Below, piece by piece: positions 1 through 64,000 of a stretch of 64,000 bases of DNA. The stretch is from assembly GCF_026914265.1 (NCBI RefSeq), contig NC_069135.1:1071001-1135000 (forward strand), read 5' to 3'. The notes beneath the pieces are model-generated. The model searched no databases. It was given only the letters and a program-made list of their open reading frames with translations, and was not told where the DNA came from. Origin of the DNA: Mya arenaria. Taxonomy: Eukaryota; Mollusca; Bivalvia; Myida; Myidae. Numbering within the stretch: the first letter of the stretch is position 1; each line of letters opens with the position of its first letter. Made by a program: the position numbers and the translations under genes.

Positions 1-2700
1 GACAGAAATCAGCTGTGGTATTAAGTAGTCATGGGGGTACAAGGTGCAAGTTGTACTCCCTGGCCAACAGTTATACCAGAAGAAACACGTATAAGCGGCT
101 AGCCTAGAATAAGGCTTCGGACAAACATTCAAAAATTCAATAATAATTAATTCTTTTTTTAGTATGCCTCTATAAAATGTTTAAGAGATAAAAAAACATG
201 TGTAATGCTATGTGTTTCTGCTCATTTTTTGACAAACATTGAAAATCAATACCTTTAGAGGAAATTTTATACAGAAAAACAATTGAAACTGAAATAATTG
301 TATTATGTCCGACTCAAACCGTTGAATGATCATTTACCCGAGTCCCATATGGCGATCAGCTAGGTCGATCACGTTAAAAGAACATGAACACCAGTTCATC
401 TTATATTATCATGTATTAAGTAATAATGAGTTTATATATTACACAACGACTCTGACGGATAGACTCTAACAATTAAAAAGTTCAATAATAGTCCGGAAGT
501 ACTTGAACAAACAACTGAATGTCCTCTTCATTGAAAGCATCGTACCGTACAAGAATGCATAATAGGCCCATAAAGCAATGTGATTACAGTGCATATATGA
601 AAGTCAGATTTGTCTAGCCATTTCCTGAATCCACTCAGAGTTTAGCAAAGTCCTATTATTCAAAATCAGTTTATACAATAAATATCGCTCTTGTTATGCA
701 TTGAAAACAGTGGATTAGTATAAAACTCTATATCATCTAATGTCAGCATTGTTTGACCTATTTTGGTCATAACACTCTTATTTAGGACAAATAGGAATAT
801 CATCATGACAAATGCAAACGCTGTACCAAATCGTAGGTTTTACCATTTTTGACATCTCGTTAACTGTTTTCTTTCAAATGTCATTGAAATTGCAATCGCC
901 TTGCATTTCATTTTTTCAGGAATTATTTTTTTTCTAAGATTTTTCATCAATAAAGAAAAGGAATACAACCGTTCAAATAAAGCAAACTTTTCTTTCGATC
1001 TTCAAGCTTAAGAAACGTTTAAACATTTATTACTTTATTAAATGCAACATGTCGAACAAAAACAATAATGTTATTGTTCATAATGTGCAGAGGCGCTATG
1101 TAATTTCACTAGAAACATACATCGGACAGGGTCGAGATTGATGAAATGGAAATATAATTGTTATTGAACCTTTGTATAAACACAGACTTTATTTCGAAAC
1201 TTCAAAATCAGGATATAACAATCTGGTAACTTGCTCGGTTAGCGAAAGCACATGGAGTATCAGTGCAATTCATCGAATCCTTACAATAAGCCGCACCTCC
1301 AAGCCGATTAAACTGTTATTTCAAGCGAATGAAAAATGAAAGATTTATTTTCAGTGGTACTCGAGGCCTTATTAGAAATAAATAATAGTGCTTGATTATT
1401 CAATAGACTTTTTTGTCCGGAATTTCTCCGCGGACTTGCACATTAGCAATATTGTACTTAACACTGGCGCTAATGCCTTATACAACTATACTTGTTAAAA
1501 TGGCCCACAAGTAAGCTACAGTCGTGGGAGATTGCTTTGTGTATACATAATTTCAATAGAATATGGACAAGTATATGATTGATAATTGAACTACCTTTCT
1601 GTTTGAATGACCTCTTTATGAATTGTAAGAACATATTTTTAAGAAGCAAGTAAGGTGTTTACTTCTCGTTAATGGTTGGGTGAAGCGTTTTATAACGTTT
1701 AATTAACTGTCAAACGTCCGATTTGATACAAGTAAGTATCAGGTATATTGCTACTTGCATCAAATGATTTCAATACAAATATGTATATGAAAAGTTTCAG
1801 AAACAAGCTTTATAGCCAAAAGTTTAAACATAAACCTCGTTTAATAGCACAGTGTAAACGCCAAAGACATAAAACATACCGTTGATTTGTAGGAAGTTAT
1901 TTTCAGAGGTTAGGTGTTTGGTTATAATGCCCATTTTCCAAATTAGAAAAGTTTATAACTGTTGATAACAAGCTGTGTTTCTGTGTATACGACATAATAT
2001 CCATTTTGAGCTCCTGCTATAGGAAAGAAAAATATACAAATTGAATCCAGCGTATAGAAGGCTGGTGGCTGTATCATTATTTCCGAATAAAGCAAAATTA
2101 CTTAATTAAAAGCAAACATTGTATTTAGTTCGTTAAGATTTTTAATTGGTCTTAAAAGAGGCATGGAGTCCATGGCAGGATTCGTTGAAGGTTTGACAAA
2201 TTAAGTCAGTATTCTAAGTCTACTCCTGATCGCCTTAAAAATGTTTTTCGTTCACTGATGTTCTTGAAACATGCCTAATAAAACTATTAAACCCTAAAGA
2301 AATTGGTTATCAAGTGATTTCCAAATAGCCTTTTCGTGACATAAATGCATTGTACAAAATTTACATGTCTGAGGTGTTCCGTTAATGTTTGAGTCATTCA
2401 TTTTAAATATCAGGATAAAACCACTAACGCCTTTATATTGTTTGTTTTTGAACCTGTTGCTACCGCAAAACCCTTTGTTTTAACAATCAAATAAAAAGCG
2501 GACTTCCATTAAACGATTTGGTTAATTGTATTTAAAACAACTAAAAGGATACAACCTTTTGTGGTTTTCACTCAGCAACTCGTTTCCAACAGAAATGACA
2601 GACATTTGTTTTGACAAGGTAAACAAAGCTGGGAATGAAATACGGAAATGTCTATGACCAAAGGCACAATTTTAAAAGGTTTCCACAACAATCGTGAGTC
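1..2700. other. Upstream flank of chitin-binding gene, no gene seen
   Basis: AT-rich non-coding DNA. It is conserved with about 7700-10740, so it belongs to the duplicated unit. No open frame of note and no RNA gene recognised. The TTAA at 1008-1011 is the empty counterpart of the insertion at 8759-9056. Confidence 0.7.
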
Positions 2701-2739
2701 CACCCTTACCTTCATCAACATTGCTTCCTTAACGGTAGG

Positions 2740-2748
2740 TATAAAATA
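2740..2748 (+). promoter_or_regulatory. TATA box of chitin-binding gene copy 1
   Basis: The motif TATAAAATA lies 70 bases before the start codon at 2818, in a block of about 100 bp that is almost unchanged in copy 2. A core promoter is inferred from position, motif and conservation. The transcription start is probably near 2770. Confidence 0.6.
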
Positions 2749-2817
2749 GCTGCGTACGGTTCTGCCTGCTACACTTGTTTAAAACAGGACATCTTGATCC
2801 AATTCTTCCTCTCCAGA

Positions 2818-5102
2818 ATGAATTCTGTCTTGTTTCTCACGTGTGTAGGAGTCTTGTGTGGTCTTGTGCAGGCTGCCACCGTGCCGGACACTGATCAGGG
2901 TAAGAGTATAAAACATATAAACATAATTATAGTATTTCGGTTGTGTATGATAGATGTCCGTGTATTAGTGTATCTTACAATATACGTCTGTTGTTCAGCT
3001 TTATTTTTTATTATTTCCTTGTGTTGTCTGTATCTGGTTGTTGCATGTACAGTTAATTTAGGTTAACATATTTATTAGGTTTGATATGTTAGTTTTATTT
3101 GAAGCTGTGCTAGCTCCAATGAGGCTGACATATTTAAATTGGGCTTTGTGATAATTGTTGTAAGATCGAGATATTGTGAAAAACAAAATAAACATTTACA
3201 ATGTAAACCTAATTTTGATGAATAACTCTAATTTGTTTCTTTCACTGTTATCTTGTGGCGTCCTGTGTCTCGCTTAGTGGATGCTTGGTTTTCACCAGTG
3301 TGCCTTTAGAACATTTGACTGATTTACTTACGTGGAAGTCACACTGTATAACACTATTTAATCCAGTAAGAACATACTGTACACAATCAGATGTCTTAAA
3401 TTAAGTTCATTTAAAAGAATTAAAATTCAATCTTTTATTAAAACAGTACCAAAATTTATTGACCTGCCGTGTTGGATTTATCTGACTTATTTATGAATAT
3501 ATGCAAGTGTTTGATTTGAATCATTTTCCTTGTAATAGAGCATGCGGACCGAAGCATCGTCCTGCCTGGATCAACGCTCACCCGCACATCTTGTAAGTAT
3601 ACATTACTGTATTATAGGATTGTAATACACCAAAGGGATGTCGTCCATAATTATGTATGTTCATTGTTTTATTATATGTGAACGATGGGAGCTGAATTAT
3701 CTTTACATGCTCAGAAAAAATGAGTATGGTTACATTTCACGAATAATGCATTTCTGGTATACTTATATAATTTTGGCATTTGCAATCATTTACCCAACTG
3801 AGCCCTTAACTGCTAATATTATATTATAAAAGTGCAACCAACATATTGACACGTTTCAATTTAAATCTTAGAATATCACTAATATATACAACTACTATTC
3901 ATGAACCACACAGGCCAATGGCAGGTTGCGACCAACCCTTGCGTAAACAACGCTCTGCAGGCCCTGAATTTCCCCCACCCGAGCGACGCATCAAAGTTTC
4001 TCCAATGCGGGCTGTACGAACGAATGTACGTTGTCCAGTGTCCCACTGGAGAGCTCTACGACCAGGCAACATCCTCGTGCATTTCTCCGAAGGTAAGCTA
4101 AATTCCTTCCTACAATAATAGGAAGCACAAGAAAATTTGAACACTTGTGCAATGCATTATATCATAGTTATTCATTTTCGGGAACGAAGTCATACGGTTT
4201 GTACAAATACAACGTATATAAATTTGCTCATTATGAACTTGCTTGCTTCCTTATATTGTGTGATTTTTGTGCTTGATAGATTTATGTTTTTCTTCCAATG
4301 TGAAGAACATATACTAAAATTACTTACAAGACATTTATAAAAGATTACCTGGCCAAAACAGCTACAGTTTCCGTTACTTTTATAGGCGATTGTAGCCCAG
4401 CCGACCTACATCGCCTCTCTCGGCATTCCGAGCCCATGCACAGCTCAGAGCCTCCAAGCAGGCCGGATATTCTTCTCCGTTGCGAATAGCAACAAACAAT
4501 TCATCCAGTGCGACGCTGCCGGTATTGCCCGCGTGATCACCTGCCCTGACCAGCTCATCTGGGACCAGAACAGGCAATCGTGTGTGTACACACTTCAAGG
4601 CGGTGTGGCGAACCCTGGTTATCTTCTTGCAGTCACAGGTAGCTTCTGAAGCCAAGTTTTACGAAAAAATGGAAATAAGTTATTGGACTCTTAGAGGTCT
4701 TTATCCGATAAGACAGATTTGTTATCCTAAATAAAGGAGAATAAGCGGTGCGGTCGTCAAACTTTTATAGAAATATCATTTTGCTTTTAATAGCCCCGTT
4801 TACATACATTTCAGTTAAATTCAAAACATCAACAGTTTATGTCAATTTGTATTAAAGAACAAAATGACTGCGTTTTTGCAGGTTTTTTGAACGGCGCTAA
4901 TCCGTGTACCGCCCAGGCCATCAGCGCTCAGGCCCTGTTCTTCTCGCACCCCGATCCAACCAAGTTCATCCAGTGTGACCTGCAAGGGAACGCTTTCGTC
5001 CAGAGGTGCCCGTCTGGTCTCGTGTGGAACCAGTACTTGGAGACGTGCGCTTCCCAGCTGGCCTCATTCACACTCACTGGACAGACAAACTTATCGGGAT
5101 AG
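2818..5102 (+). CDS. Secreted protein with three chitin-binding (CBM14-like) modules, copy 1
   Basis: Five exons by splice signals and frame: 2818-2899, 3539-3592, 3914-4092, 4386-4638 and 4882-5102, about 262 residues. Exon 1 gives a signal peptide with a hydrophobic core and probable cleavage after VQA. Exon 2 is a short linker. Exons 3, 4 and 5 each carry one cysteine module with spacing C-x21/22/23-C-x10-C-x12-C and the motif F(I/L)QC, then C-P, then W or Y before the last C. This resembles peritrophin-A/chitin-binding type 2 domains, but with four cysteines per module in place of the usual six. One module per exon suggests growth by exon duplication. All introns are GT-AG and phases match across the joins. 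The likely role is binding chitin outside the cell (shell matrix, periostracum, byssus or gut lining); tissue cannot be told. No enzyme domain is present. A TATA box and an AATAAA flank the gene. The tandem copy at 10858-13136 appears damaged. Confidence 0.85.
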
Positions 5103-5189
5103 GTGGTTCTTGAAAAGTTATAGACATTTGTGGCCCTAAACCGGACAACGACCAAAGAACACTTTCTGGTACCATCAACATTTGGTTAC

Positions 5190-5195
5190 AATAAA
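5190..5195 (+). promoter_or_regulatory. Polyadenylation signal AATAAA, copy 1
   Basis: AATAAA lies 88 bases after the stop codon at 5100-5102. It is kept at the same place in copy 2 (13217-13222). Confidence 0.65.
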
Positions 5196-5830
5196 TGCAT
5201 ACTTAAACCTTTAGTCTTATTATAAAATAAATTGATTGGTTATCTTTAAAGTTTTTCAATATTCTAATAAATAGCTGAACACATCAAATATCAATTTGAG
5301 CCAATCTGTAACATGTGCAAGAAGACTAGTAAGGATAACAACTTTAAACGTAGAAATGGCCATATCTTATAGATATCTCGTTCGTCCGATTCACTGCACA
5401 CATTGTTTCTTCTTCAGAAATTCATTTTTCTTTCATTTAAACATTTTATCGTAAAGATACCCTCATTGTATTTATAGAATGCCACTACTGTTTGTCTTCA
5501 GTACTACAGGACAAGATCATTACTTAGAACGATACCTACATTTCCTCGGATGAAATGGCTTTTATTAAGAATGTCACTTTTTGACAAAGGTCCACCTTAT
5601 ACCACTCACTCGATAAACACTCCGTGTATCAGAGTTTGCGTTGATAATGTGTCAGTGAGGTTGTAATTTTAGTCTGTTAGATGACCTGAAGTAAAAACTT
5701 AATCATGAATATATTAATTTAAGTCATTATACTATTTAACAGTCATCAAAATATAATCATAAGTAGTATTGGGCCTAAAATGGAAAGCGATATGGAAACA
5801 AGTTATTTCTTTCATAGTTATAAAGACTGG
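5196..5830. other. Spacer after gene copy 1
   Basis: Non-coding DNA conserved with 13223-13860. No gene recognised. Confidence 0.6.
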
Positions 5831-5844
5831 GTGAAATATCAACA

Positions 5845-6365
5845 TGACTGGAGCCACTCTAGTCCGTACATCATGTAACACCAGTTCTGTACATTTGAAT
5901 TTTAATAAACACACTTGATTTCCTCAATCTCTATGTACATTAATAGTCAATTATTTGTGTGCAATGGTAGCTAAATATACTCATAACCATGCAAAGAGTT
6001 GACTATTGTTATGAGTTATGAAAAAGGCATTTCTGGTTAATTCATTCGGTATGTAAAATCTTATTCCCAGCTGAACCCGTTACTGCCAATACCATGTACA
6101 TGCAAGCAGCGTACATACACATACAAAGGGAAATCTTAGAATCCCAATATTTAAAATTACAATGTGAGTGAATCTCACAGGTTAGTGACAGGTAGCGACT
6201 ACCCTTGCGTGAACAACGTTTTGCAATGCCTGAACTTCCGGACGCCAAACAAGCTTCGCCGCCTAGTTCCTCCAGTGCGGACTGTACGGATTTGTTCATT
6301 ATCCAGTGTCCCGCTGGAGCACTCTGCAATCAGCAACAACATCCTGCCTTATACCAATGGCTAGC
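5845..6365 (+). pseudogene. Decayed extra chitin-binding exons (relic in copy 1)
   Basis: The stretch 6175-6365 aligns with exon 3 of the intact gene. It starts after a CACAG acceptor-like site and keeps recognisable pieces: the NPCVNN-like start, the IQCPAG segment and the module end near the final cysteine. These pieces sit in different frames, so the exon is broken by small indels. A block near 5845-5880 resembles exon 2 (the segment ending in ACATC-ATGTAA). No partner for exons 4 or 5 was seen. This is the remains of a third family member or a partial exon duplication. An equivalent relic lies at 14550-15050. Confidence 0.7.
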
Positions 6366-6402
6366 TTTACTTATAGCAATTCGAAGCCGCGTGAGAAAAT
6401 GA

Positions 6403-7690
6403 ACATTAGCATATGAAAGAGAATAAGTGATACGTTTTGTGTACATACAACATAAACAATGTTCCTTAGGCCCTTTCTTTTTGTGTTTAAAAGATATACG
6501 TGTTTATTAGATGTTGAAAAGATGCCATGAAATTACTTACAAACATAAATCATTGACTATATATGAACACGTACATCTAGAACATACATCCCGTACAACA
6601 TCCTTTACCTTTTTGGTTTATAATATAGCCCAACTAACCTACAATCCAGCCAATCTCTCTTGGCCCTGTCCGATTGACTTCAAGTATTTTTTTAAGTGTT
6701 TTCCCTGTCAGGATATCCCTATTTTTTAGAATGCTGTTTTAAAGTTTTTTTTATTGATTTTTGAACTCCACGAAACGGTGTTTTTTTATACACTTTTCAT
6801 AATCCACACATACAATTTTTAATTTGATAAATTGTGTTGTATTCTCCAATTGAACACTTTGACAGCAAACAACTATCAAAATGTTTTCCATTTGTTCATG
6901 CCTTTGAGTTCAATCTTTGAACACAAACACATGCATAACACTTCATTAGATGCGAGTTTCATAATGTATTTGATCGTTATATTACATTTAAAGTATTGTG
7001 TTTATAAACACTTAAATGACAGGGCATCATAACAGGGTTTTGTAAACAGTTTGACTTATACCAATTAAGTGGATGTTATAAATAGTTCTTAAACTAAATG
7101 TGTATTAGTGTAGATGATTGATGGACTTAATTAAACCACCATCTCGTTCACTGAAACGCCTTAACCTCCTAGTAAAATATTCTAAAAACTTCCTTGAAAG
7201 TTCACCAACATGATTTTAAAAGGAGTCATTTTTGAGCACTCTCATACTAAGACTTGTTATATAGCTTCTGCTTATAAACAATATAATTAGGTGAACACGG
7301 CAGTCTTCTTGCAAATTATTTCCTCTGTTACTCTCGACCCAAATCACCTAATTCGACGAAAAGTTTATTTTCTAACATTAGAGTGTATGCAGATGTGAGG
7401 AATGTATGATTGTGTGCAAATACAATTATTATCATTTTCAATTTCTTTGCAATATAGCACACCCTTTCAACAATAAACATGAAAGTTATGTTCACTTTCT
7501 GTATAATTTAATAACAAGACGCCAAACATAAATTTTCATTCCAGAGATTAAATGAAAAGTAAGTACATGTATTCGCAAAACACTAATGTAAAGTTAGGAA
7601 ACACAGAAGTGAACCCCCTTTTTATTCGATAAATAGTTACAACTGTTCAATACAATCGTATGTCTACACACTCTGATTTCAGCAGCCGTT
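6403..7690. other. Intergenic DNA at the end of copy 1
   Basis: AT-rich, with only short chance frames. About 7140-7530 matches 16310-16540 in copy 2. No gene recognised. Confidence 0.6.
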
Positions 7691-7699
7691 TAAGAAATA

Positions 7700-10600
7700 A
7701 TTTAGATGTGGTATTTAGAAGTCATGTAAAAAGATGCAAAGCGCAAATTGTACTGCCTGACCAACAAACAGTTCTGCCGTAGTTGTAGAGTATGTTTTCG
7801 GACTAAAATAAAGCCAATATTAATTAATATCTTTTTTTGTTTTAGTATGCCTTTATAATTTATTTACACGATACGAATGAGCATAATTAATGCTGTGTTT
7901 CATTTGATTGCTTGACAAATTCAAAATTAATACTTAAGAGGAAACCATATACAAAAAAATATGGAAACTTAACCTGTTGTATAGACATATGTGTCCGACT
8001 CGGACCGTTGAATGATCATTTACCTGAGTCCCATATGGCGATCTGCTAGAATGACCACCTTATGAGAACATTTACACCTATATAGTAATGTGTATCTGAC
8101 TATTTACCAGTTTATCTCACTTAATCATGCATGTGTTATGTAATCATGAGTTTATATATTACACAACGACTCTGACGGATAGACTCTAACAATTAAAAAA
8201 GTTCTATAATATTCCGGAAGTACTTGAACAAACTGAATGTCCTCTTCATTGAAAGCATCGTACCGTCTAGACATTTCCTGAATCCACTCAGAGTTTAGCA
8301 AAGACCTGATTACTCAAAATCAGTTTATACAATAAACATGGCCTTTGTTATGCATTGAAAACAGTGGATTAGCATAACACTCTATATCATATGATGTCAG
8401 CATTTGTTTAACCTACTTTTAGTCATAAAGGTCTTGTAAAACTCACAGTAAGCACTAAATGTTCATGTGTTTTTTGTGAATGACTTTCGAAATAGAGCTA
8501 AATTTTACTCATTTTGATAGGAATATCATCGTGACACATACAAACTATGTACCAAATTGTATGTTTTAATATTTTTTTTAAAATCTCGTTAACTTTTTCA
8601 TTTTCCAATTTCATTGCGATTGCATGCGCCTTTTATTTCATTTTTTTAATGAATTAAGCTTTTCTAAGATTTTTGATATAAAAGGAATAAGAGGAAAAAG
8701 GAATAATTCATTAAACCGTTCAAATAAAGCAAACTTTTCTACCGATCTTCAAGCTTAAAGCTGCACTCTCACAGATTTACCTTTTTTGTCTTGGAAAGAG
8801 CAAATTTTTGCGTAAATACCTGCAAACCAGTGATGAAAGACTGCTGACAAAAGATCATATCGCAGATTTCATATTTCCGTTCCAGAATTAAGGTTTTATG
8901 CATAACACACCATTTTTCTAAACTTTAATATAAAAATCTGCGATCTAATTTTTGTCAGCAGTCTTATATGACTGGTTTATATGCATTTTTTGCATAAATT
9001 GACTCGTTCCAAGACAAAAAAAGTTGTCAAAACGTTCAATCTGTGAGAGTGCAGCTTTAATAAACGTTTAAACATTTAAAACTTTATTAAATGCAACACG
9101 AATGTCGAACGAAAACAATACTGTTGTTGTTCATAATGTGCAGAGGCGTAATGCAATTTCACTAGAAACATACATCAGACTGGGACGAGATTGATGAAAT
9201 GGAAATATAATTCTTATTGAACCTATAGATAAACACAGACTTTATTTTGAAACTTCAAAATCAGGATATAAATATTCTGGTTACTTGCTCGGTTAGTGAA
9301 AGCACATGGAGTAACAGTGCAATTTATCGAATCCTTACAATAAGCCGAACCTCCAAGCCGATTTTACTGTTATACCCAGCGTAAGAAAAAAGAAAGATTG
9401 TTTTTCAGTGGTACTCGAGGCCTTATTAGAAATAAATAATAGAGCTTGATTATTCAATAGACTTTTTTGTCCGGCATTTCTCCGCGGACTTGCACATTAG
9501 CATTTTTGTCCTTAACACTGGCGCTAATGCCTTATACAACTATACTTGTTAAACAGGCCAACCAGTAAGCTACGGTCATAGGAGCTTGCTTTGTGTATAC
9601 ATAATTCCAATAGAATATGGACAAGTATATGTTTGATAATTGAACTACCTTTCTGTTTAAATGACCTCTTTATGAGTGTAAGAACATATTTTTGAGAAGC
9701 AACTTAGATATTTACTTGTCCTAAATGATTAGATGAAGATTTTTATAGAGTCTAAATAACTGTTAAACGTCCGTTTGTTACTAGTAAGCATCGGGTATAT
9801 TGCTACTTGCAACAAAATGATTTCAGTACAAATATTTCTATGAAAAGCTTCAGAAACAAGCTTAGTAGCCAAAAGTTAAAAAACGCCGTTTATTGCACAG
9901 TGTAAACGCCAAAGACATAAAACATATCGTTGTTTTGTAGGAAGTTATTCAGCGGTAATGTGTTTGGTTTTAATTCCCTTTTCCCGAAAAGGTAAGGTTT
10001 ATTACTGTTGACAACAAGCTGCGATTCTGTGTATATGAAATAATGTCTAACCCTTTTGTAGGAAAGAAAACTATACAACGAATCCAGCGTTAGAAGGGTT
10101 TTGGCGGTACTATTATTTCCGAATAAAGCAAAATTAAAATACTTAACTAAAGGCAACCATAGTATTGAGTTCGTTAATTAGTCTTTTAAGAGGCATGGAA
10201 TCCATGGCAGGATTTCTGGAAGGCTTTGACAAATTAAGTCAGTATTGTAATTCTACCCCTGATAGCCTTAAAAAATGTTTTTCGTTCACTGAACTTACTT
10301 GAAACATGCATAATAAAACTATTTAACCCTGAAGAAACTGGTTTAAGTGGTTTAGGAATAGCCTTTTCGTGACATAATTGCAATAAACAAATTTTACATG
10401 TCTGAGATGTTCCTTTAATGTTCGAGTCATTCAGTATAAATATCACGAGTAGGATAAAAAACACTAACGCCTTCAAATTCTTTGTTTTTGAACCTGTTGC
10501 TACCGCAAAAACCTTTGTTTCAACAATCAAATAAAAACGGACATCCATTAAACGATTTGGTTAGTTGTATTTCAAACAACAAAAAGGATACAGCCTTTTG

Positions 10601-10770
10601 TAGTTTTCACTCAGCAATGCTTTTCTAACAGAGAAATGACAGACATATTTTGACATGGTAGAAAAGGCTGGTAATGAAAATACGGAAATGTCTATGATCA
10701 AATGCGCCATTTTAAAAGGTTTCCACAATAATCGTGATTCCACCCTTACCTTCATCAACATCGCTTCCTT
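7700..10770. other. Upstream flank of gene copy 2, no gene seen
   Basis: Non-coding DNA homologous to 1-2730, interrupted only by the small element at 8759-9056. Frames seen on the minus strand near 9890-10930 are short and have no recognisable domain. Confidence 0.6.
8759..9056. mobile_element. Small non-autonomous TTAA-target element (MITE)
   Basis: 298 bp with inverted ends beginning AGCTGCACTCTCACAGATT. The inverted match continues inward through a segment reading GACTGCTGACAAAA on one side and its complement on the other. It is flanked by TTAA at 8755-8758 and 9057-9060. The matching place in tandem copy 1 has one TTAA (1008-1011) and no insert, so insertion after the duplication with TTAA duplication is directly visible. 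TTAA targets fit piggyBac-type movement. It has no coding capacity. Related starts occur at 21867 and 23523. Confidence 0.9.
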
Positions 10771-10779
10771 AACGGTAGG

Positions 10780-10787
10780 TATAAAAG
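10780..10787 (+). promoter_or_regulatory. TATA box of chitin-binding gene copy 2
   Basis: TATAAAAG at the position matching 2740-2748 of copy 1, 71 bases before the ATG at 10858. The core promoter seems preserved even though the coding start is damaged. Confidence 0.55.
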
Positions 10788-10857
10788 ATCTGCAAACGGT
10801 TAAGCCTGCTACACTCGTTTTACACGGGACATCTTGCTCGATTTCCTCCTCTCCAGA

Positions 10858-13136
10858 ATGAATTCTTTCGTTTCTCACGTGTGTAGGTGTCCTGTGTGGT
10901 CTTGTGCAGGCTGCCACCGTGCCGGACACTGATCAGGGTAAGAGTATAAAACATATAAACATAATTATAGCTAGTATTTCGGCTATGTATGACATATGTC
11001 TGTGTATAGGTGCATCTTACATCATACGTCTGTTGTTCAGTTTTCATTGATTTCCTTGTGTTGTCTGTATCTGGTCGTTGCCTATACATTCAATTTAGTT
11101 TAACATGGTTATTAGGTTTGATTCCGTTTTTTTCAAGCTGTGCTTGCTCTAATAAGGCTGACACATTCCATTTTGCGCTCTGGATAAATGTGGTAACACG
11201 TGAAAGATTGAGATATTTTGAAAACAAATAACACAGGTTTACAAAGTAAACCTAATTTTGATGAATAACGCTAATTTGTTTCTTTCACTGTTATCTTGTG
11301 GCGTCCTGTGTCTCCCTTAGTGGATGCTTGGTTTTTTTTGGCGTGCCTTTAGAACATTTGGTTGATTGAATAGTCCTTACGTGGAAGTAATACTGTACTA
11401 TATTATTTACTTTAGTAACATACTGTACAAAATCAGAAGTCTTCAATTAAATTAATTTTGTTCAAAAAGAATATTCAATCTTTTATTAAAACAGTACCAA
11501 TATTAAATGCCCTGCCGTGTTGGGTTTATTTGACTTATTTATGATTACATGCAAGTGTTTAATTTGAATCCTTTTCTTTGAAATAGAGCATGCGGACCGA
11601 AGCATCGTCCTGCCTGGATCAACGCTCACCCGCACATCTTGTAGTAGTACGGTACTGTATTATAGGATTGTAATAACTTAAACAATGTCGTCCATAAATA
11701 TGTATGTTTATTGTTTTATTATATGTGTACAATGGAAGCTGAATTTTTTTACATGCTTGAAACATATGAGTATGGTTAGATTTCACGAATAATGCATTTC
11801 TGGTATACTAGTATTATTTTGGTATTTGCAATCTTATGAGCCCCTATCTGCTAATATTATATGAGTGTAACCAGCGTATTTACACGTTTCAATTTAAATC
11901 TTAGAATGTCACAACTATATACAATTACCATTCATGAACCTCATAGGCCAGTTGCAGGTGGCGACCAACCCTTGCGTAAACAACGCTCTGCAGGCCCTGA
12001 ATTTCCCTCACCCGAGCGACGCATCAAAGTTTCTCCAATGCGGACTGTACGAACGAATGTATGTTGTCCAGTGTCCCACTGGAGAGCTCTATGACCAGGC
12101 AACATCCTCATGCATTACTCAAAAGGCACGCTAAACTCCTTCCTACAATAAAAGCCAGCAAAATTTGAACACTTGTGCAATGCAATATATCATAGTTATT
12201 CATTTTCGGGAACGAAGTCATACGGTTTGTAAAAATAACGTACTTAAATTTGCTCATTATGAACCTGCTTTCTTCTTTTATTTCGTGTGATTTTGTGGTT
12301 GATAGATTATGTTCTTGTTCCAATGTGAAGAACATATACTAAAATTACTTACAAGACATGTATTAAAGATTACCTGGCCAAAACATACACACCGTACAGC
12401 TTCCGTTACTTTTATAGGCGATTGTAGCCCAGCCGACCTACATCGCCTCTCTCGGCATTCCGAGTCCATGCACAGCACAGAGCCTCCAAGCAGGCCGGAT
12501 ATTCTTCTCTGTTGCGAATAGCAACAAACAATTCATCCAGTGCGACGCTGTCGGAAATGCTCGCGTGATCACCTGCCCTGATCAGCTCATCTGGGACCAG
12601 AACAGGCAATCGTGTGTGTACACACTACAAGGCGGTGTGGCGAACCCTGGTTATCTGGCTGCAGTCACAGGTAGTTTCTAAAAGCAAGTTTTAAGAACAA
12701 AGGGAAATAAGTAATGGACTCTCAAAGGTCTGAATCCGATAAGACAGATTTGCTATCCTAATAAAGTAGCATAAGCGGTGCGGACGTCAAACTTGTTTAT
12801 AGAAATATCATTTGGCTTAAAACAAGTTTATTTACATACATTTCAGTTAAATTAAAAAAAATCATCAGATTATGTCAATTTGTATTAAAGAACGAAAATG
12901 ACTGCGAATTTGCAGGGTTTTTGAACGGTGCTAACCCGTGTACTGCTCAAGCCATCAGCGCTCAGGCCCTGTTCTTCTCGCACCCCGATCCAACCAAGTT
13001 CATCCAGTGTGACCTGCAAGGAAACGCTTTCGTCCAGAGGTGCCCGTCTGGTCTCGTGTGGAACCAGTACTTGGAGACGTGCGCTTCCCAGCTCGCCTCA
13101 ATCACACTCACTGGACAGACAAACTTTTCGGGATAG
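10858..13136 (+). pseudogene. Chitin-binding protein gene copy 2, probably damaged
   Basis: Exons match copy 1: 10858-10937, 11587-11640, 11947-12125, 12418-12670 and 12916-13136. The three modules in exons 3-5 are open and nearly identical to copy 1, including all cysteines and the final residues. Two lesions argue against a normal product. Exon 1 is 2 bases shorter than in copy 1 just after the ATG, so the signal peptide is read out of frame to an early stop, and no upstream in-frame ATG exists. The donor after exon 3 reads GCACGC where copy 1 has GTAAGC; unspliced reading stops three codons later. The exon 2 donor is also weaker (GTAGTA against GTAAGT). TATA box, acceptors and AATAAA remain. 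The gene has either died recently or uses an unseen first exon and a GC donor; sequence error at the 2-base gap cannot be excluded. Confidence 0.75.
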
Positions 13137-13216
13137 ATGAGAAGTCATCGACATTTGTGACCCTAAACCGAACAATGACCAATGAACACTTTCTTGAACC
13201 ATCAATATTTGGTTAC

Positions 13217-13222
13217 AATAAA
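13217..13222 (+). promoter_or_regulatory. Polyadenylation signal AATAAA, copy 2
   Basis: AATAAA 81 bases after the stop codon, at the position equivalent to that in copy 1. Confidence 0.6.
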
Positions 13223-13857
13223 TGCATGCTTAAAGCTTTAGTCTTATTAAAATACATTGATTGGTTATCCTTAAAGTTCTTCATTATTCTAATAAATAGC
13301 TGAACACATCTACTATCAACTTAAGCCAATCTGTAACATGTGCAAGAAGTCTAGTAAGCACAACAACGTAAAGGTTAATGTGAGTTTGTGTTACATCACA
13401 TGGTTCAACACACAATTAACGAGAGACAAACATACAGAAATGGCCACACTTCATAAATATCCCGTTCGTCCGATTCACTGCATATATTGTTTCTCTTCAG
13501 AAATTCATTTTTTTTTCATATAAACATTTTACCGTAAAGATACCCTCATTGAATTTATAGAATGCTGCTACTATTTGTCTTCAGTGCTACAGGACAAGAA
13601 CACTACTTAGAACGATACCTACATTTCCTCCAATGAAATGGCTTTTATTAAGAATGTCGCTTTTTGAGAAAAGTCCACCTTATACAACTCTAACGATACA
13701 CATTTCGTGTGTCAGAGTTTGCGTTGATAATGTGTCAATGAGGTTGTAATCTAGGTCAGTAAGATGACCTGAAGTAAAAACTTAATCATGAAGATACTAC
13801 TTTAAGTCATTATACTATTTAACAACCATCAAAATATAATCATAGTAGTATTGGGCT

Positions 13858-14475
13858 TTTCACCTTTGCGTGGTCATTGAAAAATTGAGTAAGAACTCAT
13901 CGAGTATTTCAACTTTTTCATAGACACATATGTATTATTCAGACAAACAGAAGAAACAGGGGGTGGGTGCGAGTACATTATTTGACCTGTGTGACATCAA
14001 GTGCTGACGTCATTTGCCTGTGTGCGGAGAGATGTAAATAAGCCGTTGTGTGAAGCAGACGTGATGAGAACACACTTAATAACATTGTGCTCACATACTG
14101 AAATGAACGGCAAAATCAGACGATGTAAAAACTAGAAATAATTGAAGACAGGAACTATTGCCGTCTTATTCCGACAACACGTGAGAAAAAGTTTGCTGTT
14201 TTTATTTCAAATAATGTTGCACGATATTATTTGACTATCATTGACAAATGACAAAACATATGTTTTATTGAGGATAAAGCCCTCAGGTAATTAGTATTCC
14301 CACTGGGGCAATTATCATCCAAACTCCATGTTCAGCAAAAGTATTATTAATTAACTAGAAAGATAACGATTTACTGTATATAATCGGCAGCAATGCAGCG
14401 GGTGCTTGAGTTTGTTTTATTTGTTGGTAAATAGAAGTATATCATTTGGTTACTAGCAATTCTATTAACTTACCT
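13858..14475. other. Copy-2-specific block of about 620 bp
   Basis: Copy 1 runs straight through (near 5785) from a segment ending TATTGGGC to TAAAATGGAAAGCG. In copy 2 about 620 bp of unrelated sequence separates the same flanks. No clear terminal repeat, target duplication or coding frame is seen, so this may be an insertion in copy 2 or a deletion in copy 1. Confidence 0.7.
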
Positions 14476-14549
14476 TAAAATGGAAAGCGGTATGGAAACA
14501 AGCTATTTCTTTCATAGTTATAAAGACACCAGGTGAAATATCGACATGC

Positions 14550-15050
14550 CTGTGGCCACTCTCTTCCGTACATCATGTAACACCATTTCTGTAGCATTGA
14601 GTGATTATAAACATAATTAATATCCTCAATCTCTATGTACATTTAAAGTCAATTATATGTTTACAATGTTATATGTTATGAATAAGGCATTTCTGGTTGA
14701 TTCATTCGGTATCTGAAGTCTTTTTTCCAGCTGAACCCGTTACTGCTAAAACCATGTGCATGCAAGCATCATACATACACGTTAACAGGGAATCTTATAA
14801 TACCAATGTTTAAAGTTACCATGTGAGTGACTCTCACAGGTCAGTGGCAGGTAGCGACTTACCCTTACGTGAACAACGCTTTGCAAGGCCTGAACCTCCG
14901 GGCGCCAAACGAGCTTCGCCGCCTAGTGCCTCTAGTGCGGACTGTATGGATTTGTTCATCATCCAGTGTCCCGCTGGAGCACTCTTCAATCAGGCAACAA
15001 CATCCTGCCTTGCACGAATTCCAAGCTTTACCCAAAACCGCACGAGAAAA
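14550..15050 (+). pseudogene. Decayed extra chitin-binding exons (relic in copy 2)
   Basis: Partner of 5845-6365. The exon-3-like part begins after a CTCACAG acceptor-like site near 14840. It keeps a VNNAL segment in one frame and an IIQCPAG...TTSC segment in another, so the module is frameshifted. The same damage style in both tandem copies shows that this relic was already decaying before the 8-9 kb unit was duplicated. Confidence 0.7.
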
Positions 15051-15059
15051 TAAACATTT

Positions 15060-16545
15060 GTACAATGTATATGAAAAGGAATAAGTCATACGTTTTGTAT
15101 ACATATACAACATAAACAATATTTCTTTATGCCCTTTCCTTTTGATAGATATACGTGTTTATTAGATGTTGACAAGATGCTTGAACTCTTTTTATAAGGG
15201 TTTCCCTTGTTAGGAAACCCCTTTTTTAGAATGCTATTTTAACGTGTTTATGGGTTTTGAAGCACAAGAAACGGTGTAATTTCGCTATTATTGGAAACAA
15301 TAAAGTCTTAATTTGATTCTTTAAGAAAACAATTTTTATACAGTTTTTTAAATCCACGTACACGATTTTTAATTTAAAAATTGTGTTATATTCCCCAATC
15401 GAACAATTTGACAGCATACAACTAATCAAAATGTTTTCCATTTATTCATGCTTTTAAGTTCAATCTTTGAACACAAACACGTGCATAACACTTCAGATGC
15501 GAGTTTCATCATACATTTGATCGTTATATTACATAAAAAGTTACTTTGTTTATAAACTCTGAAATATCATTTTCTAAAAAACGTTATCCTGCAGTAAACG
15601 ATAATCAAATGCAATTTTATTTCAAAAAAATCGGGACTCGAAACATGCGTTTTGTTATACCTTTTGTGCAAAAATATAGTTTCACATTATTCAAAACACT
15701 TTTGGAAAACGTTTTGTTGCCAAATCAATCTTTAAGAAGCTAGTACCAAAGTGTATGCAAAAGTGAGGTTTCGACATTATTCAAATTAAGTAGCAAAATG
15801 TCAATAAAGGTATCAGATGATACAAAAAGACCTAAAGAGTTAAGAAAAATCCAGTCGGAATACACCACGGGGACATTTTCTTAAAATTACATTTAAAAAT
15901 TCCCGAATATCATAATACATACATTGCAATAAACAAATACTAGGCTAAGATCGTTGTATTAAGTTGAATGTTTCATTATATTTTAAAGATGCATTGTTCC
16001 AACAAAGCTACCAAGGCCATAAGTTGCGAATGAGGACCGAAGTACAAGTAATGTTTTATCAGGTCCATAGGGCCTGTGATTCGCCCGGAAGAGCGTACCT
16101 TTGTATATGGTGATATGATCTTGATAAAAATAAGAAACACAAAGAGCTGAACTGCTGACATATAAAATGCTCCAATGATGTTATTCGTCCTTGAAACAAG
16201 ATAAAATCCGTTTAAATACAGATAAACAATGCAAAAATACACCATACATACGTTTACCAATGAGCAATAGGTAAACCCAAACTGATAAAGCTGTAAAATT
16301 AGAAATAGTTATTCACTGGAACGCCTTAACCTCCTAGTAAATATTTTTAAAACTTGAAATCAACAGGACACAACGTGAGGGCGTGAGGTTACCAACATGT
16401 ATTGAGAAATAGCCATTTTGTGCACCCTCATACTAAGACGCCTTATATGACGCATGTGTATGTCAGTTTTCTTGCAAATTATTTCCGCTGTCACTGTCCA
16501 CCAAAACACATAATTTGACGAAAAGTTATTTTCTAACATTGTCGC
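15060..16545. other. End of tandem copy 2 with a copy-specific insert
   Basis: About 15060-15570 and 16310-16545 match copy 1. The 740 bp between (about 15570-16310) has no match there; copy 1 has about 110 bp of unrelated DNA instead. The insert holds a minus-strand frame described separately. Confidence 0.65.
15976..16260 (-). CDS. Unassigned hydrophobic open frame, possible exon
   Basis: 94 codons on the minus strand. One hydrophobic stretch (around IIGAFYMSAVQLFVFLIF) is followed by a charged tail. The segment 16099-16194 is preceded on its strand by a pyrimidine-rich tract ending TTTCAAG and followed by AAG-GTACGC, so it could be an exon carrying one membrane helix. It reads somewhat like the last helices of major facilitator transporters, but I cannot name the family. 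It lies in DNA unique to tandem copy 2. It may equally be chance; no neighbouring exon was found. Confidence 0.25.
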   Translation of the reverse strand: MVNVCMVYFCIVYLYLNGFYLVSRTNNIIGAFYMSAVQLFVFLIFIKIISPYTKVRSSGRITGPMDLIKHYLYFGPHSQLMALVALLEQCIFKI

Positions 16546-16673
16546 TTATAAATACAAAAACATACTCAAATCGCGAATTCCATCGAGAACGATCCGCACA
16601 ACCAATCAGTAACAGCACGTTGATCACGTGCTTTTTGTCGAGGGTTTTTCGTTATAATTTTTATCTTTTTATT

Positions 16674-16675
<2 letters not shown>

Positions 16676-16738
<63 letters not shown>
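16676..16738. repeat. (TA)n microsatellite
   Basis: About 31 TA units. It borders the inverted ATTAAGG cluster that begins at 16747. Confidence 0.95.
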
Positions 16739-16740
<2 letters not shown>

Positions 16741-16746
16741 ACTTAG

Positions 16747-17125
16747 GGCATTAAGGTGACCGTATATTTTTTACGGCATTAAGGAGACAATTTGTATATT
16801 TTTTGTTTTATACTTTATTTTGCTTTTTTGTTGATAATTTAGTATTGAAATGATCATTTATTATGAGTACAAAATTTAGGTTTCTTAAATTAATTAACAA
16901 AAAATATACGTAATTTGCGGTCTCCTTAATAATTTGTAAGTATGTTGCAGGTTTTAAGGGGACAGGTATATATGTAGAAGGGTTTATGGAGACCAGTGTA
17001 TATATAATATTATTTTTGAGGCATTAAGGGGACCATCCATATTTTATGGCATTAGGGGGACAAATTATATATATTTAACTTTTGACAGTATAGGCTCCCG
17101 TAACCTTAAGAGACAACTTGGTAAT
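16747..17125. repeat. Cluster of ATTAAGG-GACC motifs, left
   Basis: The motif (GGC)ATTAAGG(T/A/G)GAC(C/A) and close variants recur about eight times in 380 bp, mostly in one orientation. Examples are near 16748, 16775, 17022 and 17050, with an inverted one near 16919. A second cluster in opposite orientation lies at 38690-38965, also beside a (TA)n run. The two may be subterminal repeats of one very large element or two members of a dispersed family. Confidence 0.7.
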
Positions 17126-17303
17126 AGTATTTTTTATAATTGTGTATAATAAATCCACAAACAATGATCAGTCGAAACGGGAGGACTGCAAATTTCATAG
17201 GATATTCATCGGAAATCTTTTACAGACCATCTCATTCATTAAATGCAAGTCAGATTCAGTCACTTGGTCTCTGTACCGTTTGATAAACAAAATATATAAT
17301 GAC

Positions 17304-17527
17304 CAGGGGCGGATCCAGGAATTCTCGTTAGAAGGGGGCGTTACTTAGGGGCGTTTGCAGGAGGATTGAGGGTTACTCAATCAAGTAATTTTTAACAATT
17401 TGTAGTCGGAAATGATGCATTATGTGTATATTTTATTATTTTCTTCTCATATATTGACACAAAAAGTAAACTTGGACGATTTTAGAGGGAGCGCACGCCA
17501 ACTGCACCCCTTCTCAATCCGCTAGTG
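17304..17527. mobile_element. Short hAT-like non-autonomous element
   Basis: Starts CAGGGGCGGATCCAGG and ends with the complement of CACTAGCGGATTGAG. These ends are imperfect inverted repeats of the CAGGG type used by hAT elements. The flanking 8-mers are only loosely alike. 224 bp, no coding. Confidence 0.5.
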
Positions 17528-17950
17528 AATGGTGACTTAATATTTGATATATTATGGTTAAATAGAACTTTCAGTTGAATTATATAGAAACTGTAAATGC
17601 TAAATACAAGTTCTGTGCTTGTAAAAACAATAAAAGTTTCGTCTGCACACGAATGTGTCTGTTAACGTTTGAACAGTTATATAGCTCATGATTAAAGAAC
17701 ATTGTTCATTGGGTTCATTGTGACCCATGGAAGTTTTTTTATTAAATTCCAACTTCCCCTTAAATTTTACTTGCCTAAAAGTTTAACCTAAGTCAATCAG
17801 GGGCCATAACTTGTATTAAGGATATGGAGTTATGTAACCTCATTGGCTTATGGTCCTGAACAATTGTGTGAAGTATTAAGTCAATTTAATGAAGGGTATA
17901 GAACGCCTTAACCAATAGGCTACTGAGACGGTTTTAATGCATGTACTCAA
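17528..17950. other. Non-coding DNA between two small elements
   Basis: No gene, repeat or strong signal recognised. Confidence 0.5.
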
Positions 17951-17952
17951 TT

Positions 17953-18240
17953 GCAGATTCAGGGGGCGGGTTGGGGGTGGGGGGAATCGGTCCCAGCGCG
18001 CGCGCCGTCCCCCACGCCTTTGAATCGTCCGTTTATAATATGTTCTCAGTCAATATCGGGAAAAATACAATATTAAGATAAAAATGCACTATTTCGGACT
18101 ATAAATTGGGGGAGTCTAACCCCCACCCCGGTCCAACATTTCAAGCCATTCAATTTCTGTTCTGAGGGAGGGACGGATGTGGAAAGATTAAGCCCATGAG
18201 TTTCACGTACCCCTTCTTAAGTCAATTCCAGAATCTGCCA
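17953..18240. mobile_element. Second short element with GCAGATTC ends
   Basis: Left end GCAGATTCAGGGGGCGG and right end complementary to GTGGCAGATTCTGG form imperfect inverted repeats. The interior has a GC-rich block (CAGCGCGCGCGCCG). No coding. Probably an old hAT-like non-autonomous copy. Confidence 0.4.
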
Positions 18241-18243
18241 CTG

Positions 18244-19064
18244 ATATCTGTAATCAGATTTGTTAATTCATAATGTTATTGTTCCTTTAAACAGTTTAAA
18301 CCTTTTATGTCATCAACATAAACAGACGCATGTTCAGTAAAAAAAATACTCTGTATACAACGTTCTCGTACTCCAGAGCGATGATGCTATGCATTATATT
18401 TATCACCATCTGACTGACTGAGTAACTGCCAAAACTTTTCCGTTAAAGAGACTCTCTCATGTTTTGGCACCAAACATATTTTTTCTCGTAATGCATCTGA
18501 AAACACTTATATGTATATTTATTTTACTCCTTGGTACTGAAATTGCAGAAATAATAGTAACCAGGTTGATTTTCTTACTTCAATTGCATTTTTAAAAAAC
18601 GATTGAAGTATTAAAAATTAATCTTGTTCAAGTTGGGAGCAAGCACATAGGGGTGCAGATAACACATAGAATAAAAAACGGATCGCTTATCCACTCGCCC
18701 ACAGGGACTCATACTAAGGTGTTGAACATTTTAACCTTAATGGAAGTTATTGGTTTATCACGTGATTATGTCAATCAACTGATTGTGCAACAGCCTTTTG
18801 TTGAATCGGGTTAGTAACGCATTTCCAAATATTGGACTTCAAAGACTATATGTTAGCACATATCAATATTTATTGAAGGGTTTCAGCCATCAATAGCTTA
18901 GCTTTAACACTTCGTTTGATACGCCATACTTTATTTCGTAATAACAATCTATAAAATCCAAGTAAAAGATGCATTTTTAAAACCCTTAACGCTTCATAAT
19001 CATATCCTCTTTAGCGGCTGAGGAAGCCGGTCCAAACCATTCACATACTTTCCGAGTTTCTTAA
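18244..19064. other. Non-coding flank of the mariner
   Basis: AT-rich DNA with no recognised gene or repeat. Confidence 0.5.
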
Positions 19065-19282
19065 TACGAGGGTATAGCCAGAAGTTCGTGAAATTCCTTA
19101 ATACAATCAACACATTTTAATATTTTTCAACGAACGTCAGCTCGCTATAAAATCTATTTCAGCTGTAAATGACATAGAAAACTTCAAACTGATACATAAA
19201 ATATAAAGGAAACTACAGCTTTTTCATTAACATGAGATCAGTATAGCCCGCGCAGTTCAAACGTCAGAATCTGACGTCAACG

Positions 19283-20546
19283 TCATAACTTATCAAAGTA
19301 AGAGCCGTTCGCCGCAATACAACGTCGAAGTCTCGCTACCCACTGCCGCTAAATGTCACTGAACCACTCTGACTTGTAAAAATACAGGCGTGTCTGAGCT
19401 TCACTCTGTAGTGCCTGAAAGTCATTGAAGCGTTTACCTTTAGTTCACATTTAAGTTTCGGAAATAAGGCAAAATCGCATGGTGGTAGGTCTGGCGAATA
19501 AAGGGGGTGGGAAAGGATCTCCGCTTCAAGCTGGATTGTCGCGGTAGTCGGTGCCTCCTCCGATCTATGTGCTGATGCATTTTCCTGGTGAAGAATCCAC
19601 CCATCATGCAACGCCAGTGGTCTCTTAAATGCCATCGCCCTCTACAAGTCACGCCTCAAAACCTTAAATGGAGAACATAACTGAGGCTTATAACATTTGT
19701 CGCGTTTTGCGTACTTCATCAAATATAATTAAAACTAACACTTATTCAATCCCATATTTTTAATCATACACTTTTTAAAACATTGTTTTATGCAGATTTT
19801 ATCAAGTCCTAAATATTGATAAAAATGAATTTTGTTATATATTACTTTACCTTTTAGTAGGAAGCACCCGTCACAGATTGGCTCTGCGGAACTGCATGGA
19901 GTAGGATAACACCGTGCACATCAAAGAAGAAAATGATCATATACTTTCCTATCGAGCAGGATGGTCGTGCCTTCTTCGGAGGCGGGGAACTGGTAGTCTT
20001 CCATTGACTGCTTTGCTGTTTTGTCTTAGGGTCGAAATAAAACAGTCAGGTTTCATCGCAAGTGACTATCTTCTCAAGAAAACGGTTTCCTTCCTTTTAG
20101 TACCGAGCTAAGGATCGGCGTGATTCCCGTACTCTTTTGCTCATCTCATCTTCTGTCAGCAGCCGTGGAACCCAACGCGCACTCACTCGACTCATTTTCA
20201 AACTGTCTTTCATTATCCTCCGTACCGACCCATAACTCATGTCCAACATCTTGCATATTTCATAAAGAGTGACTCGACGATCAGCGTCAACGATGTTTTT
20301 TACGGCCTCGACGTCACACACTGTAGTTTGTGAAACCGGTCGCCCAGACCTCACGTCGTCACAAATGCTTTCCCGCCCCTCACTGAACCGCTTGTGCCAC
20401 TTGTAAACGAGCATTCGCTTCACTTGAGTTTCACTCGATGCTTCATTCATCAGTTCAAGTGTTTGCGATGGAGTTTTCCCTAGGTTTACACAGAACTGTA
20501 TCACTGCCCGTTTTATCAATCTGTCTTCTGGCGTCATTTTAAACAA
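19283..20546 (-). pseudogene. Mariner transposase, inactive copy
   Basis: The first 149 codons are open and hold the paired helix-turn-helix DNA-binding part, ending with the WVPRLL motif that marks the linker before the catalytic core. Reading on after a TAA near 20097 gives the first catalytic aspartate in CDETW and the FFDVHG segment. A 188-bp AT-rich insert follows (19663-19850). After it comes HQENASAH, where the usual second aspartate is a glutamate, then YSPDLPPCD with the third aspartate, and the C-terminal SEWFSDI...RRCIAANGSYF. In-frame stops lie near 20097, 19854, 19640 and 19346, with one frame change near 19437. About 358 residues without the insert, the usual family length. No active product is possible. 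Confidence 0.88.
19663..19850 (-). other. Intron-like insert within the mariner transposase
   Basis: On the coding strand the insert starts AAG-GTAAAGTAAT and ends ATTTAAG-GTTTTG. Removing it joins an AAG codon to GTT TTG AGG CGT GAC and continues the transposase in frame. The boundaries fit a GT-AG intron, although the pyrimidine tract is weak. The repeated AAGGT at both edges also allows insertion of a short element with a 5-bp duplication. Confidence 0.5.
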
Positions 20547-20921
20547 ACTTTAACTATTCCGTTCAAGCTAAAATGTTTCCTTTGAAATAAACAAACAAAC
20601 GCACTGACTTAAAACTTCACTTCATCACACGTTATTAACGTCACGTCAAATGTGCAAACCTTCGCGCCGTTTTATTGGTTTCAATGTGAGTGGTCAACAA
20701 AACAAGATATTGTCATGGGTTATTTTAGCAACTGCGGAGGAATGCGCGACCACCTGTTTCCATAGTGATCACTACGTTGTCGTTATAACATGCTTTACGA
20801 TGAATCTCGCATTCTTAATTTCAAATTACCTGATTATTATTGTATGAAAGTTTAAAAGATATGCTGCATATTGTTTTCATTTTATCAAGCTTTTCCACGA
20901 ACTTCTGGCTATGCCCTTGTA

Positions 20922-21278
20922 TATAAATCTCTTATAAATTTGCTAAATAAAATTCAACATGGGTAAACAATTATAAAAAAATAACGTATTTTATGTATTG
21001 TAACATATTTATAAAAAATAGTCACTTGAATCAAATGAACATTTTCAATGTACTTTCTTTCTCGCGGAAAGTGGACATTTCATCTTACTCCAACAAGTGT
21101 GGGGTATGGTTGATTCTCTTCGTGACTGAAATCAACTTTTTTAAACACTTGGTGCATTTCAAATGTAGTCCATATAAACATCCCCTTCAGATTCTTTGAC
21201 GATTGCATTTCCATGGGAGATCACTGCGTAGGATAAACATACAAGTGTTGTTTAGCCACACTGTGGTTTCAATTATGT
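20922..21278. other. Non-coding DNA after the mariner
   Basis: Nothing recognised. Confidence 0.5.
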
Positions 21279-21529
21279 CAGGGGCGTAGCTACCCCTCTA
21301 TTCATGAGGATTCATAAATGTGCTGGTGGTTCGGGGCAAACTTGAAAATTTTGAAAACCATGGTGCAATCTAGTGCATTCTGGGCGTTCCGATGTGCATT
21401 ATTTAGTACTGGAAAATAACCAGTTTTAGATTCATGTAGTCAAGTTCGCATACTGCAACTTTGGTTGATTTTTTTGTCAGAATCATGTGGATTCAGCCGC
21501 GTATTCACGTATAGGCGGCTACACGCCTG
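21279..21529. mobile_element. Short hAT-like element with CAGGGGCGTAGC end
   Basis: Left end CAGGGGCGTAGCTACC and right end complementary to CAGGCGTGTAGCCGCC. The flanks share a TATGT string but no clean 8-bp duplication. 251 bp, no coding. Confidence 0.5.
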
Positions 21530-21862
21530 TATGTTGTGCATATGAATGTATAATTTGGTTTAAATGATGCATCCTTAATATAACACCTCCTTGCTGCTAC
21601 ACCAATAGAAACTTCATGGGATGTTAATAGTAAAAGAACTAGCACTGACGTTCCCATTTTTGTCTGGGTCATTTAAATAATAGAAAACAATTTACAAGAT
21701 AAAAATATTTGTTTTGACTTCTTTAATGAATTATATAAAAAACATTGTACAAAGATATCATGACACTTTTAAACAATAAGTATGGTTGTTAATTAAACAG
21801 TATGCTAGCTTTAAAGATTTAGGCAAACCATTGGAATTTTACAGCGGTCTTAAAAGGTGTAT

Positions 21863-21915
21863 TTAAAGCTGCAATCTCACCGATTGATCGTTTTGACTAC
21901 CGGTACTCTTTTATT
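21863..21915. mobile_element. Fragment of the TTAA small-element family
   Basis: TTAAAGCTGCAATCTCACC resembles the end of the element at 8759-9056. No matching right end was found, so this is a decayed or truncated copy. Confidence 0.45.
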
Positions 21916-21919
21916 GTTT

Positions 21920-22340
21920 GCTATTCTAAATAATTTTTATGTGCAGAAACCTTAATCCTATTGACACAAAAGTAATCCAATAGTATGTCTTCACAAACCA
22001 TTCTACAACAATATTTTGTCAATTTAACTCAAAGATTGATTATTGTTTTTTTGTCAGACAAACACAGAGATGGCCCTATATCGCTCACCTGATTTGAGAA
22101 AGGATTCTAACTTAGTTATTGTTTGGACACTAACTGGACACTTTTGGTCTGACTTTATAATGCTGCTGGTGAAAATATTAAAAGTCCCTAAATAATGGGC
22201 TTACAAAAACATGAAATAAAATGTATTTGTTTAAAAATTACAAAGGGCCATAACTCTTACAATATTTAAGTTTGTATTGAGCAGAATAAAAGGCTTTGCC
22301 TAAAATACAAACTTAAAACTATATTTACAAGTAAAACAAA
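21920..22340. other. Non-coding DNA
   Basis: AT-rich, no gene or repeat recognised beyond short simple tracts. Confidence 0.5.
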
Positions 22341-22761
22341 ACAAGAGCACCGCGAAACGGAGCATTATACGCCCGAAGAAGATTCGGCTCGAGGTCCTTT
22401 TAATGTAGTGATGATTTGTATAAAGTTATTTGAAAATCGCTTTATTAGTTACCAAGTTATGGCCCGGACACGGAATTGCTAACGGACGAGTAACAAAGAT
22501 GTGGCCCGGACACAGAATTGCTAACGCCCCCCCCCCCCCATGGTAATTCTAGTCTTCGAGGTATGGACCTGGAAATTGCGCGCGACACATCCTTTTAATG
22601 TAGTAATGATTTGTATAAAGTTATTTGAAAATTGCTTTATTAGTTACCAAGTTATGGCCCGGACACGGAATTGCTAACGGACGGACAGACGGACGGACAG
22701 ACAGATAGACGGACAGACGATGGAGGCCATAACATAATACGACCCTTCGGGCGTATAAAAA
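22341..22761. repeat. Interspersed repeat with inverted TTATACGCCCGAAG ends
   Basis: TTATACGCCCGAAG at 22365-22378 is exactly inverted at 22745-22758. Inside, a block of about 92 bp (22397-22488) recurs at 22589-22684, ending in a GGACGGACAGAC-type simple repeat. A 14-base C run lies between the two. This looks like a non-autonomous interspersed repeat with internal duplication. Family not named. Confidence 0.7.
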
Positions 22762-22764
22762 TCT

Positions 22765-23285
22765 ACAAATATGTTTTTTGTATCTGGTTTTTGAGAGAGA
22801 ATGATCGGAAGAAAACATCACACATTAACAATCATATTAAAAAATAATTTAGTTTTTTTTTTTTAAATTATATTCTATTTCAAAAACACTGCAAAAGACA
22901 AGACACTTACGTTTCAATTTCTTGATTTAATACATTGATGATTATCAATTCTTATGAAGCGAGATGGGTCTTACACTCTGACCAGTGCAACGTGCATGTT
23001 CTTAGTTGCTCAGTTATTACCTTTCTTAAAATTCTCCTCTTGATCTGAGCCACGCCAAAATGATGGGAGATGCTTTTGTTGTATTATCCATCGGAATGTA
23101 TAGCACCTCTGTGTTTCTGTTTGTCTCCTGAAATAGTAAAAGTTTATTAATAATAATCACAATAATAATTATCAGTGACTTTTACTGAAATTATTTTCAC
23201 CGATTGTGCCTTGCACATTGGGGAACAAAGTTGACTTCTGAGGAGAAGATTTTTCCATATAGACATATAACAAAAAGTAGCTCCG
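22765..23285. other. Non-coding DNA
   Basis: No gene or clear repeat recognised. Confidence 0.5.
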
Positions 23286-23289
23286 CACC

Positions 23290-23510
23290 CTGGAGCAATG
23301 ATTTTTATGAATCAATATCCGGTGAAGAAAATTCATACAGGGTATTGAAACATTTGTTTTGCTTCAAATGAAGACTTTTAAAAAAGATAACTTAACTAGC
23401 TCTTCATCATATTAAATAAAAATTAGCAGTCTATGCCGCACACGGAGCCCCGCATTTGATCTTTTACCATAGTTTGATTGAGAGTTAAGTTTCACATCGA
23501 CAAGTCTTTA
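23290..23510. mobile_element. Half copy of the foldback family found at 52 kb
   Basis: This stretch resembles one arm of the foldback element at 51998-52480. They share the order TTTGCTTC-AAT, AAAGATAACTT, CAGTCTATGCCGC, GAGCCCCGC and TTTGATTGAGAGTTAAGTTTC. The other arm is missing here. Confidence 0.6.
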
Positions 23511-23518
23511 CAGGTCTA

Positions 23519-23700
23519 TTAAAGCTGCACTCTCACAGATTGAACGTTTTGAAAAAGGTTATAATTTTTATCTTGGAATGAACCAATGTATGCAAAATGC
23601 ATGGAAACCTGTGATATAAGACGGCTGACAAAAAATGTCTTTGAATTCCCGTCAAACATGTCCGAACCAAATTCAAACTTTGGATAATCACTGTGATTCA
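23519..23700. mobile_element. Truncated TTAA small element
   Basis: Begins TTAAAGCTGCACTCTCACAG, the same as the end of the 8759-9056 element, and continues with related sequence through GACGGCTGACAAAAA. No right inverted end is visible. Confidence 0.6.
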
Positions 23701-23709
23701 CGATGAAAT

Positions 23710-26700
23710 TCAGCACTTCTTGCCCAGTATATATACGTTTACTTTAAGCGGAAGGCAAATTAAAACAAACACATTTGTCCGAAAATTAATCAAGCTTTAA
23801 ATGGTAGTAGAATTGTCATTTGTTCATGTAATTTTCAAGAATCAGGAAAGGAAATAAATGTTCTCATGTTGCCAATTTAGTCCCGATCATCTAGACGCTT
23901 GTATCCAGATCTATATCGTTCATTGACTCTAATTAGAGCGGCTTCATGATTGAGACTAGCCGGTTCTTTGATAATTGTTACGATCGAACAGTGGTTGAAA
24001 ATGTAAAGTGAGACCAGTTTTTTACCTGTTATTGAACAAACTGTTATGTTGGCAGGACTGTCCTCCTCAGCAATGCAAAGAACAGCAATGACTGGCTGGC
24101 ACTCTGTAAAATGGCGATTAAAACATTATGTCCAATTAAAACTGTCCCATTCTAAACAATCCATCAGCAATATATATAAATGAGCTGCGCCATGTGGAAA
24201 TGTGTCTTGGGAAGTTGACATCATTCCATGTAATGATGTCATAAAGATGAGCAGAAGACATTACTTACTATGCAGTAAAAGTTCTTACTTTAACAGTAAA
24301 GATATCTTTTTTTGAGGAAATTAATCAAAGTGAGCTCTTTTATGTCATGTTTCTACAGTACCGTAGGTCTTGTACACATCTATGTTACATATATAAATAA
24401 TAAACAGGAATAAAATGAGGAGTTGTGTACACACTAATTCCTCCTTATGTACTGTGTAACTCAAGAAAAACAATTCATAATTCTAGTAAAAACAATCCAT
24501 AATTCTAGTAAATCTCTAGAATTCCCTTACTTTTCTCGCTGTACAAAAATGAATGAGGAGTTGCAAACAAGCAGGGCCATAAAACTTTTGCCATTTAATC
24601 TGTACCACAACAGCAATTTAAAGACAGTGATACTCATTGATGGAATAGGCACTTAGACAGCTACATTTTCTGAGAAATGGAGATCAGACTAAATTCTCCA
24701 GAGATAATTTATAGCTTTATTTGAAATAAAGAACATGTTACAGTGTTTATGTTAAACTTGTTACTTATCCCTGATAACACAATCATTACCTTCAAACTGG
24801 TGATAAAATAAAAACAAATATACCTTATTAAACACTGTTTACTATCACATCTGTACCCCCCCCCCCCCCTCCCCCCTTCTTACATACCTAAGCGGCTCTT
24901 ACCAAAGTAAAGAATGAAAGGTCCACAAGGTCAATTATAAACCATGAACCATGAGAATCCTGTTTACTAATTTGATTTTAAATCACCCAAAAGGCTTTCT
25001 ACACATAATGGTTCCTTAATTTAAATCTAGCCTCCAAAGTTGTGATTTCATTGAAAGACTTGAGATACCTTATTTAAAAAAATGACGAAAGGAAAGCTTA
25101 AACGCAGAAGTCTGGACGGGTATACGAGCCTGGAAATAAATACACAAAAGCTCACCATGCTGCTAAGGATTCTTATATAATTCCCGGCCCAAGTTCAGCT
25201 GGAGATGTTGATTCCACACGGCTGGATAACCGGCCCAGTGCACCCAAGCTTGGCAGTATCTGCAAGAGGAGGGTGTATATCTGGGAAAACGCATTTATAA
25301 TCAATTTGCGAAAGTTCTTATCCGCCATAAGTAGTGAACATGTATGTGGCTTATAGATTATCTGAAATGAAGTTTAATAAAGGAGACAAGGTTCGGTCTA
25401 GGATCTAAACCTGGATTTTGATGCTGAAATTGTAAGTTTTGTTCAAATGAAGTATAAACTTAAAGTGAGTACAGAGATATCTTGAAGCCCAGATTTATCA
25501 CTTTCCTGAAGTTTGTAGGGCTACAATTTGCTGTAAACTGCAGGAACTGTCCCCATGAGCCTTTTGTCTGTTAGGGGAATGGTGGCTTAGGTAATTGGTG
25601 GTACCACTCTGCATTTCTTATCCACACACAACACAGTGTATCTGAAAATGACAGAGAATGGCCATGTACTTATGAAAGCTATGCTAGAAATACGCCGTTA
25701 TGAGTGTATCAGATGACATTTCCACACAGAAATTGTGAGGCCACCAATACAGCAGTACTGACATCAATGACGAAAACATATATATCTGTCATGGAGCTGT
25801 GCTGGTTCTGTGGCGTCAAAACCACTGCAACTTGGCAATTCACTAGAAACATCTTTTCAGAAAAAAGAAACAACCAATACTGGGTAGCCTTTGTCACCCA
25901 GTGAACACCCAGAGCATCTTGTTACTTTGAGCATCTATTTACTTAGAAGTACAATGTAGCGTCATTAAGATCTCAAATTAACAAAAAAGTGTATCCGAAA
26001 GCTTTAAATACTGAACGAAGTGTAACTTTGAGGCGGGCTGCGAGCAAATACTTTCAAGGGCAGAAATCTCCCAGAAGTTTGAAAAAGATTATGCAAAGCT
26101 CTAGCTTGATGATTTGGGCCCAATTTCAAATTGTTACTCAGTAACACGACGGCGTAAATTTAATCAAACATCAATATAGTTACACAGGAAAATAAGAAAT
26201 AGCTTTAAACTCTCTCACATTCATGGCAGAGTGTCTGGTGACGGTTAAACATTCAGCCTGGTGGCTGGGGTAACATATCTAAATCCCTAAATGGATGATC
26301 TGATCCCAGCCAACAGATCAGCGAAACACGAATTGTATTGCGTGTCCAGGGGGGGGGGGGGGGGGGGGGGGGTCCCAAGGATATCTTGACGCAACTTACC
26401 ATAGCCGCCTTGCGTTTTTGTTCACAAAGCCGGCACACACAGTTCATTCTCAGTTTGCATGTTGTGTACTGAAAAGTTCCAGCTTTCCATGACACTCGCA
26501 ATAAACCTATCCATGAATTAAAACAAATTAACAAATAACTACCAGGTAATTATGGAAATATAAATGTCATTTTTTACTTAAATTATTGATAAATACAACT
26601 TATATTGCAGTCAAACTGGATAAAATATCAGGAAAATGTGTCCTGTTCCAAAAAGTGTGTTTTGAAGTTGCAGACAATAGACCAAAGACCAAGAATTTAA

Positions 26701-27436
26701 GTGTTCAGACAGGGGCAGGCAAATCTTAAAAAAATATCAAAATTTTAAAACTTAAATAAAACTAAAATTATACAAACCTTATATAAATCATGTGTTAACT
26801 TGAAAATACATACAAGAATACAATGTACACATAATCAAATGCTACCTCAGAGAATCATTTTTTTCAAGAACTACTTAAAGGGGTACTGCAACCCGCAAGC
26901 CTTTCGTTGTGGGCCGACACCTTTAAACCTCTTTCCCGCACATTAATTAAACACGTCTTATGTTTTGTCAGTGCCGGTTTTGATGACCAGTATAAATCCA
27001 AAAGCAGTTTTTCTGCCAAAATTTACCCAAATGATTTGGATGAATGCTTAACAAGAAAGTGCAGTGTACACAATCAAATAAAGTATTTAGTGTTCCAGCA
27101 ATAATGAGCAATCTGAAATCTGACCCCTTACATTCCTTAAATATTCACAAAGTGTTAAGTTCATGTGTTTGTTATCTTTTTATGATTCAAATGGTAAAAA
27201 AAATGGTGCAAATGTGAGAAGCCCTGAAGAGGAAAACTGATATTTTAATAGAAATAGTGATAAAATCACTGACATTATGTTTACTTAGCAACTAAAGCAA
27301 CAGACCAACCAGACCTACCAGTATGCTAATCTATATTTAACTGCTAAATTTTAAAAACCCAAAACATACAGATAAGATCTGTGGCGCAGTTGTTTACATT
27401 GTGTGATTTAAATGCATATATTTTTGTTGGTGATTA
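23710..27436. other. 3.7 kb without recognised genes
   Basis: AT-rich sequence with only short frames and no conserved domain. It includes a C run near 24857-24873 and a 24-base G run at 26349-26372. Confidence 0.5.
26349..26372 (+). repeat. Poly-G run
   Basis: 24 consecutive G residues. Such runs are prone to length error in assembly and can fold into quadruplexes. Confidence 0.9.
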
Positions 27437-27444
27437 GTTTAAAT

Positions 27445-28713
27445 TAGGGATGCAAACGAATATTCGAATATTCGAATATTCGATCAAACGTTTGGTATTC
27501 TAATGTCAAAATCGGTATTCGAATATTCGAAAAAAGTTCAATAAAGAGAATAAAACACATTTTGCCTACAACGCTGATGTTGTTTATAAAGTTCGTTTGT
27601 CTTGTTTTTACAACGATTGGCCCCTTATGCCAGAGGTGTGAATGTGATGACTAGACACGCGTCATGTGTCATTTAGGTACATAACGCCGGGTACTATAAA
27701 AGGTCCCCCTACTTTTACAACAACTAGCTAACCGCCCGGTTAGCTCAATCGGTAGAGCGTTGGACTCTGAATCGAACAACCCGGGTTCGATTCCCGGGCG
27801 GACCAGGTCACTTCTGTTGTGATTGGTTATGAAATCCTTTCTACGACCATTCGCACTGTACCACTGTCCCTGGCATGTACAGAAGTTGTCAGTTCCTTGC
27901 AGAGGTGAAGGCACCCAGTACTGGTTCTGCCCAGGATAGGTGTGCGATGGTTGAACTGTCACTCTGGGACCCTTCAATGTGCTCACGCCGGGACCCGGAG
28001 TATAAACTACTAACACCACCACAACAACTAGCTAGGGATCGGCTTTAACACCAATGTATTGTCTTGGCTGCAACTACTGTACAACAAAGCGCAAATGGAA
28101 GTGATGATATGAATGTCATGTGCTACAACAATGTTGTTGCATATATGTGCTTTTTAAATAAACTGTTTCCATGTTTCGATACAATTTTCGTGCTTTGAAA
28201 TGGATTTTAGGATATATTTCCTCTCTTGTTGTACAATAGCTGAGTCCAATACACTTATGTTTTCGTTTAATTATTTTACTAGAACCGAGTTGGTTTGGGG
28301 TTTCCATATCTTTATTTAGTCAATTTAGAGGTCAATCTCAGAACGAGGCTGATTATCCTACGGAAAGACCCTCCATAGGCGCAAAACACTGTTTGACTAG
28401 GAATCCATCTAATTTCACATTGTTTACAAAAGGCAGCGGAATTGAATTATTCAATTTGTTGTTTATAATGTTTTGCTTTTTTCTTCCTGAAAATGGAGAA
28501 TTTCAAAGGCTCATTTGGGGAAATCAGGGTCCGTTGCGCGTACTGGCTACGACAAAGTAGGGTAAAAAACGCCCCGGCTATTGCTTTAGCGAATAATAAT
28601 AATATTTAATACATCTTCTAAAATACGTATTTCGGTAATCGAATATTCGAATATTCGATCGAAAGAATTACCGAATATTCGGATATCAATTTTGCCATTC
28701 GTTTGCATCCCTA
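27445..28713. mobile_element. hAT-type non-autonomous element, 8-bp target duplication
   Basis: The ends begin TAGGGATGCAAACGAAT in inverted orientation. Just inside, both ends carry repeats of ATTCGAATATTCG. An exact 8-bp duplication GTTTAAAT flanks it (27437-27444 and 28714-28721), the target length of hAT elements. No transposase domain was found in the 1269 bp. A SINE (27731-28020) with its own target duplication sits inside, so the SINE is younger. Confidence 0.88.
27731..28020 (+). mobile_element. tRNA-derived SINE nested in the hAT element
   Basis: The head is tRNA-like, with an A box (TAGCTCAATCGG, 27741-27752) and a B box (GGTTCGATTCC, 27784-27794) for RNA polymerase III. The body is unrelated to tRNA and ends in a short ACCACCACAACA-type tail. 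A perfect 14-bp duplication ACAACAACTAGCTA flanks it (27717-27730 and 28021-28034), as expected for LINE-driven insertion. The head can form a CCGCCC/GGGCGG stem but not a proper cloverleaf. Confidence 0.9.
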
Positions 28714-28721
28714 GTTTAAAT

Positions 28722-29499
28722 CCAACTGAAGCAATCTCTTATCAATATAAACCTTAGTTCACCCAACAAATTAAATATTTGAATGTTAGAGGATTTGTTT
28801 TCAGAAGATCAGCAATAATGTTTTTTCTTTAATTGTCTCAATGAAAAATGTAATGTTCAAGTTTATAGGCGCTGTTTTATCTGAGAATTTCCCTGGGTGT
28901 GAACCGCTTACTGTGTCCAAGTTATCCAAGCTGGATCTAAGACATTACTACAATATGGGCAATTTGCTCTGCCATTTTCATAGATAATACCCGGTAGTGT
29001 ATTCCAAAGGTATTCTTTTGGTACATTGAACTCACAACAATATTTGAACTCCTGACGTCCAGCACCGTTGTCAGATTATCTAATCCAACCACTATGCCAT
29101 TGCATGCTCTTTACTGAACGAAAGATAAATGAATACTCACAATTTTGAACAGTATTTTTTTGGTCACAGATAGCAACCTTTTAATCCCACTTAAACCTGT
29201 CTTCCCTATTTGGCAAACGGAGAATTTTTAGAAAATTTGTTATCTGATGATCCTGTAAATTTTGTGTGGATTGACTAAATACTGTTCGAATTTAGCAAAT
29301 CAAAACTAACATTTTGGGTTTATTCAGTGTAGACCCTAAAATATCAATTTTGATTTATAAGTATGTAGATTTGTTTAAAAGCTCAGTACAGTTTACTTTA
29401 CTTGTTAAGTTATCCAATTTCTGTAAAAAAATATTACTAAACTTGACTATAAAATACTGTAGGGGGGCGTGTCGTAAAGTTAAGAAAAAATCCAAATAA
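28722..29499. other. Non-coding DNA before the nested region
   Basis: No gene recognised. Around 28950-29105 the minus strand has weak tRNA-like A and B boxes, possibly an old SINE. Confidence 0.4.
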
Positions 29500-30281
29500 T
29501 GCAACAGTCAATTGCAGCATGGGCCCCCAAGGTCCTGCTAATAGCGGGGACTTTGACTTTCGGTCCAGCCAATCCCAGGTAAAATTCCCGCTCTGCACAG
29601 ACAAACAGCTGGTAAAAGCCCTGTCAAATGAATTATGATCATTTCGTAACCGCTCATTGTTGGTCATTTCGTAACCATTGTGTTAGTCAATTCGTAACCG
29701 TTAAGAAATCGAATGGTCATATCTTAACCGTTGACTCCTATAATTATGAGGAATTAATTTAATACCATTTGAATTTACAAAATAAGTTTACTGTAAGTAT
29801 AAAACATAAAAATAACAACATAAACAAAGTTAAATCTAGTAGTTGTATTCCTTCTTTATTCCTAATAGTGTAGTGCGATTTGCCAATAAACTCTGAAACT
29901 ATGACAAATAGAAACATTCACACTAGCTATTTTTTTATGTTGCGAAGGAAATATTATAAGCAGGCTGAATATTAAATGTAATAATTTTTTAATTCATAGA
30001 TGCTCTACCATTGAGAGGAATTGTGACCTTAAGCCAATATTTTTTAAATATATAGACCATATTACCTTAGAATTTCTTTTTTATTAAATTGCATAGAAGT
30101 ATTGTAAAATGTAGTGAGTTTGCCGAATGAGATTATGCGCTTTTTATATGCTTATTGTATTAAAAATGTGCCGATATGTTTAATTTTGTATCTTGTTATT
30201 GGAAATTAATACCATAAGGCCAAATAAAAAATAGGTGTGTTTCAGGTAACACTGCTAAAAAAATAGGGTAGGTAGGTCGGA

Positions 30282-30284
<3 letters not shown>

Positions 30285-30324
<40 letters not shown>
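30285..30324 (+). repeat. Poly-T run of 40 bases
   Basis: Uninterrupted T run next to the left end of the 30217-37195 element. Confidence 0.9.
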
Positions 30325-30325
<1 letters not shown>

Positions 30326-30719
30326 ATATATTGATTTCAGTAACTGTTGACTCAGAAAGTAACAAAAATAAAAGTCATCAATTTTCAGGTTTATCAGTAG
30401 TTTTTAAACATGTTACATGCTTCAAAGGAAACATTCTTTATTTGTCTGGTTAAATACTTTTGACAATGATGGTTGGATTTCAACTAAGTTATGGTACACC
30501 ACTCTGCTATTATTTGAGACTTTCCAGGAACGGTTTTACTTTTCTTTATGCACCCGTTTGCTTTCAATCACCCTCTGTAGAATACTAACCTCCCTGAAAC
30601 ATAATTACATGAAGAGTGGGACGGCAAATTTACCATATAAGCCATTAGCCAAGGAAACCTCAATGCTGTCAAGAGGACCTGGGGGTTCAGGTTTGAAGAA
30701 CAAGTCCCCGGCGAAATAA

Positions 30720-31120
30720 TGACCATGGTCGACCATGGTCCCCACGGTTTTTGACAGTTTTTGACGGTCAACCATGTTTTATCATGGTTAACCATCAAGT
30801 ACCGTGGCAAAATCATTGCCTGGACCACGGTCGACCACGGTCGACCGTGGTCGACCATGGTCTACCATGGTACAAAAAAGATCACCATGGTATACCATGG
30901 TTTGACCATGGTCGACCATGGTCTACCATGGTACAAAAAAAGATCACCATGGTATACCATGGTTTTTGAAGGTCAACCATCAAGTACCGTGAAAAAACCC
31001 ACAGTAGACCATGGTACAAAAGTTTTACTCCGAGAGTCACCATTTCAACCATGGTCTACCATGGTACACCAAGGTTGACCATGGTCAGCCACTGTGACAG
31101 TTTACCATAGTCTACCATCA
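30720..31120. repeat. CCATGG palindromic minisatellite, left cluster
   Basis: Dense array of units like ACCATGGTCTACCATGGT and ACCATGGTCGACCATGGT. The unit is nearly its own complement, so every unit and the whole array can fold. Open frames on both strands here are by-products of the repeat. Confidence 0.9.
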
Positions 31121-31439
31121 TCCTTTTTTTATCTGATTCTTTACTTTGGATAAGTCTAAAAATGATTTGTTGATTTTGGTAAATTACAGAAATAGCAACT
31201 TAATAAATGTGGTCTTATTCTTTACTGATATTTAGTAAACACACAACTTGTCAACAACAGAAGTTGTGTTTTAGTATTAACCCTTTACCAGCTGTTCTGC
31301 TAATTTTAGACTCATCCACAACGAAAGCATCTGATGAAAAGGAAGAATATCTATTGGAAAGGAAGAATGCCAAATTTGAAAACCTTTGAAAACATTGTGG
31401 GAAATAGAGCATTTGCTCATTACCGAGCATCTATGCTCC

Positions 31440-31840
31440 ATTACCTCTGTGAAATGATGTTCTTGTGTTTAATTACTGTTCAAGAACTATGCAAAACTGT
31501 ACTAGAACAGTAACTGATCACTTTTAAGAACAGTTGTACTTGAACAGTTCAAGAATACTTTTTAAGAACAGTTCTTGAATTTTTTAAAGACTATTGTTGT
31601 TCTAATACTGTTCTATATTAAAGTCTAGTAAAATATAAGAACATTTCATGAATAGTGTTTGCACTTAAAATGTTCTTGAACTGTTCATAAAGACAAATTG
31701 GCACATTTAAAGAATAGTTTATGAACTTTTATGTTCTTAATATGTTCTTGAAATGTTCTTTTTAAACAATTTGGCACATCATAGGAACAGCTTATGAACA
31801 TGGCAAGTTCTTAAAATGTTCTGCATATGTCTTTGAAAGG
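31440..31840. repeat. Scattered TGTTCTTGAA motifs
   Basis: The ten-base motif TGTTCTTGAA, its complement and close variants (AGAACAGTTCTTGAA and others) occur more than a dozen times in 400 bp, without fixed spacing. Confidence 0.5.
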
Positions 31841-32089
31841 AAACTTGTACAAAAACAAGTAGTTGCATAAGCAACAGGCAGGAAGTTGAGGTAGCTGTGG
31901 TTACAACTGGCTGGTGCATTTAGTGTAACACATTTGGCCCAGTTATAACCCAAAGATTATAAATAAAAAAATAACAAACGTAAAGAAAATTCCATATCAA
32001 AATAACATGAACATTAAAATTAAATTTATTTTAATTAAAGCACCACATATATCATATGTATCATGTAAGGTGCCATGGATTGCTCACAG

Positions 32090-32320
32090 GTCACATTGCC
32101 TGGATACAGTAATTTATATTTTTTATATATTTTTTTTAATAATTTTTTTTATTTATTATTGTCAAGATTTTGTCAAGTTATTAGTAGCTTTTTTCATGAA
32201 AAATGTGGAATATTTTTTAAAATGACATATATTCACTATCTTGTCAAAAAAAAAATTAAAAATAAAAAAATATAAAAAAATATTTTATTTTATATAAAAT
32301 TACTGTATCCAGGCAATGTG
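32090..32320. mobile_element. Small inverted-repeat element (MITE-like)
   Basis: TCACATTGCCTGGATACAG near 32090 is exactly inverted near 32305-32322, and the AT-rich interior continues as an inverted match. About 230 bp, no coding. Target duplication not clear. Confidence 0.7.
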
Positions 32321-32751
32321 ACGAGCACCTGTGGTCAACACTGGTTAATTAGTTGTTAAACCGGTTAAATATAATATTTACAAAATACTATAGCCATATT
32401 CTAACATAGCTATATAACTATATTCTAACGGTTACGCATTTAAGACGAAACGCTCTTCACTGGCGGAGATAGTTTCGAACGCCCGCCATTTTTGTCGAAA
32501 TAATGCGCCAAATAAACTGATGTCTTGTTTCGTTTATTTAAGGTAAGTTCAAGCGATGTAAGGAGTATAATTTAGTAACGTTTATAACGATCTTTTACGC
32601 TAATATTATTGTTGAAAATAACATAGCAACATTTTGAAGTAATGAGCAAATATGTTTTGCTGTAATACATTTTCGCGACAAACATACGAAATACGTTTGT
32701 GTAGAAACACAGTTAAATGCTTGTTTTTGACTAGCGTTCAGCTAATACTTA

Positions 32752-32753
<2 letters not shown>

Positions 32754-32793
<40 letters not shown>
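32754..32793. repeat. (TA)n microsatellite
   Basis: About 20 TA units. Confidence 0.95.
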
Positions 32794-32797
<4 letters not shown>

Positions 32798-33094
32798 GCA
32801 GCTTTTAAATTTGTTTCTTAACGTTGGTAAGCTATTTTTGTCGAGAAAAAGGATCAATTGTAATGGGCCGGCAGCGATGCAAAAGTGGGTGGGGAAGGTC
32901 AAAAACTAAAACCTTTAAAAAAGTTTTTATTGTTTTGAGGAACGATCTTTTAGGGGAGTGAAACATATATTTTTGGCGACATGTTAGTAGGGAGTTAACA
33001 AATTTTACAATAGAATATTAATATTTTAATCAATACAATTCCATTTCACTGATTTTGATCTTTGTTAAGTTTGTTGTCAATCCTATTTATGTGA

Positions 33095-33435
33095 CCATGG
33101 TCTACCATGGTATGTGACCATGGTCTACCATGGTATGTGCCATGGTCTACCATGGTAGTTCATGATATATTATGGTATACCATGTAACGTCAAATGGCCG
33201 CCCCACGGTTTATGACCATGGTCTACCATGGTGTGCTACCATGGTCTACCATGGTGTGCTACCATGGTCTACCATGGTATCAAACCATGGTAGGCCATGG
33301 TCTACCATGGTATAATACCATGGTCTACCATGGTGTGATACCGTGGGGCGGCCATTTGACGTAACATGGTAGTCCATGGTAGTCCATGGTCATATGACCA
33401 TGAACTACCGTGGTAGTCCATGGTAGTCCATGGTT
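33095..33435. repeat. CCATGG palindromic minisatellite, right cluster
   Basis: Array of CCATGGTCTACCATGG units, partner of 30720-31120. Within it a perfect 23-bp inverted repeat (33187-33209 and 33340-33362, beginning ACGTCAAATGGCCGCC) encloses five or six of the palindromic units. Confidence 0.9.
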
Positions 33436-35139
33436 ATTGGCCATCATTTTCGCAGGGGGTAACATGCAGGTTTTATTGCCAAAATTGCACATTTAAGTCT
33501 GACATATCAATCCGAAAGTCAGTATCTGACACATTTGTATCTGACAAGAAAATATAGTTCAAGAATTGAAACATACCTGCCACACAAGCACAAACGTAAT
33601 TCACCTTAAGAGTTCGGACATTCTATAAATTCGGACATCCATTATTATTTTCAAAAATAATTTATTTTAGGTACCTTATTTTCGGACACCCAAAGGACAT
33701 CGACTGAACTTTTACAGTTACTAAGTCTCACAGACAAAAATTATTGATCTTTATCGTTACAATGCCTGGCTAGATTACCTAACCGTATACATCACTGTGA
33801 TAAGTTAGTTGGTTACTACCCATCCTAAACGATTTATTGCCTGGTGAAAAGGATGTGTGATATATTCAATGGAGGATTAAAGAAACAACAAGGGCAATGC
33901 AAAGATTAAGAAAACACAGACATGACATGTTTGTAAAACGATCCGCCAATTAACTTTGAAACTTGTATCACACTTTTAATATAGACTTTATGAAGCAATA
34001 ATCGTACAGTAATACTCATTGAAACATCAATCATGCCAAGAAATACCAGCCAATTTTTCCACTTTTCATTTCTACACAAGAGCCAATTTCAGCTACACAT
34101 TAACCCCTAATTGACCGAGAATCTGACCATGTGTTTAATCATGTTTTCATATCTAGGGAGTTGCTGTAGTTTGGGTCAAGATTTGGAAGAATGTATTTAA
34201 TTTTGCCCAGAAAGACGTGAAGAAGTATCAAGTGTTAACTACAAATTAATTAAAATTACAGAGTACTTAATTTAGTAAAACTTATTATTTACTTATTCTT
34301 AAACAAAAATATGATGTTTTTAATGAGTAACATTATCGTTTTAGACATACATGTGTATGACAGATGTTAATGAAAATGGTATGCTTAACAAACCGTTTTA
34401 TTTGGAATGAAAATGTAACCTATATTACATTATATATGAATCTGGCCGTCTCGTAGGTCGAATTATATTTAAGGGTATGCTTTACTAAGCGTATGGATAT
34501 TGATTTTAAAATGTCAGATTTATTGGGTTCACATTTTTTAACAAAAACACACACTCTTATTGTTCATATTTAAAGCTTTGTTGTTTTTATTTCACTGTAA
34601 AAAATATTGAGTTCGTAAGTATACGTATACACCATGGAAAATGGGAAATACAAACGAAAATTAAAAAAAAATATCACATTGGCGAAACTGAATCTCCGAA
34701 TGTTAAATTTACTTCAATTTTGTTCATATTATCATGAACTGATGAGGCGGTTAAAATGCATTTTCGTATAACTGATTGGGATTTGTTTTTGCAATGTTTC
34801 AATCTAAAAAAATGCTTAGTTTTGTGTTCATCTGGCATTGTCTTCATACCGTGACCTGTGAAAGAACATGTTTTGACCGACATAAACTCACAACAATGGT
34901 CGCTGTCCTTGAGTGACTCCTTTTCTGTAAAATATTGACCCACCCCCACCCCAAATAATAACATGACTCAGAACGTTACTGTAAATAGGTATTTAACCCC
35001 ACCGAACAGAACCGACTTTGTTGGTCATTTAATATGTGTGCTCTTAAGTCTTAGTAATACAGGTGGTAATGCTGCAGCTATTGTTGTTGATACTGCCACT
35101 ACTGCTTCTGCTATTGCCAATGTCAACACCACCGCCACA

Positions 35140-35240
35140 ACACCACCGTCAGCACCACCACCACCACCACCACCACCACCACCGATGATGATGATGATGA
35201 TGATGATAATGATGATGATAATGATGATGATGATACCCCT
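35140..35240. repeat. CCA and ATG trinucleotide runs
   Basis: A run of ACC/CCA units passes into a run of GATGAT units with occasional ATA. A frame of prolines and methionines across it is an artefact of the repeat. Confidence 0.9.
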
Positions 35241-35466
35241 AAACTACTGCCGCTCCTGCTGAATTGTTGTTGTTGTTGTTGCCACTTCTACAACAACAGC
35301 TACTACTATTCCTTCTACTAACTATCATATAACTTCTACTGATGCTGCTAATCTTGCGTTAATCAATTATATGTCGCTGTGAATGAAGGAACTAAGCTTT
35401 TTGTATCAATGCGAAGACCCTTCATTTATCTATTTATAATGAGCGCAAAGTACAATGAACCCTTAA

Positions 35467-35721
35467 AGGGACTGTACACCAGATTCGCACCAAAAAAGTT
35501 TTCTTCTGTAACGAATCTCAGGACAATTATCTAATGGACTGTGTTACGCTTTATCATAATTGTAAAAAAAAGTACCAAAATGTAAAAAAAAACTGTGTCG
35601 GAGACCGGGTTCTTCAGTTAGTAAGTTTCAATGCATTGTACACATCGATGCCAAGTTTATGTCAGTTTTCGAAAATTTTCTCTTTTTTTTTCGCTATTTT
35701 ATCATACGGAGTATAGCCCCT
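35467..35721. mobile_element. Small TTAA-flanked element, AGGGACTGTACACC ends
   Basis: Ends AGGGACTGTACACC and inverse of AGGGGCTATACTCC, flanked by TTAA at 35463-35466 and 35722-35725. 255 bp, no coding. A related end occurs near 63420-63440. Confidence 0.7.
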
Positions 35722-35856
35722 TTAAGCATATTTTCGACATCCACAGTTAAACAACTCCCCGGTATCATTTTATTAAATATACATGAGTCATAACATTTTG
35801 AGCCGGAAGTTGATAAGTTTGACTGGGGTTTGTGATTCTATTTGTTTCAAAAAACT

Positions 35857-35980
35857 TCCTCACGCCGGCCAAATCCTAAGAGCCTCTTATAGAACAATAC
35901 CGTACTCAAGTTGTTAAATTAAACGACTTGATTACGGTATTGTTCTATAAGAGGCTATTAGGATTTGGCCGGCGTGAGGA
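35857..35980. repeat. Near-perfect 124-bp hairpin
   Basis: Arms of 47 bp (35857-35903 and 35934-35980) differ at one base. The 30-bp centre is itself partly self-complementary (TCAAGT...ACTTGA). Probably a palindromic small transposon relic. Confidence 0.9.
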
Positions 35981-37940
35981 AAATATTTAGCTGTCGGGGA
36001 ACTAAGAAATATAGTTAGTACATTTGTACTTGATGTTTTCAATCTTTAAACATAATTAAACATAATAACAAGAGTGTGGTTTAGATAGTTAAATATTGTT
36101 ATCAAGGAGATTGTTCATAAACAATATCAAAGATGTAATGCTTAGCTTAGTTAATTAATTATTATACTTTTTATAGTTAAGAAAATCATGTCAATACTTA
36201 ATAATAAACTATTATTGAATTTTTATTTTTATTTTTGACAAGTGTCGTAATCAACAAAATGAGATGAAGCGTTAAATCTAAGAACCATGCACTAAAGAAA
36301 GATTTTTCCGAAAAATGACCAAAATTATTGCTCCCCTGAATTTCATGCTGGTCGTAATGGCCATTAAATGGAATGAATTAGCTGTAACAGCAGATAACTG
36401 ATAAAAATTTCATGGAGAACCAAGTCAGTCCTTTAACCCTTAGCACAAAACCACTGAATGGAACATAATGCACATGCTTCTAAAATCCAGGTATATGCTG
36501 GCATACAGGGGTTTCCTTCTTAATTGAAAATTGGATAGGATTTCTTGGCATGAAAACAATAAAGTCAACACATTCAATGATACAGGTAACTATTAAATGT
36601 GATGAATTAAAGTTATAAATGCAATACTCAAGTTACAATAAAAAAACACCAGACACATTAATCCAGCATAACAATATCCATGCTCTCCATGAGATCCTCG
36701 TGGGTATAACTGAGTTATGTGACGTCACACAATGGGACTGTTTGATCTGAAGCCGATAAAAGGTGTTTATTCATTTCAATGCATGTATAAAATGGTGTTG
36801 AATGGGATTTTAACCATCTTGATGAAGGAGCTACAGTGACTTATAGGCGTAATAACCATTGATAACTACGGATAAATTAATAAGTGGTAAAATGCAGACA
36901 TGAAGAAAAAAGGCAGGTTTACCATACATGTAAATAAAATGTAAAAATGGTTATTTTCTATGAATTCGTAGAGCGAAAAATTAATTATTTTAAGGTGTCC
37001 GAACTCTAAGGTGAAGTACGGTAAATACATTAAAAAAATCCAACTCTAATATTGTCAACTTTACGTACATACATTTCGTAACAAATGCTTTTCGTACCCA
37101 AATCACATTTTTTTCAGGGAAAAATAGGTTGGGGTCGGCGGGAAAAAATAGGGTCGGTCGGGTAACCTGAAACAGACCTATTTTTTATTTGGCCTAACAA
37201 ATAATTTAAGGTTGTTTTTTGTCGGTTTCGGATATAAAGTATGCAGAATATGAATCAATTTGAGAAAAAAACAGAACAAAATTTTGTTCGTTTTAAACAA
37301 TTCAAACAAATATAGTCAATGAAATAGGTCAAGAATGATCATTTATGTAAACGTAATTTTACTCAAAAATACATCGCGATCAGTCTTTAATTATTGTTTA
37401 TAAGTAAGCAAAATGTAAGAAAATAATTAACATATTTTGGTAGTATAACAAATCATTTCTACTTTAGCATGATATATATATATATCTAATAACTATTGAG
37501 TAACATAAATTATTGGCTTGTTACTAGTGAGAATTCGAGTAATGTCTCCCAATTGGTGTCTTGGTTGCTGTGCCATATACATCCAGGTTCGAACAATACA
37601 CTTAACGAGGTGCTAAGTGTACTATTTATCACCTTGTTAAATGGTGGTTATTATATGAGCAATTGATTACTTGACGGTTACGAATTGACTAACAGAATGG
37701 TTACGAAATAACCAAGATCAGCAGTTACGAAATGGTAAGGTTACGAAATGACCAGATCCCCGTCAAATGCCCCTGGGGACATCCTAGGTTAGGCCCAATC
37801 CCTGTTATCAGCGCAAAAACAGTAACACCGCATTCACTCAGCACTGCCGGTCCACCTGGAAGGTAAAAACATGGCCCATTTCCCCTGCTATCCCCGGTAT
37901 AAACAAGACCTGGGCGCCATTGTTACAATTGACTGGTGCA

Positions 37941-38685
37941 TAACTGTGGCAGAATAAGGGAAATATTTTATTGTTGCATTTATTATCAAATATGAGAATT
38001 TAAGACACATGCAAAAAGCCACAATACGAATTGGTGATGGTGTTCGTTCTGTTCTGCTATTCAAAGGTGATGAGAATGACTAATGACATGACATTTGTAT
38101 CCTTTCGTCTTTTATTTATTAAAATCTGAGATGTTATGGGAGCAAATCACTTTTTAGATTGGAACATACCAAATAATAATAAGCGACGATGTACAGTAGT
38201 GGTAAACCAAGTTTGCTAGAAATCAATCGAGTTTCTCCAAAATACAAGCAAAAATTACACCGGATGTTGATACTAGTGATTTAGTTTCGGATGAACAAAA
38301 TCCGGATAAATCATTTGCTTTTCATCCAAAGGGTGGACGATTTATACAACTGTACAAAAGTCATAAAAATAAACGAAAAAACGTTGAATATGTATTTTAA
38401 ACACTTACCAAGTTACCATTCTCTTTCTGTAAGAGATGAACGCCATACTGCATAATTGCACGGAGATGGTACCACGGAGATACCCGAAAATTTCCGTTAT
38501 ATTCCGGAAAGTTAAATTTCTGTATACTTGAAAATTTGGATGCTGATGGTACACGAAATATCGAATTTCCTCATTTCTGTTTTTTATGGAATGAAACTTC
38601 GGGATAATATACAATAAGCTTTAAATAAAGTAAAACAAATAAAAAATGCTTAGTATATAGCTATTTTTGACCAAAATTATGATTT
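37941..38685. other. Non-coding DNA
   Basis: No gene recognised. Confidence 0.5.
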
Positions 38686-38689
38686 TTTC

Positions 38690-38965
38690 CCTGGTCGCCT
38701 TAATAGCTATTTTTATGGATACACAAATATACTAACACAAAAGTTTAAGAATATTTTTTTTAATATTAAAAGAGAATAATATTTAAAACAATGAAATGAT
38801 CTCGTAAATAAACATTCAAGCTTATCAACTTACTGTCAATGGACATTTTTATTGACATTTGATACATCAAATCTGGACTGAAAATATTAAGGAGACCAAT
38901 TTTTGTCGCCTTAATCCAGCGGTCCCCATAATGCCTAGATTAATATATATATGGTCACCTTAATA
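38690..38965. repeat. Cluster of ATTAAGG-GACC motifs, right (inverted)
   Basis: GGTCACCTTAAT near 38954, ATTAAGGAGACC near 38888, GTCGCCTTAAT near 38906 and 38694, and GGTCCCCATAATGCC near 38922. The outermost motif and the adjoining (TA)n mirror the arrangement at 16676-16770. Confidence 0.7.
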
Positions 38966-38973
38966 TCTGTAGT

Positions 38974-39050
<77 letters not shown>
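38966..39050. repeat. (TA)n microsatellite
   Basis: About 40 TA units directly outside the right ATTAAGG cluster. Confidence 0.95.
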
Positions 39051-39056
<6 letters not shown>

Positions 39057-39250
39057 GAAATGCCTTTATAAATAATTCCTTAACTCATTTACAAGTATAA
39101 AAATTATATTTATATATACATGTATGCACTTTTAACTGAAAACCAGTATACAAATAGTTCTTAGCCCATAGTATACATGCAGGTGGTTATCAATTTATCA
39201 ATATATCAAAGAGCATATTTCATAACCTACATGTGCAAACTAGTACATAG

Positions 39251-39384
39251 TGCGTTCAGTAAGGCTTGCGTTTACAAAATAGTAGCAAACGTTTTGTTTT
39301 GTATCCATGTTGCGACGCAGCGCATACACTGCAAGCGGGGAACCTATCAGCAAACGTTCGACAAAAACAATTTTACTGAACGCA
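39251..39384. mobile_element. Small element with TGCGTTCAGTAA ends
   Basis: TGCGTTCAGTAA at the left is exactly inverted at the right. Inside, CAAACGTT is also repeated. 134 bp, no coding; no target duplication seen. Confidence 0.55.
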
Positions 39385-39709
39385 TGGCTGATTACGTATG
39401 ACCTTATAAACTTATTAATAATGAAACGACAATTGACTTTCACCACGTGTATGTATTAGAATATGTCTTATAAGTCGTTATGGTCATCACTCTTTTTGGA
39501 AAACATTTTGAGATACAATAGATACCAAAGTAAGTAAGAATTTTATGGTAAAAACCATAGTTAAGATAAGTTATTTTGATCGATTTATAGTACACAAGGG
39601 CTTTATAATTTAGAAAAAATACATTAATTCCAAAAGCTGCTTCCGTTCAAATTTTCATAAACAAATTTTCAATTTTAACATTTCGTTTTTTTGTTTTTTT
39701 AAATACCAG

Positions 39710-41106
39710 ACAATGTAGAATGTTCAACACTGAAAGAAAACAGACTCAAGCACCTGGTGACGCTACTGGCGCTGTTCTGCTTCATCGCGGCGCTTTGTGT
39801 ACTCAACAGCATGAACGGGCCATATGTGGACGCTACAAGCACGTACGGACAGACAACCGCCTGGGTATTGTTTGTGGTCAGTCTAGTTCCCTACCTTTCT
39901 TTGCCTATGTCGCTAGCTAACTGTCTCGGGCTGGTTCTGTACAACCCATACGACAGGAAGAAATCCTCGCGTATTCGAGTGTCGTCTGCGCCGTTTTTGT
40001 GTTTCCGGACTGTTACCAAGTGGTTTGAAACGCCATTCAGAATAGGGACATCTGTTTGAGGATGGGATTGTGTAATTTTGTAGTGGAAATCGTTACAGGT
40101 AATCCTGTAAATGTGCCAAAGGTTGAAAAATACATTCACGAAACTGTCGTGCCAAAAGATTACGTCACAAAACATGGAACGAGGTTTAAAGCACGTGCTC
40201 TGAACTACTGTCTGGAAAATCACGTGAACCATTTAGCGGTCAATGATTGGATAGTCCACCTTGACAAAGAGACGATACTAACGAAAGAGTCAATTGAAGG
40301 CGTGGTCCATTTCGTGACGGAGGGGGCCGCTGACATAGGACAGGGACCAATTATTTACGCCAGTGGTCACGTGGTTCAAAACTGGGTCACTACTCTTGCA
40401 GATTGTATCAGACTTGCACTCGACTATTCTTTGTTTCGATTTCAATTTTCATATCTTCATAAGCCAATCTTTGGCTTCAAAGGATCCTACATTGTTTTTA
40501 GAAACAAAGTTGAAATGGATGTGGGTCTTGACTTGGGACCTAAGGGAAGCATAGCTGAAGATTGTTGTGTTTTTTTTGCACTAAAAGCGATGGAAAGGGG
40601 CTACACGTTTGACTTTATAACTGGTCAGATGAGAGAAAACAGCACATTCACCTTGGTGGATTTTATCAAACAAAGACGACGCTGGTTTGTAGGGCAACTG
40701 TATACCGTGCTAGGTGTTGATACAACGGTCTTGAACATATCCGGTCTGATTTTATCGCTTAAATGCAGCGTTCTGATGCCTATGAGTCTGTCAAACTTAA
40801 TCATAAGCCTTTATCTACCATTTCAAAGGCATGTCATATTCAATCTATTGACTGGGTTTATCGGTGGATCTTTCTGGTTCCTATACGCCTTCGGTGCGTT
40901 CCTGTCCTTTTTCCGACCGGAACTGCTCGTTCGTGAGGCGGTTCTTGGTGTGTCTGGCATGCTGCACGTGCGTCATGCCTGTAGCGGCGATCCTGGAGAG
41001 CGCCGCTGTGTACTGGGGTCTTCTCACAATAAGCTCTAACGAGTTCTTCGTCGTTCAGAATGACCCACGTGAAGCAGTGAAAGCGTCGCAAAATAAAGTG
41101 ATGTGA
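39710..41106 (+). pseudogene. Egghead-like beta-1,4-mannosyltransferase, two frame breaks
   Basis: The reading resembles Drosophila Egghead and C. elegans BRE-3 along its length. These GT2 enzymes add mannose from GDP-mannose to glucosylceramide to build invertebrate glycosphingolipids, as membrane proteins of the secretory pathway. Seen in order: a membrane helix and a second hydrophobic segment (39757-39950), the HLDKET nucleotide-sugar site near 40258, the KGSY segment, SIAEDC near 40545, the QRRRW motif near 40675, and several C-terminal helices. An exon start at 39710 is suggested by a long T-rich tract ending ACCAG; the initiator methionine must lie upstream and was not found. Two disruptions: near 40020-40030 about eight residues are missing with a frame change, and near 40930-40945 a second change moves the last 55 residues (ending VVQNDPREAV) to another frame. 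About 465 residues in all, close to the fly protein. A decayed copy is most likely; assembly error is the alternative. Confidence 0.75.
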
Positions 41107-41500
41107 TTGATTGATTTAATGCAGGTATTTTAGTTTAAACAGTGTTTTATTCCAAATTACTATACAAAACCAATTACAATATTACAAAAAAGGAAGGATC
41201 GGAAAAACAAGTTACTTAAAATTTGCATTCCTTTCTAACAAAGCTTATTGTAAGTGTAATGATATAAGCTGTTTACGTTTAAATTAATGTAGCTATATAC
41301 TTAAGGATAAGGATTTCATGCATGACACATAACCCCGAAGTACAACGCTTTAGCAGGCCCCCGAATATCGAATGTCTTTGAAAATGATATAAAGTGCACA
41401 AGAGAGGTCACTAAAACACCGATGTATCTGTGTTGAGTACGAAATGCCGTTAGGACCATCGCCTATAAATGTGTTGATCTGAAACGCAATATTCGTAAGT
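41107..41500. other. Spacer after the mannosyltransferase
   Basis: No gene recognised; AT-rich. Confidence 0.5.
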
Positions 41501-41606
41501 ACGATGATGAAAACGCGAAATCACGAAACTACGATGGTGAAAACGCGACAATACGATAATGAAAACGCGACAGTACGATGACGAAAACACGATAATACGA
41601 CAATAC
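41500..41606. repeat. Tandem repeat of about 22 bp (AATACGATAATGAAAACGCG)
   Basis: Four to five imperfect units of ACGAT-ATGAAAACGCGAC with slipped variants. It abuts the reverse-transcriptase fragment on its downstream side. Confidence 0.75.
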
Positions 41607-41823
41607 GTTGTTTTCTACCGGCGAGTTATGAGGTTAACCAGTTGAAAAGGTTACCTCTGATGCCAAAAGAGGACATTTTATGAACAAGACCTCTATGCCA
41701 GACGCGATCAAAAGCCTTAGATATTTCATAAAATACTGCCCTCTCCTCCCTGTCCTTATCGAAATCTAAGTGTGTTTTATATCCTGAGTCTACGTCGGAT
41801 AAAAACACGATGTCGATGTCCAC
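41595..41823 (-). pseudogene. LINE reverse-transcriptase fragment
   Basis: The minus-strand frame holds ISKAFDRVWHRGLVHKM and FGIRGNLFNWLTS, the conserved fingers/palm segment of non-LTR retrotransposon reverse transcriptases (jockey/CR1-like). After one stop it continues LAGRKQRIVVLS, another typical segment. Only about 75 residues remain. No catalytic YADD box, endonuclease or tail is present. It is a short dead fragment. Confidence 0.85.
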
Positions 41824-41839
41824 AGGAGAAAAATCCGCT

Positions 41840-42285
41840 TCAACTGTCCATCTTTTAATCTTTTGTCAAGTACTAAACATGTTGGATAATAAATCCTTTT
41901 CTTCTGCCCTTACCTTCTCTGTCCCCCCCCCCAACAACAACCGTCTCCCCCACACACGTTTTAGAGTTGTGTGGAGGGAGCGATTTTATGATTGTATGAT
42001 TAATACCTAACCTTAAGATAAAGCTTAACTAATCAAATCCCAGACTCTTTTTGTGAGTCGCTCTGGCAACGCCAAATAACTATTTAATAATTGAGGCATA
42101 AGGATTAATAGATACAAATTCAATTGGAAACTCGATCGAAGTCGAGATGAGTACATATCTATGAAAGACACATGCGAATTTGTTTGCAATATAGCTTCTG
42201 TTTCTGGAAAGTTCACAGATGAAAAGTTCGCGATTCATTTTAGTGCGTCTGTCATTGTACGCGAGCCGCAGAATGTTATCAATCC
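41840..42285. other. Non-coding DNA
   Basis: No gene recognised; one C run near 41923-41932. Confidence 0.45.
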
Positions 42286-42644
42286 ATAACATCATGACTG
42301 TGGTTTTAAGAAGAAAACATGAGTAATTATGTTCTGTCGTCATTGTGTAATCTACTTAAGTAATCTAACACTTAAACCTAAACCTACAGTCAGGTGCTAA
42401 CAAGTATTTCAACTTATTTGTTATTATCAATTTGAGTTTTGTCTTTATTTAAATGACATTTTAACAGGAGAAGTAATATTTGTTACATCAGTAAATTTCG
42501 AATACTGAATCAGTTTCATTTATTTATTTAAATAAACTTTATGTGTTATTGCGAGTTTAGGTAATATTTGTTTATCGTCAAAGTTTGCATATGTTATCAG
42601 TTTCATTTTATTTTTTTAAATAAACTTAATCTGTTAGTGCGATT

Positions 42645-42706
<62 letters not shown>

Positions 42707-43700
42707 AAGGAAATGTGCCGTTTTATGTCAGTACTGTTTCTATCATCAATCATGCAAACATACAATGGGGAAATATCGTTCACTTAAGTGTCATCTGAAA
42801 TTTAGCTGAGGAATATTTATTTTGAAAATGAGCATAAAGTTCGTGAAATAATTACAGTTTTATACTTGCTTTATATGGATATATTTTATGTATATATTAT
42901 ATGTATATGCGGCTTCGCTGCTCCCAGCTCCATTTTCTGTAGATCGCCAAAATTGAACAATAGCAAATTTGGAGTTCGCACTAATTTGACCTACTGACTT
43001 CGACTCGTTCGACTTAGTGGCTGTGTAGTAACGTGATATTTTGGCATAAATGTTATTTTAGTTTGTTTTTTCTATGTATTCACCGTGAAAGCGTCGTACA
43101 TTTCGCTAAAATGATCGTGTTTCGTCTTCCAGTCATTTTATTATGCAATGAACTTAACTAATTGACAAGTTTTGCGCTGATAATTTTTTTTTGATATTTC
43201 GTCAATTAGAAATACCATTACGTAATCTCAGTACATATCTGATTAATTTTAATCTATGTATTTAGCTAAATGTTTAAAAGATTGCCATGGTGGATGTGGT
43301 TTTTATCTCACAAGGATGTGTAGATACTGCTTTTTATGACACTTATTATGACTCAGTTGACTAAAGACCAGTAAGGGGGTGGTATTTCGTAAATAAATAA
43401 AGGCACAAGGCTGTATGATCCAACACATCCAACCACCTCTGACAAACAACGTCCAACAACTCATCAGGCGGAGTCAGACTCCCATTTGCCCTGAGTTGAC
43501 AGCATCCTCAACTGTCAATTAAAGACACCCTATGCATGTGCATCGGCACAGATGTCTTCAGAAAAATAGACGTATAGTTTTGTGTTACGCAAAATAAATG
43601 ACTTTCTCTACTAAGAGAAATTGAGCTTCAGCAAGTCGGAAAAATTATCATCCAACCAAAAAGTGCAAACACGAAGACTGTTTATTGGTCCAAAATAAGT
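42286..43700. repeat. Segmental duplication, left copy
   Basis: Matches 45815-47010 in the same orientation. Shared pieces start at ACATCATGACTGTGGTTTTAAG, pass through CTACAGTCAGGTGC and GGAGTTCGCACT, and end with GGCGGAGTCAG...TTGCCCTGAGTTGACAGCA. The left copy gained an (ATT)n run and a large minisatellite at its right end. Confidence 0.8.
42644..42704 (+). repeat. (ATT)n microsatellite
   Basis: About 20 ATT units; absent from the paralogous segment near 46050. Confidence 0.95.
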
Positions 43701-45235
43701 GCAAACACGGAGACTATTCATGTCCCCCTAAATAAGTGCAAACACGGATTCATTTATGCATGTACGCCCAAATAAGTGCAAACCTCCAGACTGTTCATTG
43801 GCCCACAAATAAGTGCGAACACAAAGACTGTTCATTGGCCCACAAATAAGTGCGAACACAAAGACTGTTCATTGGCCCACAAATAAGTGCAAACCTTCAG
43901 ACTGTTCATTGGCCCACAAATAAGTGCGAACACAAAGACTGTTCATTGGCCCACAAATAAGTGCGAACACAAAGACTGTTCATTGGCCAACAAAAACTTG
44001 CGATCACGAAGACTGTTATTTGGCCAACGAATAAGTGCGAACCTTCAGACTGTTCATTGGCCCACAAATAAATGCGAACACAAGGACTGTTCATTGGCCA
44101 ACAAATAAGAGTGAACACGAAGACTGTTCATTGGCCAACAAATAAGAGCGAACACGAAGACTGTTCATTGGCCAACAAATAAGAGCTTTCACGAAGACTG
44201 TTCATTGGCCAACAAATAAGAGTGAACACGAAGACTGTTCATTGGCCAACAAATAAGAGTGAACACGAAGACTGTTCATTGGCCCACAAATAAGTGCGAA
44301 CACAAAGACTGTTCATTGGCCAACAAAAACTTGCGATCACGAAGACTGTTATTTGGCCAACGAATAAGTGCGAACCTTCAGACTGTTCATTGGCCCACAA
44401 ATAAATGCGAACACAAGGACTGTTCATTGGCCAACAAATAAGAGTGAACACGAAGACTGTTCATTGGCCAACAAATAAGAGCGAACACGAAGACTGTTCA
44501 TTGGCCAACAAATAAGAGCGAACACGAAGACTGTTCATTGGCCAACAAATAAGAGCTTTCACGAAGACTGTTCATTGGCCAACAAATAAGAGTGAACACG
44601 AAGACTGTTCATTGGCCAACAAATAAGAGTGAACACGAAGACTGTTCATTGGCCAACAAATAAGAGTGAACACGAAGACTGTTCATTGGCCCACAAATAA
44701 GTGCGAACACGGAGACTGTTCATTTGCCAACAAATAAGTGCGAACACGAAGACTGTTCATTGGCCCACAAATAAGTGCGAACACGAAGACTATTCATTGG
44801 CCCACAAATAAGTGCGAACACGAAGACTGTTCATTGGCCAACAAATAAGAGCGAACACGAAGACTATTCATTGGCCCACAAATAAGTGCGAACACGAAGA
44901 CTGTTCATTGGCCAACAACTAAGAGCGAACTAGAAGACTTTTCATTGGCCAACAAATAAGTGCGAACATGAAGACTATTCATTGGCCCACAAATAAGAGC
45001 GAACACGAAGACTTTTCATTGGCCAACAAATAAGAGCGAACACGAAGACTTTTCATTGGCCCACAAATAAGTGCGAACACGAAGACTATTCATTGGCCAA
45101 CAAATAAGAGCGAACACGAAGACTATTCATTGGCCCACAAATAAGTGCGAACACGAAGACTGTTCATTGGCCAACAACTAAGAGCGAACTAGAAGACTTT
45201 TCATTGGCCAACAAATAAGTGCGAACCTCCAGACT
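43660..45235. repeat. 37-bp minisatellite, about 42 units, with higher-order copy
   Basis: The unit reads GAACACGAAGACTGTTCATT followed by GGCCAACAAATAAGAGC, with CCAACAAATAAGAGC/CCCACAAATAAGTGC variants. A block of units at 43906-44118 recurs almost unchanged 333 bp later (nine units). Frames of 60-73 codons on both strands follow from a unit length not divisible by three and are not genes. Confidence 0.95.
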
Positions 45236-45814
45236 GTATTTGTATTTGTATACGTTTAGAAACCATGAGAAATAAACGGAATTATTGATATTTACGTCCG
45301 TCTGTTTTTAAGCTCATTTCACTGTTGAACACAAGAAATAAACAATAACTTATAAAATTATCTTTATTTGTCAAACAAGCTCTGAGTATTAGAAGATTTT
45401 TTAATATTGATTCACAATTTTAATAGTTTTATTCATCCTCACCTGATTTATAATATATTTATGATTCTATTTTATATAATGATTAAACTATGTCATACCA
45501 TGTGTTTGTTTATTAATATTAATTTGTAGTTCTGTTCTTTAAATGTAAGCAGGATACGGTCCCCGCCTAAAGGCTTTAAGTACCCGAGTTTGAATCCTGC
45601 TGCTTGCTGTTAATAAGTTCTCATATAATTTTATCATTATATTCATAAAGAAAAATTCATGTCTAAACTAACAATCTTCATATGTTTTTCAGTCAAGTTT
45701 AATATTTGGGCACATTAAAACAGACGCTATTATGCCTTTAACTTTTTAACGAAAATAATAATTTACAGCCATGACCTACAAAAATCATATCTAGTATTTT
45801 AATCATACTGTTAA
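45236..45814. other. Spacer between duplicated segments
   Basis: AT-rich, no gene. A small hairpin with a tRNA-like look lies at 45545-45607. Confidence 0.5.
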
Positions 45815-47010
45815 TTAATCCGTAACATCATGATTGTGGTTTTAAGATTCATCATAAAAACAATTTGAAAGAAAAATACCATACGCTATGACGTTTTTGT
45901 GTAATGTTATCACTTCATCGATCTACAGTCAGGTGCAAACAGTTATGTCAATCAGTTTGTCAATTGTGAGCTTTGTCTCAAATTCAATGGAATTTTTACG
46001 GAAGTGAAGTAATAAATTGTGATATTGTTAAATTCCAATTTTTTATCAGTTTATATGAAATGTGTCGTTTTAAAGTCAATACTTTTATAGCATCAGTCAT
46101 GCAATGGTTAAACTATCGTTAACTTAATTTGTCATCTGAAATTTAGTTGTGGAATATTTATATTACAATGTAACAGCTCCGAGCTCCATTTTTTTATAGA
46201 TCGCCTTAATTAAACAATAACAAATTTGGAGTTCGCACTTACTTGACCTACTTACACCGTCCCTTTCGACTCAGTCGCTGTGTTGTTACGTGATATTTTG
46301 GCGCAAAACTTCAACCTTTTTTGACCCGTGTCAGTAATAGTGAATAGTCACAAAATTTCGAGGACACTTGATTTTTTTTTAATTTATTTTACTCCCCGTT
46401 TTGTGCTGTTGTTCCGTGTTTCTTGTCTGTGAGTTTTGTTTTTGTGTTCTTTGGCGTTGACCCTGTGCCATTAAACGGGGTTTATGTTGAAACTTTTGGC
46501 TACTGAGCTTGCTTCTGTAGCTTTTCATACAAATATTATAATGGTTTCAATTGGAATCGATTTACATCATTTAGAACAAAATAAGAGAAATAATACCTAT
46601 ATCTAAAAAACGCTCGAGTTCTTTATTGTCAAAGCAACAAATTGTTGGTGTATTAATGTTACTTGTTTGTTTTTATTTGTAATCACATGATAGTTTTTTT
46701 TAACCATCTCGGACAAAAAAAACCTCCTACAACTCACCAGGCGGAGTCAGGCTCCCATTTGCCCTGAGTTGACAGCACCCTCAGCTGTCAATTAAAGACA
46801 CCAAGCGCATACACAAACGGCACAGATTTCTTTAGAAATCAGACGTAAAGTTTTGTGTTCCGCAAAAATAAAATACTGTCTCTAGAAGTGAAATTGAGCT
46901 ACAGCAACTATCATCGACTGTTATTGACCCACCAAAAAGGGCGAAAAAGAATACTCTTCATCGGCCCTCAAATAAGTACGAACACGATGATGGTTTTGGG
47001 CGAACGCTTT
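45815..47010. repeat. Segmental duplication, right copy
   Basis: Paralogue of 42286-43700. At its right end it has only about two degenerate 37-bp units (46915-46995), so it shows the state before the minisatellite grew. Confidence 0.8.
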
Positions 47011-47789
47011 TCGTCTAACTCACCCCTGGGTATATAAACATATTTCATCTGCCTACAACAAAACATTTTTTTTTCTTTCAACGTCTAAAGTTATTCGGTT
47101 AAATACGCAGTTATCAATGAATTCATATTTCTGGGTAAGAAATAAAGATTGCTTTTAAAGTTACTATTAAATAACACAGTTAGTAACGTTTTCAAAGTCA
47201 TTATGGAACACGCAAAAAAACTATTCGCTTAAAGCTCCATTGACCTTAGTGTTATATCTTTATAACTGTTGAACATAAACCTGTTTCAAATGATGTCAAA
47301 ATAATATTGCATTACCAGCATCCAGAGTTCACATATTTGTGTACCGGATACCTTTATTGGTATTAAATTCAAGACGGCCGCCCAAATCGCCAATACCTTC
47401 TGCACTTGACTGTAGATGATAAAAATAATTATTATTGGATTTCCGAGTGTCATAGGGTTTAATGAGGGGCTTTACTTCCTTATTTTCATGAATCTCTTCT
47501 CTGCACTTCAACGGTTAAATGGTTATACTCTGTTTAACCAGTTCCCACAAGCAAATTATATTCACAGTTTCACAAAACATTTTAATTTAAGGTGCAGTGC
47601 ATTTCCTTTATGAGCCGTTCTTGCTTCGTTAGGCAAGATCAAGATATTTTTACACTATTGTCATTCACTATACTCAGGTTAACATATTCAAAGCTTTTAA
47701 AGTATTTTACTATTTCCTGATCATAAATACTTCGACAATATTTGAAACAAACTTGATATATCTCTTAAGTCATCTGGACATCGAAAATC
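47011..47789. other. Upstream region of the Toll-like receptor
   Basis: AT-rich; no TATA box or other element can be assigned with confidence. Confidence 0.5.
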
Positions 47790-50064
47790 ATGATTTTACT
47801 TCTTTTGTGTTATTCGTGCCTTCTTGTTATCTCAGGAACACAGGATGTCACGTGTGGAGCTGATTGCAGTTGTCATGGTTATACGATGGCATGTTTAGGT
47901 GAAAACCTTCCAACATATTTACCGTGGAATATCACAGAGATATTCCTTCAGGATGTGGACTTTAAAGAAGTTGCAAAGCACTTTCAATCTCAACCACAAG
48001 AATGGTCAGCAATAACACGCCTCACCTTACAATCGACCTTCAGCAAGGAAATTGTATCGGGAATGTTTACCGTCTTTAAGGTTCTGAAATATCTAAAGGT
48101 CGAAGGAGACGTATTTAGCAACATCAGTATTTCTGCTTTCGTTGGCCTCGATACTGTCGAAACATTGGATCTCTCTGCTAATGGGAATTTATTGTATGAT
48201 TCAGTTGCCAAGGCTCTTTGTTTTGTGAACAACGGAATCCATGTGCTATCAAATTTAAAGATGTTAAATATATCATGGATAGGAAGGAAATATTTCGAGC
48301 CGGTGAACATGGATTTTAACTTCTTTGTTAGTTTGTCAAGCGGAAGAAGACTGAAGCAACTCGACATATCTCATATTAACCTCGCTGTTTTAGACATAAG
48401 GAACTTTTACCCTTTGTGTGACAATGGTCTAGAAACCCTTGTTTTAGAATTCGCTGTGTTTTCCTCCGTTGGCTATTACTACATTCCAGGTGAGTTGTGC
48501 CCGCGTTTAAAATCGGTCAGTTTCGAAGGATCATTGTTTGCAAGTGGAGTTCTGAACTATATTTCGTTACTATCCCATTTTCATTGCAGATCTCTCGTAT
48601 TCTATAACACTGTAGCAGAGCTAAATTTGAAGAGTGTCTCTGACACTGAAATGACCATTTGTCATCCAGACCGACAGGTTATTCTGGATTTCTCGGAGTG
48701 TCCTTTACAATTTCAAAAGATTTTTGACGCTGCCAACAAGTTGAAGTTTTTAAATACAACGGTTATTCTCCATCCAACAACTGCTTCGACTCTACAATAT
48801 CTAGACTTTTCCTTATGGAGTACAAATCCCCAGAGACTTTGGCGCCATCAGTGAATTTACGTTTACTTGATATTTCGAAAAATAAACTACAACAAATGAA
48901 TCAAATGTACCCACAAGAATTTAAGCGGTTATTGCTACCACTTACACAGTTAAAAGAGCTAAAAATGTCTAGCAACAGATTGGAAGACTTACCGACAACT
49001 TTTCTGTCTGGCAATTCGCATTTGGTGCGTATAGATTTGTCAAACAACATGTTAAAAGAAATCACTTTCGGCATAAATCATTTGGAAATGTTGCAAGTAA
49101 TAGACTTATCTGGAAACAACTCTTTCAAATCATAGATTCAAATACACTACAATTGTTCCAGAGATTAAGTTCAGTTTTTGTGGATCTTCGCGATTATCAA
49201 TTAAATTGCGGATGTGAATCAACTGAACAGGAATTGATCGAATGGATGAAAGATAATGCGAGGAAGGGGGGTGTAGCTAGTTTCTACTGTGACTATAATG
49301 GTAAAGAGCTTAATATAGCTCTTGAATCTTCAGTAAACGTTATACAAAGAGACTGCATGATGAAGGTTGTTCACACAGTTCTTGCTGTGATCATTCCAAG
49401 TTGTATAGCTATATCGTCTGTGTTAGTGATAACAATTATTGTGTTTCGAAGGCGTCGTTTGAAACGCAGGGTCTTATTGGATGTTATAGAAAAGATCAGG
49501 AAGGGTGAATTCACCAACGATTTCTTGACATTCCTTTGCTTTGCCAGCGACGACACAGAATTAGTTGAAAGAGACGTGTATCCACATTTAAATTCCACCT
49601 TTAAGGATATCATTGGCGTTGACAAGGAGTCTGTTTGCAAAGGAGACTTAAATTTCCGGCCAGGATTTCGGATTTTGGACGAGACTGAGAAATGCCTAGA
49701 GAAATGTTCTGTGTTAGTAGCAGCTGTTTCCAAAACCTTCTGTCAACGACATTGGTGTGAGAACGAATTGCTTCAAGCCGTCAACAGCGGCAAACCGATT
49801 GTACCGCTCATGCTAGAGAAGGTTGACAAGAAGTTAATGCCGCATGTTATCAATCAGTTCTTTGGAACATTGGTTCATGCGTCCCTGATAAATGATGGAA
49901 AAGAAACCAAGCTGGTTCCTGACTGGCGCGTCCTGTGTAACGCAATCATTGAGCTGGCCGGATTAACATCTACTAAAACAACAGAGGGCCAGGATAATTG
50001 GAATGAAATGCCAGAAAACAATACTATTCACGATTTAGAAGATGTCCAGATAGAGATGCATTAA
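47790..50064 (+). pseudogene. Toll-like receptor, intronless, two frame changes
   Basis: The order of parts is that of a Toll-like receptor, which senses microbial or Toll-ligand signals at the membrane and signals through TIR adaptors. From the ATG: a signal peptide, a cysteine cluster (CGADCSCHG), leucine-rich repeats (clear ones in 48850-49130, such as LRLLDISKN and LVRIDLSNN), and a cysteine-rich cap (LNCGCES...C...C, 49210-49360). A membrane helix follows near 49370-49450, then a TIR domain at about 49515-49960 (FLCFASDD, a box 2-like RPGFRILDE, W near the end). The frame changes near 48810-48850 and near 49120-49135, so no single frame spans it. Each part is otherwise open, which suggests recent decay, an allele with indels, or assembly error. 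About 750 residues. Bivalves carry large lineage-specific sets of such single-exon receptors, so a dead member is plausible. Confidence 0.78.
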
Positions 50065-50248
50065 TGAACATGTTGTTAACGGTGAAATATCCCTTAACGA
50101 TAGGCTTAAGTGGCATTAGCAGTCTAATATATATGGGTCTTATATTAAAAACTTACGCCTTAACATTCCGTTTGTTCGACACCTAGAGGATATTGTTTGT
50201 ATCAGTGAGATATCGATTACATTTCATCGAGTAAGAACTGAAAATAAT
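50065..50248. other. 3' flank of the receptor
   Basis: Short non-coding stretch; no AATAAA seen before the tandem repeat. Confidence 0.45.
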
Positions 50249-50392
50249 GTGTTCACCAGCGGCGCAGCCACGAGTTAAAATACTAACTGTCGGTGTTCAC
50301 CAGCGGCGCAGCCACGAATAAAAATACTAACTGTCGGTGTTCACCAGCGGCGCAGCCACGAGTAAAAATACTAACTGTCGGTGTTCACGAGA
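50249..50392 (+). repeat. 44-bp tandem repeat, three copies plus a partial
   Basis: Units start GTGTTCACCAGCGGCGCAGC at 50249, 50293 and 50337, with a 12-base partial at 50381. The copies are almost identical and more GC-rich than the surroundings. Confidence 0.95.
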
Positions 50393-50496
50393 GGAAATAC
50401 AATTGATATATCAATGAAACAAAAATGTTTATTATGTGTTGTGTTCTAAAAACTCATACCTAAAATTTCGTATAAAATATTTGATCATCATTCTCG

Positions 50497-50543
<47 letters not shown>

Positions 50544-51995
50544 TTGTACAATTAATTGAACCCATTTATATTGTAGTTATAAATATTCATCATTTATAAA
50601 TGCTTGTTTAAAAGGGGCAAAATAAATGCATTATTGTGTTTAACTCATTTGATTTTAATGATCAAAACAAAAAAGCATATGATTTATGTACAGACAAAAA
50701 CATATTAGCGATATTTTTTTTTGACTGGGGAATTTGTGGCCACATAGCTTATAATATTAACATTTAGGCTAACATTTTTTTCTGTACAGAAATCACATAT
50801 TGTTTTATTTTTTCATCAATAAAGTAAAATGTTAAACATAATAATGCATTAAAATAAAATAAAAATGCATCAACCTATAGTGCGCCCTTTTTTATAAATA
50901 CAAATAATTCTATAATGTTTGTATCCCTCGGTGATTTACACATTTTTCTGTTGTCTCAAACAACATTATTCGCACTTAAGCAAGTACTTCAGAAATCAAA
51001 AGTAGTTCAGCCCTTTTCAGGGATAGAAAGGTTGTCGTTTTTGTTTTACTCGTAAAGAAATCGGAGGACAAAATCTCTTTTCTACCTTTTGTTTGCACTA
51101 AAATACACAAAAAATAAGGATTTGTATATAATCGAATCTATCAGTTTCTGATTATCTCCCTTCGACTATTTTTCCTAAGGAAATTCATTGTTTCTTGTTT
51201 CAAAACATAATTGGTCATATTCTTAAAGATTAATTGACCAGACTTAAAATATAATGATTAATGGTGTTCTTAATTTGCGACACAAGTAATTGCAGTTCAG
51301 GTAAAACTATCAATTTAAAGGCCTTGTTTAAGCCTACTATAAGTGACCCCCCCCCCCCCCCCCATAGCTCGCCCAACCCGAAATATGTGTGTAGTAAACA
51401 ACTTCTGTTTATTGAACTTAATCTTAATTATCCTATGCTGCCTATCAGATCTCAGATCTAAGTGTCCTGCTGTGCAGGGTGGGTTTTTTTAACAAATGAC
51501 CAAAACATCATTATCATACTAGGTTTATTTTGTGAACTTTTTCAAATAATATTTAATAATTATTATTACAAAGCTTTAGAATAAGAATAAGAGTTTATGT
51601 TACATGTTATATATAAATGCCCATTAGTATGATTTATATATAAACAACATAAATGGAATGAAATTATGATGCATCATATATCACTAACATGAATTAATTT
51701 GTTAAAAATAATAATAATTATAAAACGTTCAGGAAATTGATATTAGCATCATATTATAAAATGAAATGAAATATATAAATTATATAACCACGGACCTATA
51801 GACCTGGTTTATAGGTCCGTGATATAACTATTGAAACCCTTCTCACTTCTATTTGTTTATTATTTACTTATTGGCTGTGCATATTGCTTATAGTTTTAGT
51901 GAGGTTATCAACTCTAAAAGCGTTTACTCTCAATGTCCCTGAGCCAATAAAAACATACACAAGCAAGTCGACCCCTTCTGTGACATCAGTGCAAT
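50393..51995. other. Non-coding DNA with simple repeats
   Basis: Contains (TTG)n at about 50498-50538, a C run at 51347-51363 and a short hairpin at 51788-51822 (arms CACGGACCTATA). No gene recognised. Confidence 0.6.
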
Positions 51996-51997
51996 AA

Positions 51998-52480
51998 CAG
52001 TGTGAGTATACCACGTGATAAATTACGTCATAAATGCTACGTCGGAAGGCAGCATTTTGCTTCGAATGAAAACTTTAAACAAAGATAACTTTTCTTTTTC
52101 TTCACCATTTTAAGTGAAACAAAGTGCAGTCTATGTCGCTTGAAGAGCCTCACCTTCAATTACCGGAGTATGATGAGGTGATTAAGTTTCTCAAACACTT
52201 CGACAAACCTGTTCTCAAAAAAAAGGTTTAGAAGGTGCTCCGTCAGGCGGTAGTTTTATGAAATGGTTTGTCGGAGTGTTTAAAGAAACTAAACTCTTAA
52301 TCAAACTCTGGTAAAAGACCGTAGGCGGGGCTCTGTAAGCGGCATAGGCTGCGCTATGTTTAATTTAAAATGGTGCAGGAATGGTTTAGTTATCTCTGTT
52401 TAAATTCTTGATTAGAAGCAAAAAATTGCCTTTCAACGAATCATTTATGACGCAATTTATCACGTGGTATTCACACACTG
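51998..52480. mobile_element. Foldback element with long imperfect arms
   Basis: Left arm (from CAGTGTGAGTATACCACGTG) and right arm (to TACCACGTG inverted, then CACACACTG) pair over about 230 bp each. They meet near 52237 and show many point differences and small indels. No coding; no target duplication defined. A single-arm relative is at 23290-23510. Confidence 0.85.
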
Positions 52481-52484
52481 AATA

Positions 52485-53460
52485 ACAAGTGATTTACAGC
52501 TGGGAATTAACATGCCAAACATTCACTAAACTATCCCTTTAAGGTAAAAAATCATTTCATAGTATGACGCCAAATCCACAGGCCTCTGGCTCATTGTTTG
52601 TGTCTAAAATGTTGATTAATATCTTTTTGGGTACATATAATGAGGTAAACAACACATCTGAAGATATTTAATGCATTTGATATACATAGAAAGATACAAG
52701 GTATGTAACTCAAACTTACCGTATTTCACGGTAGGGTCCAGTATTTTTTATCGATTTTCTTAATCAACGTAGAAACAATCCATTTTTAACTAGATTCCAT
52801 GAACAGAGGGGTTGATTCCCTGAAATGGTCTGCAATATGTTGGTAGAACTATATTGTCTTTAGACGAACACGCCAAATTCAATGTCCCATTCTCGTCTAT
52901 TTCGCTATTATCTGAGCGCTTGTCAGGAAAATGGCCGCTTCATACGAAATTTTAAGTGAACTTAAATTTGAAGACTGTTATGGTTGTTCACCAAGTCATA
53001 CGTTTGTCTTTTTGTGGCATTTCGGAATGGAATTGTATCACCTATACACAGAAGCATAAACTCACTTAAGTGCATGTTTCCGTGTGTAGTGCTGTTTCGA
53101 CGTGCTGTTTACAGATTGGAATGTACTGTTTTGGCCTAATCCACATAAACTCGACTATTTGATGAGTTAGTTAAATCCATTCGTATTCAATTGCAGAACC
53201 AGTCAATTCAGTCGATTTGGAAATATCTTCAATTGAATTGAAGAGCTCTCCTTGGAAATGATATAGCCGGATACCTCTAAATCAATTGGTGCTAAGATTA
53301 ATTCGATTGTTCAGAGCTCTATTTAATGGAACTGAAGACTTCTTTAATTTTTTAAAGAGCTCTTCAAATATTTGAGATAATGCTGATTTGGGTTTCATAA
53401 TTTAAAAGTAGTCTAAATAAGTTCTGGATTGATGGGACAAAGCTTGATCCCAAATGCAAT
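52485..53460. other. Non-coding DNA
   Basis: No gene or clear repeat recognised. Confidence 0.5.
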
Positions 53461-53466
53461 CATTGA

Positions 53467-53581
<115 letters not shown>

Positions 53582-53589
53582 GAAGATGT

Positions 53590-53675
53590 GTCCTTGAGGT
53601 TTGCGTTGATATCTCCTTGTTGTGTGAAGATGTGCCCTTGAGGTTTGCGTTGATATCTCCTTGTTGTGTGAAGAT
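53590..53675 (+). repeat. Two-copy 42-bp tandem repeat
   Basis: TGTGTCCTTGAGGTTTGCG and the following segment recur once, directly after the microsatellite. Confidence 0.8.
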
Positions 53676-53679
53676 ATGC

Positions 53680-56345
53680 CTTTGAGTTGTGATAATATGT
53701 ACTCATGTTGTGGAATTATAAATTACATTATTGACCGTGCATGTATCTCTTAAACTAGTCAAAATAGCTATTAGTTTGCAAATATAATCGAATATTATCG
53801 ATTTATGGCCATGAAAGGAAGCATTTAAATTTTGAAAAGCACATCGTCAAACTTATTAACTACTATTTTTTATTATCTATTTTATAATTTCAAACCTATT
53901 TTTTAACAAGGATCTTCTTAAAGTACCTTGCTTTTACAAGAGCTGCAGTGATCCTTAAATGTGCAGTTCAGTCACGTGTTACAAGTCTTTATTCACAAAT
54001 ATAATAAGTATTGATGTATAACCTTTCATATACCCGATATACACCCGTTTTGCTACTGTGTTTATATTACAATTCCAGTGTGAAGGAAGAATGACTCCCA
54101 AAGGACAGGCTCCTACAAGCTGACAGGATTGTACAAGTCGGCAGGTTTAGGTGTATGTATATCGAACACCAACAAAAAGGGAATACATTTTTAGAGTTCC
54201 ACAAACGAACAGGTTTTGGTCTAATTATTACACAAACCCAACAATAACGGAAAATCTACATTAAGAATCCCACAACTAGGCAGATTTCCTGCTATCATTA
54301 AACACGGCTGTTCTGTCCAGATGCAAACATATACATTGCACTAACTGATATGAAAAACTTTCTTCTGCTTTTGCGCCTTTATCTATTGCAATATTTACAT
54401 CTTTGCGCGCTTGTTCTTACAAGCTTCGATCTGATTGAATTAAACCACACATGTGACCATCCATCTTTCCCCGATGAGGCATCTGGATATGCAAAAATAA
54501 GCTAATAATTATCCATTTGAAATATTTTTGTAAAGTTACTGTACATAATTATTGACAATATTATTACTGAACGTGAATGATGCAAAAAAATCAATAAAGA
54601 CAAGCCAAAGGGCTATATCAAAACATTTTGGAATTCTTTGTAATGAAAAAAACTTTTTTATCAGTATTTCTTCATTGAAACTAGTCATTTTTCTTTTCAA
54701 TTTAACATTGATTGCATGAAACTGAAGCCGACAGCTTTTAATATATGTCATCTTTGTCTTTTGTAGTGTCCGGGGAATACAAAAATCTCAATAAATATTT
54801 TCAGCTACACACAACTTTAAACACATAACATTTGCCTTTAAATGAAGAATTGGAAGCTTAATGAAGTAGTTATAATGTTCATAAAACATAAGCACCAACT
54901 GAAAGTGAAATTCCATGAAACTTCAGTGATCGGAAAAGTTCAAAGTGAAAGTTTATGGAATTGGAACAGACAAATGTTTTACAATCAGATTAAACAACTT
55001 TACAAGTTTGTATAAAACAAACTTTACTAATAGCATTGTCAAAATATAACATGGGCGACAACTTAACACTTACAAGAACATAAACGCTTTCTGATGCTCT
55101 CTGAAAACTGATAATATAATTATTTAAACACGTTAACCTAAAAACGACGAAAAAAAATATAATAAAACTGCATGTTGCAGTATGACATATCTACTGAAGT
55201 GGGACACCTAGATTATTAAAATAAAGTCATTACAGAACTTGTCGAGCATTACCCTGCAAAATGTGCCTATAAGACCGTTGAAATATTTTGATAAAAGCAC
55301 CATAGGCCCTGCCACATTTAAACACGGGCGAAGATATCCATCCCGAAACTGATGATTGCATATACCACTCGAATAAAACGAACTTTAGGGATCGATTGCG
55401 GCCCTCTGGAAAAAGTTCTTTAAATTGAATTTAACTTTCTATTTCTGTGTTTATTGATATATGAAGTGTCAGGAAAATAACACTTTCTTCGAATTTGTAA
55501 AGAGCGAGAAATGATTTTTTTTACATGGTCTTCTTGCGAAACTGTTTTTGTTCAAGTTTTAAGCGTATTGATATGGAAACTATCATAAATGATTTCACAT
55601 TTAATGTCATGAATTAAATGAGTTATAATGGTACGCTGATACGTAGATGGTAGCAGGGCAACGCATTAAAACATGAATGCGTTAAAGGCATTAACGAAGC
55701 GTTGAACATCGTGTGATTTGTACTTTTAAATACCATCACCCATGTCTTTAAATGCAAATAAGTAATACGTTACTTGTTGCTATCTCAATGGTCATTATGT
55801 TGAAATGAGAGCGATTTTAATAGGGTTTTTTTTTATTTAGCCTCTTGCTTTAATTGTTTTTAATGTACTTAATTTACCACCGTGGCGCAAATTATTTTTC
55901 TCTGCGGGTGAAACATTTCAGAAGATTTTTTTTATTATCTTTATTGAAATGGACACGATATTCACACATAGGCGGAAAAGGTTTTATAAGTTTAGTAACA
56001 CCATTTTCTTTCATTATTATCATTATCACAGAATGAAATTGTGCTTATGCGCCGACATTGTAAATTAACAAAAATGCTTTCATGGAATTTAAGAAAGTTA
56101 TTCTAGAACTAAAATTAGGTCATCATTGACATTCGAGAAAAAATACTAATGACTGAACTGGTTCCTGGCCACAATTTCGCAAAACTTCTTAAGTCCTTAT
56201 TAAGTCCCACTTAAATGTATTTGTTGACTGATTAAAACCGTTATATGGAGTTATAGTTATGTAACCATATGATAATGTCTGGATAGGATAACAAGGACAA
56301 GCTGAGTTGTAAAAAAAAAATATCATGATAATTTTTTGTAAAATT
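53680..56345. other. 2.7 kb without recognised genes
   Basis: AT-rich with only short frames; no repeat or RNA gene recognised. Confidence 0.5.
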
Positions 56346-56351
56346 CGATTG

Positions 56352-56905
56352 TGCTATGTACATTCATTATATTCTTTATTGTGTTATGTGTATGTTTATT
56401 GTGTAATGAACATTCTTTAGTGCGTTATGTATATTATTTATTGTGTTGTGCACATTCTTAATTGTGTTATGCACATGCTTTATTGTGTTGTGTACATTCT
56501 TTATTGTGCTATGTAGATTCTTTTTTGTGTTATGTAGATTCTTTATTGTGTTACGCACATTCTTAATTGTATTATGTACAATCTTTATTGTGCTATGTAC
56601 ATTCGTTATTGTGTTAGGTACATTCTTTTTTGTGTTATGTACATTCTTTATTGTGTAATGTACATTATTTATTGTGTTATGTGCATTCTTTATAATGTTA
56701 TGTACATTCTTTCTTGTGTTATGTACATTATCTATTGTACTATGTTCAGTATTTAATGTGTAATGTACATTATTTATTGTGTAATGTGCATTCTTTATTG
56801 TGAGGTGTACATTCTTCATTGGGCCATGTACATTGTTTAATGTATTATGTTATTCGTTCTATGTGCATCGTCTATTGTGCTATGTACATTCTTTATTGCG
56901 TAATG
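56352..56905 (-). repeat. 21-bp minisatellite, open as heptads on the minus strand
   Basis: About 26 imperfect units of TGTTATGTACATTCTTTATTG. Because 21 is divisible by three, the minus strand stays open for 147 codons as variants of KNVHNTI (56376-56819), and the plus strand is open in shorter pieces. No promoter or splice signal suggests a gene. Confidence 0.9.
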
Positions 56906-56909
56906 TACA

Positions 56910-59900
56910 TATGTCCTATGTGTTATTTGTGATTTGTACACTTATCTAATACAGCTAGTTTATTCTGCTATGTCCCCCCCCCCCCCCCCCCACAGATTGT
57001 AAGGTTTACTTTTTATGTCAATTTCTGAAAAAAAGTTTATTAAACACACTCAATATTTACCTCTTTTACTAGAAAATGTCAAACGTTCGTAGGTGTGTAC
57101 CCCAAACCATTCTGCCAGAACTTAAAACCATTTAATTTTCGGTTTCCTAGGGCGGGGCGACTGTCAAAAGCTTGTGCTTCTAAACACGCCCCTTGCCCAA
57201 CTCAGTTTTGTCTGCCATTGCAAAATATTTGGTATCCGGAAATAACGCACTCAATACGAACTGTTTCTGTTTCGTCACTTGATTCAGAGGGTTTAAGGCT
57301 CATAGTATGTGGGCCGATTCTTCAGAACTTTGTAAAAGTTAACAACTTAATACACAAAATCATGTTTTTACTTGTCACTTTTCGTTAATGACCTCAGAAA
57401 ATAATTAATTAAAAAATATTATATTAGAAACCCAAGTATGTACAAGTTGATCGAACTAATGTTATCAAAAAAGTAAGCATTCTAAGTAGCTTAGCATTAG
57501 GTAAATTTATAAATCAAGCATTTATGTTAAGATTTTTTTTATAAATAGCATCGTTTAGATCTTTCAAGAATTATGACATTTGTCAATAGCCTCCCATAAT
57601 ACTTCATTACTATATTCAATATATATCTTACAGTTTAATATTGATATGTATCTTTTTCCAGTTTTTGATACCTTATTTTTTGTTTTTTAATTTAAATCAC
57701 TTATACTCGTACTATTCTCTTTTGTTTGTATGTAGACTATGCATCTTTGTGATCATACTGAATATTTATGTGCGTTTATGTTTTCTACTTTTTGTCAAGA
57801 ACCTGTTAAATAACATGTTTACGACAATAAACATTTCTGTCTGTATGTCTGTCTGTCTGTCTTCTGTCTGTCTGTATGTATGTATGTCTGTCTCTTAAAG
57901 ATTTGGATGTCTGTCGTTGAGTGCATAGGATATGATTCAAATGTTTGTTACGCGTAATTAATTTTATATTGATATCACTGTGATATGTAGGTTGTTAAAA
58001 ATATTTCATTTTTTTTATTTGAATGTGTTGTTGTTTTCAGGCCATATTCAAATATGATGCTTTATACTTACTGACAAAACACTAGAACTTACTCGTATAT
58101 AGTGTACAACACCGTCTTGAACATGCTTTGATTTATAATTAACATTGTCAAATTGCAAAAATAGATAGTTCATTCGTTGTACCTACAGAATCGATTGTAG
58201 ATCTACAGCATCGATTGTCGTTGACGTGAAGTATATTTATTCGGCAAGGATTATTCCATTCTTCTCGATAAACGGTATACCATTTGTGTATTATTATGAT
58301 ACGGATAACATTAACGGGTGAAGTTGCACTGAAAAAAGGCTGCACGCAGGCGTCAAACATGCTAACTTGGTAAAATGCCCAATGAGATTCAAGTAAAATA
58401 CTTATGCATTTACATGATTTCATATCTTGCGATTATCCACTTGAAAGAGCTTAATCGATTATCGTCAACTCGACACTGGTTAATTGTGTTAGTCGATGAA
58501 AGCTTTTTTTCTTTATTATTTTCTGACTAGAGAACAAAAAGTAAGTTATGCGCAATAATGCAAGTGGTCGCTTCCAGTACCTGACAGATCAGGAACCAAT
58601 AAATGTAAATTAAAAAAAACGGTTTACCGTAAGGAGCATCATCCAAACAAACAGCCAGGCGTCTTTTGGTATCTGGCTTAACGCAACGGGTACGCAACAT
58701 TCACTTGAGAGCGTTTCCGGCAAGCTGTCGGGTATCTACGAGAACGTCTGTAGATGAATGTCTGCTAAAATTATGAAAAGACGGCAACCACCTCATAACA
58801 AAATGGTTGAAGTCTTTCCTCTAGCTTAAAAGAGCGCGTGTACGCTTAACGGAATACAGAGACTGTTAAAAGTGTTGGACCCGTCTTTGTAGCTGTGGTG
58901 CACTACGCGTTTAATGAAAGCCTTAGACACGGCCTGTAGAATAATAGGATGATGGTCAGGTGGTCTTCGCAAATATTTTGCCAACACTAATAAATTACAA
59001 AACAAACGTCCATACTGTCTTTATCTGATAATATGGCGACTGTCGAAATATGCGACTTAATTTCGATAGTGGTCGACGTTTCACCTGCCCTGTGTATTAA
59101 TATTAAAGTGAAACGATATAGTTTGATGATTTTTGTGTGGCGTTAGCTTCGTATATTCGTCTTGCTAAATGGCATTGCTGTTGGAAGAAAGCATTTTCGC
59201 AATATTGCGGTTCTGCTTAGATTACACAATATTTTAAGATGCAAATATATTTTGGAGGTAAAATTTGACTTTAAGTCGCATACATGCATTATTATGAAAA
59301 CAAAAGAGTATGAAGTGTTGTTTTCTCTGTTTTTTCCAATATTTAAAAAAAAAACAGGGGAAATAGATCACTCGTTTTTGAACGTGCTCGTGCATAGTCT
59401 TCGGCAAACATTGATGGAAAATGCTCAAGTTGTATAAACATAATTGTTGTTCCCTGAATCAAATCTATTTTTGGTAAAAATGCATATTAAACGGACGTTC
59501 TGGAAATCATTTCATATCCACGGAATCAAAATGGCTAGATATGATGCCCCGTTAATACAGACATATGCAATTGTCGTTAAAAGCAAACAGTGTTTTCCCT
59601 TAGAGTAGCTATAAGGGTAACAGATAATTACATATTCCTGTATTAAAGGAGCCTTATTTATAACCATTTGAACGCTGTATATAAATATGAATTCCAGAAC
59701 TTCCATTAGATATGCAAATACTGTTAAGTGCACTATAATTATGTTTTAAGAAGAGATATTTGCTTCCGGACATTGTTGCTGGTCTGGTGTGTCTGTTGTT
59801 CTGTGTTTTGGATGTTGTTATATTTCGTTAAGTGATGTATGTTGTCTCTGGGAGAGATTGTGTTAATAAGTGGTTTGAAAACCTAATATGATAGTATGGT

Positions 59901-61520
59901 GTAGGAGTGTAGGATTTTGTTAGATCCTTATGAGTAAAGTGATATGTATTTACTCTAATACCTGAACTGCTCTTAATTTATTTGTTGTCCTATAATTTAG
60001 CGATGTCTTGTGTAGATTTGCAGGTTTTATGCCTATTTATATGTTTCGTTTAAATCAATTTTGCTGTCGAGAAGGAAAATCGACGAACGATTGTATTTAT
60101 ATATTTTTTTTATTCAATTATTGCCAGAACTCTTGCTTCGAAAATGAAATTATATTGATGTTTTATCGATAATGAAAAATGGTTCAATACAATGATACTA
60201 ATTTATAACTTAAAATATAAGCATGCAGTTTGTAAAAGCCAAACAAGCAATGTATAATTCTGTCAAAGCATGTGTACGATATTAAACAAACCTGTCTCCA
60301 TTCTTCACGTCGTTGTGAAACAGGGGGACCCCAGTTCCAGCTTGGTGTTGGTTTTTCGTCAAGATGAATATTATCAAATATTAATCATAATATAGACGGT
60401 ATTTGCAGTAAAAGCTGATGAAAAATCATACTTAAATATCTTTGCCGACGACGCGATCAATTTTGCCCAGACACCCATAGCAATACAAACGATACTTTAT
60501 TATCATCAAGTTGATGTAGCCTTTGGGATTCAAAAGTGAACACTGCAATATCTAAAACAAGAACAACTGTATACAAAGTATCACAGCGGGCCCACAAACA
60601 TATGTACCATGTAAATATTTTGAAGTTGGTGATGGCTGATGTAGAGTCAAGGCTATGAAGGAATTCAAAGAGACATTAGTAAAACATTAGTCTATGCACA
60701 ACTACAGTTAATATTAAACACTTCTTCCAGGTTTCAGTACAACTATATGTTTCAGTACAACTATAAGTTTTACAGGGGACAAAGTTTTGTGACAGCACTA
60801 AATCAATATGTCTCTTGCTTACTCGGGAAAATACATAAATAACTCAAACTATTTTCTTAACCTAAAGCATACCACCAACAACAGAGATCTTTATCCGATA
60901 ATGAAACCTTTAAAAGGCAATAAAAAGCGTCATAATGAGATTAGTCATCTGATAACCGGATACCGGGCGATACCGGAGACCGGGTACCGGCTTTTAGCAC
61001 CACCCGCCAGAAACGTTCCGAAAATCAGAAACTCGCGCGCTTTTGTCAAACGTACGAAAGACAACTCTGCAAAAAAGACTGTGTCTACAATATTAATGTC
61101 AAAAGTAACACCGTTCATTTAATGACGAGACAATCATTATGGTAAGAACGACAACTCATGTGTTCAAGGGAAAATTTGACTGTGTCTACATTTTCAGCTC
61201 AAAAGTACTTGATTTTTTTAGGAAAAAGAGACGCATATTTTCAACCAAGTTCTTTTAAAAGTCTCCATAAACCTTTTACTCACAACGTATTAATTATAGC
61301 GGGCCGCTGCAGCGGTCCGCAATAATGATATTTGAGTGAGATAGAAAATCAAAATTCAACTTTTCCTTTTACTGTACAAATTTAGAAATGATTGAATCGT
61401 TGAAATATATTTAGGTATAATTTTGTGTAACAATGGTAACTGGATAAGGACACAGACCTTGAACAGTTTGTTTATTTCTTTTATCATTTTAGAAAAATGT
61501 AAACTTATTTATAGTGGCAT
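56910..61520. other. 4.6 kb without recognised genes
   Basis: Includes a C run at 56976-56991 and a GTCT/GTAT simple repeat at 57838-57897. Frames near 57095, 58148, 59162 and 60808 are short and show no known domain. A 22-bp palindrome centred on CTGCAG lies at 61299-61320. Confidence 0.5.
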
Positions 61521-61527
61521 TGGCTCA

Positions 61528-61708
61528 ATTATAAACTAAGGTGAAGATTTTTCGGATACCACCCAGCCAAAGACATTAATTCATTGTATATTTGTGAGGA
61601 GTAATCTTAATGTCAGAAAAAATACCAAACTATAAACTAAGGTGAAGAGTTTTCGGGTACCACCAAATTTGTGAGGAGTATTCTAAATGTCAGAAAAAAA
61701 TACCAATC
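61528..61708 (+). repeat. Two-copy direct repeat of about 90 bp
   Basis: TATAAACTAAGGTGAAGA through GTCAGAAAAAATACCAA occurs at 61528-61628 and again, slightly shorter, at 61629-61708. Confidence 0.85.
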
Positions 61709-61831
61709 TTACTGCGTGTTATGGAGAATAACGCAGACTTCCAATGGAAGAAGAATTTAAAATAAAGGTTATTAAATACTGAATAAGAATATTTAAATCT
61801 AATACGAACTCTCTTTCCAAGCTTCCTTATT

Positions 61832-61987
61832 TAAGGAATAAATTGCGGTGTTGATGTCATTATCGGGGTATGAACGCAATTGGGTTGGTCAATGTGTGTG
61901 GAGTCCGAAGGACTCCACGCGTACTTTGACCAACCCAATTGCGTTCATATCCCCGATAATGACATCAACCCCGCAATTCATTCCTTA
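61832..61987. repeat. Near-perfect palindrome of 156 bp
   Basis: Arms run from AAGGAATAAATTGCGG through ATTATCGGGGTATGAACGCA to GGAGTCC, around a three-base centre GAA at 61907-61909. There are only a few mismatches and small indels. The string GAACGCAATTG occurs again at 62350-62360. Likely a palindromic small transposon. Confidence 0.9.
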
Positions 61988-61989
61988 TA

Positions 61990-63240
61990 TTTACACCAAT
62001 AGTTCATTATTTCATTCAAGAATTGTTAAAAAAAATTCTTCATTTCATTTAAGAAAACCTTTAAGTAATCCGTTCTTACCCATTCTGTAAATAGAACGAC
62101 CCGATGACGTCACAATAACGCGGGAAAAGATCAACCACTTGAAATCACTTTAAAACGTAAAATTGAAACACTTCTGGTACCATTATATTTAAAATATAAT
62201 AAACTAACACTTTTAAAAATGTTGATCTATATTTTACGGGACCTGCAGACACAATACAACCAATAACAAGATCAATAGCTTTAATGTATATTGTTATGCA
62301 ATAAATTACGATCCGAACATATCCGAAGATGTTGCGTTCATCGATTGATGAACGCAATTGCTGAAAGGCAGTTAATTTAAGGAATGGAAGTTGAGGTGTA
62401 AATATATAATGTTGAAATTAATAAAGCAAGACTTATTGATATTATAAAAACAATCTTGCTAAACAGATATTGTTGAATCCGACATTAGAAACATTCAGTT
62501 GGTATAAAAACGAACTCAAATGTAATACATATGACTAAATATAGCACTTATAAAAAATCGGGTTTCCTTTAACGATTTATTGATTGAAACGAGAAGACAT
62601 CACAAAATTCCCAAGAACAGAAATAAGTTGTACTTATTGCAACATGAATGTCATTTAAAATGAATATTATTTCCATCTAGATCGTTCCAATTTTAATAAT
62701 TTAAGGAAATAATTCTTTAAATCCGACTTTTGCTATTGGCCTACAAAACAAAACATTATATTTTTGACGTCATGAGAATTTAGAAAAACGAAATATCTGA
62801 AAAGTTGAATACCATGTATTAATATAACGATCACGAACCTAATAAGATAACTAGTACTATTTTCACTAATATGTATGGAATTGTGCAAAATCACTCTATT
62901 GAACATATCTTCGGTTATTAAGACAATGTGATGCATAATTTATGCTGGCTATGAATGTTTTAAACGTTTAATGCTCAAAAATGCTATGTTATGTTATGTT
63001 TAGTCATTGTTAAGTGCAAAATTAAATGACTGTATTTTAATTGATTGAAAGGATTTAAGTTACATTTATATGCCATATACAATGTAGCATTCTTTCTTTG
63101 TATGCAAGATGTTTTGATTGCAATGTACACTGTTTTTTTGTTATAAGTCTTTATCATTTTATGATGATTGTTAAGAAATCCCATCATTGTAAAGGCATTT
63201 AGGAAATTGCTCTTAAGTTTGTTTTTTGTTAAGTTTTAAT
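61990..63240. other. Non-coding DNA
   Basis: AT-rich; no gene recognised. Confidence 0.5.
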
Positions 63241-63244
63241 TTAA

Positions 63245-63442
63245 AAGTACTGCTCCTTCTGAATTTTATATCTTCAGAGTTAAACCTTCTTCAAGGAAGT
63301 GTGTACCCCTTTAGAGTAATGCAGGGCAAGCACGGTACAATATGTCAGAGTTTAATAGCCCCATACCTCATTCTATGCTTGTTTTGAGGAAATGCTGTTT
63401 TTGCCGATTTACGGACCATCTTGTGTCCAGTCCCTTTAAGGT
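63245..63442. mobile_element. Fragment related to the AGGGACTG small-element family
   Basis: The right edge GTCCAGTCCCTTTAAGG is the inverse of TTAAAGGGACTGGAC, like the end of the element at 35467-35721. The left end is not clear. Confidence 0.4.
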
Positions 63443-64000
63443 TTAGACCACTGTCAAAGTTAGAGGCTAAATATGGTTCTAAAGCCTCTACGAATAGATA
63501 GTAAGAAATCGTTGAAGTCACTTCTCTTTAAGCAATGTCTTCATTCAGTTCAAAATATCTGAACATTCGCTACAGTGTCGAGCTTTATGTCTCACTGACA
63601 TACACTTACATTTGGATATATTGAGTCATATTCCAGTTATTCATATCCTGCTCATCTAATACAGCAATAAGGTAAAAGGTTTTTTTTAATATGACCTTTA
63701 CCCGTTTTGCAAGTTAATTGCAAATATCCAGTTTAGTCAAAACATAGCATCTACGGTTGAGCTTCAGAGATGATGTAATATTTTCGCATCATTGTTCACA
63801 CAGCCTTTTTTTTAGAACAGAACAGAACAGAACAAAACAGACCAGAACAGAATAGTTTTCAAGCTCACTCAAACAAATATTTAAACAAAAAACATGACGT
63901 GTGACATGTGAAAATATATACTTCTTAGTAATTACATTTCCTTAAACACATACAAAATAAAAAGAACATACAGATTAGATTTGTATTAACTTACCATTTT
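63443..64000. other. Non-coding DNA at the window end
   Basis: Contains a short AGAAC/AACAG simple repeat at about 63816-63855. Nothing else recognised. Confidence 0.5.

Follow-up and report, generated by a model that had tools for sequence, protein, structure and literature searches.

Two arrays of self-complementary decamers as possible ends of a foldback-like element in Mya arenaria

Two arrays of the self-mirroring word ACCATGGT lie about 2 kb apart in the genome of Mya arenaria, separated by sequence that includes an array of another such word, and the question raised by this locus is whether the ACCATGGT arrays form the ends of a single mobile element. The window analysed was a stretch of 64,000 nt (assembly GCF_026914265.1, contig NC_069135.1, positions 1,071,001 to 1,135,000, forward strand), and all positions given here are those of the window. 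The favoured reading, to which we assign a probability of about 0.45, sees ~30706 to 33458 as a foldback-like DNA transposon of ~2.75 kb, degenerate and non-autonomous, that was moved in trans. Every statement made here on element status rests on this one copy. The features of the locus are as follows.

30706 to 30721, plus strand: candidate left terminal inverted repeat CCCCGGCGAAATAATG, abutting the left array on its outside
30722 to 31121, plus strand: left array, with 25 ACCATGGT-like sites (15 exact) and a period of 10
31450 to 31850, strand not applicable: period-11 array of degenerate, self-complementary GTTCTTGAAC / GAACAGTTC units
32090 to 32322, strand not applicable: nested MITE-like hairpin with perfect 26-bp terminal inverted repeats GTCACATTGCCTGGATACAGTAATTT
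33094 to 33434, plus strand: right array, with 28 ACCATGGT-like sites (15 exact) and periods of 10 and 23
33187 to 33209, plus strand: left arm of a perfect 23-bp inverted repeat ACGTCAAATGGCCGCCCCACGGT
33340 to 33362, minus strand: right arm of the perfect 23-bp inverted repeat ACGTCAAATGGCCGCCCCACGGT
33442 to 33458, minus strand: candidate right terminal inverted repeat CCCCTGCGAAAATGATG, outside the right array

The window contained 31 exact copies of ACCATGGT, 30 of which fell in two stretches (15 at 30722–31085 and 15 at 33094–33334), confirming the arrays reported by the first-pass annotation; the sole copy outside both arrays was at 21357. A search with the 16-mer CCATGGTCTACCATGG allowing up to 2 mismatches gave 40 matches over both strands, equivalent to 24 distinct places, compared to a mean of 0.03 in shuffled sequence. 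All 40 were confined to 30723–31084 or 33095–33433, and an identical 16-mer was present exactly in both arrays. When up to 2 mismatches to the 8-mer ACCATGGT were allowed, a greedy non-overlapping choice within the two arrays only gave 25 places in the left array and 28 in the right, while the same tolerance over the whole window gave 291 overlapping matches, 229 of them having 2 mismatches. The basic unit is a palindromic 8–10-mer (GACCATGGTC) rather than a 16–18-mer. The annotation had described dozens of near-palindromic units of 16–18 bp; at 16-mer length they number two dozen rather than several dozen.

The left array contained a 61–62-bp direct repeat at 30843–30965 with copies 96–98% alike, and in three runs of 23-bp copies the likeness was 97%, 100% and 89%, indicating local amplification. 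Lattice fitting gave a period of 10.22 for the left sites and 11.19 for the right sites, with equally good fits in 27 and 22 of 2000 randomised lattices, respectively. Helical phasing for protein binding was considered as the origin of these periods and rejected, the fits being taken instead as the trace of decayed tandem decamers.

The folding of the arrays as RNA was compared with that of shuffled sequences. The right array (33088–33440) gave a minimum free energy of −231.8 kcal/mol against a mean of −127.6 over 100 shuffles (z −17.9), and the left array (30715–31125) gave −189.4 against a shuffle mean of −110.7 (z −13.9). Neither value was matched by any shuffle, in agreement with the hairpin folding expected by the annotation. 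The right array contains a hairpin at 33161–33388 with 94-nt arms that are 80% complementary, and within it lies the perfect 23-bp inverted repeat, enclosing more units as had been claimed. In its minimum-energy fold the right array is closed between 33091 and 33437, and by itself this array is near-palindromic. Such closure lends little weight to a palindromic element, because self-complementary units fold shut in any order. When 364 slices of 350 bp were scanned with 12 shuffles per slice, those starting at 8751, 35701 and 61776 had a lower fold z than the best array slice; these slices are simple long hairpins, so that strong folding alone is not unique to the arrays. Another set of 636 slices (400 bp each) was ranked by self-complementarity, and the first 24 were tested for periodicity at lags 9–13 and 20–23; high self-complementarity together with a lag z above 5 was found at three loci only, all within 30.5–33.6 kb. 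The property that distinguishes the arrays is the combination of self-complementarity with a short period.

Several inverted repeats were recorded elsewhere in the window. These comprise a 140-bp MITE-like hairpin at 35849–35988 with 70-nt arms, 90% complementarity and no loop, a long MITE-like hairpin at 61829–61990, and another at ~8757–9058 whose ends AAAGCTGCACTCTCACAGATT match by eye. At 51998–52480 lies the longest of the window's listed inverted repeats, with 158-nt arms that are 80% complementary and spaced by 167 nt.

The third of the self-complementary short-period loci is the array at 31450–31850, which was absent from the first-pass annotation. It gave a z of 6.9 at lag 11, and 21.6% of its 8-mers had their reverse complement inside the array compared to 3.6% in shuffles; an inverted self-match at 31547–31850 had 61% identity over ~300 bp (E 9e-15). 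The interior between the ACCATGGT arrays also contains a (TA)19 microsatellite and the MITE-like hairpin at 32090–32322, beside which no target-site duplication of 4–10 bp was found. A second nested hairpin element may be present in the right array, where the 172 bp at 33189–33360 have perfect 21-bp inverted ends and GTAAC on both sides (33184–33188 and 33361–33365). Units occur both inside and outside this segment and its flank is itself nearly palindromic, which makes the GTAAC direct repeat weak evidence.

If the two arrays are ends of one element, their outer edges might be expected to pair. The sequence CCCCGGCGAAATAATG was identical at 14 of 16 bases, with one gap, to the reverse complement of 33442–33458 (CCCCTGCGAAAATGATG). 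Among six pairings of the array edges only outer-left with inverted outer-right matched, giving a P of 0.013 against 6000 random pairs (uncorrected for six tests), while the remaining five pairings gave P values of 0.74–0.96. In anchored tests random pairs were equally good in 11 of 4492 cases with 20/25 flanks, 39 of 4494 with 25/30, 77 of 4496 with 30/35 and 177 of 4532 with 40/40, and letter shuffles at 25/30 flanks were equally good in 12 of 5000. The resulting P of 0.002–0.04, depending on flank length, is from a post hoc test designed once the match had been seen. Free local alignment of flanks of ~90 bp gave a score of 25 that was equalled by 257 of 1803 random pairs and was not significant, and an extended left-edge match was rejected when gapped alignment gave no improvement on random.

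Other comparisons of the two sides were less favourable to pairing. No target-site duplication of 4–10 bp for the whole element was found beside end pairs with at least 9/14 ungapped inverted identity, which is weak counter-evidence because 60 random intervals averaged 0.8. With the units masked the left and right arrays had no similarity at E<1, a test of low power given that the spacers are short. Without masking the best direct match (74% over 136 bp, 84 bits) exceeded the best inverted match (72% over 129 bp, 65 bits). The spacers of the left array read CT (TCTA three times) with 7 more being orientation-neutral. Those in the outer part of the right array read AG (TAGT three times), the reverse of the CT of the left array, while the inner part has TCTA eight times, running as in the left array, and most of the right spacers have this direction. 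The direct array match and the spacer census make the single-element reading less probable and independent insertion more so. The annotation's proposal of paired ends of a 2.7-kb element has the inverted match of the outer edges in its favour, while the missing duplication, the lack of masked similarity and the stronger direct match speak against it, and the reading of the two arrays as ends of one element is an interpretation that is partly supported.

The proposed element lacks long open frames. The longest stop-to-stop frame was 107 aa and 36 frames had at least 40 aa. Ten of these 36, a set that lies outside the frames made by the arrays, were compared with Pfam and gave no domain above the curated cut-off and no transposase, such as the gene of an autonomous DDE DNA transposon, the single sub-threshold match being DUF2852 (E 0.091). 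As no Pfam family was above cut-off in these ten frames the element, if mobile, is probably non-autonomous. The only Rfam match at the gathering threshold was a tRNA at 27738, with no RNA gene at the arrays.

The main rival to a single element, and a quite possible one, is that one short foldback or MITE-like family consisting of arrays of self-complementary units inserted twice, independently and 2 kb apart, the second insertion possibly attracted to the first and the DNA between them being unremarkable sequence that has a MITE-like hairpin and an 11-bp array of its own. This is consistent with the right array, which is near-palindromic alone as a stand-alone element would be and which folds shut from 33091 to 33437; close to the centre of this array, the perfect 23-bp inverted repeat is bordered by GTAAC to left and right. 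The rival is also consistent with masked arrays that have no common sequence, with an unmasked match that is better direct than inverted, and with arithmetic by which random placement would bring two arrays this close within 64 kb in ~7% of cases. Yet units that close in any order lend the fold weak weight, the direct repeats beside the inverted ends of either single array are fragments of the unit, and the edges match outer to outer, with no inner to outer match inside either array (P 0.74 for the left array and 0.96 for the right).

Transposition is dispensed with altogether if a palindromic decamer seed was expanded in place by slippage and hairpins as a plain minisatellite, partly helped by CpG decay. 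The period-10 tandem lattice and the 23- and 61-bp duplications fit such a history, as do the substitutions at the two core positions, 8 of 9 of which are A>G or T>C and create a CpG (CCACGG or CCGTGG), and the CpG observed/expected ratios of 0.61 in the left array and 0.35 in the right compared to 0.86 for the window and 0.77 for the interior. It is possible that CpG decay contributed to the unit, as CCACGG and CCGTGG both decay to CCATGG. We consider this origin unlikely, since one seed expanding twice 2 kb apart requires copying between the sites, and such an origin explains neither the 23-bp inverted repeat nor the match of the outer edges. A very improbable candidate is a non-autonomous element of Helentron type (HINE), a kind of element known to carry short tandem arrays in oysters. 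The sections of PMC7492417 cited here describe HINEs of Crassostrea gigas with short satellite-like arrays that a mobile element has dispersed in the bivalve genome, as may also have happened here, and with a palindrome at the 3' end, and the (TA)19 microsatellite of the interior would be in keeping with this. The layout, compared by inspection, is nevertheless different, because according to these sections a HINE has a single central array between two modules with 11–12-bp subterminal inverted repeats, and no palindromic units on both sides, while here palindromic units form arrays on both sides.

Under the preferred reading of one foldback-like element, each end would be built from a short terminal inverted repeat and, next to it, palindromic decamers (GACCATGGTC/ACCATGGT) extending over several hundred bases, and the interior would hold the palindromic 11-bp array and the nested MITE-like hairpin. 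The transposase would be supplied in trans by an autonomous element elsewhere, and its dimers are predicted to bind the many dyad-symmetric sites and to pair the ends. This binding is modelled on the DNA-binding domain of the Galileo transposase at repeated sites in long terminal repeats. Each unit reads the same on both strands, so the orientation of a site would hardly matter, and arrays of such sites could expand, contract and invert without loss of binding sites. Slippage and hairpin-mediated template switching may have reshaped the arrays in this way, and free reshuffling would account for the common unit but unlike higher-order layouts at the two ends.

A more far-reaching proposal, which we regard as distinctly unlikely, is a transposon family whose ends are set by self-complementary decamer lattices and not by terminal inverted repeats, so that orientation would be irrelevant and the ends would reshuffle freely; the sequence-unrelated 11-bp lattice of the interior would then serve a different DNA-binding protein as its site array, or else be an older nested element of like design. 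If dispersed copies share the layout described here, the locus would represent a foldback-like element whose ends are made of dyad-symmetric sites in place of long inverted copies, and it would become testable whether internally repetitive ends act via the number of binding sites and not via end-to-end homology. The arrays would also be an assembly hazard, dense palindromes being prone to cloning loss and mis-assembly.

In plant CACTA (En/Spm) elements the subterminal regions of the two ends likewise hold numerous short binding motifs, which lie in either orientation. A difference is that CACTA elements begin CACT(A/G), while the candidate ends of this locus begin CCCC. The closest published likenesses are with foldback ends. 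Galileo of Drosophila, a member of the P superfamily, resembles the locus in having long internally repetitive ends and nested insertions (PMC3688188, PMC2775673), and the THAP domain of its transposase binds further sites in the first two of the four direct repeats of an end (PMC3688188). According to the cited sections the ends of Galileo form inverted repeats that can reach several hundred bases, measuring 575/610 in one copy and 606/580 in another, and are accompanied by target-site duplications of 7 bp; its units are not described there as self-complementary. Here no duplication was found and the arrays have only the unit in common. Tm1 of Meloidogyne (Mutator/Foldback) has composite ends with a variable number of an internally redundant motif of ~14 bp, nested inverted-repeat elements in some members and one copy, Cg-1, without target-site duplications (PMC3169594). 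It differs in that 9-bp target-site duplications define the family and some members code for a transposase, and the motif is not described as palindromic in these sections (PMC3169594). Tetris, a foldback element of Drosophila virilis, is likewise non-autonomous and modular with tandem repeats within its ends, but its repeat is TIR-220 compared to a 10-bp unit here, and its target-site duplications are of 8–10 bp (PMC4079207). The statement of the first-pass annotation that no named family has this design was too strong, as internally repetitive foldback ends are already published for Galileo, Tm1 and Tetris; self-complementary units are not described in the sections cited.

The locus shares with foldback elements its internally repetitive ends, made of tandem sub-repeats. 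The ends are not long mutual inverted copies, the inverted match of the edges being ~16 bp, and no target-site duplication was found at 4–10 bp, published families having 7–10 bp in the cited sections. As inverted-copy ends and a target-site duplication were both tested and not found, the locus was not filed as a foldback member. The element may nevertheless work like a foldback; the Tm1 copy Cg-1 has no duplication either.

The unit was also searched for in other sequences and in the literature. A degenerate 16-mer was found in 83 stretches of the genome_contigs collection, fewer than the ~180 expected by arithmetic from equal base frequencies over 257 billion bases, and none of the 83 exceeded 4 CCATGG in 400 bp. 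A prokaryotic or viral origin of the unit was rejected, the 17-mer having no exact match in the viral_contigs collection. Viral contigs also gave no match to the core of the 23-bp repeat or to the MITE end, and the right array had no match in phages. Three spaced ACCATGGT were found in 6 viral contigs, none of which resembled the arrays beyond the 8-mer in the printed stretches. One of these, the IMG/VR contig L088, has a cluster of ACCATGGT at 162–354 beside TTTTAAAGG-type repeats and is apparently an analogous design unrelated to the arrays. The unit strings were not found in the collection of papers searched, and occurrences of the edge strings in three insect or wheat-pest papers were taken as chance. 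Literature topic searches gave no matching bivalve family among the matches listed; a study of bivalve transposons reports MULE, many other DNA transposons and many MITEs, and the word foldback is absent from its main text (PMC10294476).

The surrounding sequence looks animal. Part of a TIR-domain gene was identified by Pfam near 49–50 kb with a leucine-rich-repeat part alongside just below cut-off, and the window also encodes a chitin-binding domain and a family-2 glycosyltransferase (Pfam). A fragment on the minus strand at 20100–20549 matched the helix-turn-helix families HTH_23 and HTH_29 above cut-off and the Mos1-type HTH_48 just below, and is probably a piece of a mariner-like transposase, as judged from these domain matches; it is flanked by 51-nt inverted repeats that are 80% complementary (19064–19114 and 20872–20922). 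A tandem repeat of 37 bp extends from 43652 to 45226, with 42.5 copies and 87% matches.
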